A DNA stretch of 64,000 bases from Gillisia sp. Hel1_33_143. Its GTDB lineage: Bacteria > Bacteroidota > Bacteroidia > Flavobacteriales > Flavobacteriaceae. The stretch covers positions 2,108,001 through 2,172,000 of the forward strand of contig NZ_LT629737.1 of NCBI RefSeq assembly GCF_900104765.1, in the 5' to 3' direction. The notes under the pieces were generated by a model, which searched no databases, was not told the DNA's origin, and was given only the letters and a program-made list of their open reading frames with translations. How positions within the stretch are numbered: the first letter of the stretch is position 1; the number at the start of each line of letters is the position of its first letter. Below, piece after piece: positions 1 to 64,000 of the stretch. Both the position numbers and the translations under genes were made by a program.

Positions 1-975
1 TTTTTTAGCGAAGAAAAACCGGAATATGTTTTTGTAGGTGCAGCTCAGGTTGGTGGCATTGTTGCCAATAATAAATATAGGGCAGATTTTATTTACAATA
101 ATCTAATGATCCAAAACAACATTATTCATGAAAGTTATATCAATAAGGTAAAAAAACTCTTGTTCTTAGGAAGTACCTGTATATACCCCATAAATAGTGA
201 GCTTCCTATAAAAGAAGAGAGTTTGTTAAGTGGTGTTTTAGAATATACAAATGAGCCTTATGCAATTGCAAAGATTGCAGGAATCAAAATGTGTGAGAGC
301 TACAATTTACAATATGGCACCAATTTCTTAACGGCAATGCCAACAAATCTGTACGGCCCTAATGATAATTATGATCTTGAGAAATCTCATGTATTACCGG
401 CATTATTAAGAAAGATCCATCTTGGCCATGCTTTAGAAACTAAAGACTGGGATGTGATACGGCAAGATCTAAATACAAACCCTATGGAGGGCTTAGATGG
501 AGATTCTCCAAAGCAGGAAATTTTAGATATTCTTCAAAAATATGGTGTAACTCTTATAGAGGGAGAGGATGATCATCCTAAAGTTAAAATTGAAATATGG
601 GGAAGTGGAAAAGCTAGAAGAGAATTTTTGCATAGTTCAGAATTTGCAGAAGCTTGCCTTTTTATTATGGAAAATATAGAGTTTCGTGATATTTCTTCTG
701 CCTACAATACAAAAGAGATCAGAAATACACATATTAATATTGGTACTGGTAAAGAGATCTCCATTAAAGATCTGGCATTTTTGGTTAAAGAAACTGTAGG
801 ATTTAAGGGAGAACTGTATTTCAATAGCAATAAGCCGGAGGGTACGCTTAGAAAAGTAATAGACTGTCAAAAACTTAAAAATTTAGGATGGCAATACAGC
901 ATTGAAATTGAAGAAGGGATAAGAGAAATCTACCAACAATATCAGGAAAATATCACGCAAAGTGTTCATTTATAG
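1..975 (+). CDS. fcl: GDP-L-fucose synthase (3' part, cut by window start)
   Basis: This enzyme epimerises and reduces GDP-4-keto-6-deoxy-mannose to GDP-L-fucose, the fucose donor for exopolysaccharide. The frame is open from base 1, so the ATG at 106 is internal; the N-terminal Rossmann glycine motif lies outside the window. Visible family signatures are AAQVGGI, LGSTCIYP, the short-chain dehydrogenase catalytic pair in YAIAK, and PTNLYGP. An insertion of about 45 residues after the HLGHA segment (bases about 430-590) separates the SDR core from the HSSEFAEA region; as far as I know such a longer form is common in Bacteroidota, and the frame is intact. It heads the visible sugar-polymer locus, so fucose is a likely component of the product. 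Confidence 0.95.
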   Translation, partial: FFSEEKPEYVFVGAAQVGGIVANNKYRADFIYNNLMIQNNIIHESYINKVKKLLFLGSTCIYPINSELPIKEESLLSGVLEYTNEPYAIAKIAGIKMCESYNLQYGTNFLTAMPTNLYGPNDNYDLEKSHVLPALLRKIHLGHALETKDWDVIRQDLNTNPMEGLDGDSPKQEILDILQKYGVTLIEGEDDHPKVKIEIWGSGKARREFLHSSEFAEACLFIMENIEFRDISSAYNTKEIRNTHINIGTGKEISIKDLAFLVKETVGFKGELYFNSNKPEGTLRKVIDCQKLKNLGWQYSIEIEEGIREIYQQYQENITQSVHL

Positions 976-1013
976 CAATAGTAAGTTGATGTTCCCATAT
1001 TAACATATAATCC

Positions 1014-2813
1014 ATGTCTAAGTATTTTAATATTTTTCTAAATAAGTATTTCAATAGTTTTACCTATTTCTATAAGCGTCTGGGACTTAGAATATTTATA
1101 GCCATGGGTCTTAGTATTATAGTTGGTATTTTAGATGGTTTTGGTTTGGCGATGTTTCTACCTCTTTTACAAATAGTAGATGATGGAGCTTCTGCAGATG
1201 GTGATGGCCTGGGGAAATTAAAGTTTCTGGTAGATGGGATGGAGCAAATGGGCATGGGCTTAAATCTTTCTACTATTTTAATAGCCATGTGCGTGTTCTT
1301 TATACTAAAGGGGATCATGCAATTTTTTAGCAGTCTTTATGAAGTAAATTTAAGGCACTATTTTGTTAAATCTATTAGACTCGGTCTTTCCAGATCTCTT
1401 TCAGAAATATCTTATAAGGCATTTGTAACCACAGATGCTGGTAGAATTCAAAACACAATGTCTGGAGAAGTAAGTAGAGTTTCGTTAGCATATCAAAGTT
1501 ATTTTGGAGCATTTCAACAAATTACGATGATGATAGTGTATATGACCTTCGCTTTTTTTATAGATGCACAATTTGCACTTTTGATCTGTTTAGGTGGATT
1601 TCTTACCAACTTTATTTATAAAAGATTATATAAAATTACTAAGCAATACTCCAGAAAGCTTACCTATGGTAGAAATCATTATCAGGGTTTGATCTTGCAG
1701 TTTGTTACCAATTTTAAATATCTAAAGGCCACCGGATATATACACAGATATAATACAAAGCTTAAAAAGGTGATAGAGTTAATTGAAGATAGTAACAAGA
1801 CCATTGGCAAATTAGGAGCTATAGTTAATTCTATAAGAGAGCCACTACTAATAGTTGTTGTGAGCACCGTGATCTTAATTCAAGTAAATTTTATGGCAGG
1901 TACGTTAGGAACGATCTTAATAAGTTTATTATTCTTTTATAGAGCGCTTTCTTCAATGATCTTGCTGCAAACTCATTATAACAAGTTTCTTGAGGTTTCT
2001 GGATCTATGGAGAATATGACCAGTTTTGAAAATCAATTGATACAATCTAAAGAAGCTTCAGGTTCTATTTCTTTAAATAAATTTAAGAGCGATATCATAC
2101 TCAAGAATGTAGTATTCAATTATGAAGACCATTATATTTTGAAAAATATCAGTTTAAAGATCAGGAAAAATCAAACCATTGCATTTGTTGGAGAAAGTGG
2201 TAGCGGTAAGACAACACTAATAAATATAATATGTGGTCTTATGCCGGTTGGCTCTGGAAGTATGCATATTGACGGTATAAATTCTGAGCAATTAAAATTA
2301 CAGGATTATCAGAATAGAATTGGATATATCACTCAGGAGCCTGTTATTTTTAATGATACTATCTACAATAACATCACTTTCTGGTCTGATAGATCTGCTG
2401 CTAATTACGAAAGATTTAATTGGGCGCTACGGCAATCATCTATCAATGATTTTATAGAGAGACTTCCTAATAAGGAAGAGACCATTCTTGGAAATAATGG
2501 AGTGAACTTAAGTGGAGGCCAAAAACAACGTATTTCTATAGCCCGAGAATTGTTTAAGAATGTAGATATTCTGGTCTTAGATGAAGCCACTTCGTCTTTA
2601 GATTCTGAAACAGAAGAAGCCATTCAAAAAGGTTTGGAAGAATTACAGGGAAAGTATACTATTCTTATAGTGGCTCACAGGCTTTCTACCATTAAGAATG
2701 CAGATAGAATTTTAGTGCTGAATAATGGTAGCATTGAAAACGAAGGATGTTTTCAAGAATTAGTTATGAATTCTACCAAATTTCAAAAAATGGTGGAACT
2801 TCAAGAAGTTTAG
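1014..2813 (+). CDS. ABC exporter, fused membrane and ATPase domains (MsbA/PglK-like)
   Basis: A 599-residue half-transporter with an N-terminal membrane domain (about residues 25-330, several hydrophobic helices) followed by an ATPase domain. Walker A GESGSGKTT lies near residues 393-401, the LSGGQ signature near 499-503, and Walker B with the catalytic Glu (LVLDEATSS) near 519-527. Family members export or flip lipid-linked substrates (lipid A by MsbA, lipid-linked oligosaccharides by PglK). Its place between the GDP-fucose gene and the glycosyltransferases, and the absence of a MOP-type Wzx in the window, suggest that it flips undecaprenyl-linked repeat units. That role is inference; a general lipid or peptide exporter remains possible. 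Confidence 0.9.
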   Translation: MSKYFNIFLNKYFNSFTYFYKRLGLRIFIAMGLSIIVGILDGFGLAMFLPLLQIVDDGASADGDGLGKLKFLVDGMEQMGMGLNLSTILIAMCVFFILKGIMQFFSSLYEVNLRHYFVKSIRLGLSRSLSEISYKAFVTTDAGRIQNTMSGEVSRVSLAYQSYFGAFQQITMMIVYMTFAFFIDAQFALLICLGGFLTNFIYKRLYKITKQYSRKLTYGRNHYQGLILQFVTNFKYLKATGYIHRYNTKLKKVIELIEDSNKTIGKLGAIVNSIREPLLIVVVSTVILIQVNFMAGTLGTILISLLFFYRALSSMILLQTHYNKFLEVSGSMENMTSFENQLIQSKEASGSISLNKFKSDIILKNVVFNYEDHYILKNISLKIRKNQTIAFVGESGSGKTTLINIICGLMPVGSGSMHIDGINSEQLKLQDYQNRIGYITQEPVIFNDTIYNNITFWSDRSAANYERFNWALRQSSINDFIERLPNKEETILGNNGVNLSGGQKQRISIARELFKNVDILVLDEATSSLDSETEEAIQKGLEELQGKYTILIVAHRLSTIKNADRILVLNNGSIENEGCFQELVMNSTKFQKMVELQEV

Positions 2814-2972
2814 ATTAAAATATATAAGCCAAAATTGATCGAATTTTCTATCGGTCAATACTAACAATCAAATAGAACTCTTAACTCATAGTTCTTCAGA
2901 TAAAAAAGAATTATAAGTAAGCTCCCTCCTAAATTGAAACAGTAATTATTTAACTATAGATCACTAAAAAGA

Positions 2973-5900
2973 ATGAGAAATCTATTACTTCTTGTTTTTG
3001 GATTTTTTCTTCTTGGGCTTTCAGTAAAAGCTCAGCAAGGATTTCAATCTATCACCACTTTAAACCCGATATCAATAACTATAGATACAGGAGAAAAACC
3101 TCAATCTAAAGTTTGGCTATTTGAGGGTAAACATTGGACTATTCTACCATCTGCCGGAGGTACTTACCTTTGGAGACTAGATGGTGCATCTTGGGTTAAT
3201 GTTTTGAAAATATCTGATAAGATTTTTACCAAGGCAGATTGTAAACTGTATGGTAATACTATACATATAATTCTTTTAGAAGGGGAATATGTAGAATTAG
3301 TCTCACTAGAATTTAATTTTGGTCTTGCCCAGTATGAGCTTTGGTCTCAGCGTGGTTCCACCGTAGATGTATGGCTAGATGATGATGTGGAAACAGCAAC
3401 ATTAGATATAGATAGTACGGGAAAAATGTGGATTGCCTTTAATGGGGATGATGATAATTATGATTTTGATTACAATGGAGTAGAAGATGATAATATCTAT
3501 GTGGTTTACAGTGATGCGCCTTATACTACTTGGAGTACCAGAATGCTTATTGGTACCAATATTGGTGGAGATGATATTGGAGCAATTATAGCAATGCCCG
3601 GTAAAATAGGAGTTTTTTGGTCTGATCAAAATCTTGAAAGATTTATGTTTACATCTCATGTAGATGGAACCAATGAAGCTTCATGGACAACTATAGAAGC
3701 TGCAGCAGCTCAGTCTGCTTTAAATTCTGGTTTCGGGATGGCAGATGATCATTTAAATTTAGCATCGGCAACAGATGGAACTCTCTATGCCGCAATTAAA
3801 ACAGGATATGAAGATCTAAATTATCCGGAAATAGCACTATTAGTTAGAAGACCTAATGGGGTTTGGGATGATCTTTATATGGTATCCAACCTAGGTACAA
3901 GGCCTATTGTACTTTTAGATGAATCTACCGGTAAAGTTAAAGTGATCTATTCTGCTCATGATGGAGGAGGTAACATATTATATAAAGAATCTCCTATAGC
4001 CAATATTTCTTTTGGATCTGAAAAAGTGCTTATTAGTGGTTCGTATAACAACGCTACCAGTACAAAAGGGAATTATATTTCTGAGGTAGTAATACTAGCT
4101 TCTTCCGCAAATAAAGCAGTGGGGGTTTTAGCTTCAGATGGAGTATTCACTTCTATTCCCGATACACCAACTCTAAACCTGCCGTTGGCAGGTGAGATAG
4201 ATGTTATAAACGCACCAACACTAAACTGGAACTCTACTTTAGGAGCTACCACATATACTTTGGAAGTATCAGAATCTTCAGATTTTTCTGCTCTTTATTA
4301 TACTCAATCCAATATTACTCAAACTTCCAGTGTTCTAAATAATCTCACAGAAAACAATATTTATTACTGGCGTGTGAAGGCTACAAATAACGTAGGAGAT
4401 AGCGATTGGTCTATAATTAGAAATTTTACAACAAAGGAAAATCAGAGTGTAGATGAACTTGTGCTGCATTTAGAATTAAATGAGGGTTCTGGCAATTCTT
4501 TAGGAGACGCTTCAATATATATAAATAATGCTACATCATTTAATGATCCAACATGGGTTACAGATGCTACGGGTACTGCATTAAAATTTAATGGTAGTGA
4601 TCAATATTGCACCATTGGTGATAATGCTTCTCTAAATCTAACTCAAGCACTCACTATTTCTATGTGGATTAAACCCGATAAGCGGGATACCCAATATATT
4701 ATAAAAAAGGCGCTGGGAAATTCTACGGATGGGTATGAGCTTTCACTTTCCAGTGGAGGAAAAGCATTTTTTAGGTTTAATCAAGATTCTCATGGAAATG
4801 ATTTTAGATTGGATTCTCAAACAAATTATCCTTTTGACGGAAATACTTGGATGCATTTAGCCGCCACTTTTGATGGTACTATGATGAAGATCTATATAAA
4901 TGGTGTAGAAGATAGTGCAATTTCTTTAGCATCAACTCAATGGATAAATGTGAATCAACTTCCTTTATGGATCTCTTCAGAAAACGATGGTTATAGAGGT
5001 TTTAAAGGAGCTATGGACGATATATATATCTATAGCAAAGCTTTGAATAATACTGAAGTCTATGATCTATTCTCTTCAAGACAGATCCCTACAATAGCAG
5101 CGGTTCCAGAACTGCAATTACCTCAAGATAGTACGCTAGAGGTGGAGATTCCGGTTACTTTAAATTGGAATGCATCGGCTAATGCGGTTTCTTATAAAGT
5201 TCAGATAAGTGAAGATGTTAGCTTTGCCAGTAACATTTTTGAAGGGGCAGCTATTACAGCCACTTCTGTTGAGGTATCTAACTTAGAGAATAATGCTTCC
5301 TATTACTGGAGAATTCTTGCCACTAATTCTTTGGGAGACAGTAATTGGTCTTCCATTTGGAATTTCACTACCACCATGAAGTTGGCTGAGATTCCGGTTC
5401 TTGATTCACCACTAGATCTAGATTCAGAACAGCCTATAAATACTTTATTGAGCTGGAATTCAACAAAAGATGCGGCTTCCTATAAAGTTCAGGTAAGTGA
5501 TGATGTAAACTTTGCAACTACGGTTTTTGAAATAAGTAATTTAAACTATACCTATGTAGCTGTTGATAATTTAGCTGTTAGTACTTCCTATTATTGGAGA
5601 GTACTAGCAAGTAATGCTGTAGGTGAAAGTGATTGGTCTGCTATTTGGAATTTTACAACTACCTCCAATCCGGCCGAAGTTCCGGTGTTGGTATCACCAC
5701 TTGATCTGAGTACAGAACAGCCTAATAATTCAACCTTAAGCTGGTCTTCAGTAGCAGATGCTACCTCCTATAAGATTCAGGTGAGTGATGATGTTAATTT
5801 TGCAACCACTATTGTAGATATTACAGGTATTACTACAACTTCTGTAGAGATCACAAATTTAGCTAGTGACGCTTCTTATTATTGGCGGGTGCTTGCTAAC

Positions 5901-8180
5901 AGTGCTAGTGGAGATAGCAACTGGTCCACCGTTTGGAACTTCCACACAATAAATACAACTACACCAACTAATTTAGTAGCACATTATAAAATGAATGAAT
6001 CTTCGGGTGCTATGCTAGCAGATGATTCAGAAATTGCAAATACGGCCACCATTATGGGGAATCCGGTTAGAGTAAATGGAGTAGAAGGAGGGGCGGTAAG
6101 ATTTAATGGTGCAGATCAATACGCTATTGCAGGTGCTAATCTGGCCCTGAATCTCACCAATAGCTTAACTATAGCTACATGGATAAAGCCTGAGAAACGA
6201 GCTACTCAATATGTTATTAAAAAATCTGAACATAATGCTATAGATGGCTACGAATTATCATTATCCAGTAGCGGGAAAATATTTTTTAGGTTCAATCAGG
6301 CAACTTCCAACAATACTTACAGACTCAATTCTCAAGCATCCTATCCTATTGATGGAATTACATGGATGCATGTAGCAGTAACTTTTGATGGTACAACTAT
6401 GAACTTGTATATAAATGGAGTATTAGATAGCAGTAAATCTTATAGCGCAGCTACAGCTTTAGGTACAAATTCTATGACATTGGCTATTGGCTCTGGAAAT
6501 GATGGTTATAGAGGAATTTTAGGAGCAATGGATGATGTAAGAATTTATAATGTAGCGTTAAATGCAGCAGAAGTAAGCGCCATTGCTACAATAACAAGTT
6601 CTCCAAGTCCGCCAGAGATCCCATTGCAAGAATTACCGTTAGATCTTGCCAATAATGTTGAGGTAGATCCTACATTAACATGGAATGCTTCAGATGGAGC
6701 TCTTACTTATAATATTCAGGTGTCTAACAATAATTCATTTGCATCCTTTATCCTAGATCAGTCAGATCTAAGTGCCACTTCAATTGCGGTATCGGATCTT
6801 ACAAATAGTACTACTTATTACTGGCGGGTACGGGCAACGAATGCAGAAGGAGATAGTGCATGGTCTACAGTGCGTAGTTTTACTACCATCTCAAGCACCC
6901 CTATAATACCTGGAGTTCCTATTTTAGCTACTCCTGTAGATCTGGCAATAGATGTTTCTATAGCACCTACATTAAGTTGGAATACCTCATCTAGTGCATC
7001 TCATTATGCTATGCAGTTATCTGATGATCAAAATTTTTCTAATCTAATTCTAGATGAAAATAATATTAATCAAACTTTTTTAGATGCAACCAGATTATTG
7101 AACAATTCAACATATTACTGGCGAGTAAAAGCTATAAATACCGCGGGAGAAAGCGCATGGTCTGCTAACTGGTCTTTTTTAACATCAGTACCATCTACAA
7201 CAGGTTCTTTGGTAGCACATTATAAACTTGATGAGGGGTCTGGAACTGCAGTTATAGACGCAACTACCTATGCAAATAATGTAACTTTATCTGGCAATCC
7301 ATTATGGGTTCCGGGAAAAGAAGGTCAGGCTTTAAGGTTTAATGGTAACAATCAATACGGGACAGCTTTAGATCATCCATCTTTGAATATTTCTCAGCAA
7401 ATCACCATTTCTACGTGGATTAGACCAGAGAAAATAGGTACTCAATATCTCGTAAAAAAAGCCCAGCAAAATAGCGTAGATGGCTACGAGTTGTCATTAG
7501 CTAGTAGCGGAAAGATATTTTTTAGATTTAATCAGGCAACTTCCAATAACACTTATAGGTTAAATTCTCAAGCCAATTATCCTACCAATGGTACTACTTG
7601 GATGCATATAGCCGTTACTTATAATGGCACTGAAATTAATTTATATGTAAATGGAATTTTGGATAGCTCGAAATCTTATACCGCTACTCAGAATATAGTT
7701 ACTAACTCGTTGAACCTCGCAATAGGTGCCGGGCCAGATAGTTTTCGAGGAATTTTAGGGGGCATGGATGATATTAGAATTTTTAATGAGGCATTAGATG
7801 CTGTAGAAATTGGTAAAATCTATGATTTTAGTTCAACCATAAAAGCTTCTGCTAAAACTTTTAGTGCTAAATCTAATAGTTCTAATTCCCTTTTCAGCTC
7901 TAAAGATAATTCTGAAACAGCTCTAGGAACATATTTTATGTATCCAAATCCTTTTACGACCTCCGCAAATGTTCATTTCTCATTTTATGAGAACACAGAT
8001 TATAACCTTGTTCTTTATGATCTGAAAGGTTTAAAAGTGAAAGAAGTTAAAAAAGGAAAGGCGCTAAAGAATGTAGAAGAGACAGCTGTTTTGCAAGCTT
8101 CTTGGCTTTCTAAAGGTATTTATTTATTAAGATTAGAATCTAATAAAGAAGCCAAGAATTTGAGAGTGATACTTCAGTAA
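2973..8180 (+). CDS. Giant secreted protein: LamG and Fn3-like modules with T9SS sorting domain
   Basis: A 1735-residue protein with a signal peptide (about residues 1-20, ending VKAQQ). A beta-rich region (about 20-390) with propeller-like features follows. Next comes an Fn3-like module (393-490), LamG 1 (494-706), three tandem Fn3-like modules (710-998), LamG 2 (1000-1207), two more Fn3-like modules (1209-1408) and LamG 3 (1410-1620). Fn3 modules share YYWRV and a terminal W-F-T pattern; LamG modules share the GYELSLSS and FRFNQ segments. The C-terminus (about 1646-1735) begins YPNPF and ends in a Por-type sorting domain, so export by type IX secretion and surface attachment are expected. 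LamG/Fn3 architecture suggests carbohydrate binding or adhesion, possibly to the polymer made by this locus (inference). I see no catalytic motif. Confidence 0.9.
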   Translation: MRNLLLLVFGFFLLGLSVKAQQGFQSITTLNPISITIDTGEKPQSKVWLFEGKHWTILPSAGGTYLWRLDGASWVNVLKISDKIFTKADCKLYGNTIHIILLEGEYVELVSLEFNFGLAQYELWSQRGSTVDVWLDDDVETATLDIDSTGKMWIAFNGDDDNYDFDYNGVEDDNIYVVYSDAPYTTWSTRMLIGTNIGGDDIGAIIAMPGKIGVFWSDQNLERFMFTSHVDGTNEASWTTIEAAAAQSALNSGFGMADDHLNLASATDGTLYAAIKTGYEDLNYPEIALLVRRPNGVWDDLYMVSNLGTRPIVLLDESTGKVKVIYSAHDGGGNILYKESPIANISFGSEKVLISGSYNNATSTKGNYISEVVILASSANKAVGVLASDGVFTSIPDTPTLNLPLAGEIDVINAPTLNWNSTLGATTYTLEVSESSDFSALYYTQSNITQTSSVLNNLTENNIYYWRVKATNNVGDSDWSIIRNFTTKENQSVDELVLHLELNEGSGNSLGDASIYINNATSFNDPTWVTDATGTALKFNGSDQYCTIGDNASLNLTQALTISMWIKPDKRDTQYIIKKALGNSTDGYELSLSSGGKAFFRFNQDSHGNDFRLDSQTNYPFDGNTWMHLAATFDGTMMKIYINGVEDSAISLASTQWINVNQLPLWISSENDGYRGFKGAMDDIYIYSKALNNTEVYDLFSSRQIPTIAAVPELQLPQDSTLEVEIPVTLNWNASANAVSYKVQISEDVSFASNIFEGAAITATSVEVSNLENNASYYWRILATNSLGDSNWSSIWNFTTTMKLAEIPVLDSPLDLDSEQPINTLLSWNSTKDAASYKVQVSDDVNFATTVFEISNLNYTYVAVDNLAVSTSYYWRVLASNAVGESDWSAIWNFTTTSNPAEVPVLVSPLDLSTEQPNNSTLSWSSVADATSYKIQVSDDVNFATTIVDITGITTTSVEITNLASDASYYWRVLANSASGDSNWSTVWNFHTINTTTPTNLVAHYKMNESSGAMLADDSEIANTATIMGNPVRVNGVEGGAVRFNGADQYAIAGANLALNLTNSLTIATWIKPEKRATQYVIKKSEHNAIDGYELSLSSSGKIFFRFNQATSNNTYRLNSQASYPIDGITWMHVAVTFDGTTMNLYINGVLDSSKSYSAATALGTNSMTLAIGSGNDGYRGILGAMDDVRIYNVALNAAEVSAIATITSSPSPPEIPLQELPLDLANNVEVDPTLTWNASDGALTYNIQVSNNNSFASFILDQSDLSATSIAVSDLTNSTTYYWRVRATNAEGDSAWSTVRSFTTISSTPIIPGVPILATPVDLAIDVSIAPTLSWNTSSSASHYAMQLSDDQNFSNLILDENNINQTFLDATRLLNNSTYYWRVKAINTAGESAWSANWSFLTSVPSTTGSLVAHYKLDEGSGTAVIDATTYANNVTLSGNPLWVPGKEGQALRFNGNNQYGTALDHPSLNISQQITISTWIRPEKIGTQYLVKKAQQNSVDGYELSLASSGKIFFRFNQATSNNTYRLNSQANYPTNGTTWMHIAVTYNGTEINLYVNGILDSSKSYTATQNIVTNSLNLAIGAGPDSFRGILGGMDDIRIFNEALDAVEIGKIYDFSSTIKASAKTFSAKSNSSNSLFSSKDNSETALGTYFMYPNPFTTSANVHFSFYENTDYNLVLYDLKGLKVKEVKKGKALKNVEETAVLQASWLSKGIYLLRLESNKEAKNLRVILQ
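5103..5966 (+). repeat. Three tandem Fn3-like modules with an exact 288-base period
   Basis: Within the large secreted protein gene, modules beginning at 5103, 5391 and 5679 are each 288 bases (96 residues) apart. Each starts with a (V/I)P-E/V-L segment, carries SYKVQ or SYKIQ, and ends in a W-N-F-T/H-T stretch. The constant period indicates tandem duplication without internal indels. Two more distant modules at about 6600-7200 are less similar. Confidence 0.8.
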
Positions 8181-8219
8181 TATCATTGATACTTATTTAT
8201 TCATTGAAAATTCAAAACT

Positions 8220-9773
8220 ATGAGAAATTCTAGCCTTCAATTTCAGGTAATTAACGAGGCCGCTATCAATAATCCAAATTCCTCCAAAGCGGGAGTTTAT
8301 ATCAATAAAGCGATACAGATATTACCAGAAAATCTTCAGAAAGAAATTCTTAGAAATCAATTTTTAAGACAAACATATCAGCATACAGCTAAAAAATATA
8401 GAGCCTTAAAAGGAATTTTAAAACCTTATAAATCTCCTAGAGTATTCGTTAAAAGAGGACTGTCTAGAGAACAATTTTTTATGATTCTAAATGAGAGAAG
8501 GATAAATTATGTGCTGCTAAGATGGTGGGAGAATTTTCCTGAAATACCTGAAGGGGAAGATATGGATATATTGATACAAGATGATCACAGAGATCGTATT
8601 CAAGATCTATTAACGTATACCGATAATAACACAGGATTAAAATGTGACATTTATACCGTTACCGGCAGTAATTATGGTGCGCACAAAGGAATTCCATACT
8701 ATCAGTCTAACCTTTCTCATCATCTTCTAGAAAGTAGAATCCTGTTTAAAGGAGTTTATGTGCCTTCACCCTCTATGTATTTTGCTTCTCTAACGTATCA
8801 TGCCCTGTTTCATAAAGGTGCAAATTCTGGATTAGAAGGCTTTAACAGAACAGCCTCTATTATTGAGCATGATTATTCTAAAGTATTAAAGAAGCAAATG
8901 CCCTTTCTAGAGCTAGAATTTAAACCAAATGTAGAGAATCTGTACAATTGGTTGAAAGATCAGAATTATTTACCGGCTGAAGATACATTATCGAAGTTGG
9001 TGGAGATCAAACCTGAACTTGCCAGATTTCAAGCCAGTCTATCTTCAGATATTAGAGGAGGGGAATTAATAGTATATGTAATTAGAGATCGGCTTTTAAA
9101 GGATAAGTTGGTTAAAGACCTTATGTTCTTTCTGAAAGATTCCTATTGTTTTGAGATTTTGGATCTTAAGATATTGAATTCTGAAGAAAGGAGAATTTGT
9201 TCTAGAAATATTAGAGGTGGTAAATGGGACAAAGGGCCCTTTAAGTATTCTGGAGGTTTGCCCGTAGCGGTGTTAAGTGTCTTTGATTATCACCCAAAAC
9301 CTTTAAGTGAGAAAGCTCTTCAAAAACAATCTAGAATGACCAATGTAAATAATCTAAATGCAAAATATGCTTTTAGATCATTGATAAACAATAGTTCGAA
9401 GATTAAAAAAAGCAATTACAATGGAGTACATTCTTCAGACAATGAGCAGGATGCTCTTTATTACCTTACGCTAATGGGAGAAAAGTATGTAAAGAAGATC
9501 AATTCAGAATTAGAAGTAAGAAGAAGTAGATATAGCAGAGAGTGGAACTTAGTAAAGTTATTAAGTTACAACGAGATCTATAAAGAGGAGCTTATTAAAT
9601 ATGAAGGAGCCTTAGCAATTTTAAAAACCTTTAGACCAGGAAAGGAAGAGCAATTTGATAAAGAATTATCTACAGTAGAAAATTCTGAAAAAGTCTTTAA
9701 AAATGAGCAATTACTTAAAAAGGGAAATGGGTTTCTAATAAAGTCGTTTTCAGAAGATCGTGTGCTAGCATGA
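8220..9773 (+). CDS. Unknown two-part protein: nucleotidyltransferase-like N-terminus, NDK-like C-terminus
   Basis: A 517-residue soluble protein that I do not recognise as a named family. Around residues 85-200 it has the layout of a nucleotidyltransferase fold, with an acidic pair in GEDMD (D114, D116). From about residue 280 the sequence follows nucleoside diphosphate kinase: a strand and helix resembling the NDK start (VIRDRLLKDKLV), a GLPVAVLSVF strand matching the SGPVVAMV region, and NGVHSSD with N401 and H404 where NDK has N-x-x-H-G-S-D. The NDK lysine in the KPDG loop appears to be replaced. It precedes a P-loop kinase-like gene by 41 bases within the polysaccharide locus. A role in activating or modifying a sugar or nucleotide is inference. 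Alternatively the C-terminal half may be a non-enzymatic NDK-like domain. Confidence 0.7.
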   Translation: MRNSSLQFQVINEAAINNPNSSKAGVYINKAIQILPENLQKEILRNQFLRQTYQHTAKKYRALKGILKPYKSPRVFVKRGLSREQFFMILNERRINYVLLRWWENFPEIPEGEDMDILIQDDHRDRIQDLLTYTDNNTGLKCDIYTVTGSNYGAHKGIPYYQSNLSHHLLESRILFKGVYVPSPSMYFASLTYHALFHKGANSGLEGFNRTASIIEHDYSKVLKKQMPFLELEFKPNVENLYNWLKDQNYLPAEDTLSKLVEIKPELARFQASLSSDIRGGELIVYVIRDRLLKDKLVKDLMFFLKDSYCFEILDLKILNSEERRICSRNIRGGKWDKGPFKYSGGLPVAVLSVFDYHPKPLSEKALQKQSRMTNVNNLNAKYAFRSLINNSSKIKKSNYNGVHSSDNEQDALYYLTLMGEKYVKKINSELEVRRSRYSREWNLVKLLSYNEIYKEELIKYEGALAILKTFRPGKEEQFDKELSTVENSEKVFKNEQLLKKGNGFLIKSFSEDRVLA

Positions 9774-9814
9774 TTTATAAAATTACCAAAATAAGCTTTA
9801 GAAAGATATAAATT

Positions 9815-10699
9815 ATGGCTAAGATTATTGAAATATGCGGAGTTCCTGGAGTTGGTAAGTCTACAATTTTTAGCGAATTGGAGAAAATTGAAAAGATCCA
9901 TGGCCATTGGAGAACGAGCTCTAATTTGAAGCCGCTTGGAGATAAAAGCAGAAGCGAATTCTTAGGTAGCATATGTTCTGATATTTTAAAAGGTAAAAAG
10001 CCTAGAAATAAGAGAACTAAGATGCTAGAATCTAATCTAGATTATATTAAACGAATTTACAGAACCTTGAAATTAGGGAGAAAATTTGTGGATACTTACG
10101 TTTTAAAAGAAGCTGGGTTAAGATTTATACAGGAATATCCAGAATATATTGATGCATGCTGGCAAAATATTTATTATAAGCAGTCTAAAAGTGCTAATGG
10201 CTTAGATCTTAGGTTTGAAAAAGCAGAATTTATTTATCTAATCTTAAAAAAGATTCAGGTTTTAATGGAACTAAAATCTAACAGGATCATGCTTATAGAC
10301 GAGGGGTTAATTAATTTGATTGATAGAGCTCTTTACGAAAGTAGTATTGAAATTAGTGAGGAATCTGAAATAAAAAAACGTGTAGATACTATGCCTTGGC
10401 CAAGTGCAATTGTATATGTGCAAACAGATCTAGATGAAATAGCAAATAGAATCCTTGGCAGAAAAGATATTAGAGATATGCACAGGAATTTAGATAGAAA
10501 TGAGCTGATGATGTTTACAGATAATGCGATGAAAAGAATTGAAATTGCTATTGAGCATCTTAAATCTTATGGGGTTCCTGTTTTAGATCTAGATTCATCA
10601 CATTCTGTGCAAAGCAATACCCAACAAATTATAGACTTCGCTACACTGCTTGGTAAGAATGAATTGGAAGTTGTTAACAAAGAGATTTTAGCAATCTAA
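9815..10699 (+). CDS. P-loop kinase-like protein
   Basis: A 294-residue protein opening with a beta strand and a Walker A motif, GVPGVGKST (residues 9-17). Later segments resemble small-molecule kinases of the thymidylate/adenylate kinase type: LIDEG near residue 167 as a Walker B-like strand, IVYVQTDLDEI as the last core strand, and an arginine-rich lid-like stretch (RILGRKD). No family-defining acceptor-binding motif is recognised, so the substrate is unknown. It lies 41 bases after the NDK-like protein and 3 bases before a glycosyltransferase, so it is very probably co-transcribed with both. A sugar or nucleotide kinase role in precursor supply is inference. Confidence 0.75.
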   Translation: MAKIIEICGVPGVGKSTIFSELEKIEKIHGHWRTSSNLKPLGDKSRSEFLGSICSDILKGKKPRNKRTKMLESNLDYIKRIYRTLKLGRKFVDTYVLKEAGLRFIQEYPEYIDACWQNIYYKQSKSANGLDLRFEKAEFIYLILKKIQVLMELKSNRIMLIDEGLINLIDRALYESSIEISEESEIKKRVDTMPWPSAIVYVQTDLDEIANRILGRKDIRDMHRNLDRNELMMFTDNAMKRIEIAIEHLKSYGVPVLDLDSSHSVQSNTQQIIDFATLLGKNELEVVNKEILAI

Positions 10700-10702
10700 A
10701 TT

Positions 10703-11554
10703 ATGAAGGTTTCTATTATTATACCAACTTTTAAGGACTGGGATAGGTTGAATTTGTGTTTGCAAGCATTGCAGCATCAAACCTATTCACATGATCTATT
10801 TGAGGTAATAGTAGTTAACAATGCACCAGAAGATCTAAAACCTAGAGATCTAGCAATTCCAGAAAATGGTACAGTAATAAATGAATTCAAACCAGGTTCT
10901 TATGCTGCCAGAAATGCAGCGCTTGCCATTTGCAAAGGGAGCATTGTTGGTTTTACAGATTCAGATTGTGTTCCAGACAAAAATTGGATTAGAAACGCAG
11001 TCGAGTACTTTAAAGAACATCCTGAAACGGAGAGAATTGGGGGTGCTATTCAAATATTTTATAAAGAGCGTAGACCTTCCAAGGTAGAATTGTATGATAA
11101 GATATTTGCATTTCCACAGAAAGCTTATGTGCAATCTGGTAACGCTGTAACTGCAAATATGTTCACTTATACAGAATCTTTTAATAAGATTGGATTATTT
11201 GATAGTAATCTGCTTTCCGGAGGCGATTACCAGTGGGGAAAAAGAGCGTATTTAGCAGGCTCTAAGATCGATTATGTACCAAATGTTTTGGTAAAACATC
11301 CTGCAAGACCTTCTGTAAAAGAATTAGTTATTAAAGCTAAAAGAGTAGGGAAGGGGCAGGCAAAATTTAGTAAGAACAAATCTAATGAGTCTTTTGGTTT
11401 ACTAAAATTGCTATCACTTTTTAAACCTAGACTCTGGGAGATTAAGATGATCTTCCAGAAAGAGCATAATATTGGACTGGTAAATAAACTATATCTGGTT
11501 TTTTTAAGGCATTATATAGTTTTGGTTGGAGATCTCTCTAGAATACGCAACTAA
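10703..11554 (+). CDS. Glycosyltransferase, family 2
   Basis: A 283-residue GT-A fold enzyme. The N-terminus VSIIIPTFKDW is the standard nucleotide-sugar binding strand, and TDSDC near residue 92 supplies the metal-binding DxD. GGDYQWGKRA near residue 175 matches the acceptor/catalytic-base region of the family. There is no transmembrane segment of note, so it should act at the cytoplasmic face of the inner membrane, adding one sugar to the lipid-linked repeat unit. The start is 3 bases after the previous stop. The sugar donor cannot be read from the sequence. Confidence 0.9.
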   Translation: MKVSIIIPTFKDWDRLNLCLQALQHQTYSHDLFEVIVVNNAPEDLKPRDLAIPENGTVINEFKPGSYAARNAALAICKGSIVGFTDSDCVPDKNWIRNAVEYFKEHPETERIGGAIQIFYKERRPSKVELYDKIFAFPQKAYVQSGNAVTANMFTYTESFNKIGLFDSNLLSGGDYQWGKRAYLAGSKIDYVPNVLVKHPARPSVKELVIKAKRVGKGQAKFSKNKSNESFGLLKLLSLFKPRLWEIKMIFQKEHNIGLVNKLYLVFLRHYIVLVGDLSRIRN

Positions 11555-11678
11555 ATATTTTCAATAAACCCATCAATTTTTTATGTGCATTTAGTAAGGT
11601 ATATCATAAAACCTACGTACAGTATATACTCCGCCCACAAACCATAGTTAAATTTTTAATAGTGTAAAATTTAAACTT

Positions 11679-12875
11679 ATGAGAATAGCATTGTGTTCCA
11701 AAGGTAATTTCTCCTTAGAAAAAGGTTTTACCAAGAATAGAATAGAACTCGCAGAAAGCTTAGAGAAATTAGGTTGGGAAACTACGTTGGTTGATAAGCA
11801 ATTGTTAGGCATTCCCAACTCTGAAAGATATAATCCTGAAAAGCATAGCAATGCTTTAAAAGATTATTTAATAAAAAATATAGACCATTATGATGTTGTG
11901 CTCTATGAATATGACACCTTGCCTTTTAGAAGAGGTTTGTTTGATAAACATACTTTAATGATAGCTCGTCCTGCAATTCTTGCATATCATTTTGACCTTA
12001 TACCTTTTAGGTACGATCTTAAATCTAAGATCTCCAACTTTATTAGGAGCTGTAAACTATGTTTCGGTAAAGAGAGAAATGTTCTAAAAGAAGAATTACG
12101 CAAAGTAGATTATTGTTTAAGACAGGCAGATATTATACAGGTTCAAAATAAGAAAGATCAGGCCTTATTGGTTTCTAAAGGATTTGCTGAAAAGCGAATT
12201 ATTATAGTTCCAAATGGAATTCCTTTAGGCAAGATAGGGGCATTTAACAGAAATTCTTTTGATCTGCATACCCCGTTCATTGTAGCATATGTTGGGACTT
12301 TCGATTTTAGAAAAGGTGCCATGGATTTCCCTAAAATTTTTAAGCAGCTAAGAAAAGAGTTTCCAGATGTAAAGTTGAAACTTCTTGGAACTCAGGGAAT
12401 GTTTCAAACTACAGAAGAGGTTTTAAATTTCTTTCCGAAGAAATATCATGCTGCAATAGATGTGTTACCAAAGTTTAAAGCAGACGAATTACCTATGTTA
12501 CTAAAAGACTGTCATATAGGTATTTTCCCGTCGTATTTGGAAAGCTTTGGTTTTGGAGCTTTGGAAATGATGTGTGCCGGGTTGCCAGTTGTTGCTTATG
12601 ATATTCCGGGTCCGTCTGATTTTGTTCCTAAAGAGATGTTGGCACCCCGAGGTGATGTTAGAACCTTTTCTAATATAGCAATTAGCACCCTGAAAGATTC
12701 GCATCTACTTTATAAAAGATCTCATGAAGCCAGAGAGATCGTTCTAAATAAATATTGTTGGGATGATATTGCCAGAAAGGTGGATGCTCAATATAAATTT
12801 TATCTAAATCAGCTTCAGGAAAAGCCTGAAGTAAGAGAACCTTCATTTGAATTAAAAGGGTTTCAAAATAATTGA
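11679..12875 (+). CDS. Glycosyltransferase, family 4
   Basis: A 398-residue GT-B fold enzyme. The N-terminal half binds the acceptor. VPNGI sits at the domain linker, GTFDFRKG begins the donor domain, and ESFGFGALE (from about residue 287) is the retaining-enzyme E-x7-E motif that contacts the nucleotide sugar. A 124-base gap precedes it, the largest inside the glycosyltransferase run, so a secondary promoter there is possible, though I found no clear match to the flavobacterial consensus. It is expected to add one sugar during repeat-unit assembly; donor and linkage are unknown. Confidence 0.9.
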   Translation: MRIALCSKGNFSLEKGFTKNRIELAESLEKLGWETTLVDKQLLGIPNSERYNPEKHSNALKDYLIKNIDHYDVVLYEYDTLPFRRGLFDKHTLMIARPAILAYHFDLIPFRYDLKSKISNFIRSCKLCFGKERNVLKEELRKVDYCLRQADIIQVQNKKDQALLVSKGFAEKRIIIVPNGIPLGKIGAFNRNSFDLHTPFIVAYVGTFDFRKGAMDFPKIFKQLRKEFPDVKLKLLGTQGMFQTTEEVLNFFPKKYHAAIDVLPKFKADELPMLLKDCHIGIFPSYLESFGFGALEMMCAGLPVVAYDIPGPSDFVPKEMLAPRGDVRTFSNIAISTLKDSHLLYKRSHEAREIVLNKYCWDDIARKVDAQYKFYLNQLQEKPEVREPSFELKGFQNN

Positions 12876-12899
12876 ATTAAGTACTAAATCTGTTCTAAG

Positions 12900-13877
12900 A
12901 TGACTCCGCTAGTTTCTATAATAATTCCTGTTTTTAATGCTGAAAATTATATAAAAGCAACCATAGAAAGCTGCCTTCAGCAATCTTATACCAATTTGGA
13001 GATCATTTTAGTTAACGATGGAAGTAGCGATAGTTCTGAGGTGATCATTGAAAGTTTTAAAGATCATCGAATTCAATATTATGCTTTACAAAATAATGGG
13101 CCTTGTTACGCTAGAAATTTTGGTATCGAGAAAGCAGATGGAGCGTTATATCAGTTTTTGGATGCAGACGATATTTTAGGGGAAGATAAACTTCAAAAAC
13201 AAGTAGCCCAATATTTAGAATACGGTGAGAACTATGTTTATAGTGGTGTTATGGGGAATATTATCGAGAATCAAAAAGCGTTGGAAACAGATTTTGAATT
13301 CTATTATACTCATTTAAAGGTAGCGTCCTATTTTAGAGCTATGTTCTCCAATTTCGGTAAATATTATACCACAGGAATTTGGCTTGTTCCTAAAAAGTTG
13401 ATAGAAAAGACTCATGGCTGGGATCAAGGCGTACTTCTTAATAATGATGGTGAATACTTCAGTCGGCTTATTTTGTTATCTCAAGGGGTGATTTTTTGTC
13501 CTGGATCTATTTTTTACTACAGGAGAGATGTCCCTCAAAGTATAAGTAAAAAATTCAATTCAAAAAAGATATATGAGAGCTGGCTGTATTCTTATAGATG
13601 CTACGTAGAATCTTTTAAAAAGGCATTAGATGAGGACACCGCGAGGGAATTAAGTAGAAAAGCATTAAGTGTTTATTACTGCAACTCCTATCCTAATTAC
13701 CCAGAATTACTAGCACAGTGTAAAGCAGATATTAAAGAGTTAGGATTTAAGGAGCCTTACGCTTATGGTGGTGTATTCTTTAAACAGCTATCTAAGGTAA
13801 TTGGTACAGAACAAGCTTTAAAAATAAGAACCTTCAAGAATTCTGGTAAACAGCTCCTAACCAGCTTAAATAGTTAA
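12900..13877 (+). CDS. Glycosyltransferase, family 2
   Basis: A 325-residue GT-A enzyme. It opens with VSIIIPVFNAENYI, followed by LVNDGSSD (first acidic motif) and LDADD near residue 87 (metal-binding DxD). NNDGEYFSRL near residue 182 corresponds to the catalytic region. The C-terminal hundred residues are helical and less conserved, as often seen in capsule and exopolysaccharide enzymes. It lies 24 bases after the preceding glycosyltransferase and 1 base before the next gene, so it is part of the operon. Specificity is not inferable. Confidence 0.9.
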   Translation: MTPLVSIIIPVFNAENYIKATIESCLQQSYTNLEIILVNDGSSDSSEVIIESFKDHRIQYYALQNNGPCYARNFGIEKADGALYQFLDADDILGEDKLQKQVAQYLEYGENYVYSGVMGNIIENQKALETDFEFYYTHLKVASYFRAMFSNFGKYYTTGIWLVPKKLIEKTHGWDQGVLLNNDGEYFSRLILLSQGVIFCPGSIFYYRRDVPQSISKKFNSKKIYESWLYSYRCYVESFKKALDEDTARELSRKALSVYYCNSYPNYPELLAQCKADIKELGFKEPYAYGGVFFKQLSKVIGTEQALKIRTFKNSGKQLLTSLNS

Positions 13878-13878
13878 T

Positions 13879-15021
13879 ATGAGCATACTTTTTATATGTG
13901 GATGTTTGGAAACAGGAAAAGATGGAGTAGGAGATTATACCCAGATTTTAGCCCGTGAACTTTACCTAAAGAACATAGAGGTTTCAATAATGAGTTATAA
14001 TGATGCTTTTGTAAAAGGCGCTACTTTCAGGGAAGATGGTGTATTGAATATTTTAAGGCTAGGCATTGATCTGTCTGCTGAGAAAAAAATAGAATTGGCC
14101 AAGCAATTTGTAAATGCTAATAATCCAGATCTTATAAGCTTACAATTTGTTCCATATGCATATCATCAGAAAGGGTTACCCTGGAGATTAGGATTAGAGC
14201 TTTCGAAAATAGGTAAGAAATTTTCATGGCATATTATGTTTCATGAATTGTGGGTGGAAGAAAAAGAATTTAAGAATCTGGTCATTGCAAAAATTCAAGA
14301 GGCCATCATAAAAAGATTGGTCACTCTGCTGGATCCCGTTTTGGTTCATACCAGTATCCCAGTTTATCAAAAGAGATTAGAGACTATTGGCATAGCTGCT
14401 ATGCCATTGCCAATATATTCTAATATTAAGGTGGATGCCAATCAGAAGCATCAAGACCTTAATACGTTTATGATCACATTTTTTAGTCAGTTATCTCCTC
14501 GCAAGGAGATTTTAAGTTTTTTAAAAATGTTGATAGCTAGTTTAAAACGAGAAAAGATCAGCTTTAAAATATTGATCGTTGGAGGAACAACAAAGGCCAA
14601 GCAAGAATTAGAAAAACAACTAAAGGAAATTCCACAGATCTCAAATAAGATCGAACAGATTGGTTTTTTACAGGATCATGAATTATCTAAGGTCATTGCT
14701 TCTACTGCTTTAGGAATAAGTCCGGTACCTAGACATTTACTTGGTAAGAGTGGTAGTGTAGCAACATTTTTATCTCACGGTATTCCAGTAGCCGCTCCCT
14801 ATGTGAAAATGGGACATAATGTAGATGAGGTTGGTTTTTTTAATACCAAGATGAGTAAGGTATTAGTTATTGAACCAGCGCCAAAAAACATTTTTATGGC
14901 AACTCAAAAGGCTAGAACGTTGTCTAAAATATATTCTAGAAGTGCTATTGCTGAAGTCTTCATAGAAGATTTGATGCTAATTTCCAACATTCAGGAGATC
15001 AACTTGAATTTGATCACCTAA
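13879..15021 (+). CDS. Glycosyltransferase, GT4-like with atypical donor motif
   Basis: A 380-residue GT-B-like protein. The N-terminal GCLETGKDGVGDY resembles the glycine-rich acceptor loop, and FFSQLSPRKE with the following LIVGG marks the start of the donor domain. The usual EGFGL-x-x-x-E motif is not present; its place is taken by ISPVPRHLLGKSGS-x-ATFLSHG. It may therefore bind a different donor or be a divergent family member. It follows the previous stop by one base (TAATATG) and precedes the next glycosyltransferase by 12 bases, which ties it to repeat-unit synthesis. Confidence 0.8.
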   Translation: MSILFICGCLETGKDGVGDYTQILARELYLKNIEVSIMSYNDAFVKGATFREDGVLNILRLGIDLSAEKKIELAKQFVNANNPDLISLQFVPYAYHQKGLPWRLGLELSKIGKKFSWHIMFHELWVEEKEFKNLVIAKIQEAIIKRLVTLLDPVLVHTSIPVYQKRLETIGIAAMPLPIYSNIKVDANQKHQDLNTFMITFFSQLSPRKEILSFLKMLIASLKREKISFKILIVGGTTKAKQELEKQLKEIPQISNKIEQIGFLQDHELSKVIASTALGISPVPRHLLGKSGSVATFLSHGIPVAAPYVKMGHNVDEVGFFNTKMSKVLVIEPAPKNIFMATQKARTLSKIYSRSAIAEVFIEDLMLISNIQEINLNLIT

Positions 15022-15033
15022 CTCTAAAATTTC

Positions 15034-16080
15034 ATGAAAATTCTAATTCTTACAGATAGATTCTACCCAGATATAGGTGGTATTGAAATGAATTCTGAAA
15101 TTCTAGCAAATTATCTCTATGATTCTGGCTGTGAGATTAAAATTATGACCTGGTCTAAAAGCTCTTCTAAGAACGAGTTTCCGTACACCATTGTAAGAGA
15201 GCCAAACAAGATTAGAATGTTTAAGGAACATAAGTGGGCAGATCTAGTATTTGAAAATAACCCATGTTTAAAATTATCTTGGCCATTGATCCTTTTTAGA
15301 AAGCCACATCTTATTGCACTTCATACCTGGATTCAGCGTCTAGATGGCAAGATTTCTATACAAGACAAGGTTAAAAACATCTGGTTGAAAAAAGCAAAAG
15401 CTGTTATTGCTGTGAGTAAAGCTCTAAGAAATGGCACTTTTGAGGAAGCTCTTGTAATTGAGAATTCTTACAAAGAAGACCTTTTTAAAAGAATTCCGGA
15501 AATTCCAAAGATCAAGGATTTTGTATTTCTAGGCAGACTGGTCTCAGATAAGGGAGCAGATATGGCGATTGAACTTATAGCGAGATTAAAAGAAAACGAC
15601 TCGAGCTTAGGAAGAGCTACATTTAAAAATTTGACCATTATAGGGGATGGTCCGGAAATGAATGTGCTAAAAGATGTGGTGAAGACAACTCATTTAGAGG
15701 ACAATGTTTTTTTTGAGGGAGCGCTTAGTGGAGAAGAATTAGTAAAAAAATTGAATGAACATAAATATATCCTTATTCCTTCTCGTTGGAAAGAGCCATT
15801 TGGAATTGTTGCATTAGAAGGAATTGCTTGTGGTTGTTTACCTATTGTATCTAATGAAGGTGGCCTACCCGAAGCAATTGGTAATACGGGAATTGTTTTC
15901 GAAAGAAATAATTTTGAATCATTATATAATAATGTGCAGGATCTATTAAAAAATCCATTGATGGAAAAGATTCTGAGAAGTTATTTTAAATCGCATTTAG
16001 AAGAACATACCTCAAAACAAGTTTCTGAGAAATATTTAAAGATCATTGAAAGTATTGTGAACAGTTATGAAAGAAACTAG
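15034..16080 (+). CDS. Glycosyltransferase, family 4
   Basis: A 348-residue GT-B enzyme. FYPDIGGIE near the N-terminus is the acceptor-side glycine loop; GRLVSDKGAD starts the donor domain; PFGIVALEGIACG is the E-x7-E-type donor site (the first position is within KEPFG). The C-terminal end overlaps the next gene by 14 bases, which argues for translational coupling. It is predicted to be cytoplasmic and to transfer one sugar to the lipid-linked intermediate. Confidence 0.9.
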   Translation: MKILILTDRFYPDIGGIEMNSEILANYLYDSGCEIKIMTWSKSSSKNEFPYTIVREPNKIRMFKEHKWADLVFENNPCLKLSWPLILFRKPHLIALHTWIQRLDGKISIQDKVKNIWLKKAKAVIAVSKALRNGTFEEALVIENSYKEDLFKRIPEIPKIKDFVFLGRLVSDKGADMAIELIARLKENDSSLGRATFKNLTIIGDGPEMNVLKDVVKTTHLEDNVFFEGALSGEELVKKLNEHKYILIPSRWKEPFGIVALEGIACGCLPIVSNEGGLPEAIGNTGIVFERNNFESLYNNVQDLLKNPLMEKILRSYFKSHLEEHTSKQVSEKYLKIIESIVNSYERN

Positions 16081-17320
16081 ACTAATAGTATCTCATCCTA
16101 CAGGGAATGCGAATGTAAGAGCATTAATCTTTTCTTTGGCAGAAAATGGATTATTACATCATTTCTATACCAGCATAGCTTTTTTTGAATCTAGTTTTGT
16201 CTATAGATTTTTAAATTTTAAACTGTTATCAGAGTTAAAAAAAAGAACATTTCCTGCAAATATTAGAAACCTGACATCTAATAGACCAACTAAGGAAATT
16301 TTAAGACTTGTTCTTCAAAAGCTTAATCATACAAAATATACACATCATGAAACGGGTCTGTTTTGTATTGATAAGGTTTATAAAGATCTAGATAAATATG
16401 TTGCCAGAAATATCAATAAAGAAACCATTGTTTATTCTTTTGAAGATGGAGCTTTAGAGAATTTTAGAATAGCTAAAACTAAAGGTGTGGATTGTTTTTA
16501 CGACCTGCCTATTGGATATTGGAGAGCTATGCGTGATCTTTTGGAGGAGGAAAGAATTAAAAACCCAGAGTGGGCCAGCACTATGGAAACCTTTAAAGAT
16601 TCTGAAGTAAAATTGCTAAAAAAGGATAAAGAGATAGCGCTCGCAGATCACATATTTGTGGCGAGTTCATTTACCAAGAAAACCTTAGAATTCTATCCAG
16701 GTATAACGCCTGAAATTTCAGTGATACCCTATGGGTTTCCTCCAGTATTTGAACAAAGGAAATACCAACCACTTAGAAATAGAAAACTTAAAATTTTATT
16801 TGTAGGCGGATTATCCCAAAGAAAAGGAATTTCCTATCTGTTTGAAGCCATGAAAGTTTTGAAGGAAAGGGTTTCATTAACAGTAGTAGGTAAAGAACCA
16901 GTTAAGAATTGCAAAATTCTCTATAAGAATCTCGAAGAACATCAATGGATTTCTGCGCTTTCTCATGCAGAGATATTAGAAACTATGCGCAATAATGATG
17001 TTTTGATTTTCCCATCCCTTTTTGAAGGTTTTGGGTTGGTTATTACCGAAGCTATGTCTCAGGGAACTCCAGTTATTACTACGAACAGAACTTGTGGAGC
17101 AGATCTAATTTCTAATGAAATAGATGGGTGGATAATTTCTCCGGGTTCTACTACTGCTATTGTAGAGAAGATAAATGAGATCCTGGAAGATCCTTTATCT
17201 TTAGAAAATGTTGGTAAAATGGCTATGGTAAAAGCAAGAACAAGACCATGGAAAGTATATGGTGAAGAAATGGTAGTAGCTATAAAATCTTATGTAAATA
17301 ATAAAACTGAGAATAATTGA
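16067..17320 (+). CDS. Glycosyltransferase, family 4
   Basis: A 417-residue GT-B enzyme with an N-terminal region typical of retaining exopolysaccharide transferases (IVSHPTGNANVRAL). FVGGLSQRKGI begins the donor domain, and FEGFGLVITEAMSQG is a textbook E-x7-E motif. The ATG at 16067 lies inside the end of the preceding gene (14-base overlap), and the stop TGA overlaps the next gene's start by four bases. Both overlaps support a single transcript. The sugar transferred is unknown. Confidence 0.9.
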   Translation: MKETRLIVSHPTGNANVRALIFSLAENGLLHHFYTSIAFFESSFVYRFLNFKLLSELKKRTFPANIRNLTSNRPTKEILRLVLQKLNHTKYTHHETGLFCIDKVYKDLDKYVARNINKETIVYSFEDGALENFRIAKTKGVDCFYDLPIGYWRAMRDLLEEERIKNPEWASTMETFKDSEVKLLKKDKEIALADHIFVASSFTKKTLEFYPGITPEISVIPYGFPPVFEQRKYQPLRNRKLKILFVGGLSQRKGISYLFEAMKVLKERVSLTVVGKEPVKNCKILYKNLEEHQWISALSHAEILETMRNNDVLIFPSLFEGFGLVITEAMSQGTPVITTNRTCGADLISNEIDGWIISPGSTTAIVEKINEILEDPLSLENVGKMAMVKARTRPWKVYGEEMVVAIKSYVNNKTENN

Positions 17321-18600
17321 ATGATGAAACAATTACAATAGTTAAAAAAGCTATTTGGCTCTACTTCTGGCTTCTTATCTTTGAAGGAGCTTTAAGAAAA
17401 TGGGTTTTGCCCGGACTGGCAGAGCCATTACTAATAATAAGAGACCCTTTAGCAATTTATATCATTTTTAAGGTTGCTCAAAAAAATATATGGCGTCCAA
17501 ATAACTACGTGAAATTTATTTGGGGTATCACCATCCTGTCGCTAATATTTACGTTGTATGTAGGCCATGGAAATTTGATTGTAGCCTTTTATGGGATGAG
17601 AATTACCATGATACATTTTCCTTTATTATTCGTTATAGGCCATGTTTTTAATAGAGATGATGTTTTAAAAATGGGTAAGGTCATTTTATATCTTTGTATA
17701 GGAATGACTGTTCTTGTGGCTATACAATTTTTTAGTCCGCAGTCTGCTTGGGTAAATAGAGGAGTAGGTGGAGATATGGCTGGGTCTGGGTTTGGTGCAG
17801 TTCGAGATTTTTATAGAGTTCCTGGAACATTCTCATTTACAAACGGACTTGCGCTCTTTTACGGACTTTCTTCAGCCTTTATTTTTTACTTTCTAATTGG
17901 TGAGAATAAAGAGCAAGTATCAAAACTACTTCTAGCCTTTGCTGCAATTTCTTTAGTGATAGCCATTCCTTTAAGTATAAGTAGAACCATCCTTTTGCAG
18001 ACTGTTTTAAGCTTAATATTTCTATTCTTAAGTTCTGGAAAAAGTTCTCAGCTCATTAAAAAATTTGTTGCTATAATCTTTGCCGCAGCTATTTTGCTGA
18101 TAGGTCTTAACAAATTTAATTTTTTTCAAACAGCTAGTTCTGTATTTTCAGAGCGTATTGAGATTGCCAGCAAAACTGAAGGAGGTATTGAGGGTACTAT
18201 AGTAGATAGATTACTTGGTGGAATGTACAGTGCTGTGGCAGATCCAGAAAATTCTTATCTGGGATTGGGATTAGGATTAGGAAGTAAGGTGGCTTCTAAA
18301 TTGCTTACCGGTGGGACTGCTGCTTATTTGTTGCCGGAGGGTGAGTGGGGAAGGATTATTGGAGAAATGGGACTTTTACTAGGCTTATTACTTATTCTAA
18401 CCCGAATTGGCCTAGTGTTAGAATTCTTTAAAGGATCCTGGGTTTCTATAGGGAATTCTAATGTATTACCATGGTTGCTTTTAAGTTTTGGGGCTATCAC
18501 CATTTTACAAGGTCAATGGTCTCAGCCTACAGCGCTGGGTTTTAGTATATTAATTGGAGGTTTAATTTTAGCAGCATTTAAACAACCTGAGACCACGTGA
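17317..18600 (+). CDS. Wzy-type polysaccharide polymerase / O-antigen ligase family membrane protein
   Basis: A 427-residue polytopic membrane protein with about ten to eleven hydrophobic helices and one larger hydrophilic loop (about residues 245-335), the layout of the Wzy/WaaL superfamily. FRVPGTF-like spacing around residue 168 and the glycine-rich GLGLGLGSK loop near 310 fit this group. In the inner membrane it would polymerise repeat units on the periplasmic side. The start is taken as TTG at 17317 (TTGA overlap with the previous stop) because the nearby ATGs at 17321 and 17324 are in another frame and the first in-frame ATG would delete the first helices. As this is the only such protein here, polymerase is more likely than ligase. 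Confidence 0.85.
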   Translation: MNDETITIVKKAIWLYFWLLIFEGALRKWVLPGLAEPLLIIRDPLAIYIIFKVAQKNIWRPNNYVKFIWGITILSLIFTLYVGHGNLIVAFYGMRITMIHFPLLFVIGHVFNRDDVLKMGKVILYLCIGMTVLVAIQFFSPQSAWVNRGVGGDMAGSGFGAVRDFYRVPGTFSFTNGLALFYGLSSAFIFYFLIGENKEQVSKLLLAFAAISLVIAIPLSISRTILLQTVLSLIFLFLSSGKSSQLIKKFVAIIFAAAILLIGLNKFNFFQTASSVFSERIEIASKTEGGIEGTIVDRLLGGMYSAVADPENSYLGLGLGLGSKVASKLLTGGTAAYLLPEGEWGRIIGEMGLLLGLLLILTRIGLVLEFFKGSWVSIGNSNVLPWLLLSFGAITILQGQWSQPTALGFSILIGGLILAAFKQPETT

Positions 18601-19778
18601 ATATCATATTCTTAACACATCCAAAATTTTCTAATATAAGAAGTATTGCTCTCTACACTCAAATGATTGCTAATGGGATGGAGGAGAGAAAACATTCTGT
18701 ACAAGTTTATTCGCCAACAGCATATTTAAGTGTAATATCAAATAATCCTAAAATTAAGAAATGGCTTGGGTATGTAGATCAATATTTAATATTCAGAATT
18801 CTATTTGAACAAAAAATAAAGAAGTTTCCAAAAGACTCACTTTATGTCATTTGTGATCAGGCACTAGGAATATGGGCTACTTTGATATCGAAAAAGCCGC
18901 ACGTAATTCACTGTCATGACTTTCTTGCACAAAGATCTGCTCTCGGAAAAATTTCAGAAAACAAGGTTGGAAGTTCTGGAAAATTATATCAGAAATTAAT
19001 AAGGAAAGGTTATTCCAAGGCAAATAATTTTATATCTATTTCAAAAAAGACACGTGCAGATCTCCATGAATTTTTACCAAAAGAGCCCATTTTTTCTGAA
19101 GTGGTTTATAATGGGTTAAATCAAAACTTTGAACCCGGAAATGTAATGGGAGTAAGAGAATATTTAGAAGATCTTTTAAAAATAAACTTAATGCAGGGAT
19201 TTGTGCTACATGTAGGAGGAAATCAATTTTATAAAAATAGAACGGGAGTTCTTCAAATTTATATTGCTTGGAGAGAAATGCAAGAAAAAGAATTGCCTCT
19301 AATTATGATAGGTTCAGAACCAACAGATACTCTCAAATTTACAGCTCATAAATCTCGGTTCTCTAAGGATATCCATTTTATATCAGAAGTTTCAAATAAA
19401 ATACTAAAGAAGTTTTATCAAGGGGCTAGTCTTTTGTTGTTTCCTTCATTAGAAGAAGGTTTTGGTTGGCCGATAGCAGAAGCAATGGCCAGTGGATGCC
19501 CGGTAATAACTACTAACAAAGAGCCTATGAGTGAAGTGGGAGGTACTTCCTGCTATTATTTATCCAGACAACCAATAAACGATACTACAAAAAAAATGAT
19601 GTGGTATAAAGAGGGTGCAAAGATTTTAGATGAGGTTTTAAGCCTTACAGTTGAAGCTCGAGAGAATTTAATTGTCTCTGGATTAGAAAATTCCAGGAGA
19701 TTTAACTCAGAAAAAGCTTTAGATAAGATTGAAGAATGTTATAAGGAGGTATTAAAGAAATACACCGCCGGTGTTTAG
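18597..19778 (+). CDS. Glycosyltransferase, family 4
   Basis: A 393-residue GT-B enzyme. VVYNGL marks the interdomain linker, HVGGNQFYKNR starts the donor domain, and EEGFGWPIAEAMASG is the E-x7-E donor motif followed by SEVGG. The start is GTG at 18597, giving a GTGA overlap with the stop of the polymerase gene; no in-frame ATG is available at the junction. This is the second non-ATG start with a four-base overlap in a row, which supports coupled translation of three consecutive genes. Donor sugar unknown. Confidence 0.88.
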   Translation: MNIIFLTHPKFSNIRSIALYTQMIANGMEERKHSVQVYSPTAYLSVISNNPKIKKWLGYVDQYLIFRILFEQKIKKFPKDSLYVICDQALGIWATLISKKPHVIHCHDFLAQRSALGKISENKVGSSGKLYQKLIRKGYSKANNFISISKKTRADLHEFLPKEPIFSEVVYNGLNQNFEPGNVMGVREYLEDLLKINLMQGFVLHVGGNQFYKNRTGVLQIYIAWREMQEKELPLIMIGSEPTDTLKFTAHKSRFSKDIHFISEVSNKILKKFYQGASLLLFPSLEEGFGWPIAEAMASGCPVITTNKEPMSEVGGTSCYYLSRQPINDTTKKMMWYKEGAKILDEVLSLTVEARENLIVSGLENSRRFNSEKALDKIEECYKEVLKKYTAGV

Positions 19779-19804
19779 ATCAAAGTTTTGTAAAATAACA
19801 GGAC

Positions 19805-20905
19805 ATGAAGGTAATACAATATGTAAGTTCTATAGATCATAATTCAGGAGGAACTGCAGTTTATATCAAACTTTTGGCAGATCAGATGAAGCATGCCTTA
19901 GATCTAACTGTTCTTACAGGAAAATCTTTGAATCCGATATTACTTACAGACGTTAAGACCGTTTTTATCGATTTTAATTTAGGACGATGGTTTAAGATTA
20001 AAAAGGAGTTTATATCTATTCTAAGAAATATCAAACCAGATCTTGTTCATATAAATGGAATATGGGAACCTCAAAATTGGTTGTTACAGATAATAGCACA
20101 ACGAATGGGGATTAAGGTCTTACTTTCTCCTCATGGCATGCTCGAACCTTATATTCTTAAAAGGAATCCACTAAAGAAGAAGATAGCAATGATGCTCTAT
20201 CAGAATAATGCACTACTAAAAGCTAATTATTTACATGCTACTGCAATTTCAGAAATGGAACAGTTTAAAAAATTAGGGTATAATCTTCCTATAGAGGTAA
20301 TTCCAAATGGTATTGATATGGCGGATATAAAATTCACTGAAAAAGTAGCAGCAAAACCTACACATAAGAATATTTTGTTTTTATCCCGAATTCATCCTAA
20401 AAAAGGGATTGAGCTGTTAATTGAGGCAGTTTATAAGTTGAAAGATAAAAATGTGAAAGTTATCATTGCTGGAGAGGGAGAGCAAAAGTATATAGATGAA
20501 TTAGTTGCGCTTATTTTAGAAAAGAAACTTAACGAGCAGATCATTTTTTTGGGAGGTGTTTACGGAGAAGATAAATGGGATCTATTCAATCAGGCAGATC
20601 TATTTGTTTTACCAACTTATAGCGAGAATTTTGGGTTAGTGGTAATTGAAGCTTTAGCAGTTGGAGTACCTGTAATTACTACAACTGGAACACCGTGGAA
20701 GGAACTAGATACCTATAACTGTGGCTGGTGGATAGAATTATCTATTCAAAATCTTACCAATGCCATAGAAGAAGCATTCTTAAAAACATCTACAGAACTA
20801 AAAGAAATGGGAGAGCGAGGGAAAGCTCTGGTAGAAAGAAAATATGATATTAGAGCTGTTTCCAATCAAACATTTGAATTGTATCATACTATCGTTCAAA
20901 ATTAA
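19805..20905 (+). CDS. Glycosyltransferase, family 4
   Basis: A 366-residue GT-B enzyme. NSGGTAVYI is the acceptor loop, SPHGMLEPY is a signature seen in many exopolysaccharide GT4 enzymes, FLSRIHPKKGI begins the donor domain, and SENFGLVVIEALAVG is the E-x7-E motif followed by TPWKEL. It is followed after 12 bases by the acetyltransferase gene, a pairing also found in colanic-acid-like clusters. Predicted to complete or extend the repeat unit in the cytoplasm. Confidence 0.9.
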   Translation: MKVIQYVSSIDHNSGGTAVYIKLLADQMKHALDLTVLTGKSLNPILLTDVKTVFIDFNLGRWFKIKKEFISILRNIKPDLVHINGIWEPQNWLLQIIAQRMGIKVLLSPHGMLEPYILKRNPLKKKIAMMLYQNNALLKANYLHATAISEMEQFKKLGYNLPIEVIPNGIDMADIKFTEKVAAKPTHKNILFLSRIHPKKGIELLIEAVYKLKDKNVKVIIAGEGEQKYIDELVALILEKKLNEQIIFLGGVYGEDKWDLFNQADLFVLPTYSENFGLVVIEALAVGVPVITTTGTPWKELDTYNCGWWIELSIQNLTNAIEEAFLKTSTELKEMGERGKALVERKYDIRAVSNQTFELYHTIVQN

Positions 20906-20917
20906 AGAATATAGACC

Positions 20918-21478
20918 ATGAAAGAAGCACTTGTAGTTAATTTAGCAGCATACGATTTTAGCTTTAGTATTTCCAATAAGCTATGTAGATTATTATGGAA
21001 TTGCACTTATTGGATCTTTGTAAGGCCATTCAATCTTAGCATCTTTAGAGAGTACAGAACGTTGATATTAAAATTGTTTGGAGCTAAAATTGGTAAGAAT
21101 GCACATATTTATGCAAGCGCTAGAATTTGGGCTCCCTGGAATTTAGAAATTGGTGAACATTCTATATTGGGGCCTAAGGTAGATTGTTACAATCAAGGAA
21201 AGATTATCATTGGAGATCATACCGTAATTTCACAAAAAAGTTACCTCTGTGCGTCTTCCCATGATTATAAGATCTATAATTTTCCCTTAATTTTGAAACC
21301 TATTACTATTGAGGACCAGGTTTGGATAGCTGCAGATGCATTTATAGGTCCTGGAGTTAAAATAAGTCAGGGAAGTGTTATTGCTGCAAGATCTTCAGTA
21401 TTTACAAATATAGATCCATGGGTAGTTGCAGGTGGTAATCCTGCAAATTATATAAAAGACAGGGTCATGAAAATTTAA
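20918..21478 (+). CDS. Left-handed beta-helix acetyltransferase, WcaF-like
   Basis: A 186-residue enzyme of the hexapeptide-repeat acyltransferase class. The N-terminal NLAAYDFSFS and the aromatic WNCTYWIFVRPF segment are typical of the WcaF branch. Hexapeptide turns (for example IGKNAHIYASARIW and IEDQVWIAADAFIGPGVKI) form the beta-helix, and SSHDYK carries the catalytic histidine. Family members use acetyl-CoA to O-acetylate a sugar of the repeat unit. The gene closes the first block of the locus; a 410-base gap follows. Confidence 0.9.
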   Translation: MKEALVVNLAAYDFSFSISNKLCRLLWNCTYWIFVRPFNLSIFREYRTLILKLFGAKIGKNAHIYASARIWAPWNLEIGEHSILGPKVDCYNQGKIIIGDHTVISQKSYLCASSHDYKIYNFPLILKPITIEDQVWIAADAFIGPGVKISQGSVIAARSSVFTNIDPWVVAGGNPANYIKDRVMKI

Positions 21479-21888
21479 AAATTTTTAGAAATAGTATTCA
21501 GCAGTGTAAGGTAATTAGTACATTTTTATATAAATGATTAAAAACCATTTAAACATATAATTATTTTAATAAAAGTGACCTATAAATTTTGATTTAAAGT
21601 TAAATATATGTTATATTTATAATAAGTCTGAAAAGTTTTATTAAGATCAGATTTAATCCTCCCCTCAGTATTTTTATACGTTCAATTACTCCAAAATTAA
21701 GTTCCCAAATAGTTGTCCCTTATAATTCATAGTTTTCATGGCAGTCCTATTTTATGGATTGTAATAGCTAGAATTGGTGCTTATTGCCTACTTACATAGA
21801 AGAGAAGTTCTGTTTAGCTTTAAGCTTAATCAGAAATAAATAGCTATGGTTCTAATTTATTGTGTAATAATTAAAACCAAGTAGTTCA
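21479..21888. other. 410-base stretch without a gene
   Basis: AT-rich DNA between the acetyltransferase and a short membrane-protein gene. I see no open frame with family features, no hairpin followed by a T tract, and no clear match to TTG-N19-TAnnTTTG. The gap separates the first assembly block from the WcaJ/Wza/Wzc block, so a promoter for the second block may lie here but cannot be placed from the sequence. Confidence 0.6.
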
Positions 21889-22086
21889 ATGAAAAATTCA
21901 GCGTTATTTACATCCTTAGCAACCCTACTGCATTTAGTTATTATAGACGGAGTTTTTATTCTGTTTAGAGAAAATCCTGCTGCCAATTATATGGTAGTAA
22001 TTAGTTACAATATTATTTGGCTTATAGCTGCTCTTCTGGTTTGGAATCAGTCTTATGCTGCCAGTAATTCTAATGCTAACGATTGA
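21889..22086 (+). CDS. Short two-helix membrane protein, paralogue of the WcaJ-like N-terminus
   Basis: A 65-residue protein with two hydrophobic helices (about 8-26 and 35-52). Its sequence parallels the first 55 residues of the sugar transferase at 22921: both have an HL-x-x-I start to helix 1, a phenylalanine/proline turn, then YN-x-x-WL-x-A in helix 2. It ends at a TGA with a polar tail, lacking the rest of the transferase. It may be a remnant of a duplicated transferase gene or a free-standing accessory peptide. It is followed by a glycosyltransferase after 24 bases. Function unknown. Confidence 0.6.
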   Translation: MKNSALFTSLATLLHLVIIDGVFILFRENPAANYMVVISYNIIWLIAALLVWNQSYAASNSNAND

Positions 22087-22110
22087 TATCAAGATTTAAA
22101 AAAGCAACAT

Positions 22111-22884
22111 ATGAAAATATCAATCATAACCATTGTATATAATAGAGCTCATTGTATTGAAGATTGCATAAAATCTGTTTTGAGCCAGACCTATTCTAAT
22201 GTAGAGTATCTAGTAATAGATGGTGGATCTACAGATGGCACTGCTAAGATCATAGAAAAATATGCAGATAAAATAGATTATTATATTTCAGAAAAGGATG
22301 AAGGTATTTTTGATGCGCTTAACAAAGGCATTAAGAATGCCACCGGAGAAGTTATTGGCATCCTAAATTCTGATGATTTTTTTTATTCTGAACAAACTTT
22401 GAGTCAGATAATTGAAGCTTTTCAATACTCCGGAGCAGAACTGGTTTATGCAAAAGGTCTTTTTGTAAGTGAAACAGATATAACCAAGATAAAACGAATA
22501 TATCCCTCCAATTCTTTTAAAAAGGTCTTTTTAAACTTTGGATGGATCCCTTTGCACACAACGATCTTTGTAAAGAAAGAAGTTTTTGAAAATTATGGAT
22601 GTTATAATGATGGCTATAGAATTGCTAGTGATTATGAGATCTCTTTACGCTGGTTCAAAAATGACGAGATCTCGAAATTTTATTTGAATGAATGGGTGGT
22701 GAAAATGCGACTTGGAGGCTTGAGTACATCTGCAAAATTTCAATTGAGAAAATCTAGAGAAGATCTCCGTATTATATCAAAGTATAAACTGTCAGGAATA
22801 TTCACTTTAAGCTTTAAAATAGCTCGAAAGATCCCACACTATATCATTCCCCAGATAATGGGTAATAAGTTTATTACCTCTTAA
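22111..22884 (+). CDS. Glycosyltransferase, family 2 (WcaE/WcaA-like)
   Basis: A 257-residue GT-A enzyme. SIITIVYNRA opens the nucleotide-binding domain; VIDGGSTDGT carries the first acidic motif; EKDEGIFDALNKGI and LNSDDF supply the DxD-type metal site. RIASDYEISLRWF near residue 174 is the catalytic region of this subfamily. It precedes the polyprenyl phosphosugar transferase by 36 bases, so it may add the second sugar to the lipid-linked first sugar (inference from position). Confidence 0.9.
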   Translation: MKISIITIVYNRAHCIEDCIKSVLSQTYSNVEYLVIDGGSTDGTAKIIEKYADKIDYYISEKDEGIFDALNKGIKNATGEVIGILNSDDFFYSEQTLSQIIEAFQYSGAELVYAKGLFVSETDITKIKRIYPSNSFKKVFLNFGWIPLHTTIFVKKEVFENYGCYNDGYRIASDYEISLRWFKNDEISKFYLNEWVVKMRLGGLSTSAKFQLRKSREDLRIISKYKLSGIFTLSFKIARKIPHYIIPQIMGNKFITS

Positions 22885-22920
22885 TTATTTATACCTAATC
22901 CATAATGAAAGTTAGCGTGT

Positions 22921-24264
22921 ATGAAGGGTTCTTATTTCATAGTTCCATTTTCTGTAACAGCTCATTTAATAACTATAAACTTTACTCTGTATCTTTTTAC
23001 ACCAGATACTTATTTAAATGTTCTTGCTATTATAGGGTATAATGTTGCATGGCTATTAACGGCCGTGGGGCTTAATTTCTATAATGTAGAAAGAAAAGAA
23101 CGGTTTATTACCAAATTCCATAAATTTTTAAGGCATTATCTAATATTTAGCCTTGCATATTTTGCACTTTTTGCACTTTTAAAAATTTCCTTCTCTGTAA
23201 AATATCAATTGTTCGTTCTAGCTTTTCTTTTATTCTTATTGGTGTTCTATAGATGGTTTTTCTTTTCTGTAAGAAGATTATATAGAATTGATGGAGGTAA
23301 TTTCATAAACGTGGTGGTTATAGGCAATGATAGAAATATTCAAAGTATTCAGGCAATTTTTAATGAGCCAGATTTTGGATATAGATACAAAGGTTTTTTC
23401 CACAACAACCATTATAAAGACGCTCAGTATTTGGGAGCTATAGAAAATTCATTTGAATATATTATTAAAAATAACATTGAAGAAGTTTACTGCTTGGTCT
23501 CTCAGGTGTCTAAAAAGGAGCTTCAAGAATTAATTTCTTTTGCAGATAACAATTTAAAAAAGCTAAAGCTCATTCCAGATAACAAAGGAATATTTACCAG
23601 AGCAATGCATGCTGAATTATTTGGAAATCTGCCAGTGCTCAATTTAAGAGGTACGCCACTAGAGAAAAATTATGCAAAATATGGGAAAAGAGCATTCGAT
23701 ATTGTTTTTTCTTCTTTGGTTATCATCTTTATTATCTCCTGGTTAACCCCATTATTATATATAGTTACAAGATTAGAATCTAGAGACCCTTTATTTTTTA
23801 AGCAAATTAGACATGGCTATAATAAAAGGTCATTTTGGTGCTATAAATATAGATCTATGGTAAGGAATAGAGATGCTCATCTAAAAATGTGTAAAAAGAA
23901 TGATTCTAGAATTACCAGAATTGGTAGGGTGCTAAGGCAAACTAGCATAGATGAACTGCCTCAATTCTTCAACGTACTTAGAGGAGATATGAGTGTAGTG
24001 GGACCTAGGCCACATATGGAAACTCATTCTTTAGAATATTCTCACTCTGTAGATAAATATTTAGTAAGACATTTTGTAAAACCCGGTATTACTGGTTTAG
24101 CCCAAATTAAGGGATATAGAGGAGAGATCTCAAAACCCTCTGATATTATAAACAGGACGAGATTTGACATTTTTTATTTAGAGAGATGGTCGTTCTGGTT
24201 GGATTGTAAGATTATCTACTACACTATAGGAAATGCACTTAAAGGTGAAGAAAAAGCTTATTAA
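22921..24264 (+). CDS. Undecaprenyl-phosphate sugar phosphotransferase (WcaJ/WbaP type)
   Basis: A 447-residue membrane enzyme that starts repeat-unit synthesis by moving a sugar 1-phosphate from a nucleotide sugar to undecaprenyl phosphate. Four N-terminal helices (about 7-120) are followed by a soluble Rossmann-like domain (VVVIGNDRN). A further helix after KRAFDIVFS leads into the catalytic domain with DPLFFKQIRHG, YKYRSM, DELPQFFNVLRGDMSVVGPRP and the C-terminal KPGITGLAQI. All core motifs are intact. It stands at the head of the Wza/Wzc block. The sugar is probably glucose or galactose phosphate by analogy, not shown by sequence. Confidence 0.93.
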   Translation: MKGSYFIVPFSVTAHLITINFTLYLFTPDTYLNVLAIIGYNVAWLLTAVGLNFYNVERKERFITKFHKFLRHYLIFSLAYFALFALLKISFSVKYQLFVLAFLLFLLVFYRWFFFSVRRLYRIDGGNFINVVVIGNDRNIQSIQAIFNEPDFGYRYKGFFHNNHYKDAQYLGAIENSFEYIIKNNIEEVYCLVSQVSKKELQELISFADNNLKKLKLIPDNKGIFTRAMHAELFGNLPVLNLRGTPLEKNYAKYGKRAFDIVFSSLVIIFIISWLTPLLYIVTRLESRDPLFFKQIRHGYNKRSFWCYKYRSMVRNRDAHLKMCKKNDSRITRIGRVLRQTSIDELPQFFNVLRGDMSVVGPRPHMETHSLEYSHSVDKYLVRHFVKPGITGLAQIKGYRGEISKPSDIINRTRFDIFYLERWSFWLDCKIIYYTIGNALKGEEKAY

Positions 24265-24304
24265 TAACAAATGTAAAAAGCAATACTAACAAATATATAT
24301 AAAT

Positions 24305-25084
24305 ATGAAAGCCTCCCGATGTATTACTCGTATCATAATTTTTTTATTAGCCAGTTTTATAGTGACTTCCTGTGTTTCTCCCAAAGAGATGACTTATTTC
24401 CAGGATCCTGAGAAAGTAAATAGTAGAATAGATTTTAATTTAGACGATAATTTAAAGATCAAACCTGGAGATCTTTTAACCATCCGTGTCTCTGCAACAG
24501 AGCAGGAAGCCGCACAACCTTTTAACCTTACAAAATCTGTGGTATCTTCTGATAGATTACCCGGCTCTGTACAGTTAGAAACCTACATGGTTTCTAATAC
24601 TGGAACTATAGAATTTCCAATAATAGGTACCATTAAGGTTGATGGTATGACCAATTTTCAACTTTCAGATAAGATAAAATCAGATATAAGCATTTACGTA
24701 AGGGATGCTATTGTTAATGTGAGAATTCTAAACTTTAAGATTAGTGTACTAGGAGAAGTAAAAAATCCTGGCACGTTCACTATTGAAGATGATCATATTA
24801 ATCTCGCACAAGCTTTAGGTATGGCAGGAGATCTTACCATCTATGGAAATAGAAAGAATGTCTTAATAATGAGAGAAGAAAATGGAGAAAAGATTAATGA
24901 ATACCTAGATCTCACAGATGCAAGAATTGTTACATCACAATATTACAATTTAAGACAACGCGATGTTATATATGTAGAGCCAAAGTTCTCTAAAGTTCAA
25001 TCTGCAAGTAGTTTAGGCCTAGCTTCCAGATATCTTTCTATAGCTTCGGTTATTATTTCATTGGTGATTCTCCTTACTAAATAG
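24305..25084 (+). CDS. wza: Polysaccharide export outer-membrane lipoprotein Wza
   Basis: A 259-residue lipoprotein: hydrophobic signal then the lipobox with C23 (VTSC). The Poly_export domain begins LKIKPGDLLTIRV; SLBB-type domain features follow (VLGEVKNPGTF). A C-terminal hydrophobic helix (about 236-256) matches the helix by which short Bacteroidota Wza proteins enter the outer membrane. It forms the export pore and works with Wzc. It is followed by wzc after six bases. Confidence 0.92.
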   Translation: MKASRCITRIIIFLLASFIVTSCVSPKEMTYFQDPEKVNSRIDFNLDDNLKIKPGDLLTIRVSATEQEAAQPFNLTKSVVSSDRLPGSVQLETYMVSNTGTIEFPIIGTIKVDGMTNFQLSDKIKSDISIYVRDAIVNVRILNFKISVLGEVKNPGTFTIEDDHINLAQALGMAGDLTIYGNRKNVLIMREENGEKINEYLDLTDARIVTSQYYNLRQRDVIYVEPKFSKVQSASSLGLASRYLSIASVIISLVILLTK

Positions 25085-25090
25085 TAGGTC

Positions 25091-27454
25091 ATGGTATCTA
25101 TAAAAAATACTTCTAAATCGAGTGGTTCTAAAAAGGTATCGCTACGAGATGAGATAGGTAAATTTCTGAAATACTGGCCCTGGTTTCTTATTTGTGTTAT
25201 GGTAACAGTAGGAGCTGGCTATACATATATAAGATATACAACCCCTATCTATAGCGCCTCGGCAACTATTATTATAAATGAAGAGAATGCCAACGGTTCT
25301 GGTTCTGAAATGTCTGCTTATGAAAATCTGGGTTTTATAAGTGGTCTAAGTACCAATAGTTTAGAGAAAGAATTAGCTATTCTAAGATCTAGAAGATTGA
25401 TGAAAGATGTGGTAAAAACTCTTAATATTCATATTAGGTATTTCATGGAAGGGAATATTAGAGAGATTGAAGTTTATAAAAATCATCCTTTTAATTTAAA
25501 AGTGCTAAAATTTGATGACGATAAATTAAAAAGTCTGGGAGGTGCTAAATATGCTTTTAGGCCTATTAAGGATTCCTATTTTTCGGTTAGGAATCTTAAG
25601 AACGAAAAATCGTTTATAGCCAAAGCAGGAGTACCTTTTTCTTTAGACTTTGCAGAGGTAGTATTAGTAACCAATTCCAATTTTAAAGAGCTTCCGGAGA
25701 TAACTATTAAGTTTAGCAATATAGAGAAGGAAGCTATAAAGTACCGAAATAAGGTTCAGCTTATTCAAGGTGGTAAGAGCTCTAATGTTATTGAGTTAGC
25801 ATTACAAGATCCTGTAAAACAAAAGGCAAAAGAAATAATAGATCAATTAATTTATGAATTTAATAGGGATGCTATAGACGATAAAAATCTAATAGCCAGA
25901 AATACTGCTAGTTTTATAAATGATAGATTAGACATTATTAATGCAGAACTAGAATCTGTAGAAACTGGGAAAGAAGAATTTAAGGAAGATAACAGGTTAA
26001 CAGATATTAATGCAGAATCTCAGATGTTCATACAAAATGCGAGTGAATACAATAGAAAATTACAAGAAGTAGGTACGCAAATGGAACTTTCTCAGGCAGT
26101 ACTGGAATATATTTCTTCCAGCTCCGGATCAGACCTTTTGCCCGCAAATTTAGGTATACAGGAAGGTGGTATCAACCAGCAGATAAATGAATATAATGAT
26201 CTGATCTTAGAACGGAATAGAATTCTGGTAAGTTCTACCAACGAGAATCCTGTGGTTGTTAGATTAAACAATACACTTAGGCAGATAAAAGGAAATATTG
26301 TTCAGGGATTACAAGGTATGAGAACAAATCTTCAGATTTCGCAAGGAGAAATGAAACGGCAGGCTTATAGTATAGGTTCCCGGATCATGGCGGTTCCTTC
26401 ACAAGAAAGAGAGTATAGAGGAATAGAGCGTCAGCAGAATATTAAGGAAGCTTTATACCTATTTCTATTACAAAAAAGAGAAGAGAATTCTTTGGCCTTA
26501 GCAATCACTGCTCCTAAAGCAAAGATCGTAGACCAGGCTTACAGTGCCGGTAATAGAATATATCCTGTGCCTAGAAATATTTTATTAGGAAGTATTATTC
26601 TAGGTTTATTCGTTCCTTTTTCAATCATATATTTGAAAGATATTCTGGATAATAAAGTGAGAAATAGAAAAGATCTTGAACTTTTAGAAAGTAATATTCC
26701 GTTTGTGGGAGAAATTCCTAAAGTGAGAGCTAAAGAACATTTCACAATTCAGCAGAATGATAGATCTGTGCTTGCGGAGTCTTTTAGAATCCTGGTAACC
26801 AATATGCAATTTCTATTATCTAAGGCAGCATATAAAGATAAAGGTGCAGTGATCTTTGTAACCTCTACTATTAAAGGAGAAGGGAAAACCTTTACATCAA
26901 TTAATTTAGGCATCACTTATGCCAATAAGGGAAAGAAGGTGCTTATTTTGGGAGGAGATCTTAGAAGTCCGAAACTTCAACCTTTTAAGCCAAAGGACAG
27001 TCAGAAACTAGGGGTTAGCGATTATATCTCGAATGAGAAATTAGACCTTAAAGATCTAATTGGCAACTCTATATTTTCGGAGCATTTAGATATTTTATCT
27101 TCTGGGAGCATTCCGCCAAATCCTTCAGAATTGCTTGGCTCCAAAAGGATGGAAGTTCTAATTAGCGAGATTCAACTTAAATATGATTATATTATTGTAG
27201 ATACTGCTCCTGCTATGTTAGTAGCAGATACGTTTTCTCTTAATAAGTACGCAGATGTAATACTTTATGTAGTGAGAGCCGGATTTACAAATAAGAATTT
27301 AATTGAATTTGTTTCTGATGCAAACGAGGCTGGAACATTGGATAATCTGGGGTTTGTGCTTAACAATGTAGATATTACAAATCTTGGATATGGTAATAAA
27401 TACGGTTATGGCTACGGTGATGGCAATAAGAAGAATATTAAAATTAAGTCTTAA
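25091..27454 (+). CDS. wzc: Polysaccharide co-polymerase and tyrosine autokinase Wzc
   Basis: A 787-residue inner-membrane protein. Helix 1 lies near residues 32-48; a large periplasmic Wzz-type domain with coiled-coil stretches follows; helix 2 is near 500-520. The cytoplasmic BY-kinase domain has Walker A TSTIKGEGKTF (about 591-601), a second Walker motif around LILGGDLR, and Walker B YIIVDTAPAML (about 700). The tail is rich in tyrosine and glycine (YGNKYGYGYGDG), the expected autophosphorylation cluster. It controls chain length and couples polymerisation to export through Wza. The stop is directly adjacent to the next gene. Confidence 0.94.
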   Translation: MVSIKNTSKSSGSKKVSLRDEIGKFLKYWPWFLICVMVTVGAGYTYIRYTTPIYSASATIIINEENANGSGSEMSAYENLGFISGLSTNSLEKELAILRSRRLMKDVVKTLNIHIRYFMEGNIREIEVYKNHPFNLKVLKFDDDKLKSLGGAKYAFRPIKDSYFSVRNLKNEKSFIAKAGVPFSLDFAEVVLVTNSNFKELPEITIKFSNIEKEAIKYRNKVQLIQGGKSSNVIELALQDPVKQKAKEIIDQLIYEFNRDAIDDKNLIARNTASFINDRLDIINAELESVETGKEEFKEDNRLTDINAESQMFIQNASEYNRKLQEVGTQMELSQAVLEYISSSSGSDLLPANLGIQEGGINQQINEYNDLILERNRILVSSTNENPVVVRLNNTLRQIKGNIVQGLQGMRTNLQISQGEMKRQAYSIGSRIMAVPSQEREYRGIERQQNIKEALYLFLLQKREENSLALAITAPKAKIVDQAYSAGNRIYPVPRNILLGSIILGLFVPFSIIYLKDILDNKVRNRKDLELLESNIPFVGEIPKVRAKEHFTIQQNDRSVLAESFRILVTNMQFLLSKAAYKDKGAVIFVTSTIKGEGKTFTSINLGITYANKGKKVLILGGDLRSPKLQPFKPKDSQKLGVSDYISNEKLDLKDLIGNSIFSEHLDILSSGSIPPNPSELLGSKRMEVLISEIQLKYDYIIVDTAPAMLVADTFSLNKYADVILYVVRAGFTNKNLIEFVSDANEAGTLDNLGFVLNNVDITNLGYGNKYGYGYGDGNKKNIKIKS

Positions 27455-28513
27455 ATGCAATCCACAACCTTAAGATACTGTAAAGTAAGCGAAATTGGTA
27501 TTGGATTTTGCCTTCTTATGAGCTTTATATTTATACATTCTTCGTGCACTTCACAAGTAAAAGGTGATAACACTACTGCGCAAATCATAACAGAAAAAAC
27601 AGATTATGATACCGATGATCCGGCGATATGGTTTAATAAAAAAGATTCTTCTAAGAGTATAATTTTTGGTACCGATAAAAATTCTGATGGAGCAGTTTAT
27701 GCTTTCGATCTCGATGGGAAAATAATAAAAGATAAGGTTCTTAAAGGTTTAGCGTACCCAAATAATATTGATATAGAATATGCTGTTGCTACAATTAATG
27801 ATGTTCTCGTAGATATTCTAGTTGTTTCAGAAAGAGATAAGCATCAAATAAGAATTTTCTCCGTTCCAGATATGAAACCTATAGATAACGGTGGGCTGAA
27901 GGTTTTTGAAAATGAAACTAAGAAATCTTTTAATTTACCCATGGGGATAGCCATTTATAAATCACCATTAGATGGAACGGTTTATATAATAATTAGTAGA
28001 AAAAATGGGCCTCAATATGATTATCTGTATCAATATAAATTGATTGCTCTTAAAGGAAATTTTAAAATTGAACTTGTAAGGAAGTTTGGGGAATTCAGCC
28101 AAAAAAAAGAAATAGAATCTATAGCGGTAGATGATGAGTTGGGCTTTATTTATTATTCTGATGAAACTTATGGCATTCGGAAGTATTATGCTGAACCAAA
28201 TTTAGGAAATAAGGAGGTTGGAAGTTTTGGACATAAGATCTTTAAACGGGATAGTGAGGGGATTGCTATAATACCTAGAGATAAAGGATTGGGTTATATC
28301 ATAGTTTCCAATCAACAAAATGATACATTTAGTGTTTTTACAAGAGATACTAATCAATATATAAAAGATATAGATTTAGGTACGAAACAGTCAGATGGAT
28401 GCGAATTTTCTTCTTTAATAGGAAATAAAAATTTTGAGAAAGGTCTTTTTGTAGCTATGGACAATGATAAAACCTTTCATTTTATCAATTTGAATTTATA
28501 TCAATTAGACTAA
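27455..28513 (+). CDS. Beta-propeller phytase-like lipoprotein
   Basis: A 352-residue protein with a lipobox at C31 (IHSSC), so it should be exported and membrane-anchored. The domain matches beta-propeller (3-)phytase: DDPAIW (residues 54-59), IIFGTDKN, NNIDIEY, then ESIAVDDELGFIYYSDETYGI and SDGCEF, the acidic loops that bind calcium and phosphate in this family. Such enzymes hydrolyse phytate to release phosphate. The ATG follows the wzc stop with no gap, so it should be co-transcribed with the polysaccharide genes, an unexpected partner; it could act on another phosphate ester linked to the polymer (inference). Confidence 0.85.
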   Translation: MQSTTLRYCKVSEIGIGFCLLMSFIFIHSSCTSQVKGDNTTAQIITEKTDYDTDDPAIWFNKKDSSKSIIFGTDKNSDGAVYAFDLDGKIIKDKVLKGLAYPNNIDIEYAVATINDVLVDILVVSERDKHQIRIFSVPDMKPIDNGGLKVFENETKKSFNLPMGIAIYKSPLDGTVYIIISRKNGPQYDYLYQYKLIALKGNFKIELVRKFGEFSQKKEIESIAVDDELGFIYYSDETYGIRKYYAEPNLGNKEVGSFGHKIFKRDSEGIAIIPRDKGLGYIIVSNQQNDTFSVFTRDTNQYIKDIDLGTKQSDGCEFSSLIGNKNFEKGLFVAMDNDKTFHFINLNLYQLD

Positions 28514-28682
28514 GTCTAAATACTAATATTAACTTACAAAAATGCGGTATAGAATTATGTTGTTACAGATTTTATACTTTCATTAATAGTGCTTTAACAG
28601 CAGATTGGGAGAGCTTCAGTCTTTAAAATGATAACTTTGAATTGCTAGAAAAATCAAACCTTTTTGGGTCTGAATTTGAAAA

Positions 28683-30098
28683 ATGAATAAAAAAAAAGAA
28701 GTTATGTCAAAGAGTGAAAGTAAAGAATTAAAGACTATTAATCCTGCAACCGGAGAAAAGTTGAAAAACTATCCGATAATGACAGATAAGGAAGCAGATG
28801 ATGCAGTAAAAAAATGTCATGAAGCATTTTTGGATTGGAGGTTGAAAACCCATGAAGAACGTGCTGAAGTTCTTAGAGGAATAGGAAAAAGTCTTATAGA
28901 TCATCAAAAAGAATTGTCTGAACTTATGACATCAGAGATGGGAAAACTCGTTTCTCAAGGTGTAAGTGAAATTGAATTATGTAAAGGAATTTGTGATTGG
29001 ACTGCAGATAATGGACCTGAAGAATTAAAAGATCTTCACCGTACGCTACCTAATGGCGGTAAAGGAATAATTTCTTATGCTCCATTAGGAGTAATTTATG
29101 GAATACAGCCTTGGAATTTCCCAACATATCAGGTAATGAGATATGCTATTGCTAATTTGATGACTGGAAATGGAATCTTATTGAAGCATGCTGAGAATGT
29201 TACCGGTTCTGCATTATTACTGGAGAAGATATTTGTAGCAGGCGGATTGCCAAAAGATCTTTTTACCGTTTTGAGAATTGATCACGATCAATCTGATGCT
29301 ATTATAGAAAATGATCTTGTTAGAGGGGTTACGCTTACAGGAAGTTCTGCAGCAGGAAAAATTATTGGTAAGAAAGCGGGAGAAGCTCTGAAGAAAACAG
29401 TTTTAGAATTAGGTTCTAATGATGCATACATCGTTATGGATGATGCAGATATAGATCTAGCAGTTAAAACATGTGTTACTGGTAGAATCTACAATAATGG
29501 AGAAACCTGTGTAGCAGCCAAAAGATTCGTTGTAGTAGATAAAGTATACGACAAATTTAAGGAAGGATTTGTAAAGGCAATGAGTAACATCAAGCATGGA
29601 GATCCTACGAAAGAAGAGACAGAGCTTGGACCAATTGCTAGAGAAGATCTTAGGGATACTTTACATGAGCAAGTAGAAAAAAGTGTTAAGAATGGTGCAG
29701 AGATATTGTGTGGTGGAGAAATGCCTGAAGGTAAAGGTTTCTATTATCCAGCAACAGTACTTGGGAATGTTAAACCTGGACAGCCTGCATATGATGATGA
29801 ACTTTTTGGACCGGTAGCATCTTTAATAAAAGCGAAAGATAACGAAGACGCGCTAAGAATTGCCAATGATAGTAGATTTGGTCTTGGTGGTGGAATTTTT
29901 TCCAAAGACGAGGACAAAGCAATTGAGCTAGCAAGTAAATATTTTGATACTGGAATGATCTTTATTAACTCATTTGGAGTGGCACAACCAAATATGCCAT
30001 TTGGAGGAACTAAAAACTCTGGGTATGGTAAAGAGCATGGTGGATTTGGAATGCATGAATTTATTAATGCAAAAGCTATAATGAGCTTAAATTCATAA
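28683..30098 (+). CDS. NAD(P)-dependent aldehyde dehydrogenase (succinate-semialdehyde type)
   Basis: A 471-residue enzyme of the aldehyde dehydrogenase superfamily. GVIYGIQPWNFP is the cofactor strand, LTGSSAAGK the NAD loop, LELGSND holds the general-base glutamate, and NNGETCVAAKRF holds the catalytic cysteine; the C-terminal PFGGTKNSGYGKE is also present. Best match by memory is to the GabD/YneI group that oxidises succinic semialdehyde or related aldehydes. The ATG at 28683 is followed by nine A residues; the ATG at 28704 (MSKSES) is an equally good start. It has its own terminator and appears monocistronic. Confidence 0.9.
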   Translation: MNKKKEVMSKSESKELKTINPATGEKLKNYPIMTDKEADDAVKKCHEAFLDWRLKTHEERAEVLRGIGKSLIDHQKELSELMTSEMGKLVSQGVSEIELCKGICDWTADNGPEELKDLHRTLPNGGKGIISYAPLGVIYGIQPWNFPTYQVMRYAIANLMTGNGILLKHAENVTGSALLLEKIFVAGGLPKDLFTVLRIDHDQSDAIIENDLVRGVTLTGSSAAGKIIGKKAGEALKKTVLELGSNDAYIVMDDADIDLAVKTCVTGRIYNNGETCVAAKRFVVVDKVYDKFKEGFVKAMSNIKHGDPTKEETELGPIAREDLRDTLHEQVEKSVKNGAEILCGGEMPEGKGFYYPATVLGNVKPGQPAYDDELFGPVASLIKAKDNEDALRIANDSRFGLGGGIFSKDEDKAIELASKYFDTGMIFINSFGVAQPNMPFGGTKNSGYGKEHGGFGMHEFINAKAIMSLNS

Positions 30099-30120
30099 GA
30101 GCAAGAATTATTTTTTGAGA

Positions 30121-30153
30121 AAAAGGTTGAGGTATCTCCTCAGCCTTTTTTTT
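30121..30153 (+). terminator. Rho-independent terminator after the aldehyde dehydrogenase gene
   Basis: A 12-base stem (30121-30132 with 30138-30149, one G-T pair) closes a five-base loop and runs into a T-rich tract. It separates this gene from the hydrolase gene that starts at 30180. Confidence 0.85.
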
Positions 30154-30179
30154 ATTTTAATACGTTATTTATCAAATTT

Positions 30180-31019
30180 ATGACAATCAAAATCCCATAT
30201 TTCCTTTTATTTTTTATTCTGATGTTTTCATCTTGTGCGGTTAATAAAACTGAAGATGTATCTTATTTAAACAAGAAGGCAGCTAAAAGTTTTAAAGAGG
30301 AACCAAAGATGAATATCTTCAGTCCTAAAAAAGGAACCTCAAAAAAATTACCGGTTCTAATATTTGTGCATGGAGGGAATTGGAATAGTGGTAAAAAGGA
30401 GCTTTACAGTTTCTTTGGAAATAATTTCGCTAAAAAAGGAATCGTAACTGTTGTAGTTGGATATACGCTAAGTCCAGAGGCTAGTTATAAAGAAATGGCA
30501 ATTGAAATAGCGCAAGCTATAAAATGGACTAAAAGTAATATTTCTGATTATAAAGGAGATCCTGAGAAGATATTTCTTACCGGACATTCTGCCGGTGGAC
30601 ATCTTGTTGCTTTGGCGGCATTAGATGGCCAATATGGTATTCAGGAAAAAGATATCTCCGGTATAATTTTAAATGATGCTGCAGGTTTGGATATGCATCA
30701 TTATCTAGAGAATAATCCACCTACCACCACAGATAATTATTTAACAACGTGGACGAACGACCCTTTACAATGGAAGGACGCCTCCCCAATAAATTATTTG
30801 AGTGAATCAACACCGCCCATGCTTATTTACGTTGGAGATAAAACCTATGAGTCTATTAAGGTTGGAAATAAAAGGTTCTTAGAAAAACTTAAAGCATTTC
30901 AACCTAAGGTGGAGGTGAAATATATCAATAAAAAGCACATTCCTATGATGACTCAATATTTTTGGTCTTGGAATAATAGATATAAAGAAATTATTAATTT
31001 TATAAATAATAACTCTTAA
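30180..31019 (+). CDS. Alpha/beta hydrolase lipoprotein (esterase/BD-FAE-like)
   Basis: A 279-residue exported lipoprotein: signal peptide and lipobox with C19 (FSSC). The hydrolase fold shows the oxyanion segment IFVHGGNW, the nucleophile elbow GHSAGGH (Ser about 136), and a late histidine in KKHIPMM, giving a likely Ser-Asp-His triad. Such carboxylesterases remove acyl groups from small molecules or polysaccharides; the substrate is unknown. It ends one base before the stop of a short minus-strand gene. Confidence 0.85.
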   Translation: MTIKIPYFLLFFILMFSSCAVNKTEDVSYLNKKAAKSFKEEPKMNIFSPKKGTSKKLPVLIFVHGGNWNSGKKELYSFFGNNFAKKGIVTVVVGYTLSPEASYKEMAIEIAQAIKWTKSNISDYKGDPEKIFLTGHSAGGHLVALAALDGQYGIQEKDISGIILNDAAGLDMHHYLENNPPTTTDNYLTTWTNDPLQWKDASPINYLSESTPPMLIYVGDKTYESIKVGNKRFLEKLKAFQPKVEVKYINKKHIPMMTQYFWSWNNRYKEIINFINNNS

Positions 31020-31184
31020 CTATTCTGCCTGCTTTTCTTTTTCCTCCTGTGCTTTCTTAAAAATAGCCTTTAATTTTTCTTTATGAGCTGCCTTCTCAAT
31101 TCTAAGTTTATCTTTCTTTCGTTTTAAAAGTTTGGTGTGCTTAGCTTTATTAGCGGCGTTTTTTTCAACTCCTTTTTTAGGCAT
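31020..31184 (-). CDS. Short, highly basic protein of 54 residues
   Basis: Reading the minus strand from ATG at 31184 to TAG at 31020 gives a 54-residue protein beginning MPKKGVEKNAANKAKH and ending KEKQAE. About a third of residues are lysine or arginine, and it has a strongly helical, charged heptad-like character. A TATCTTTG box lies 30 bases upstream on the same strand, consistent with a promoter and a short leader. It abuts the convergent hydrolase gene. I recognise no family; nucleic-acid or ribosome association is suggested only by charge. Confidence 0.6.
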   Translation of the reverse strand: MPKKGVEKNAANKAKHTKLLKRKKDKLRIEKAAHKEKLKAIFKKAQEEKEKQAE

Positions 31185-31214
31185 CTTAAGTAAAATTTAA
31201 TGTATAGATCTTTG

Positions 31215-31222
31215 CAAAGATA
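31215..31222 (-). promoter_or_regulatory. Candidate -7 box for the short basic protein gene
   Basis: Minus strand reads TATCTTTG, matching the flavobacterial TAnnTTTG element, and would place the transcript start about 25 bases before the ATG at 31184. No TTG is found at the ideal -33 distance, so the call is tentative. Confidence 0.4.
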
Positions 31223-31467
31223 GCTGAAAATTTTTCTACTATAGAATATTGCTGATCTCCAAGAACTTTAATGAACTATTAAGAAGGAGTGATTGAAAAT
31301 TGTAGATTTTCAGGATCCTTTTCTATTATCAATATTAATTCATTCATAATTTGGTTATCGGCACATATTAATGTGAAGTGAAGTTTTAAATAAAGCATCT
31401 TAGCAGATATTACTAATTTCTAAACAATTTCATTAACTTGAAAATTACTGTCTTAACCTTTAATTAA

Positions 31468-32127
31468 ATGGCTTTTAGCAACGAGAATAAACCTGTGTAT
31501 TATCCACCCTTCGAGGAAAAATTAAATATTTTATCCCACGGTTTTGGATTTTTACTTAGTTTAATAGGTTTGGTGCTCTTGATCTTAAAAGCAATAGAGC
31601 TGGGAGAACCCTTGCATATTATTAGCTTTAGTATCTTTGGAGCGAGTATGATACTGTTGTATGCAGCCTCTACTTTCTATCATAGTGCTACATCATTAAA
31701 GCGTAGATATGTACTTAATATCATAGATCACGCTTGTATATATATACTTATTGCAGGCACATATACTCCTTTTGCTCTTATAACATTACAAGGTTGGATG
31801 GGATGGACTCTATTTTCGTTGGTATGGATCATGGCTTTAACCGGTATTATTCTGAAGCTATTTTTTATTGGTAGGTTCCAAACGTTCTCTACCATTATGT
31901 ATGTGGTAATGGGATGGATTATAGTGGTGTTCCTGAAACCATTATTATCTTCACTTTCTTTATCTGGAGTAGTTCTTCTTTTCTTGGGTGGTGGTTTGTA
32001 TACCGTTGGAGCTATACTTTTTAGTTTAGATAAGATAAAGTACAACCATGCCATCTTTCATTTATTTGTACTAGGAGGAACTTTCTGTCATTTTCTAGTT
32101 ATTTATAATTACGTCTTACCAGAATAA
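31468..32127 (+). CDS. Hemolysin III family membrane protein (YqfA/TrhA type)
   Basis: A 219-residue protein with seven predicted helices. The family motifs are present: HGFGFLLSLIG in helix 1, STFYHS after helix 2, and IDHACIYILIAGTYTPF in helix 3, where the conserved histidines and aspartate of the PAQR-like superfamily lie; a late HLFVLGGTFCHF gives the last histidines. Relatives are proposed to alter membrane energetics or lipids; direct hemolysis is not established for most members. It stands alone with a 283-base leader region in which no clear promoter was seen. Confidence 0.9.
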   Translation: MAFSNENKPVYYPPFEEKLNILSHGFGFLLSLIGLVLLILKAIELGEPLHIISFSIFGASMILLYAASTFYHSATSLKRRYVLNIIDHACIYILIAGTYTPFALITLQGWMGWTLFSLVWIMALTGIILKLFFIGRFQTFSTIMYVVMGWIIVVFLKPLLSSLSLSGVVLLFLGGGLYTVGAILFSLDKIKYNHAIFHLFVLGGTFCHFLVIYNYVLPE

Positions 32128-32246
32128 TTTTTATTATCATTATTTATATTATTGAATATTAATGTGATAAGTATCATAGGGTCTACATTATAAGTTCTTT
32201 ATATTTATAATATACCTGTCTTTAATCAAATAATTTCATCTTTAGT

Positions 32247-32678
32247 ATGCAGACATTCACTACAAGAAAAGTGGGAATTTGGATAGACCAGTCTAAGGCT
32301 TGTTTAATAGAGTTTAGGGATGGAAATGCCATATTTTTGGAGACAATTTCGTCTAATATTTTAAATAACAATAAATCAACTGTAGATTATAGTAGAATTA
32401 ATAAAATTCAATTTTCATATGATCTCTGTGGTTTAAGATCATCAAGGATTAGTACGTCACACATTCCAAACCTTCAAAAGTATTTTAAAAAGCTACGTGA
32501 ACAATTGATCAGCTTTGAAGATATATTAATTCTTGGACCGGGAGTGGTTAAGGATCAATTTTATAATGAACTGAAATTAGATCAGCAGTACCATGGTAAA
32601 TTTATAGCGGTACAAAATAAAGGGAACTTTTCTGAGAAGCAACTTATCTTGTACATTAATGATTTCTTTAATCCTTAA
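32247..32678 (+). CDS. Small protein with eRF1-domain-like fold (hypothetical)
   Basis: A 143-residue soluble protein. It opens with KVGIWIDQSKACLIEF, resembling the first strands of eRF1 domain 2-type or host-attachment-like proteins, where IWID-x-x-x-A is recurrent. The second half has DILILGPGVVKDQFYNEL, which matches the strand-turn-helix usual in that superfamily. The length is that of a single domain. I can support the fold only by pattern; the role is unknown, though such proteins in bacteria are often linked to stress or ribosome states. It is monocistronic as far as visible. Confidence 0.55.
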   Translation: MQTFTTRKVGIWIDQSKACLIEFRDGNAIFLETISSNILNNNKSTVDYSRINKIQFSYDLCGLRSSRISTSHIPNLQKYFKKLREQLISFEDILILGPGVVKDQFYNELKLDQQYHGKFIAVQNKGNFSEKQLILYINDFFNP

Positions 32679-32931
32679 AAAGTGTAATTTGCTGTTTTTT
32701 ATTTTTCGAATAAATATTAGTAAAACCTCAATATTATATCCATTTAATTAGTACTTTTTAAGTAATTCCTAACTAATAGGTATTCTAAATTGGAATATTT
32801 CTTTTTGCTGTTATTTCAATTTTACGATCGTTTCAGATTTAATATAACATTCACTTATTATCAACAGTCTTGCTATTTTAATTATCTTATTTTTGATAAT
32901 GAATTTTCATATTCCTCTATAATAACAACCC

Positions 32932-34824
32932 ATGAATAGCAGTAGACATTACGTAATAGATTTTGATAGCACCTTTACCCAAGTAGAAGCCTTAGATGTT
33001 CTAGGCGAGATCTCTTTGGAAAATCAACCAGATAAAGATGAAAGACTTCAAGAGCTAAAATCTCTAACAGATAGAGGTATGGGGGGAGAGCTGGCGCTAA
33101 GAGAATCTCTTAGTTTACGATTAGATCTTCTAAAAGCAAACAAGAATCACCTGGCTCCACTTATTGATGTATTGAAGGGTAAGATCTCTACTTCTTTTGT
33201 AAGGAATGAAGCCTTCTTTGAGGAAAATAGTGACCATATATATATAGTATCTAACGGTTTTAAAGAATTTATTGTACCAATAGTAAAGGAGCTTGGAATT
33301 AAAGAAGAAAATGTTTTTGCCAACACCTTTGTATTTGATGATGAAGGTAAAATTATAGGGTTTGATAAAGAAAATGTACTTTCCTCCAACAATGGTAAAG
33401 TAGAGCAATTAAAAGCCTTAGATCTAAAAGGAGACGTTTATGTTATTGGAGATGGATACACAGATTATGAAATAAAAGCTGCCGGACTGGCAAATAAGTT
33501 TTATGCTTTTACAGAGAATATTGAACGTGATAAAGTAACAGAAAAAGCAGATCATATAACTCCTAGCTTAGATGAATTCTTATATGTACATAAAATGAAT
33601 AAAGCTATCTCCTATCCAAAGAACCGTATTAAAGTATTGTTATTAGAAAACGTACATCCTGATGCCTTACAGATAATGAAAAATGAGGGGTATAATGTAA
33701 GTTTGCAAACAGGTGCTATGGATGAAGATGAACTTGCAGAACAAATTAAGGATGTTTCTGTATTAGGTATTCGTTCTAAAACACAGTTAACCAAAAAAGT
33801 TTTAGATAATGCCAATAGATTAATTGCCGTTGGAGCCTTCTGTATTGGAACCAACCAGATAGATCTGGAGGAATGTCTTAAAAAGGGAATAGCAGTATTC
33901 AACGCACCTTATAGCAATACAAGATCTGTAGTAGAATTGGCAATAGGGGAGATCATTCTTTTAATGCGAAATCTTCCAGATAAGATTGCAAAAATGCATG
34001 AGGGCAATTGGGATAAATCTGCTAGCCATAGTTATGAGGTGAGAGGGAAAAAATTAGGTATTGTTGGATACGGAAATATTGGTGCTCAACTATCTGTTAT
34101 GGCAGAATCTATAGGGTTTGATGTGTATTATTATGATCTGGTAGAAAAACTGGCATTGGGTAATGCTACCAAATGTAATAGCCTTAAAGAATTACTACAA
34201 ACTGTAGATATTGTAAGTCTTCATGTAGATGGAAGAAAAGAAAATAAGAATCTTATTGGAGAGAAGCAGTTTAAAGAAATGAAAGATGGCGTGATCTTTC
34301 TAAATCTTAGTAGAGGACATGTTGTAGATATAGAAGCTTTAAAGAATAATATAAATTCTGGAAAAGTTAATGGGGCAGGGATAGATGTTTTTCCGTCTGA
34401 GCCTAAAACCAATAAAGAGAATTTTGAGTCTTCCTTGAAAGGATTACCAAATGTTATATTAACTCCGCATATAGGAGGAAGTACAGAAGAGGCACAAGAA
34501 AATATTGGTAATTTTGTTCCAGGGAAGATTATAGAATATATAAATACAGGGAGCACTACTAACAGCGTTAATTTCCCGAATTTGCAACTGCCTATTTTAG
34601 AGAATGCTCACAGACTTATTCATATACACCATAATAAGCCGGGAATTATAGCCCATATAAATAGGGTTCTTGCTGCAAATGATATTAATATTGTTGGTCA
34701 ACATCTTAAAACCAATGAGACTATTGGTTATGTAATTACAGATATTGATAAGGCTTATAATATTGAAGTGGTGAAAGAACTAAAAGAAATTAAAGACACT
34801 ATTAAATTTAGGATCTTGTATTAG
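32932..34824 (+). CDS. serA: SerB-like phosphatase / D-3-phosphoglycerate dehydrogenase fusion
   Basis: A 630-residue two-enzyme protein. Residues 1-225 are a HAD phosphatase like phosphoserine phosphatase: DFDST (D10, D12), a cap segment GMGGELALRESLSLRLDLL, SNGF as motif II and GDGYTDYE as motif III. Residues 230-630 form 3-phosphoglycerate dehydrogenase: nucleotide motif GIVGYGNIG, LSRGHVVD, catalytic H513 in TPHIGGS, and a C-terminal ACT-like domain (KPGIIAHINRVLA) for probable serine feedback. One chain could thus supply the first and last steps of serine synthesis; the aminotransferase is not in the window. The dehydrogenase assignment is firm; phosphatase activity is inferred. Confidence 0.9.
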   Translation: MNSSRHYVIDFDSTFTQVEALDVLGEISLENQPDKDERLQELKSLTDRGMGGELALRESLSLRLDLLKANKNHLAPLIDVLKGKISTSFVRNEAFFEENSDHIYIVSNGFKEFIVPIVKELGIKEENVFANTFVFDDEGKIIGFDKENVLSSNNGKVEQLKALDLKGDVYVIGDGYTDYEIKAAGLANKFYAFTENIERDKVTEKADHITPSLDEFLYVHKMNKAISYPKNRIKVLLLENVHPDALQIMKNEGYNVSLQTGAMDEDELAEQIKDVSVLGIRSKTQLTKKVLDNANRLIAVGAFCIGTNQIDLEECLKKGIAVFNAPYSNTRSVVELAIGEIILLMRNLPDKIAKMHEGNWDKSASHSYEVRGKKLGIVGYGNIGAQLSVMAESIGFDVYYYDLVEKLALGNATKCNSLKELLQTVDIVSLHVDGRKENKNLIGEKQFKEMKDGVIFLNLSRGHVVDIEALKNNINSGKVNGAGIDVFPSEPKTNKENFESSLKGLPNVILTPHIGGSTEEAQENIGNFVPGKIIEYINTGSTTNSVNFPNLQLPILENAHRLIHIHHNKPGIIAHINRVLAANDINIVGQHLKTNETIGYVITDIDKAYNIEVVKELKEIKDTIKFRILY

Positions 34825-34828
34825 ATAT

Positions 34829-34858
34829 AAAAAAGCGAAGAGAGATCATCGCTTTTTT
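34829..34858. terminator. Symmetric terminator between convergent genes
   Basis: A ten-base perfect stem (34829-34838 with 34849-34858) has six A at one end and six T at the other, so it can act in both directions: after the serA fusion on the plus strand and after the pentapeptide-repeat gene on the minus strand. Confidence 0.85.
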
Positions 34859-35423
34859 ATTTAATTTGAAGCAAGTATTTATCTAGTAAGCCTGCCAAGT
34901 TATTTGAAGAAAAATTAGCACCGGTAAGTTTATTTTTTTCCGGGTCTATGCTAAAATTTGAAGCGCTACTAAAATCTGCTTTTTCCAGATTGGTGTTTTC
35001 AAAGATTGAGGCAGTTAGATCGCAGTTGTAGAATATTACATCAGGTAGATTTGCATTTGCAAAATCTACCTGTTCTAATTTACAGTTCTCAAAAATTAGC
35101 TTTTTGATCTTCAAGGAATAGAAAGAAGAGAAATTTAGAATACAATCTTTAAATCTAAATGAAAGTAAAAACGGGTTACATTCATCAAATCTCAAACCTA
35201 ATAATTTACAATTAGAAAAAATGCAATCTCTAAACGTTGTATGCTTCAAAAGTGCATTGCTTAGATCAGAATTTATAAACTCACAGTCAGAAAAAGTATA
35301 AGATGAAAGATTGGTGGTAGTGAAAGTGCAATTCAAAAAAATACAACTTTCATATTCTCCACTTTCAAGAGGTTGTTCATTAAAATTAGTTCCATTGTAT
35401 TCTTCGTTCTCAATATAATTCAT
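34857..35423 (-). CDS. Pentapeptide-repeat protein (MfpA/Qnr-like fold)
   Basis: A 188-residue protein built of pentapeptide repeats with the A(D/N)LxX pattern, for example SNCKLLGLRF, ENCKLEQVDFANANL and ENTNLEKADF. This gives a right-handed quadrilateral beta-helix. There is no signal peptide or membrane helix. Some relatives mimic DNA and protect gyrase from quinolones, but most have unknown roles and this sequence alone does not show resistance. It is divergently arranged to der across a 217-base region. Confidence 0.85.
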   Translation of the reverse strand: MNYIENEEYNGTNFNEQPLESGEYESCIFLNCTFTTTNLSSYTFSDCEFINSDLSNALLKHTTFRDCIFSNCKLLGLRFDECNPFLLSFRFKDCILNFSSFYSLKIKKLIFENCKLEQVDFANANLPDVIFYNCDLTASIFENTNLEKADFSSASNFSIDPEKNKLTGANFSSNNLAGLLDKYLLQIK

Positions 35424-35606
35424 GTAAAGGGACTACGATTTATTTATTCTGAAATATCAAAATTCGCTTTATAGAAGGTTATTATTTATCTAATAGATTC
35501 AAAAATGAGTACTGCTTTATTAAAGTGATCAAATTTATAGTAATTTGATAAGAAGTTTAGATATAAATTCCAATCAAAGTGCGAATAATATTCAATTAAA
35601 AAGAAC

Positions 35607-35614
35607 TATTTTTG
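35607..35614 (+). promoter_or_regulatory. Candidate -7 box for der
   Basis: TATTTTTG matches the TAnnTTTG element and lies 26 bases before the der ATG. A TTG at the usual -33 distance is not seen. Confidence 0.45.
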
Positions 35615-35640
35615 CACATTAATAAAAGACTTAAGTCGAT

Positions 35641-36945
35641 ATGGGCAATATTGTAGCCATTGTAGGGAGACCAAACGTTGGGAAATCCACTTTTTTTAAC
35701 AGATTAATTCAGCGTAGAGAAGCAATTGTAGATTCCGTTAGTGGGGTAACAAGAGATAGACATTACGGAAAATCTGATTGGAATGGGCAACCATTTTCTT
35801 TAATAGATACTGGAGGATATGTAAAAGGAAGTGATGACGTTTTTGAAACTGAGATCGATAAGCAGGTAGAACTTGCCATAGATGAAGCAGATGCTATAAT
35901 CTTTATGGTAGATGTTGAAACCGGTATTACCGGAATGGATGAAGATGTAGCCAAACTTTTAAGAAAGGTTAAGAAACCTGTATTCTTAGTGGTTAATAAA
36001 GTAGATAATTCAAAGCGTTTAGAAAATGCTGTAGAATTTTATTCTCTAGGTTTAGGGGATTACTTTCCTATTGCTAGTACAAATGGTAGTGGAACCGGAG
36101 AATTATTAGATGCTCTAATTGAAGCATTGCCCGAGGTTGAAGATGACGACGAAACAGAATTGCCAAGATTTGCTGTGGTAGGAAGACCGAACGCAGGGAA
36201 ATCTTCATTTATAAATTCATTAATTGGGGAAGACCGTTATATCGTAACCGATGTTGCAGGTACTACTCGTGATTCTATAGATACAAAATACAACCGTTTT
36301 GGATTTGAGTTTAATCTTGTAGATACTGCAGGAATAAGACGTAAATCTAAAGTGAAAGAAGATCTTGAATTTTACTCGGTAATGAGATCTGTAAGAGCTA
36401 TAGAAAATTGTGATGTTTGTTTAATAGTTCTAGATGCAACTCGTGGGTTTGATGGTCAAGTTCAAAATATTTTTTGGCTGGCACAGCGTAATCGTAAAGG
36501 TGTAGTTATTCTTGTGAATAAATGGGATCTGATGGAAAAGGAAACCAATACATTGAAGGAATATGAAAAAACGATAAGACGTGAGATTGAGCCTTTTACA
36601 GATGTGCCAATTGTTTTTATCTCTGTACATTCTAAGCAACGTATTTTTAAAGCTATAGAAACCGCTGTAGATGTTTACAAAGCGAGAAGTCAGAAAATAA
36701 AAACAAGTGAGTTAAACGATACGATGCTTCCTATTATAGAAAGTTATCCACCACCAGCTTGGAAAGGTAAATATGTAAAGATCAAATTCTGTATGCAATT
36801 ACCAACGCCTCAGCCTCAATTTGCATTTTTCTGTAACTTGCCTCAATATGTGAGAGATCCTTACAAGCGTTATTTAGAGAATAAACTAAGAGAAGTATAT
36901 AACTTTACAGGAGTACCAATTTCAGTATATTTTAGAAAGAAATAA
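35641..36945 (+). CDS. der: Ribosome-biogenesis GTPase Der (EngA)
   Basis: A 434-residue double GTPase needed for maturation of the 50S subunit. G domain 1 has GRPNVGKST (9-17), DTGGY and NKVD; G domain 2 has GRPNAGKSS (about 180-188), DTAGI and NKWD. A C-terminal KH-like domain follows, rich in basic residues. Length and both sets of motifs are normal. It is monocistronic, with a promoter-like TATTTTTG upstream and a strong terminator downstream. Confidence 0.97.
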
Positions 36946-36961
36946 GGTAAACATATCTAAT

Positions 36962-36997
36962 AAAAAATCCCATCAGTTCTTGCTGATGGGATTTTTT
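36962..36997. terminator. Symmetric terminator between der and the TPM operon
   Basis: A perfect 15-base stem (36962-36976 with 36983-36997), six-base loop, A tract on one side and T tract on the other. It serves der on the plus strand and the end of the minus-strand operon. Confidence 0.92.
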
Positions 36998-37045
36998 ATT
37001 TATTCTAAATAGATTATCAAAAATGTATATTTATTAAAGTTATAA

Positions 37046-37858
37046 TTACCAGCTTCCACCAGCACCACCACCACCAAAACCTCCACCGCCAAAGCCGCCT
37101 CCAAAACCGCCTCCGCCGCCAAAGCCTCCGCCTCCGCCAAATCCGCCAGAGCTTCCGCCACCAAAGCTACCTCTTCCAAGGCTGCTTAAAATAATGGCAT
37201 CTAATAAGCCACCACGCATTCCGCCTCTGCTTCCTGGGCCACCACCATTCTTATTCTTTCTGATAAGTGAAATTATAAAAATGATAAAAAAGATACCAAT
37301 AATTATGAGTCGTGGAGGAATCCCATTACTACTTTCGGTTTGAGGCCTAGAACCTTTGAAAGTTCCATTCAATACCTCAAAAATAGCTGAAGTACCTTTA
37401 TCCAACCCACCATAGAAGTTGTTATTTCTAAAGTCTGGTAGGATGATATTTTCGATAATGTCTTTAGACTTGGCATCGGTTAGATATTGTTCCAAACCAT
37501 AACCTGTTGTGATCCATATCTTTCGATCTTCTTTAGCTAATAGCACTAAAAGTCCGTTATCTTCTTTAGATTGTCCAACACCCCATTCCTGCGCCCATTC
37601 TGGAGCATAAAGTCCAATATACTCTCCTTCTAATGAGGGAATGGTAGCGATAACAATTTGTGTAGAAGTAGTATCTGCATAATTAATTAATTTTTGCTCC
37701 AGCATGCTCTTTTCTTGTGCAGACAAAACTCCTGCCTCATCATAGACACTGGTCTGCTTGCTAGGCTTAGGAGGTATATCTCTCTGAGCATAGCCTGCTA
37801 AAGAAAATGCAAGAATAAAAAATAGTACTGGAAATAAAAGTCTTTTAATTGGTAGCAT
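37046..37858 (-). CDS. TPM-domain membrane protein with glycine-rich tail
   Basis: A 270-residue exported protein. A signal peptide (about 1-24) precedes a TPM domain (about 40-165), which in relatives acts in membrane or photosystem repair or as a phosphatase-like fold. One helix (about 185-201) anchors it, and the remaining 60 residues are glycine-rich with a few Phe and Ser, ending in SW. It resembles YgcG-type proteins. Its ATG overlaps the stop of the other TPM gene by one base; it is the last gene of the M23-MerR-LemA-TPM-TPM operon. It probably works with LemA at the membrane (inference). Confidence 0.9.
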   Translation of the reverse strand: MLPIKRLLFPVLFFILAFSLAGYAQRDIPPKPSKQTSVYDEAGVLSAQEKSMLEQKLINYADTTSTQIVIATIPSLEGEYIGLYAPEWAQEWGVGQSKEDNGLLVLLAKEDRKIWITTGYGLEQYLTDAKSKDIIENIILPDFRNNNFYGGLDKGTSAIFEVLNGTFKGSRPQTESSNGIPPRLIIIGIFFIIFIISLIRKNKNGGGPGSRGGMRGGLLDAIILSSLGRGSFGGGSSGGFGGGGGFGGGGGFGGGFGGGGFGGGGAGGSW

Positions 37859-38298
37859 TAGCCTTTTGATATAGTGTCTGGAAGTTCATTAACATCGTTC
37901 TCATCCCATGGAAAATGTTTTTGAAGCTGATCCCCAGCTTTCAAAATTCCATCGATAAGTCCTTGTTTGAAATTTCCATTTTTAAAGTGAGTAACAATAG
38001 TATCTTTTGTACTCTCCCAGAAATCTACTGGAACAACTGCATTGATACCTTTATCGCCATAGATTACAAAGTTCCGATCTTCTACAGCTACATAGATAAG
38101 TACCCCGTTATCTTGCTTTGTATTATCCATCTTAAGGGCATGGAAAACTTCCATAGCCCTTTCAAAGATGTCTTTATTTTCATGAGATTTTTCAATGTGA
38201 ACTCTAATTTCACCAGAAGTTGCCTTTTCTGCAGAACGGATAGCATCTACAATTTCCTTCTCTTCCTTTTCTGTTAAGAATCTTTCAACTTTACTCAT
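37858..38298 (-). CDS. TPM-domain protein without membrane anchor
   Basis: A 146-residue protein consisting of one TPM domain (about 5-130). Shared blocks with its neighbour include the E-x-x-x-G-E-I-R start, NGVLIYVAVEDRNF and the GxGI region followed by a C-terminal helix. It has no signal peptide or helix that would span the membrane, so it is likely cytoplasmic, unlike the next gene's product. It sits 8 bases after lemA. Confidence 0.9.
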   Translation of the reverse strand: MSKVERFLTEKEEKEIVDAIRSAEKATSGEIRVHIEKSHENKDIFERAMEVFHALKMDNTKQDNGVLIYVAVEDRNFVIYGDKGINAVVPVDFWESTKDTIVTHFKNGNFKQGLIDGILKAGDQLQKHFPWDENDVNELPDTISKG

Positions 38299-38306
38299 AG
38301 CTTTTA

Positions 38307-38906
38307 CTAATTAAAATCGAAGTCTACATCTGGTGCATTTTCAGAACCTGCATCTGCTTCAAATCTAACCATAGGGTCAAATCCAAACCATCCGGCAAAC
38401 ATGCTATTCGGAAAAATTCTAATGTATTTGTTATACTCTGTAACACCCTCATTGTATCTATTTCTTGCTACATTAATTCTATTTTCAGTTCCTTCTAATT
38501 GAGATTGTAACTGAAGAAAGTTCTGATTTGCTTTTAATTCTGGATATCTTTCTACAGTAACTAGTAATCTTGATAATGCAGAAGAAACTCCGCTTTGAGC
38601 TTGCTGGAATTGAGCCATTTGCTCTGGAGTAATGTTAGCAGGATCTATATTTACAGACGTTGCTTTTGCTCTAGCTTCTATAACATCTGTAAGCGTACCT
38701 CTTTCAAAATCTGCAGCTCCTTTCACGGTTTTTACAAGATTGCTAATAAGATCATTTCTTCTCTGATATGAACTTTCTACGTTAGACCATGCTAATCTAG
38801 CATCTTCTTGTTTAGTTACCGCTTTGTTATTAAAGCCTACAGTTAAGCTATAAATAATAATACCTAGAACAATAATAACAATTGCTGGAATAAGCCACTT
38901 TTTCAT
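38307..38906 (-). CDS. lemA: LemA family protein
   Basis: A 199-residue membrane protein with one N-terminal helix (about 4-22) and an all-helical LemA domain. NLVKTVKGAA, ARAKA and LLVTVERYPELKANQNFLQLQSQLEGTE are family signatures, as is RYNEGVTEYN. LemA proteins are conserved but their biochemical role is unclear; in many genomes they stand next to TPM or M48 proteins, as here. It starts one base after the MerR gene's stop. Confidence 0.93.
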   Translation of the reverse strand: MKKWLIPAIVIIVLGIIIYSLTVGFNNKAVTKQEDARLAWSNVESSYQRRNDLISNLVKTVKGAADFERGTLTDVIEARAKATSVNIDPANITPEQMAQFQQAQSGVSSALSRLLVTVERYPELKANQNFLQLQSQLEGTENRINVARNRYNEGVTEYNKYIRIFPNSMFAGWFGFDPMVRFEADAGSENAPDVDFDFN

Positions 38907-38907
38907 A

Positions 38908-39237
38908 CTATAATTGATTTTTGAGATTGGTTAATTCAGATTTTACCGATTGTAATTTTCGGATAATGTCAAAGTTAGTGAGAGTTTTCTTCTTTTCCTC
39001 TTTTAAATGGATTTTTGCACCTTCTAAGGTAAATCCACGTTCTTTCACTAAATGATAAATGAGCTCTAGATTCTTTATGTCTTGAGGCGTAAATAATCTA
39101 TTGCCTTTGGCATTCTTTTTAGGTTTTAGTGCATCAAATTCTTTCTCCCAAAATCTGATAAGAGAGGTATTCACACCAAATGCTTCAGCAACTTCGCCAA
39201 TAGCATAATATCGTTTTTCTGGAAGATCTACATGCAT
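38908..39237 (-). CDS. MerR family transcriptional regulator
   Basis: A 109-residue protein with an N-terminal winged helix-turn-helix: YYAIGEVAEAFGVNTSLIRFWEKEF is the family signature, followed by NRLFTPQDIKNLELIYHLVKE. The C-terminal part is a short coiled coil with no cysteine-based effector domain, so it is a minimal MerR form. It overlaps the M23 peptidase stop by one base (TAATG). It may regulate its own operon; no operator could be placed. Confidence 0.92.
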   Translation of the reverse strand: MHVDLPEKRYYAIGEVAEAFGVNTSLIRFWEKEFDALKPKKNAKGNRLFTPQDIKNLELIYHLVKERGFTLEGAKIHLKEEKKKTLTNFDIIRKLQSVKSELTNLKNQL

Positions 39238-40214
39238 TAATCTAAAGATTGGTTTTCTTGTTGTGCTTTAATAAGAACCTGGTCAAATTCTTCTGGAGAT
39301 AAGTTACCATAATAGAAGTTAATAGGGTTTATACGTTCTCCATCTTTATAGATCTCATAATGTAAATGTGGACCTTCAGATCTACCGGTGCTTCCAACAA
39401 AACCTATTACATCTCCACGTTTTACTTTTTGACCTACTCTTACATTGTATTTATATAAATGAGCATATAGGCTGGTATATCCATACCCATGATCTATTTC
39501 TATATGATTTCCAAAACCGGTTGCTCTATTATCTGCCCTTTCCACTTTTCCGTCGCCGGTGGCATAAACAGGAGTTCCCCGAGGGGAAGAAAAGTCCATT
39601 CCGTAATGAAATTTCTTAACCTTGGTAAAAGGATCACTTCTCCAGCCATATCCGGAAGCAATTCTCTTAAGGTCTTCATTTTTGACAGGTTGTATTGCAG
39701 GGATCGCTGCGAGCAGTTGTTCTTTTTCTTTTGCTAGAACTGTTATTTCATCTAAAGATTTGGACTGAACAACAATTTGTTTTGTAAGAATATCCATCCT
39801 CTTTTCGGTATCTATTATAAGTTTAGAGTTTTCATAACCCTCTAGATTCTTATATCTGTTTATACCTCCAAAACCTGCTTTGCGCTGTTCTTCTGGAATA
39901 GGATTGGCTTCAAAATATAGTCTATATATATTATTGTCTCTATCTTCAATATCAGCAAGAACGTTCTGGATTTGATCCATCTTTTTGTTCTGAATTCCGT
40001 ATTGTAATTGCATGTTCAGCAATTCTCTCTTAAGCGCTTTTTCTTTGGGGGTTTCTATACCTGGAATATTCAAATAAACCACGAGCAGTATAAGCCCGGC
40101 AAGAAATGCTCCCGCAATTCCTACAAAGGCGATCCCAAATTTTCGGCTTTTACGGCGTTCAATTTTTTTATAGGAAAGCGTCTCGCTATCGTAATAATAT
40201 TTAACCTTCGTCAT
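39237..40214 (-). CDS. M23 family metallopeptidase (peptidoglycan hydrolase type)
   Basis: A 325-residue envelope protein. One helix (about 27-50) anchors it, a coiled-coil region (60-180) follows, and the peptidase domain has GYGWRSDPF, the zinc ligands in FHYGMDFS (H-x-x-x-D), and the HLHYE motif. SLYAHL provides the other conserved histidine. It probably cuts peptide cross-links in the periplasm during growth or division. It is the first gene of a five-gene minus-strand operon and is divergent from alaS. Confidence 0.93.
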   Translation of the reverse strand: MTKVKYYYDSETLSYKKIERRKSRKFGIAFVGIAGAFLAGLILLVVYLNIPGIETPKEKALKRELLNMQLQYGIQNKKMDQIQNVLADIEDRDNNIYRLYFEANPIPEEQRKAGFGGINRYKNLEGYENSKLIIDTEKRMDILTKQIVVQSKSLDEITVLAKEKEQLLAAIPAIQPVKNEDLKRIASGYGWRSDPFTKVKKFHYGMDFSSPRGTPVYATGDGKVERADNRATGFGNHIEIDHGYGYTSLYAHLYKYNVRVGQKVKRGDVIGFVGSTGRSEGPHLHYEIYKDGERINPINFYYGNLSPEEFDQVLIKAQQENQSLD

Positions 40215-40347
40215 AAATTAAAAATATGCTATTTTTGCCAGTATTAAGCACTGCAAAAACCTTGCAAATGGTTATGAGAAACGAACAAATATAAAAATTG
40301 TTTTCTCACCCACATAATTTAATAATTATTAGACCTTTTTTGGCCAT

Positions 40348-42960
40348 ATGAAATCTAAGGAGATACGCTCAACATACCTCGAATTCTTTAAATCTAAATT
40401 TCATACCATTGTGCCATCTGCACCTATGGTAATTAAAGATGATCCAACCCTGATGTTTACCAATGCAGGAATGAATCAATTTAAGGAATATTTTCTTGGA
40501 AACACAGTGCCAAAGCAAACTAGAATTACAGATACCCAAAAGTGTCTTAGAGTTAGTGGTAAGCATAATGACTTGGAAGAAGTAGGGATGGATACTTACC
40601 ATCATACTATGTTTGAAATGCTTGGGAATTGGAGTTTTGGAGATTATTTCAAAAAAGAAGCAATTCATTGGGCTTGGGAATTACTTACCGAAGTTTTTAA
40701 GGTGAACAAAGATATTTTATATGTTTCTGTATTTGAAGGAAGCGAAGATGATAATATGCCTTTAGATAAGGAGGCTTTTGATCTTTGGAAAGCGATTGTT
40801 CCTGAAGACAGAATTATCATGGGTAATAAAAAAGATAATTTCTGGGAAATGGGAGATCAGGGGCCGTGTGGTCCAAGTTCAGAAATTCACGTAGATCTTA
40901 GATCTGAGGAGGAAAAAGTTAAGATCCCTGGTAGAGATCTAGTAAATGCAGATCATCCTCTTGTAGTAGAGATCTGGAATTTGGTTTTTATAGAATTTAA
41001 TAGAAAAGCAGATGGATCTTTAGAAAAATTACCTGCGCAGCATGTAGATACCGGAATGGGCTTTGAAAGGCTTTGCATGGTATTGCAAGATAAAAAATCT
41101 AATTATGATACCGATGTATTTACACCTCTTATAAAAGAGATAGAAATTATTACCAATACTCCTTATGGCAAAACGGAGAAAGTAGATATAGCTATTAGAG
41201 TTATTGCAGACCATGTTAGAGCTGTAGCTTTTGCTATTGCAGATGGGCAATTACCAGGCAATGGCGGTGCAGGATATGTTATAAGAAGAATATTAAGGAG
41301 AGCTATTAGATATGGCTTTACCTTTTTAGATACTAAAGAACCATTTATTTATAAATTGGTAGCTACTTTGAGCAAGCAGATGGGAGATTCTTTCCCAGAA
41401 ATTAAAGCTCAGCAAACGCTTTGTGAGAATGTAATTAGAGAAGAAGAACAGTCCTTTCTTAGAACATTAGACCAAGGTCTTGTGCTACTAGAAAATATTA
41501 TAGAAAATACAACCGGAAAAACTGTTTCAGGTAAAAAAGCCTTTGAATTATATGACACCTTTGGTTTCCCTATAGATCTTACTGCTCTTATATTGAGAGA
41601 ACGCGGATATGATCTGGATGAAGCTGAGTTTAAGTCTGAATTACAGCAGCAAAAAGATCGGTCAAGAGCTGCTTCTGTTGTAACTGCCGGAGATTGGCAG
41701 ATATTAGGAGAAGAGGAATCTGAAAACTTTATAGGATATGATCACAGATCTTCTGAAGTAAAGATCACAAGAATTAGAAAGGTTAATAGTAAGAAGGATG
41801 GTGAGATCTATCAATTAGTACTTAATAGAACTCCATTTTATGCTGAAGGTGGTGGACAAGTTGGTGATAGAGGAATTCTTGAGACCGAGAATGGAGAAAC
41901 GATAAAGATAATTGATACTAAGAAGGAGAATAATTTAATTATTCATTTTACTAAAAAATTACCTTCAGATATTTCTGGAACGCTGCAGGCCAAGGTAAAT
42001 ATTGAAAAAAGAGATCTCTCTCAGGCAAATCATTCTGCAACACATTTATTACATCAAGCTTTAAGAAAAATCTTAGGCACTCATGTAGAACAAAAAGGTT
42101 CTATGGTAAGTCCGGATTATCTAAGATTTGATTTTTCTCACTTCAGTAAGCTTAGTGCAGGAGAATTACAGGAAATAGAAACCTTTGTTAACAAGCGCAT
42201 CAAAGAGCAAATTCCTTTATTTGAACAAAGGGGAATTACGTATAATAATGCTATAGAGCAAGGTGCAATTGCACTCTTTGGGGAGAAATATGGAGATTCT
42301 GTAAGAGCCATAAAGTTTGGAGACTCTATGGAACTATGTGGTGGTACGCATGTTCAGAATACTGCAGATATTTGGTATTTTAAAATTATTTCTGAGGAAG
42401 CAGTAGCAGCCGGAATTCGTAGAATTGAAGCTATTACCGGTGATGCTGTAAAACAATATTTTTCAGATCAGGCAGAAACCCTTCATCAGATCAATTCAGA
42501 ATTAAAGAATGCTAAAGATCCGGTAAAGTCTATACAATCATTACAATCTGAAAATGCGTCTCTTAAGAAACAAGTTGAAACATTATTAAGAGAAAAGGCT
42601 AAAAACCTTAAAGTAGAACTTCAAACAGAAATACAATCTATTAACGGAATAGATTTTCTTGCTAAGAAAGTAGATCTAGATGCTAATGGAATTAAAGATC
42701 TTGCATTTCAGTTAGGAGAAAATAAGAATAATTTGTTTTTGTTACTAGCTTCAGAGCAAGATGGCAAAGCATTATTATCATGTTACATTTCAAAAGAATT
42801 AGTAGCAGAAAAAGGTTTGAATGCAGGACAGGTAGTACGCGAACTTGGTAAATTTATTCAAGGTGGAGGAGGGGGGCAGCCTTTCTTTGCAACTGCGGGG
42901 GGTAAAAAACCTGAAGGAATAGCGGAAGCCTTGCAAAAATCAAGAGAATATTTAAACTAA
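40348..42960 (+). CDS. alaS: Alanine-tRNA ligase
   Basis: An 870-residue class II aminoacyl-tRNA synthetase of normal length. The catalytic core starts [13 protein letters not shown] with [11 protein letters not shown] (motif 1-2 region) and [20 protein letters not shown] (motif 3 region). The editing domain has the zinc site HSATH and CGGTH. The C-Ala domain is at the end, with [14 protein letters not shown]. It attaches alanine to tRNA-Ala and clears Ser/Gly mischarging. A TATTTTTG box at 40230-40237 is a possible but distant -7 element. It ends in a GC-rich terminator. Confidence 0.98.
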
Positions 42961-42968
42961 TAAACTTA

Positions 42969-43000
42969 CCCCGCGTTTCTTAATTGCGGGGTTTATTTTT
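42969..43000 (+). terminator. Terminator after alaS
   Basis: A GC-rich stem (42969-42974 with 42986-42991) with flanking A/T pairs, followed by a T-rich tract. It separates alaS from the GSCFA gene 58 bases downstream. Confidence 0.8.
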
Positions 43001-43017
43001 ATCTAATTTTAAATATT

Positions 43018-43977
43018 ATGAAGTTTAGAACAGAAGTATCGGTTTCCCCCCAAGATAATGCAATTAGTTATCGCTCTAAGATCTTCTTGCTCGGCTCATG
43101 TTTTGTGGAAAATATTGGTGAGAAACTAGATCTTTATCAATTTCAGAATTATAAGAATCCTTTTGGAATTCTATATCACCCTTCAGCCTTAGAAAATTTT
43201 TTAAGAAAAGTAGTGGAGGGCTATGAGTTTACCTCTGCAGATATTTTTTATCATAATGAACGCTGGCATAGTTTTGATGCACACTCAGAACTTAGCGATG
43301 AAAGTAGTTCTAATTTAATAGAAAGATTAAATGTTCAACTGCAACATAGCAGGTCTTATTTAAATCAAACTTCGCACATCATACTTACTTTAGGAACAGC
43401 ATGGAAATATTATCATTTAAAAACAGAAACATCTGTTGCTAATTGCCATAAATTACCTCAAAAGGAATTTGTGAAAAAGCTAATGAGCATAGAAGAAATA
43501 ACTGGTAAATTACATTCCATTCAATCGTTATTATGTAAACTTAATAGTGACATACAACTAATTTATACACTTTCTCCTGTTAGGCATCTTAGAGATGGTC
43601 TCTTAGAAAATCAATTAAGCAAAGCGCATCTTTTAACTGCCATTCATGAGAATTTAAAAATCAAAAAAGATGGCGGTTTAAAGGTTGATTATTTTCCTTC
43701 TTATGAGATCATGATGGATGATCTTAGAGATTATAGGTTTTATAAAGAAGATCTGCTTCATCCTAACAGCACAGCTATTTCATATATCTGGAATAAATTC
43801 TTAGATGCCTGGGTGCTTCCAAAGGAGCTAGATGTAATGAAGAAGGTGGAAACCATACATAGAGGCTTAAATCATAGACCATTTAATGAAAATTCTGAAG
43901 CGCATAAAAAGTTCATATCTCAGTTAAGGGAAAATATAGATTTGTTAGTAAAAGATCATTCCTGGATGCGTTTCTGA
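43018..43977 (+). CDS. GSCFA domain protein (SGNH-like hydrolase)
   Basis: A 319-residue protein with LLGSCFVENIG near residue 30, the motif naming the GSCFA family, and NPFGILYHP just after it. LTLGTAWKY and LSPVRHL/DLLHPN are further blocks; the last resembles the D-x-x-H of SGNH esterases. A hydrolase acting on acyl or sugar esters is therefore possible but not shown. There is no signal peptide. A 395-base gene-free stretch follows. Confidence 0.9.
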   Translation: MKFRTEVSVSPQDNAISYRSKIFLLGSCFVENIGEKLDLYQFQNYKNPFGILYHPSALENFLRKVVEGYEFTSADIFYHNERWHSFDAHSELSDESSSNLIERLNVQLQHSRSYLNQTSHIILTLGTAWKYYHLKTETSVANCHKLPQKEFVKKLMSIEEITGKLHSIQSLLCKLNSDIQLIYTLSPVRHLRDGLLENQLSKAHLLTAIHENLKIKKDGGLKVDYFPSYEIMMDDLRDYRFYKEDLLHPNSTAISYIWNKFLDAWVLPKELDVMKKVETIHRGLNHRPFNENSEAHKKFISQLRENIDLLVKDHSWMRF

Positions 43978-44372
43978 TTTAAAAATTATAAATCCTCGAT
44001 TTTTTCTATTCTTTATATTCAAAACTGTTAATAATCTGTGTCTTCTATTTTGTTGATATCTATTAAGATTTTAAAGCTATCTTTCTGATAAACACATAAT
44101 TAATATAAAAATTTAAGGAGATTTACTTGTTTGGTGATTAAATTTTTGTAATTTTAAATAAGCAATAAGAGTAGAACTACATCTTAAATAATTATTAAAA
44201 TTAGTTCAAAATTAATGCTTAGTTTCTAAAATTTGTTGGGGTAGATTTTAGAATTTTAAAGCTTATGGACGGGTGGGGCCGTCCATAAGCATTTTTATTA
44301 TACACCACTTCTTCACTTAAATTTATAATAATCCGTTCTTCTTATTAGTATCTTTAGCCTAAATTCTAAGCT
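43978..44372. other. 395-base stretch without a gene, containing a strong hairpin
   Basis: AT-rich DNA between the GSCFA and DUF4230 genes. I see no supported open frame. The one clear structure is a perfect 12-base inverted repeat at 44261-44290, described separately. No full match to TTG-N19-TAnnTTTG was found, although a TATTTTG near 44048 is close. Confidence 0.6.
44261..44297 (+). terminator. Isolated perfect 12-base hairpin with short T tract
   Basis: Stem 44261-44272 pairs perfectly with 44279-44290 around a six-base G-rich loop, followed by ATTTTTATT. It has the form of an intrinsic terminator but lies 283 bases after the nearest upstream gene, so it may end an unannotated small RNA or a long 3' leader of the GSCFA transcript. 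Confidence 0.55.
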
Positions 44373-44987
44373 ATGAGAAAGATTATTGCGGTGGTTCTTT
44401 TACTTTTGGTTGTGTTTTTTGGATATCAATATTTTGAATCTAAGAATAATGAGAGAGATCAATTGCTAGAAAGTACCAATCTTATCCAAAAACAAATAAA
44501 GAATGTTGGGAAGCTGGTGGTTACCGAAGGCAATTTTTCTCAAGTTTTCTCCTATAAAGATTCTAAGAAGTACTACCTAGATATATTTTCTGCAAGAAAA
44601 AAAGCTCTTATAATAGTAAATGCAGATGTAACAGTATCTTATGATCTTAGTAAATTAAAGACAGAAGTGCACCCAGAAACTAAGACCGTTACCATTACTT
44701 ATATCCCGGATGAGGAGATCAAGATCAATCCTAATATTCAATATTATGACGTTACTCAAGATTATCTAAATCAATTTGAAGCAGAAGATTATAATACCAT
44801 TCAGAAAAAAGTAACAAAACTCATAAGTGCGAAAATTGAGAAATCCTCCCTAAAGACCAATGCTAAGAATAGGTTGATAAGCGAACTTCAAAAAATTTAT
44901 ATTTTAACCAACTCTATGGGGTGGACCTTAGAGTATAATGGTAATTCATTTAACAGTAATAAAGATCTGGAGTCACTAAAATTATAG
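44373..44987 (+). CDS. DUF4230 domain protein
   Basis: A 204-residue protein with one N-terminal helix (about 3-22) and a soluble domain expected outside the cytoplasm. The DUF4230 pattern is visible: LVVTEGNFSQVFSY, ALIIVNADVTVSYDLSKL and ITYIPDEEIKINPNIQYYD, then a helical end. The function of the family is unknown. The gene ends next to the stop of the convergent hydroxylase gene with no gap. Confidence 0.85.
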   Translation: MRKIIAVVLLLLVVFFGYQYFESKNNERDQLLESTNLIQKQIKNVGKLVVTEGNFSQVFSYKDSKKYYLDIFSARKKALIIVNADVTVSYDLSKLKTEVHPETKTVTITYIPDEEIKINPNIQYYDVTQDYLNQFEAEDYNTIQKKVTKLISAKIEKSSLKTNAKNRLISELQKIYILTNSMGWTLEYNGNSFNSNKDLESLKL

Positions 44988-46745
44988 TTATTTCACCATT
45001 AAATTAGCTTCTACGAGTTCTATTCCTCCATCAATTAAGTGAGCGATATCTTTACGTTGTGCTTTAACTTCATGTAAATGTTCTTTCACTTTAGCTGCAA
45101 ATTTTGGATCTCTGTCTAAAACCAATTCATATATTTCAACAGAAAGTAACCAATCTTTTGGATGATGTTTTTTAGCAATTTCGAAAGCTGCTTCTAGAGA
45201 GAATTTAGTGTTTTCACCATTTCTATTGTTCTTTACTGCTTGATACAAACTTTCCAATTCTATTTTCTCTTCAGAACTTTTACTCTTTATGGTGGTGCTT
45301 GAAACTTTATGAGTAATAAGATCAAAAGATAAAGGATCTGCTGGACCAGCAAAGGCAGAAATTACTTCTTTCCCTATAGCCATATCATAATTGCCCCATT
45401 CTGGTTGGAATAATATTTCATCTTTATAGGTAACCGTACAATTTTTTAGACTTATCAGAATTATTTTACCTTGAAGATTTCTAGTGCCGGTTATGATATC
45501 CCCTGTTACAAAAATCCCACCTTCAAATTCAAAAGTAATATTTTCGCCCTCATAGATATCATAAGCTCTAAGATCTCTAGGGCTCATATCTTCAATAGCT
45601 AGATTGATCCCTTTTAGTTTTCCAATGGGAGATCCAAAACCATTAGGATGATTTATAACCCCATGCCCTACAAGTTCTTTATCTCTATTTGATAATGCAG
45701 TTTTACCAGTTGTTTGAAAATATATTGGACGATCCTGATAAGAAATAACTTTGGTAAAATTCCCAGAAATCTGTATTCCGGTGCTCAACTCAATAGTGCC
45801 TAAATTCTTGGAATTAATTAACTTTTCCAATCCAGATAAACCTCCCTTTCTTAGCGACATGGTATTTGCAAATTCTTCAAGTACCTGACTTAAATAAGAG
45901 AAATCTGGAGTGACATATAATTGAGGTTGTGGTTTTGTAATATCAAATTCTTGATTGGCAGCTTCTAGATTATAAGGTCTTTTTTTCACCTTATCTGTCA
46001 TACACCAAGCGCTTTCTCCAATAGAAGATAAAAGTCCTGCACCGTAGATCTTTGGCTCTTCCACAGTTCCTATAAGTCCGTATTCTACGGTCCACCAGTG
46101 TAAATTTCTAATTTGAGCCATTTCACTAGGCTTTCCCATATTATTCTGAAGAAAATCTACTTTCTCTTCAGCTTCACGAATTACATCTTCAGGTGTATCT
46201 TCAGCTTCTTTGATTATAGAAAGATGACGAATGGCTTCGTACATTTCATAATCTTTAGCACTCGAGATCGCTTTGCAACCAATTTCTCCAAAACGTCTTA
46301 AATATTCTGCATATTCTGGATTGGCAATGATTGGAGCATGCCCGGCACCTTCATGAATTATATCTGGAGCAGGAGTGTATTCTATATGATCTAGTTGTCT
46401 TATATCACTTGCAATAACAAGAACGTTATAAGCTTGAAATTCCATAAAAGCCGCTGGTGGAATAAATCCATCTACGGCAACTGCTGCCCATCCAATTTCC
46501 TTTAGAATTCTATTCATTCCATACATATTGGGAATGCTATCTATAGAGATCCCTGTTTGCCTAAGACCTTCTAAATAAGAATTATGAGCAACTTTACTTA
46601 GATAATCCACATTCTTTCGCATCACATATCTCCAAACTGCCTGATTTATTGCTGTATATTCATCATAATCCTGAGGTTTGATAAATTGTTGCAAATGATC
46701 TGGTAGCCGGTCTAAAATCTCATTAGATTGAATTTCTTCTAACAT
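44988..46745 (-). CDS. Aromatic amino acid hydroxylase (phenylalanine 4-monooxygenase-like)
   Basis: A 585-residue iron- and pterin-dependent hydroxylase, likely converting phenylalanine to tyrosine. Iron ligands are H131 and H136 (HEGAGH) and probably E221 in TVEYGL. The spacing between H136 and the glutamate is about 40 residues longer than in Pseudomonas PhhA (roughly 260 residues in all), filled by a charged helical insert. After the catalytic domain (to about 300) comes a second part of nearly 290 residues of unknown role. This long form is, to my knowledge, common in Bacteroidota. A TAATTTTG box (46777-46784, minus strand) is a possible -7 element. Confidence 0.88.
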   Translation of the reverse strand: MLEEIQSNEILDRLPDHLQQFIKPQDYDEYTAINQAVWRYVMRKNVDYLSKVAHNSYLEGLRQTGISIDSIPNMYGMNRILKEIGWAAVAVDGFIPPAAFMEFQAYNVLVIASDIRQLDHIEYTPAPDIIHEGAGHAPIIANPEYAEYLRRFGEIGCKAISSAKDYEMYEAIRHLSIIKEAEDTPEDVIREAEEKVDFLQNNMGKPSEMAQIRNLHWWTVEYGLIGTVEEPKIYGAGLLSSIGESAWCMTDKVKKRPYNLEAANQEFDITKPQPQLYVTPDFSYLSQVLEEFANTMSLRKGGLSGLEKLINSKNLGTIELSTGIQISGNFTKVISYQDRPIYFQTTGKTALSNRDKELVGHGVINHPNGFGSPIGKLKGINLAIEDMSPRDLRAYDIYEGENITFEFEGGIFVTGDIITGTRNLQGKIILISLKNCTVTYKDEILFQPEWGNYDMAIGKEVISAFAGPADPLSFDLITHKVSSTTIKSKSSEEKIELESLYQAVKNNRNGENTKFSLEAAFEIAKKHHPKDWLLSVEIYELVLDRDPKFAAKVKEHLHEVKAQRKDIAHLIDGGIELVEANLMVK

Positions 46746-46776
46746 ATATGTATGGTGTTTTTGCAGCCTAAAGATA

Positions 46777-46784
46777 CAAAATTA
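46777..46784 (-). promoter_or_regulatory. Candidate -7 box for the aromatic amino acid hydroxylase gene
   Basis: Minus strand reads TAATTTTG (TAnnTTTG), 32 bases before the ATG. The nearest TTG is 14 rather than 19 bases upstream, so support is partial. Confidence 0.3.
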
Positions 46785-46835
46785 GGTTTGGATAGTATCA
46801 ACTTAGGGCTCCAAGAAAATAAAACTGTTTTCAAC

Positions 46836-46862
46836 AAAAAACGCCTCCAATTGGAAGCGTTT
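46836..46862 (-). terminator. Terminator after the DUF4136 gene
   Basis: On the minus strand a ten-base stem (one G-T pair) with an AATT loop is followed by six T. It lies just past the stop of the DUF4136 lipoprotein gene and before the hydroxylase promoter region. Confidence 0.8.
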
Positions 46863-46873
46863 AGAATATTTAC

Positions 46874-47419
46874 TTATTCTTTTCCAGGTGGGAATTTCTT
46901 TAATATTTCTGCTACAATTTCGTTCACTCTATTTTGTTTTTTAGAAACATCTGTAGCAAGTGCAGCTGTTCCCATACCTTGCCAGATTAGTTCTTTGTCT
47001 TTAGCGTCTATAAGGTCTATATAAAGAGTACCTTCACTTGTTGAAGAAATGGTATTACGACCAGCTCCCCAATAATAAGGATTCCAGCCTCCCCATCCGT
47101 AGCCATAGAAACCCATCATGTTATTTTGATAGATATTAATGTTCTCATTAGTTTTGGTAAAAATGCTAACCAACATGTCCGGGTCTTCAGATTTCATATA
47201 ACCTTGCGCGCTCATGGCAGATTCTATACCGCGTAAGATTCTTTTTTTATCTAGGTCTGAAACTTCTGCCTTATCTATTCCAGGTTTGAAAAACGCGTAG
47301 GTCTTATACTTATTAAAATCTACAGACTGATCATAATCTGATGCTACTTTAACCGAGCTGCAAGATGTAAGAAGTGCAGCAAACAGAAACATTGTAAATG
47401 TAATTTTTAAGAATTTCAT
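46874..47419 (-). CDS. DUF4136 lipoprotein
   Basis: A 181-residue lipoprotein with lipobox C20 (LLTSC). The DUF4136 pattern is present: VASDYDQSVDFNKYKTYAF near the mature N-terminus, ILRGIESAMSAQGY, then an aromatic- and glycine-rich stretch (MMGFYGYGWGGWNPYYWG) and LYIDLIDAKDKELIWQG. The domain is periplasmic or outer-membrane facing; its function is unknown. It lies 22 bases after hutU, so read-through transcription is possible though the roles look unrelated. Confidence 0.9.
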   Translation of the reverse strand: MKFLKITFTMFLFAALLTSCSSVKVASDYDQSVDFNKYKTYAFFKPGIDKAEVSDLDKKRILRGIESAMSAQGYMKSEDPDMLVSIFTKTNENINIYQNNMMGFYGYGWGGWNPYYWGAGRNTISSTSEGTLYIDLIDAKDKELIWQGMGTAALATDVSKKQNRVNEIVAEILKKFPPGKE

Positions 47420-47441
47420 AAATTTAAATTTTAGAGGGTTA

Positions 47442-49487
47442 CTACTCTTCTAAAAATAAAGAATCATCTACAAAATTAGGCATGGTTACTTTTAACTTGG
47501 GTTCTGTTTGCATCGCCCTATTTATAGTAAAAACAGCCTCTTTATTTCTTGCCCAAGAACGTCGTGCTAAACCATTGTTAACGTCCCAAAATAGCATAGA
47601 TTTTAATTTATCTTCAGATGCTTTAGACCCATCAAGAACCATACCGAATCCTCCATTTATAACCTCTCCCCATCCTACGCCACCACCATTATGAATACTA
47701 ACCCAGGTAGCACCTCTAAAGCTATCGCCTATTACATTTTGTATAGCCATATCTGCCGTAAAATTAGAGCCATCGTAAATATTGGAAGTTTCACGGTAAG
47801 GAGAATCTGTACCGGAAACGTCATGATGATCTCTTCCTAATATGATAGCTCCTTCTAATTCTCCATTGGCAATAGCAGTATTAAAAGCTTGTGCGATTTC
47901 CATTCTACCTATAGCATCTGCGTATAGTATTCTAGCTTTAGAGCCAACTACAAGGTTGTTCTTTTTTGCATTTTTAATCCATTTAATATTATCAGCCAGT
48001 TGAGATTGAATTTCTTCAGGAGCTCCTATTTTCAGTTTTTCAAGAACTTGTGTTGCAATAGCATCAGTTTTATCTAGATCTGAATCTTTTCCAGACGCGC
48101 AAACCCATCTAAAAGGGCCAAAGCCATAATCAAAGCACATTGGCCCCATTATATCTTGTACGTAAGAGGGATATGCAAAAGGAGCATTTTCAGCTTTCTC
48201 TTTATTCAATTCAGCGGCACTCACAAAATGATCATTTTCATCTATATATATCTTAGCTCCGGCTCTGGAGGCTTCTAAAAGAAAAGCATTTCCATAATCA
48301 AAAAAATAAGTTCCTTTTTTGGTATGATTATTTATAGCATCTGCGTGTCGCCGTAAACTTTGCTGCACCTTTTCTTTAAAAAGATCTGGATTGGCACTCA
48401 TCATTTTATTAGCTTCTTCAAAACTTAATTCTGCAGGATAATATCCACCGGCCCATGGATTGTGTAATGAAGTTTGATCGCTTCCAAGATCTATATACAT
48501 GTTTGCCTTATCAAAATGTTCCCACACTTCAACTATATTCCCATGAAAGGCGATAGACACCGTTTCTTTGTTTTCTTTTGCTTTTTTAACTCTTGCGGTA
48601 AGTTCTTCAAGATCTGAAATAACTTCATCTACCCAACCTTGAGAATGTCTTACATGAACTGCTTTTTCATTGACTTCCGCACATACAGTGATGCATCCAG
48701 CAATATTTCCAGCTTTTGGTTGTGCGCCGCTCATACCTCCAAGTCCGGAGGTTACAAATAGTTTACCCCCTAAATCTTCATTGTTCTTTGCTATTTTTCT
48801 ACCAGCATTTAAAATGGTAATTGTGGTACCATGAACTATTCCCTGAGGCCCAATGTACATATAGCTTCCAGCAGTCATTTGCCCGTATTGAGATACTCCC
48901 AGAGCATTAAACTTTTCCAAATGATCTGGCTGGGAATAATTAGGAATTACCATTCCGTTAGTAACCACTACTCTAGGAGCATTGGTGTTTGAAGGAAATA
49001 ACCCCATTGGATGCCCAGAATAGATCACCAAGGTTTGGTCTTCCTCCATTTCAGCTAAATATTGCATCACTAATAAATACTGTGCCCAGTTCTGGAAAAC
49101 AGCCCCATTCCCACCATAGGTAATTAACTCTTCCGGATGTTGTGCTACTGCCGGATCTAAATTATTCTGTATCATGAGCATGATAGAACGAGCTTGTAAA
49201 GAGTTACCCGGATATTCTTCTACAGCTCTGGCTTTCATTTCATATTCAGGCTTAAACCTATACATATAGATTCTACCATATTTCTCTAATTCTTCTCTAA
49301 ATTCTGGAAGAAGCGTGGCATGATGTTCAGCATCAAAATACCTTAAAGCGTTTCTAAGCGCTAATTGTTTTTCTTCTTTATTAAGGATGTCCTTACGTTT
49401 TGGTGCATGATTTGCAGAGGGATTTAAAACTTTTTTGGAGGGAAGTTCAAAAGGTATTCCTTGTAAGATCTGTTCTTTGAATGTCAT
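47442..49487 (-). CDS. hutU: Urocanate hydratase
   Basis: A 681-residue enzyme converting urocanate to imidazolonepropionate in histidine breakdown, using tightly bound NAD. Clear blocks are GGNGAVFQNWAQYLL, SGHPMGLFPS, GSYMYIGPQGIVHGT, GLGGMSGAQPKA, and FGPFRWVCASGKDSDLDKTD near the active-site cysteine of the family. It is about 120 residues longer than the Pseudomonas enzyme, a long form seen in Bacteroidota. No other hut gene is in the window. Its start overlaps the upstream DUF5522 gene by four bases. Confidence 0.96.
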   Translation of the reverse strand: MTFKEQILQGIPFELPSKKVLNPSANHAPKRKDILNKEEKQLALRNALRYFDAEHHATLLPEFREELEKYGRIYMYRFKPEYEMKARAVEEYPGNSLQARSIMLMIQNNLDPAVAQHPEELITYGGNGAVFQNWAQYLLVMQYLAEMEEDQTLVIYSGHPMGLFPSNTNAPRVVVTNGMVIPNYSQPDHLEKFNALGVSQYGQMTAGSYMYIGPQGIVHGTTITILNAGRKIAKNNEDLGGKLFVTSGLGGMSGAQPKAGNIAGCITVCAEVNEKAVHVRHSQGWVDEVISDLEELTARVKKAKENKETVSIAFHGNIVEVWEHFDKANMYIDLGSDQTSLHNPWAGGYYPAELSFEEANKMMSANPDLFKEKVQQSLRRHADAINNHTKKGTYFFDYGNAFLLEASRAGAKIYIDENDHFVSAAELNKEKAENAPFAYPSYVQDIMGPMCFDYGFGPFRWVCASGKDSDLDKTDAIATQVLEKLKIGAPEEIQSQLADNIKWIKNAKKNNLVVGSKARILYADAIGRMEIAQAFNTAIANGELEGAIILGRDHHDVSGTDSPYRETSNIYDGSNFTADMAIQNVIGDSFRGATWVSIHNGGGVGWGEVINGGFGMVLDGSKASEDKLKSMLFWDVNNGLARRSWARNKEAVFTINRAMQTEPKLKVTMPNFVDDSLFLEE

Positions 49488-49663
49488 TTTTTCGGTTGCT
49501 GTTTATTTGTATTCTTATTATATCCATAAGGACAATGTCTGCATCCGCTTTCACAACAATAGCCTCTTTTTAAATGATATTGCTCTGTAAAACATCTATA
49601 GCCCTCTGGAGTTAAATAATAATCACCCTCTTCTAGAGGAATTTTTTTCTTTAAAAAGCTCAT
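49484..49663 (-). CDS. DUF5522 small cysteine-rich protein
   Basis: A 59-residue protein starting MSFLKKKIP at ATG 49663. A longer reading would begin at TTG 49678, but the ATG gives the expected family start. The core is YYLTPEGYRCFTEQYHLKRGYCC then SGCRHCPYG: four conserved cysteines that could bind a metal. The function is unknown. It overlaps hutU by four bases, suggesting translational coupling. A TATTTTTG on the same strand lies only four bases upstream of the ATG, so the transcript could be almost leaderless (tentative). Confidence 0.8.
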   Translation of the reverse strand: MSFLKKKIPLEEGDYYLTPEGYRCFTEQYHLKRGYCCESGCRHCPYGYNKNTNKQQPKK

Positions 49664-49696
49664 ATTACAAAAATACAATTTCTTATATTCAAACCT

Positions 49697-50038
49697 ATGA
49701 TCCTTATAATTAACAAGTATATATTAAAGAAAGGCTTTCTGGGTATTAGTATTTGGCCTTTCGTTATTTTAAGAGACGAAAAATTAAAAGAAGACCCTGT
49801 ATTTATGAATCATGAAAAAATTCATTTACAACAACAATTAGAAATGTTGATTTTACCTTTTTATATCATATATCTCTTAGAATTTCTTCTGAAATATAAA
49901 TACTACGGTAATGCGTATTTAGCTTATAGAAATATCTCATTTGAAAGGGAGTCTTATCAACAAGAAGCTAATCTTCTATATCTGAAGAAGCGAAAAATAT
50001 GGAGCTGGGTTAATTACCTAAAAATAGCATCAAAATAA
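49697..50038 (+). CDS. Small membrane-associated protein with HExxH motif
   Basis: A 113-residue protein. NHEKIHLQQQLE places H39-E40-x-x-H43, the zinc-protease motif, right before a hydrophobic helix (about 50-66). The N-terminal ILKKGFLGISIWPFVILRD and a later NISFERESYQQEAN (E83, E85) are the other conserved-looking blocks; one of those glutamates could be a third ligand. It may be a minimal gluzincin-like domain or a metal-binding relic. I know no characterised family. It is divergent from the DUF5522 gene. Confidence 0.7.
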   Translation: MILIINKYILKKGFLGISIWPFVILRDEKLKEDPVFMNHEKIHLQQQLEMLILPFYIIYLLEFLLKYKYYGNAYLAYRNISFERESYQQEANLLYLKKRKIWSWVNYLKIASK

Positions 50039-50087
50039 AGAATAGAATTTAGGGATAGAATAATGCTAAAATTCCAATCTTTGCTAT

Positions 50088-51026
50088 ATGATGAAAATGA
50101 TGGATCTTAATTTTGTTGAACCTCCCGTTGAGCTAGTTACGCATTTTAAAGCACACAACATTAGTTTACATATTAAGAGAGAAGACCTTATTCATCCCTT
50201 CGTCTCCGGAAACAAATTCAGAAAATTAAAATATAATCTTCAAGAGGCTAAAAATAACGGTAGTAAAACCATTCTCACTTTTGGAGGTGCTTTTTCAAAC
50301 CACATTGCGGCTGTTGCAGCAGCAGGAAAACTTTTAGGATTTAAAACGATAGGAATCATAAGAGGAGAAGAATTGGGTGTAGATCTAAATACTACCTTAA
50401 ATCATAATTCTACTCTAAGATTTGCAAAAGAGCAAGGGATGGGATTTCATTTTATAAACAGAGAAAAATATAGAGAGAAAGATTCATCAGAATTTATTGA
50501 AAAATTGAAATTTGATTTTGGTGATTTTTATCTAATTCCTGAAGGCGGAACTAATGAGCTTGCAGTTAAAGGCTGTGCAGAAATCATGACTGATGCAGAA
50601 TCTAATTTCGAGATTATTTGCTGTGCGGTGGGAACAGGAGGAACAATCTCCGGCATCATAAACGCATCCCATTCAGATCAAAAAGTTTTGGGTTTTCCTG
50701 CGTTAAAAGGAGATTTCTTAAGCTCTGAAATTAGAAATTTTACTTCAAAAACAAATTGGGAGTTAGTAACAGACTACCATTTTGGAGGTTACGCCAAAGT
50801 GAATGAAGAGCTAATTAATTTCTTAAATAACTTTAAGAGAAAATATCAGATCGCATTAGATCCTATCTACACAGGAAAGATGATTTTTGGTATTTTTGAC
50901 CTGATCGAAAAATCTTCTATTCCTGAAAATTCTCGTATTTTAGCCGTTCATACAGGAGGCTTACAGGGCATAGAAGGTATGAATAAGCAATTGTCTAAAA
51001 AGAAATTACCCTTAATCGAAATTTAG
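50088..51026 (+). CDS. ACC deaminase / D-cysteine desulfhydrase-like PLP enzyme
   Basis: A 312-residue pyridoxal-phosphate enzyme of fold type II. Signatures are VSGNKFRKLKYNL, where the second lysine region binds PLP, FGGAFSNHIAAVAAAG as the substrate loop, and GTGGTISGI as the phosphate-binding loop. Family members deaminate 1-aminocyclopropane-1-carboxylate or desulfhydrate D-cysteine; the sequence alone does not decide, and D-cysteine desulfhydrase is more usual in non-plant-associated bacteria. It is followed after one base by the glucosaminidase gene. Confidence 0.85.
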   Translation: MMKMMDLNFVEPPVELVTHFKAHNISLHIKREDLIHPFVSGNKFRKLKYNLQEAKNNGSKTILTFGGAFSNHIAAVAAAGKLLGFKTIGIIRGEELGVDLNTTLNHNSTLRFAKEQGMGFHFINREKYREKDSSEFIEKLKFDFGDFYLIPEGGTNELAVKGCAEIMTDAESNFEIICCAVGTGGTISGIINASHSDQKVLGFPALKGDFLSSEIRNFTSKTNWELVTDYHFGGYAKVNEELINFLNNFKRKYQIALDPIYTGKMIFGIFDLIEKSSIPENSRILAVHTGGLQGIEGMNKQLSKKKLPLIEI

Positions 51027-51027
51027 A

Positions 51028-51873
51028 ATGATCTTCAAAAGACTTTTATTCTTGATCTTAGTAGTTGTTATGGCTGCTTCCTGCGGAAGCAAAAAAAAGG
51101 TCACTTCTCGTAAATCTACCCCTAGAACAGAAAACAAAAGAGAAAGCAGAGCAATTCCGGCCAGACCTGTAGATGCAGAGGTAAGATCTAGACCTACCGG
51201 AAGCTATGCAAATATTGTAGAGCAATACATTTCAGAATATTCAGACATCGCTATGGAAGAAATGAGACTTTACAACATCCCCGCAAGTATAACATTGGCT
51301 CAAGGTATTTTAGAATCTGGTGCTGGAAGGGGAGAACTCACAAGAAGAGCAAATAATCATTTCGGAATAAAATGCCATGATTGGGAAGGCGATAAAGTGT
51401 ATCACGATGACGATCGTTCTCAGGAATGTTTCAGGAAATATAATGATCCTAAATTCTCATATAGAGATCACTCCTTATTTTTAAGTGAGAGACGAAGATA
51501 TTCTAATCTTTTTGATCTGGATATAGATGATTATGAAGGCTGGGCGAAAGGTTTAAGAGCTGCAGGATATGCTACAGATAGGCTTTATCCTAGAAAATTG
51601 ATAGATATGATAGAAAAATATCAATTAAATCATTTTGATGAAAAAGTTTTAGGTAAGAAATCTAGAAGAAGAGAACGCAGCTCTGAAATTGCAGAAGCAA
51701 GTTCAAATTCTGGATTCAAAACATATACCGTTGAAAAGGGGGATACGTTGTATTCAATTTCAAAAAGATTTAATACCACAGTAGAAATGCTGCAGGAAGT
51801 TAATAATCTAAGATCTAATGATCTTGCTATAGGCCAGAGATTAAAGGTGTCTCCTGCTAATAACCAATATTAA
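51028..51873 (+). CDS. Glucosaminidase lipoprotein with LysM domain
   Basis: A 281-residue lipoprotein (C19 in MAASC). After a basic, disordered linker comes a FlgJ-type N-acetylglucosaminidase domain (about 60-210) with ITLAQGILESGAGRGEL, holding the catalytic glutamate, NNHFGIKCHDW, and FRKYNDPKFSYRDHSLFL. The C-terminal 50 residues form a LysM domain (YTVEKGDTLYSISKRF) that binds peptidoglycan. It is a cell-wall hydrolase acting in the periplasm. It lies one base after the PLP enzyme gene and three bases before hemL. Confidence 0.93.
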   Translation: MIFKRLLFLILVVVMAASCGSKKKVTSRKSTPRTENKRESRAIPARPVDAEVRSRPTGSYANIVEQYISEYSDIAMEEMRLYNIPASITLAQGILESGAGRGELTRRANNHFGIKCHDWEGDKVYHDDDRSQECFRKYNDPKFSYRDHSLFLSERRRYSNLFDLDIDDYEGWAKGLRAAGYATDRLYPRKLIDMIEKYQLNHFDEKVLGKKSRRRERSSEIAEASSNSGFKTYTVEKGDTLYSISKRFNTTVEMLQEVNNLRSNDLAIGQRLKVSPANNQY

Positions 51874-51876
51874 AAT

Positions 51877-53163
51877 ATGATTTATAAGAGAAGTAGTGAG
51901 TTATTTGAGAATGCGCAAAAGGTAATTCCAGGTGGAGTAAATTCTCCCGTTAGAGCTTTTAAAGCGGTTGGGGGAGATCCTATTTTTGTAGAACGTGCTG
52001 AAGGAGCTTATTTATATGATGCAGACGGGAATAAGTTTATAGATTACATTAATTCTTGGGGGCCAATGATCTTGGGTCATGCCCATAAGCCTGTGGTAGA
52101 TGCTGTTATCGAAAAAGCTAAAAAGGGAACCAGTTTTGGAACTCCTACAGAAATTGAAACCAGAATTGCAGAATTAGCGGTAAAAATGGTTCCTAATATA
52201 GACAAGATCAGGTTCGTGAATTCTGGAACAGAAGCTTGTATGAGTGCAGTTAGACTGGCGAGAGGTTTCAATTCAAAAGAAAAGATCATAAAATTTGCAG
52301 GCTGTTATCATGGGCATAGCGATTCATTTTTGATACAAGCGGGGAGTGGAGCCATAACGTTTGGAACTCCAAATAGTCCCGGTGTAACTCAGGGAACAGC
52401 AAAAGATACGCTCTTAGCCAAATACAACGATCTGGATAGTGTAAAGCAATTAATTGAGGCTAATAAAAAGGAGATCTCCTGTATTATTTTAGAACCGGTT
52501 GCCGGAAATATGGGATGTATTCCACCGCAACAAGGGTTTTTAGAAGGACTTCGGGAATTGTGTGATACTAATGACATCTTGTTGATATTTGATGAGGTAA
52601 TGACAGGGTTTAGATTGGCCCCTGGAGGTGTACAAGAAACTTCTGGAGTTAAGGCAGATATTGTATGTTTTGGAAAAGTTATTGGAGGTGGTTTGCCGGT
52701 AGGTGCTTTCGCTGCTAGAAATGAAATCATGAATTATTTAGCTCCAATTGGACCTGTATATCAAGCCGGAACATTAAGTGGTAACCCTTTGGCAATGGCT
52801 GCAGGATTAGCAATGCTTACAGAGCTAGATGAAAATAGGCAGATCTTTGAAAGTATCAATAAAAAGACTCAATATTTACATGAAGGAATTGCAAAGGTTT
52901 TAAAAGAGAATAATATTACTCATACTATCAATAGATTTGGTTCTATGATCTCTGTTCATTTTGCGGAAGAAAGGGTAGTTGATTTTGATACTGCTGCGAA
53001 TGGCAACAATGAAACTTTTAAAAAGTTCTTCCATGGAATGTTAGATCATGGAATTTATATTGCTCCAAGTGCATTCGAAACATGGTTCATTACTGAAGCC
53101 TTATCTTATGAAGATATAGACAAAACGATACATGCAGTACGCGAAATATCAAAAACACTATAA
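51877..53163 (+). CDS. hemL: Glutamate-1-semialdehyde 2,1-aminomutase
   Basis: A 428-residue PLP enzyme making 5-aminolevulinate for haem by the C5 pathway. It has the family start ([16 protein letters not shown]), [22 protein letters not shown], and the PLP-binding lysine in [14 protein letters not shown]. Length and motifs are normal. It starts three bases after the glucosaminidase gene and ends near the convergent thioesterase gene, with no obvious terminator in the 12-base gap. Confidence 0.97.
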
Positions 53164-53175
53164 GTAGATAGTATC

Positions 53176-53580
53176 TTATTTACAAAAAACTCGTAATAGT
53201 TCTTCAGAGATCTTTACGGGTTTTTTTGTTGAATAATCCATGAGGCACCACGTAGACTTTGCTTCTACCAAAATATCTCCATTTTCTTTATTTAATATAT
53301 GGACATGTCTCTTTGAAGTTACATGTGTCTGTTCTCCAATAAATGTTTTTAAAAGCAAGTTATCATTTAAGAAAGCCTGCCTCTTATAATCTATTTCGTG
53401 CCTTATAACTACCCAAAAATAGCGTTCTTTAATTTCGCAGCTAGCTCTAGATTCCCAATGAGACTTCGCAATATCCTGTATCCATTGCACATATTGTACA
53501 TTATTTACATGTTGCAAATCATCAAGATCAGATTCAGAAACCTTTAGCTGCTGTTCAAATATTTCGGGAGTATAACTCAT
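53176..53580 (-). CDS. Acyl-CoA thioesterase, YbgC/hotdog type
   Basis: A 134-residue hotdog-fold protein. DLDDLQHVNNVQYVQWIQD matches the 4-hydroxybenzoyl-CoA thioesterase signature (D-x-x-x-H-V-N-N-x-x-Y), and the Asp-like position before HVNN is consistent with catalysis. RHEIDYKRQAFLNDNLLL continues the fold. It should hydrolyse acyl-CoA in the cytoplasm; chain specificity is unknown. It starts directly after the glutaminyl cyclase stop and probably shares its transcript. Confidence 0.9.
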   Translation of the reverse strand: MSYTPEIFEQQLKVSESDLDDLQHVNNVQYVQWIQDIAKSHWESRASCEIKERYFWVVIRHEIDYKRQAFLNDNLLLKTFIGEQTHVTSKRHVHILNKENGDILVEAKSTWCLMDYSTKKPVKISEELLRVFCK

Positions 53581-54636
53581 TTATTTTTTTATAATTTCTA
53601 CCTCAAACAATTTATCCCAGTTCTTTCCGGTAACATACAATCTTTTAGTATTCGGATTATATGCAATTCCGTTTAATACATCTAGTTTTGGGTGTTGTGT
53701 AACATTATCTCTTAGATCATGGAAATCTATGATACCTTCAATAGCTCCATTTTTAGGATTAATGATGGCTACTCCGTCTTTTTGATAAGTGTTCGCGTAT
53801 ATTTTACCATCTACCCATTCTAGTTCATTTAACTGTGTAGAGATCGTTCTGTTTGTTGTAGGTTGTATATAATCTAGTTCAGCCAGCGTTTGAGCATCCA
53901 AAGTCCAGATCTTCTCTGTACCATCACTTTTATAGAATTTCTTTCCATCATTGCATAGTCCCCATCCTTCTTTACTTTGATTAAAATTAAAACTGCCAAT
54001 TTTTTCGAGAGTTTCTATATTATAAATAAAGCCAACTCCTTTTTGCCATGTTAATTGATAGATCTTATTATTTAGAATTGAAAGTCCTTCTCCAAAATAT
54101 CTTGCGTCTAGATCTATCTTTTTAAGAACCTTTCCCGTTTCAAAATTAGTAATACGCAATGAAGAACTTCCGTATTGCCCTGTACTTTCGTATAAAGTAT
54201 CATTTAAGAATTCTAAGCCTTGCGTATATGCTCCCTGATCATGAGGATAGGTATTAATGATCTTATAGGTATAAATTGCGGGAGGTGCATCATTATATAT
54301 TTTTACCGAAGTTTGTAGGGTATCTGTAGTGCCTTCAGAATAGATAAATGCGCTTATTTTTTGATTACCCAACTTTTCTCTCTCAAGCTTTAACTTCAAA
54401 TTGGTCTCTTCTGGCTTTTTTGAGATTAATTTATCTTGAAGGTAAAAGTTAACGGAGTCTATTTTTTTACTTTTTGGATTCAAAATAGAGACTTCTAACT
54501 GATCTCCTAGATGATATTCTGCCTTAACTTGATTTAATTTTAAAGAATAATCACTTATTTTTTTATCAGAATTACTTCCACAAGAAATTAAAATGAAGTT
54601 TAAAATAAACAGTAACAGGAGGTTAGCTTTTTTCAT
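53581..54636 (-). CDS. Glutaminyl-peptide cyclotransferase lipoprotein
   Basis: A 351-residue lipoprotein (C19 in LISC). The mature protein has an N-terminal beta-rich part of about 100 residues and a five-bladed propeller matching plant-type glutamine cyclotransferase: YPHDQGAYTQGLEFLNDTLYESTGQYG, YFGEGLSILNNKIYQLTWQ, EGWGLCNDGKKFYKSDG and LNGIAYNPNTKRLYVTGKNW. The enzyme converts N-terminal glutamine to pyroglutamate in exported proteins. In Bacteroidota this could affect lipoprotein-adjacent or T9SS-exported chains (inference). Confidence 0.92.
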   Translation of the reverse strand: MKKANLLLLFILNFILISCGSNSDKKISDYSLKLNQVKAEYHLGDQLEVSILNPKSKKIDSVNFYLQDKLISKKPEETNLKLKLEREKLGNQKISAFIYSEGTTDTLQTSVKIYNDAPPAIYTYKIINTYPHDQGAYTQGLEFLNDTLYESTGQYGSSSLRITNFETGKVLKKIDLDARYFGEGLSILNNKIYQLTWQKGVGFIYNIETLEKIGSFNFNQSKEGWGLCNDGKKFYKSDGTEKIWTLDAQTLAELDYIQPTTNRTISTQLNELEWVDGKIYANTYQKDGVAIINPKNGAIEGIIDFHDLRDNVTQHPKLDVLNGIAYNPNTKRLYVTGKNWDKLFEVEIIKK

Positions 54637-54690
54637 AAAAATTAGCGTTTTTGCTAAGGGCTAAATTAATTAAATCAGTTTAAAAAATAC

Positions 54691-54720
54691 TTGTAAAATG
54701 TATCAAAGATTGTATATTTG
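54691..54720 (+). promoter_or_regulatory. Consensus flavobacterial promoter of the SRP RNA gene
   Basis: TTG at 54691-54693, then exactly 19 bases, then TATATTTG at 54713-54720. This is the Bacteroidota -33/-7 consensus, and the RNA's 5' stem begins five bases after the -7 box. Confidence 0.85.
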
Positions 54721-54724
54721 CCTC

Positions 54725-54819
54725 GGCAAGTCCCACACAACCAGCTCCTGCTGAATCCCCCCAGGGCGGGAACGCAGCAAGGGTAGGCGGTCGAAGCGGT
54801 GTGATGTGGGTAGCTTGCC
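54725..54819 (+). ncRNA. ffs: Signal recognition particle RNA, small bacterial (4.5S) type
   Basis: A gene of about 95 bases. The ends pair (54725-54730 with 54814-54819), and inner strands (CCCACA with TGTGGG) extend the stem. The apical part has the conserved SRP core, CCAGGGCGGGAACGCAGCAAGGGTA split over 54761-54785 in the form C-C-A-G-G-x-x-x-G-G-A-A-x-G-x-A-G-C-A-x-x-G-G-T-A. The T6 run at 54821-54826 after the closing stem acts as terminator. The RNA binds Ffh and directs membrane proteins to the translocon. Confidence 0.95.
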
Positions 54820-54864
54820 ATTTTTTGTATCTGATATTTAAATATTATCGCATCTTTGTGAGCT

Positions 54865-55689
54865 ATGAAAACAGATGCCTCTCAAACTTCAAAAGTTGTT
54901 CTTATTACTGGTGGTTCTTCAGGAATAGGAAAGTCTATAGCAGAATATCTTTCTGATAGAAATTATAAGGTTTACGGTACGAGTAGAAATCCTCAAAATC
55001 AATCTTCTTTAAAATTTGAATTAGTTGCTTTGGATGTTACTAAAGTGGACACGATAACTGCTGCGGTTAATTCAATCATAGAAAAAGAGGGTAGGTTAGA
55101 TGTACTTATAAATAATGCAGGGGTTGGAATTACAGGCCCGCTTGAAGAAACTCCGGAAATTGAAATAAAGAAAGCTTTTGATACCAATTATTTTGGGCCA
55201 TTAAATGTAATTAAGTCTGTATTGCCTCAAATGAGAAAGCAAAAATCAGGGCTTATAATAAATATTACCTCTATTGCTGGGTATATGGGCTTACCATATC
55301 GCGGTATATATTCAGCTTCAAAAGGAGCTTTAGAACTAACTACAGAAGCCTTTAGAATGGAGCTTAAAGACTTTAATATTAGTATGACTAATGTTGCTCC
55401 TGGAGATTTTGCTACCAATATTGCGGCAGGGAGATTTCATGCTCCTGTAATTAAAGGTTCTCCATATGAAACTTCCTATGAGCGTACCTTAAATATTATG
55501 AATGAGCATGTAGATCACGGTAAAGATCCGCAGGTAATGGCAAAAGCTATCTATAAGATAATTACTACCAAAAAACCTAGAGGGCATTACAAGGTGGGAG
55601 AACCATTACAGAAATTTTCTATTGCGCTTAAAAGGATTCTACCAGATAAAGTATATGAGAAGATGTTGCTCAAACATTATAAATTGTAA
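54865..55689 (+). CDS. Short-chain dehydrogenase/reductase
   Basis: A 274-residue NAD(P)-dependent oxidoreductase. GGSSGIGKSIA is the cofactor glycine motif, NNAGVG the structural motif, and YSASKGA holds the catalytic Tyr and Lys; the Ser is in NITSIAG. An arginine soon after the first motif (TSRNP) suggests NADP preference. The substrate is unknown. The gene begins 45 bases after the SRP RNA gene and 42 bases before the transaldolase gene. Confidence 0.9.
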   Translation: MKTDASQTSKVVLITGGSSGIGKSIAEYLSDRNYKVYGTSRNPQNQSSLKFELVALDVTKVDTITAAVNSIIEKEGRLDVLINNAGVGITGPLEETPEIEIKKAFDTNYFGPLNVIKSVLPQMRKQKSGLIINITSIAGYMGLPYRGIYSASKGALELTTEAFRMELKDFNISMTNVAPGDFATNIAAGRFHAPVIKGSPYETSYERTLNIMNEHVDHGKDPQVMAKAIYKIITTKKPRGHYKVGEPLQKFSIALKRILPDKVYEKMLLKHYKL

Positions 55690-55731
55690 TTTTACAACAC
55701 AAAATTTTCTATAAAACTTAAAAAAACCACT

Positions 55732-56385
55732 ATGAAATTTTTTATTGACACTGCAAACCTTGATCAAATTAAAGAAGCTCAGGATCTTGGAGTTCTTGAT
55801 GGAGTTACAACCAATCCTTCTTTAATGGCAAAAGAGGGAATTACCGGAAAAGAAAATATCATTAATCATTACAAGAAGATATGTGATATTGTAGATGGAG
55901 ATGTGAGTGCAGAAGTAATTTCTACAGATTTTGATGGAATGGTTAAAGAAGGTGAAGAACTAGCTAAGCTTCATAAGCAAATAGTGGTTAAGATTCCTAT
56001 GATAAAAGAAGGAATTAAAGCTATTAAATATTTTAGCGATAAGGGAATTAGAACCAATTGTACACTAGTTTTTTCTGCAGGACAAGCTTTGTTAGCAGCA
56101 AAAGCAGGTGCAACTTATGTATCTCCATTTATTGGTAGATTAGATGATATTTCTACAGATGGATTAAATCTGATTGCAGATATTAGATTGATCTATGATA
56201 ACTACGGATTTGAAACTGAAATTCTTGCAGCTTCAGTACGTCATAGCATGCATATATTAGAATGTGCTAAAATTGGGGCAGATGTAATGACCGGGCCGCT
56301 TTCTTCTATTGAAGGTTTATTAAAACATCCTTTAACAGATAGCGGTTTAAAACAATTTTTAGCAGATTATAATAAGGGAAATTAA
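55732..56385 (+). CDS. Transaldolase / fructose-6-phosphate aldolase-like
   Basis: A 217-residue small transaldolase of the TalC/FSA subfamily. [14 protein letters not shown] and DGVTTNPSL open the barrel; the Schiff-base lysine is in VVKIPM (near residue 85), and [31 protein letters not shown] covers two more strands. It probably acts in the non-oxidative pentose phosphate pathway as a transaldolase; FSA and transaldolase activities cannot be separated by inspection alone. Confidence 0.92.
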
Positions 56386-56403
56386 ATTACCTTATAAAAT
56401 AAT

Positions 56404-56437
56404 AAAAAAAATCCCAGAGGTAACTTTGGGATTTTTT
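56404..56437. terminator. Symmetric terminator between convergent genes
   Basis: A stem of A/T plus ATCCCA/TGGGAT with further pairs inside, flanked by A and T runs, serves the transaldolase gene and the minus-strand lipoprotein gene. Confidence 0.85.
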
Positions 56438-56458
56438 GATTTGTGATATTTTAAGATG

Positions 56459-57883
56459 CTATTTCTGACTGATAAATTCTAAAATTTTATTCTCAAGTTC
56501 AGGAGAATTCAATTGTACATCTCCTCTAACTATTGTCCCATCTGCTTTTACAAAAAGCAGCTTATTCAGGTAGTTTTTAAGTAGTTTCTGCTTTACGGTG
56601 ATGATCTCTAATTTATACTCAAAATTTTGATCATAAACTTCCTGAGCAACTCTGTTTTGCCAAATATCAAATTGATCTTTATCTATATTAATGCCTATAA
56701 AATTGATCTCTGGATACTTAAATCTAAGGTCTTCAATAATATTATTTTCCCATTTGTGGTGTCCTTGAGAACTTAAGGTCCAATGGTAGGTAATTATAGG
56801 TTTTCTTGAAATATCTTTCAACATAACCGGCTCATTTTTACTATTCAATAGTTTTAAATGACCGATATTAGAGCCAGGCAGCAAATTATTTTGGATCATA
56901 GCCATTTGCTCAATATCCTCCAATTGTCTGCCAGAGTAATTCATGGATTTCAAAGTTTCCACGATAGAGTTGATATTCTCTTTATTCTGAGAATAGATAA
57001 TTCCCTGAGCCGCCAAAAGTTCTAAAAATGAATTTCTAATTGATTCTATCTCAATATTAGAATCTACCATTTTCATTCTACTCTTTATGTTTTCATAACT
57101 GTTTAGATCGTAACATTCTTCAGAACTGCTTTTTCTAGACTTACAATCTTCTATAGATTTCGATCTAAAATAATCATCTAAAAAGTTCAAGTAAATATAA
57201 TTATCCTGAGATGCTTTATCATTAAAAGAAATATCCTTGCGATACTCATGAAAATCTGAAGGTATGTTATTTGCATATTCGTGATAATACTTTTCAATTA
57301 AAAAAGTATATCGCTCTCTTAGATCGTAGAATTCATAATTTATACTAGCAGCAGCTAGGTCGTAAAATTCTTCAGATAGATCATATCTATCTCTAAGAGC
57401 TGTTAGGTCTAAGGTTCTTGCTTCTCTTATAGAATCTGTTTTGTAAGCAAACTCTTCAGGCTTAACTTTATAATAATGAAGAATAAGATCGTTGTTCTTT
57501 TGATTTTGAAGATAGATCTTATTAAGAAAATTACTTTCTTTGGCGCCCTTACCGCTAAAATTGATAGATTCATCAAAATCTAAGGTATTAACAAAAACCA
57601 GTGTGCTATCTCCTGGTTCTAAATACATGATCTGATTTTCGGGTGGATGTTTAAAAACGTATAGGCCTGCTTCAATATTATTTAGCTCTCCACTAAATCT
57701 ATTATTTTCATTTAGCTGAAATGTATCTATATCTACATCGTTCTTAGAGATGATGACATATTCGCTACTTGGATTTTCAATTTGACCACCAATAAATACT
57801 TTTTGAGTGTTCTTAATGTCACTATTGCAGGAAGTCAGTCCCACAAATAAAAGCAGTATTGAGAGGGATATTATAGTTCTCAT
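56459..57883 (-). CDS. Thioredoxin-fold lipoprotein lacking the CxxC motif
   Basis: A 474-residue lipoprotein (C19 in GLTSC). The N-terminal 100 residues form a DUF4369-like beta domain (VFIGGQIENPSSEYVIIS and YLEPGDS). A long helical middle part (130-330) follows. The C-terminal 140 residues look like a TlpA/AhpC-type thioredoxin fold (KPIITYHWTLSSQGHHKWEN, then a helix, then FIGINID and LLFVKADGTIV). At the place of the redox CxxC there is S-S-Q-G instead, so it cannot act as a disulfide reductase. The role is unknown; a binding or structural role at the envelope is possible. Confidence 0.8.
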   Translation of the reverse strand: MRTIISLSILLLFVGLTSCNSDIKNTQKVFIGGQIENPSSEYVIISKNDVDIDTFQLNENNRFSGELNNIEAGLYVFKHPPENQIMYLEPGDSTLVFVNTLDFDESINFSGKGAKESNFLNKIYLQNQKNNDLILHYYKVKPEEFAYKTDSIREARTLDLTALRDRYDLSEEFYDLAAASINYEFYDLRERYTFLIEKYYHEYANNIPSDFHEYRKDISFNDKASQDNYIYLNFLDDYFRSKSIEDCKSRKSSSEECYDLNSYENIKSRMKMVDSNIEIESIRNSFLELLAAQGIIYSQNKENINSIVETLKSMNYSGRQLEDIEQMAMIQNNLLPGSNIGHLKLLNSKNEPVMLKDISRKPIITYHWTLSSQGHHKWENNIIEDLRFKYPEINFIGINIDKDQFDIWQNRVAQEVYDQNFEYKLEIITVKQKLLKNYLNKLLFVKADGTIVRGDVQLNSPELENKILEFISQK

Positions 57884-57996
57884 AAGAGGATTGGGAATTC
57901 TAGGGGTATTTGGAAATAATTACAACGTAACAAATATAATTTTTGATAGGTCTTCTTTTGTTAATCGATAGTTAAAAGGCTGAATTAAAAAGTTAA

Positions 57997-59685
<1,689 letters not shown>

Positions 59686-59704
59686 TTCTTAATATATAAA
59701 AACT

Positions 59705-59736
59705 AAAAACCCTCAAATATTCATTGAGGGTTTTTT
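59705..59736. terminator. Symmetric terminator between ABC-F and DUF2007 genes
   Basis: A perfect 12-base stem (59705-59716 with 59724-59735), seven-base loop, A tract and T tract on its two sides. Confidence 0.92.
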
Positions 59737-59749
59737 ATTTGAATTCTTT

Positions 59750-60010
59750 TTAAAGGCCTTGATCTTCTTCATCAGAATAATCTTCTTTGAAAGTTGCAGC
59801 CACAATCTTTTGAGCTACATCTAGATGAGAAGTTACGGCAAAAAGTTGCACTTGTCCCGGGAGCCCTCCACCAAATCCTGCTCTCAAACCAGAATCAAAA
59901 TCGTTGCGCACTCTACAAGAGATTCCTGCTTTTTGAAAAAGTTCTTGAAGATATTGTACATTAACATCAGAACCTGTGTATACTCTTTGATAATTATCTT
60001 CTGTGCTCAT
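59750..60010 (-). CDS. DUF2007 domain protein
   Basis: An 86-residue protein consisting of one small alpha/beta domain. YQRVYTGSDVNVQYLQELFQKAGISCRVRND is the expected strand-helix-strand, followed by a glycine-rich loop (RAGFGGGLPG), QLFAVTSHLDVAQKIV and an acidic tail. DUF2007 proteins resemble PII-type signal-transducing folds, but no function is established. It is monocistronic. Confidence 0.85.
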   Translation of the reverse strand: MSTEDNYQRVYTGSDVNVQYLQELFQKAGISCRVRNDFDSGLRAGFGGGLPGQVQLFAVTSHLDVAQKIVAATFKEDYSDEEDQGL

Positions 60011-60085
60011 AATATTTAGTTTTAGATATTCTAAAATACATAAAGCAAATCTGTATTATCAACGTTTTTTAAAGAGTTTAACGTT

Positions 60086-60826
60086 CTAAGCGTTGTAATA
60101 TTTACTATTCCATATGGAAGAGCTAAAATTTTTACCTTTTTTGAAACCATAAAATATAGCCATTCCTGCTACCCCTTTAAAAATAAAAAAGAAAGTCATA
60201 ATGTATTCTGATGTTGTAGTATGTGGACTAAACAATCCATCTGGAACCATAAGCGTTAACACAACACTAAATAGCGCTAAAGTAATAAGAAGGTTCTCAA
60301 TCTCCTTGAATGGCCACATAAGCAACTTTCTGAAAGGATGTAGGTCTTTACCCCAAGAATGAATTAAGTAGAAGTAATCATTCCCTATAGGTGCAAATAA
60401 TAAAGGGTCGTCTGCATTCTCCAATTTGAACAATTTTGAGGGCGCCATGATCTTGAATCCTTTAAGCTCGATATGATGAGTATTTTCTATTTCTTTAATT
60501 TTAATTAAAGCCTCGTAGGGAAGAGCGCCTTTAAAATAGTTGCTATCTAAAAATCTTAATCTGTATAGAACACATATTTTTTTAATATCAGAGATATGGA
60601 ATATCTTTTCAGAACTTAAAAGATCTATATTAAATTCGTTATTAGAGAGATCTGATCCTTCAGATAGTGTTCTTTGAATGTTCTTCTCTCTCTGCTCGTC
60701 TTTGTCCAAAATTTGGCGAACAGATTCCAAAATATCATTCGCAGTAATGCGCTTATTTCTGGCTTCTAAGATTTTTGTGGGAATGTTTGTGTTTAGAATT
60801 TTCATCATCATCAACTTTGCGTTCAA
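60086..60826 (-). CDS. Unknown membrane protein with a large cytoplasmic N-terminal part
   Basis: A 246-residue protein that I do not recognise. Residues 1-170 are soluble and mixed in charge; the C-terminal 75 residues contain two helices (about 178-195 and 209-230), ending in a basic tail. The start could be the first ATG or the ATG eight codons later (MKILNT), since the initial MNAKLMMM is low in information. The soluble part has FHISDIKKICVLYRLRFLDSNYFKG and the FAPIGNDYFYLIHSWG blocks, of unknown meaning. Its stop lies 75 bases upstream of the DUF2007 start on the same strand, so the two may share a transcript. Confidence 0.7.
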   Translation of the reverse strand: MNAKLMMMKILNTNIPTKILEARNKRITANDILESVRQILDKDEQREKNIQRTLSEGSDLSNNEFNIDLLSSEKIFHISDIKKICVLYRLRFLDSNYFKGALPYEALIKIKEIENTHHIELKGFKIMAPSKLFKLENADDPLLFAPIGNDYFYLIHSWGKDLHPFRKLLMWPFKEIENLLITLALFSVVLTLMVPDGLFSPHTTTSEYIMTFFFIFKGVAGMAIFYGFKKGKNFSSSIWNSKYYNA

Positions 60827-61002
60827 CTAAATTAATTAATTGATACTGAATTGCCAACGTCAAATAAAAATTTATTTTTTGAAGGTTGAATCACCTGTTT
60901 TTTGGGATATACAAAAGTTAAAGAAGTATTAATTCAGCTATTTGTTAGAACCGCATTTAGCTATTTCTCGTTTGTTTATACAGATAACTAAATCAACATA
61001 TT

Positions 61003-61578
61003 ATGAGAAATTTAAAATTTTTAGCAATTGCAATTTGTGGGATCGTATTATTTTCAACTGCTGAGGTACATGCTCAGAAAATGAATAAGGAAAAAAGTAT
61101 AATGGTGGGTGGAGCAGAGATGTATCCAAGTAAAAACATTATTGAGAATGCAGTGAATTCTAAAGATCATACAACCCTTGTTGCTGCTGTGAAGGCTGCA
61201 GAATTGGTTGAAGTATTACAGGGAGATGGACCTTTTACTGTTTTTGCACCTACAAATGCTGCTTTTGAAAAATTACCGGAAGGAACGGTAGCATCACTTT
61301 TGAAACCAGAGAACAAAGAGAAATTACAAGCGGTTTTAACTTATCATGTTTTAGCTGGAGACTTTAAAGCTAAAGATGTTGTAAATGCTATTAAAATGGG
61401 AAATGGAAAAGCTACCTTTAAAACTGTAAATGGTGCTGAGCTTACCGCAATGATGGATGGTAAAAATGTAAAAATTAAAGATGCTGCTGGTAATGTGGCT
61501 ACTGTAACTATTGCTAATGTAAATCAATCTAACGGAGTTATTCACGTTATTGATACCGTACTATTACCATCAAAATAA
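61003..61578 (+). CDS. Secreted fasciclin-domain protein
   Basis: A 191-residue protein with a signal peptide (about 1-25, ending VHAQ) and one fasciclin (FAS1) domain (about 45-190). It has FTVFAPTNAAFEKLP (the H1-type motif), LTYHVLAGDF, and the C-terminal NGVIHVIDTVLLP (H2 motif). There is no lipobox. Such proteins mediate adhesion or matrix binding; here the protein is likely periplasmic or secreted. It ends before a very strong terminator shared with pheT. Confidence 0.95.
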   Translation: MRNLKFLAIAICGIVLFSTAEVHAQKMNKEKSIMVGGAEMYPSKNIIENAVNSKDHTTLVAAVKAAELVEVLQGDGPFTVFAPTNAAFEKLPEGTVASLLKPENKEKLQAVLTYHVLAGDFKAKDVVNAIKMGNGKATFKTVNGAELTAMMDGKNVKIKDAAGNVATVTIANVNQSNGVIHVIDTVLLPSK

Positions 61579-61603
61579 TTTTTTTAAGAGCATGGGGTTC
61601 TTA

Positions 61604-61649
61604 AATTAACAAAGGTCATTTTCTTAATTGAAAATGACCTTTGTTAATT
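61604..61649. terminator. Perfect 20-base-stem terminator between fasciclin gene and pheT
   Basis: Bases 61604-61623 pair without mismatch with 61630-61649 around a six-base loop. Both ends are AT-rich, so it can stop transcription from either side. Confidence 0.85.
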
Positions 61650-61666
61650 TTGGAAGATGAGAATTA

Positions 61667-64000
61667 CTATCTTAATTCAGCCTTCAATTCCTTTTCAAAG
61701 CGCTGTTGTAATTTGTTCATTATCTTATCTATTTGCTTATCCGTAAACGTGCTATGCTCATCCTGAAACATAAAACTTACTGCATAACTTTTCTTTCCAT
61801 CAGGTAGATTTTTACCTTGATACACATCAAAAAGATTCACAGATTTTAAAAGTCGTTTTTCAGATTGTTTAGCAATAGTTTCAATCTCTTCATAGCTAAC
61901 AGCTTCATCCAACAATAGTGCAAAATCTCTCCGTACCGCCGGAGATTTTGGAATAGCTGTAAACATAACTTTTTGATTTTGGGCCGTTTCTAGTACAAGG
62001 TCCCAGTTAAAATCTGCATATAGAACTTCTTGCTGAATTCCGAAATGCTTAAGTATTGAATTTTTTAATACTCCAAATTCAACCAGTTTAGATTTTCCTG
62101 AGGAAATAGCAAGGCCTTCAGAAAATATATCTCCTTTTACAGAAGAATTTTTGAGAGATATAATCCCAAGACGCTCTAAAATATTCTCTATTATACCTTT
62201 AATGTAAAAGAAATTTCCAGGAGTTTGAGTAGTATTCCAAGATTCAGAAAACCTGTTGCCCGAAACAAATAGGTTTAAATGCTTTTTCTCCTCACGGCCG
62301 CTAGGATAATTATGATACGTTTTACCAAATTCAAAGAATTTAAGGTCACTTCTCTTTCTATTTAAATTATAGCTTATCGCCTCTAATCCTGAGAATAATA
62401 ATGACTGACGCATAACAGACAGATCCTGACTTAGCGGATTAAGCATTCTTACGCTTTGCTCATCACTAATATGATCAGTTAATTTTGTATAACTAGCGGT
62501 AGTTAAGGAGTTAGCCATGGTTTCAAAAAAACCTTGTCCTACCAATTGATTTGCGATATGATTTTGAAGTTTATAATCTTCAAATTTTGAAGAATTTGAA
62601 ATGGAGGCATTTAATTTCGTTCCAAATTCTATGTTGTTATATCCGTAAACTCTTAAGATCTCTTCAATAACATCTGCTTCTCTTTGAACATCTACTCTAT
62701 AAGAAGGAATGGTTAGCCCCATTCCAGATTCTGTAACATTGTTAACTCGAATCTCCAAAGAAGCTAAGATAGATTTGATGGTTTCCTCAGCAAGATTCTG
62801 GCCTATAAGCTTATTAACTTTTTCAAAGGTTAGAAAAACCTGAAAGTCTTCTATTTTTTTGAAATATAGATCATCTACATCACTAGTTATTTCACCTCCG
62901 GCAATCTCTTTAATAAGCACTGCCGCACGTTTTAAGGCGTATTCTGTAATGTTTGGATCTATTCCTCTTTCAAATCTAAATGATGCATCTGTGTTAAGAG
63001 CATGTCTTTTAGCTGTTTTTCTTATACTAACAGGATTAAAGTAGGCACTTTCTATAAAAATTTTAGAAGTTGTTTCTTTAACACCGCTAGAAATTCCTCC
63101 AAATACTCCGGCTATACATAAAGGTCCTTGAGTATCACAGATCATAAGATCTTCTTCATGAAGTTCTCTTTCTACTTCATCTAGCGTAGTGAATTTGGTG
63201 CCCGCAGGAAGGGTCTTTACGTGAATCTCATTTCCTACTATGCTATCTGCATCAAAGGCATGTAAAGGCTGTCCAAGTTCATGCATAACGTAATTGGTAG
63301 CATCTACAATATTGTTCTTCGGATTTATTCCTATAGCTTTTAATCTATTCTGAAGCCATTTTGGTGAAGGTTTTACCTTGATTTCAGACATAGTTATTCC
63401 GCAATATCTAGGCGCAAGGTTAGAATCATCTACAAATATCGGAATTCTTAGACTTCTACTGTCTACATTAAAACCACTTACAGAAGGAGTAATAAGTTCT
63501 AGGCTAAGATCTTGTTGCTGGTATCCAGCCTTAAGATCTCTTGCAACTCCCCAGTGGCTCATTGCGTCTGCTCTATTTGGAGTAAGACCTATTTCAAAGA
63601 CTTGATCATTTTCAACTTCAAAAATTTCGGCTATAGCTTTTCCTGGTTCCAGATCGCTCTTTAGAACCATGATACCATCATGGCTTGCACCAAGTCCCAG
63701 CTCCTGCTCAGAACATACCATTCCAAAACTTTCTTCTCCGCGTATCTTGCCTTTTTTTATCTCCCAAGATTCCCCTTTTTCATCATAAAGAACGGTGCCT
63801 ATGGTTGCTACCGGTACTTTTTGACCTTCGGCAATATTTGGTGCACCACAAACTATTTGAAGTGTCTCATTATATCCAATTTCAATCTTACATAATTTAA
63901 GTCGATCTGCATTAGGATGCGGAATACAACTTAATACCTGGCCAACTACAATTCCTTCTAAACCTCCTTTTACACTTTGAAAGCTTTGGATACCTTCTAC
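61667..64000 (-). CDS. pheT: Phenylalanine-tRNA ligase beta subunit (5' end cut by window)
   Basis: About 777 residues of the roughly 800-residue beta subunit. The frame is open to the window end, so the ATG at 63721 is internal; upstream codons give GQVLSCIPHPNADRLK (tRNA-binding domain), IVCGAPN and the RGEES-x-GM-x-CSEQELGLG block. B3/B4 domains with TPNRADAMSHWGVARDL, the B5 DNA-binding-like domain and core (RVYGYNNIEF), and the FDX-ACB anticodon domain (RRDFALLLDEAVSYEEI) are all present. With PheS it charges tRNA-Phe. No sign of damage. Confidence 0.96.
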   Translation of the reverse strand, partial: VEGIQSFQSVKGGLEGIVVGQVLSCIPHPNADRLKLCKIEIGYNETLQIVCGAPNIAEGQKVPVATIGTVLYDEKGESWEIKKGKIRGEESFGMVCSEQELGLGASHDGIMVLKSDLEPGKAIAEIFEVENDQVFEIGLTPNRADAMSHWGVARDLKAGYQQQDLSLELITPSVSGFNVDSRSLRIPIFVDDSNLAPRYCGITMSEIKVKPSPKWLQNRLKAIGINPKNNIVDATNYVMHELGQPLHAFDADSIVGNEIHVKTLPAGTKFTTLDEVERELHEEDLMICDTQGPLCIAGVFGGISSGVKETTSKIFIESAYFNPVSIRKTAKRHALNTDASFRFERGIDPNITEYALKRAAVLIKEIAGGEITSDVDDLYFKKIEDFQVFLTFEKVNKLIGQNLAEETIKSILASLEIRVNNVTESGMGLTIPSYRVDVQREADVIEEILRVYGYNNIEFGTKLNASISNSSKFEDYKLQNHIANQLVGQGFFETMANSLTTASYTKLTDHISDEQSVRMLNPLSQDLSVMRQSLLFSGLEAISYNLNRKRSDLKFFEFGKTYHNYPSGREEKKHLNLFVSGNRFSESWNTTQTPGNFFYIKGIIENILERLGIISLKNSSVKGDIFSEGLAISSGKSKLVEFGVLKNSILKHFGIQQEVLYADFNWDLVLETAQNQKVMFTAIPKSPAVRRDFALLLDEAVSYEEIETIAKQSEKRLLKSVNLFDVYQGKNLPDGKKSYAVSFMFQDEHSTFTDKQIDKIMNKLQQRFEKELKAELR

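Follow-up and report, generated by a model that had tools for sequence, protein, structure and literature searches.

Nucleoside diphosphate kinase (NDK) represents textbook housekeeping chemistry with a phosphohistidine as established intermediate, and the lysine of its KPDG motif helps to bind the nucleoside triphosphate. A histidine that carries a nucleotidyl group (NMP-His) is used by GalT/HIT enzymes. Nucleotidyltransferases (NTases) of the Pol-beta type usually have an hG[GS] motif. Kinase activity and nucleotidyl transfer are combined in one protein in FKP and HldE, for sugar activation; these have folds different from those of the protein family described here and are not known to contain an NDK domain. 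For the glycan of Clostridioides difficile type A flagellin (CD0240-CD0244), a pathway with GlcNAc, CDP-threonine and a TagF-like transferase has been proposed, with CD0242 as proposed cytidylyltransferase and CD0241 as phosphatase-like protein (PMC10714395). SbnI and SerK are described as free serine kinases with a ParB fold (PMC12704722). Within one open-licence library, no paper was found that names both an NDK domain and an NTase domain.

Gene and locus

The window, i.e. the whole stretch of 64,000 nucleotides analysed from Gillisia sp. Hel1_33_143, contains an exopolysaccharide locus; besides glycosyltransferases, it encodes a sugar-phosphate transferase for initiation, a protein for export and a chain-length tyrosine autokinase. 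The initial annotation had reported in this setting an NDK-like domain fused to an NTase-like domain, next to a P-loop kinase. The genes around the fusion protein support the exopolysaccharide setting, both open reading frames lie exactly at the positions given there, and its residue numbers (D114, D116, N401, H404, D407) were right. The genes considered are the following; L and G numbers denote loci and genomes of this study.

8220..9773, plus strand: gene for an NTase–NDK-like–(kinase remnant) protein of 517 residues, an open reading frame without Pfam or NCBIfam family
9815..10699, plus strand: gene for a P-loop kinase of 294 residues with the Walker A motif GVPGVGKST (open reading frame; alignment of seven proteins)
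10703..11554, plus strand: GT2 glycosyltransferase, adjoining the P-loop gene in the window, L018, L020 and L141
2973..8180, plus strand: secreted LamG/fn3 protein with a type IX sorting tail, upstream of the 517-residue protein gene

The best Pfam/NCBIfam E-values of the 517-residue protein were 0.018 and 0.047, both to unrelated families. The fusion of domains was confirmed by the reading frames, by invariant site residues among relatives and by the predicted NDK fold. 41 bases separate the stop of this gene from the P-loop kinase gene.

Domains of the 517-residue protein

The following domains and sites were assigned.

8439..9053, plus strand: NTase-like domain, residues 74-278 (domain model with pLDDT 88.8; weak Foldseek matches)
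8559..8567, plus strand: acidic pair D114 and D116 of the NTase (alignment of relatives)
8646..8648, plus strand: third NTase acid D143, in KCDIYT (alignment of relatives)
9054..9536, plus strand: NDK-like domain, residues 279-439 (AlphaFold2 model, Foldseek, hhalign)
9084..9086, plus strand: R289, opposite the KPDG lysine in hhalign and kept in 20/20 NTase-bearing relatives
9375..9377, plus strand: R386, aligned by hhalign with the GTIR arginine of NDK (hhalign, alignment of relatives)
9420..9440, plus strand: motif N401-G-V-H404-S-S-D407 (alignment of relatives)
9528..9755, plus strand: protein-kinase-like N-lobe remnant, residues 437-512 (HMM of the kinase domains of relatives, E 1e-12)

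The C-terminal half of the protein had been described as NDK-like along its length. This holds for residues 279-439, but not for the rest, as residues 437-512 constitute the kinase remnant. An AlphaFold2 model was calculated from a 12-row alignment (mean pLDDT 84.1). Among the PDB matches listed by Foldseek for this model, 49 of 50 were named NDK, NME, nm23 or Awd, while the remaining one belongs to a radial-spoke complex; the best E-value for the NDK fold was 1.9e-3 (prob 1.00), and none of the matches listed was below 0.001. On the profile level, PF00334 gave no match to the protein up to E 5, while in the same genome it detected a single ordinary NDK, encoded elsewhere. A comparison of 12 rows with 30 NDKs by hhalign yielded an E-value of 0.0093, against 0.018 for the best of 20 shuffles. 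With 19 rows and 37 ordinary NDKs (of 38, one failed the motif filter), the E-value was 0.0065 at a probability of 6% and a score of 22.3, the alignment being collinear across 108 columns. This score compares with a maximum of 21.25 in 100 column shuffles, 11.3 for the reversed profile, 12.8 for the NTase domain and 13.4 for the kinase domain.

In both hhalign alignments, N401, H404 and D407 coincide with the N, H and D of NxxHGSD; the GTIR arginine is matched by R386 and the KPDG lysine by R289. The active-site pattern had been recognized correctly, as had the loss of the KPDG lysine, whose position is taken by an invariant arginine. In the 12-protein alignment, with relatives 25-56% identical to the window protein, H404, D407 and R386 occur in 12/12 and N401 in 11/12; in the 20 NTase-bearing rows, H404 and D407 are present throughout (20/20) and N401 in 18/20. 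The residue after H404 is serine in 18 of these 20 rows, otherwise cysteine or threonine, so that the family mostly has HS[SACT]D where NDK has HGSD. R[GS]G[KN]W and SGGxP are additional invariants of the family; for W336 and SGGxP we know of no NDK counterpart. Predicted fold, NxxH with the following D, GTIR arginine and the collinear profile alignment are common to NDK and the NDK-like domain; the lacking Pfam match, the arginine in place of the KPDG lysine and the fusion to an NTase set the window protein apart. Because of the weak profile match and the changed lysine, membership in the ordinary NDKs fails, whereas the fold assignment stands: the structural model supports an NDK fold for residues 279-439, with a weak sequence link to NDK. 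Absence of an NDK relation in profile searches had been named as refuting the idea; the faint profile match comes near to this outcome, but the predicted fold speaks for the relation.

Residues 74-278 are likely a Pol-beta-type NTase according to the domain model. The top Foldseek row was ANT(2'')-Ia (E 0.062, prob 0.69), and the first seven rows, all weak, comprised nucleotidyltransferases acting on antibiotics, a toxin complex of NTase type, a poly(A) polymerase from a virus and a cyclic-dinucleotide synthase; the toxin complex MenAT1 had an E-value of 0.10, the cyclic-dinucleotide synthase of 0.38. The likeness to Pol-beta-type NTases (ANT(2'')-Ia, LnuA, MenT; NTP_transf_5) lies in these best, though weak, structural matches and in the acids: the NTase-like layout proposed for D114 and D116 gained support, and D143 adds a third acid. 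The window protein differs in having LRW in place of the hG[GS] motif ahead of the acids and in matching no family model; the relative in L029 matched NTP_transf_5 (Pfam) at E 0.11, below significance. All three acids are present in 16/21 NTase+NDK members; they are lost in L118, L119, L120 and L143, and the broken gene of L138 lacks the third. NTase domains of similar kind are joined to other kinases, a protein-kinase-like one in L003 and a thymidylate-kinase-like one in L004.

The kinase remnant, modelled by AlphaFold2 as beta strands and a helix, keeps the lysine and glutamate of the N-lobe, but is without catalytic loop, and the C-lobe is missing. In relatives the domain is longer, with complete catalytic residues in, e.g., L026 and L141. 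The family profile of the kinase domain matched solved protein kinases at E 4e-8; the L026 domain matched APH, Pkinase, ABC1 and RIO1 with E-values of 1.4e-4 to 9.3e-4, none of them reaching its cut-off. The catalytic aspartate is lost in L020, L022 and L023, and the whole domain is gone in L018, L019 and L029. Judged from these sequences, the protein-kinase-like domain has eroded in the lineage of the window. The remnant had gone unnoticed in the initial annotation.

P-loop kinase

The Walker A motif and lid-type arginines described for the next gene are conserved, with G9, G12, G14, K15 and R212/R216 in 7/7 aligned proteins. Its Pfam matches stayed under their cut-offs, and its PDB matches covered mainly P-loop stretches, one being a thymidylate kinase (E 1.7e-4). 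A search for the gene pair found relatives of the 517-residue protein and the P-loop kinase together in other loci. The P-loop gene occurs in the window and in L018-L021, and was absent from the searched flanks of L022 and L140, where the kinase domain is dead or absent. The GT2 gene was not found next to the P-loop gene in L019 and L021. Its product might substitute for the eroded kinase domain; as the P-loop gene is absent from the L022 and L140 flanks and present in L141 beside an intact-looking kinase domain, the case for a replacement is weak.

Distribution of the family

Relatives are rare and patchy. In a collection of 84,980 species, a pattern scan detected 12 loci, which belong to Bacteroidota, Balneolota, Halomonadaceae and Verrucomicrobiota. 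Members were present in 3/16 genomes of the genus, including that of the window, and NTase+NDK members in five of a phylum sample of 395 genomes. Among 250 Halomonadaceae, 23 had members, eight with three domains and 15 with the NDK-like and kinase domains only. Many relatives combine NTase, NDK-like domain and kinase in one protein. In L027 and L137, one protein carries TPR, GT41 and FkbM domains in addition to these three, and its gene lies beside flagellin or FliD. Phages, plasmids and viral contigs were searched and revealed no relatives. Matches in 55 Bacteroidota genomes covered NTase and NDK in five, the NTase only in one (G1232) and the kinase part only in 49; these 49, matching from model position 408 on, were set aside as generic kinases. 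L012 and L013 were rejected as false matches, with different reading frames and internal stops.

Conservation of the NDK-like site with and without an NTase domain

R289, R386, H404 and D407 are jointly present in 20/20 proteins with an NTase domain, and 15 of these 20 rows retain all ten of the site residues examined. The rows include four degenerate NTases (L118, L119, L120, L143) and the NDK-like piece of L138, whose gene is broken in two and which is outside the tree; L021 (Gillisia marina), with a frame in three pieces, is outside both the tree and the 20-row count. In the NTase-less Halomonadaceae relatives, which retain the kinase, the four residues are jointly kept in 0/15 (13 rows plus L134 and L135). 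Position 404 is occupied by histidine in seven of the 15, tyrosine in four, aspartate in two and serine in two. The mean identity within the 13 NTase-less rows was 91.7% for the kinase part versus 52.6% for the NDK-like part, and the ratio of NDK-like to kinase divergence was 6.15, versus 1.32 for the eight NTase-bearing Halomonadaceae. In the tree, with L134 and L135 outside it, the 13 NTase-less proteins form one branch (support 100/100). This single clade argues for one loss of the NTase and decay along several lines afterwards, not for independent events; NTase loss was thus probably a single event followed by decay of the NDK-like site.

A search of the 15 two-domain genomes for an NTase (E 1e-5) gave no match in 13 and a weak partial match in two. 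In L118 and L143 an intact stand-alone NTase gene adjoins the degenerate fused one. In L119 (G1064) and L120 (G1004) the NDK-like site is intact though the only NTase of the genome is degenerate; hence the coupling tracks the presence of the NTase domain, not its acids. The pattern suggests that the NTase and NDK-like sites act together, and their common fate would fit a role of both in one reaction path.

Gene company across loci

Neighbouring genes were compared by tblastn in flanks of unequal length (4.9 to 19.8 kb) and in the 64-kb window. The P-loop kinase accompanies 6/21 NTase+NDK loci (window, L018-L021, L141) versus 0/15 NTase-less loci. A glycerol-3-phosphate cytidylyltransferase was present in 6/21 versus 2/15 and a TagF-like transferase in 5/21 versus 2/15; the six belong all to the eight Halomonadaceae, as do the five, and neither gene was found in the 13 loci outside the Halomonadaceae, the 64-kb window included. 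Three of the four cytidylyltransferases scanned passed the cut-off of TIGR01518, with L141 falling short (157.9 of 165.4). Both genes also occur in the NTase-less L134 and L135, which weakens the link to CDP-glycerol. The gene company suggests surface glycans as the end of the path, some lineages using chemistry of the CDP-glycerol type.

In layout only, the glycosyltransferase, methyltransferase and nucleotidyl/phosphate steps in L027 and L137 resemble the C. difficile type A flagellin pathway, and likewise the TagF-like transferase and cytidylyltransferase of the Halomonadaceae resemble the genes for its phosphate-linked unit (PMC10714395). The CD0240-CD0244 enzymes, compared by their description, differ from this family (PMC10714395). 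Several family members have a partner gene beside them whose three best PDB matches were SbnI chains (E 7.4e-4, 0.32 and 0.33). Likeness to SbnI concerns this partner gene only and is confined to about 40 residues. SbnI-like genes are about equally common in NTase+NDK loci (8/21) and NTase-less loci (6/15); none was found in the window or in its genome.

Possible reaction path and alternatives

The initial annotation had suggested a route by which a sugar or a component of the polymer is activated or phosphorylated. Such a route may exist, and the idea becomes more specific by the linked fate of the NTase and the NDK-like site, the CDP-glycerol-type genes next to most NTase-bearing members of the Halomonadaceae and the flagellar fusions. 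The common fate, the gene company and the layout parallel to C. difficile favour a phosphate-linked, nucleotide-activated decoration. We tentatively regard the window protein as a composite phosphoryl/nucleotidyl transferase that makes a phosphate-linked surface-glycan decoration and is the rest of a three-enzyme fusion. The original fusion would have consisted of a nucleotidyltransferase of the Pol-beta type, a histidine phosphotransferase with NDK fold and a domain resembling protein kinases, acting in small-molecule or glycan phosphorylation/activation in exopolysaccharide loci and elsewhere probably in flagellin glycosylation. The P-loop kinase, replacing the lost kinase domain, would phosphorylate an acceptor. 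The NTase would transfer an NMP group from an NTP to the phosphorylated acceptor, and the NDK-like domain would pass a phosphoryl group via phospho-H404 to or from the NTase substrate or product. The activated phosphate-linked unit may then be added to the polymer by glycosyl- or phosphotransferases. If true, phosphohistidine chemistry would here have found a new use, with an NDK-fold site that is maintained alongside an NTase and decays in its absence, and surface polymers would carry a phosphate-linked decoration so far unrecognised. The family offers a natural experiment (NTase loss, decay of the NDK-like site, kinase erosion) that makes the division of labour testable.

A different path, which we consider unlikely, is NDP-sugar activation: the kinase forms a sugar phosphate and the NTase an NDP-sugar, after the manner of FKP or HldE, while NTP is regenerated from NDP by the NDK-like domain. 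Kinase and NTase modules within a polysaccharide locus would suit it, as would the similar NTases fused to other kinases in L003 and L004. However, an ordinary NDK (PF00334) was present in 39/39 genomes searched and also in 12/14 control genomes, so that local recharging of NTP seems needless. Furthermore, the replacement of K12 and the invariant W336 and SGGxP suggest a different substrate, and the NTase is nearer, by weak matches, to acceptor-modifying NTases than to sugar-nucleotide pyrophosphorylases.

The composite transferase can also be worded more narrowly, with the NDK fold repurposed as a histidine phosphotransferase tied to the NTase and a nucleotide-activated, phosphodiester-linked unit, e.g., a phospho-amino acid or phospho-polyol, destined for the exopolysaccharides of Bacteroidota and Halomonadaceae and, in Balneolota and a relative, for flagellin; in this full form we hold it to be unlikely.

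Quite unlikely is a regulator that modifies proteins of the polymer machinery by phosphorylation and AMPylation through its kinase-like and NTase domains, with the NDK-like domain sensing or reversing the modification. The protein-kinase fold carried by relatives and the weak NTase matches to MenAT1 and the cyclic-dinucleotide synthase are consistent with it, but the glycan-building neighbours and the GT41/FkbM fusions in L027 and L137 favour a biosynthetic role, and no partner target was seen. That H404 carries a nucleotidyl instead of a phosphoryl group, in the second half of the NTase reaction, would agree with the shared fate of both sites and with the change of the NTP-binding lysine; yet R386, N401, H404 and D407 align to NDK, a phosphohistidine enzyme, which makes NMP-His improbable here. 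Least probable is a non-catalytic NDK-like domain that serves the NTase as structural support or binds nucleotide for it, as the weak sequence relation to NDK could imply, because H404, R386 and D407 persist in 20/20 NTase-bearing relatives diverging to about 25% identity.

Pieces homologous to the LamG/fn3 protein encoded upstream in the window occur near family members in L018, L021 and L136.

NTase and kinase modules in other arrangements

Nucleotidyltransferase (NTase) domains related to that of the family were found in two further fusion proteins, both from the same order of bacteria:

L003:1021-2883, related NTase domain fused to a protein-kinase-like domain
L004:1468-2808, related NTase domain fused to a thymidylate-kinase-like domain (match below the cut-off)

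The Verrucomicrobiia family member (locus L029/L140) lacks a fused kinase, and stand-alone kinase-like genes are located closely upstream of its NTase–NDK gene: three were recognized by eye, and two were matched by the family HMM, the profile of the relatives' kinase domain, with an E-value of 9e-4. In Gillisia marina (L021) the family gene is split into three open pieces, which may reflect a pseudogene or a sequencing error.

SbnI-like genes in the loci of family members

An uncatalogued gene family with a GxHR motif recurred in the loci of family members. In the PDB its top match, with an E-value of 7.4e-4, was SbnI, a kinase that acts on free serine, and a Pfam search of 11 members yielded a significant match for none. 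Examples of these genes, present in other loci too, are:

L025:6972-7934, GxHR (SbnI-like) gene
L020:6916-7809, GxHR (SbnI-like) gene
L019:9412-10299, GxHR (SbnI-like) gene

Further genes of the window

Other proteins of the window with relatives near family members are:

window 2973-8180, large LamG/fn3 protein that ends in a type IX sorting tail and is encoded upstream of the NTase–NDK gene
window 17317-18600, 427-aa protein inside the glycosyltransferase run

Pieces related to the LamG/fn3 protein were found in L018, L021 and L136, as well as in L152, the locus of an SbnI-like match in a genome (G400) of the same genus as the window. The 427-aa protein, without a match in Pfam or NCBIfam, has relatives in L018, L019 and L021; as a guess, it is possibly the polymerase. 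In the exopolysaccharide locus, the gene for the chain-length kinase is directly followed by one for a phytase-domain protein of the beta-propeller type (window 27455-28513; PF02333, 106.9 bits), and a relative (26%) is present in locus L143.
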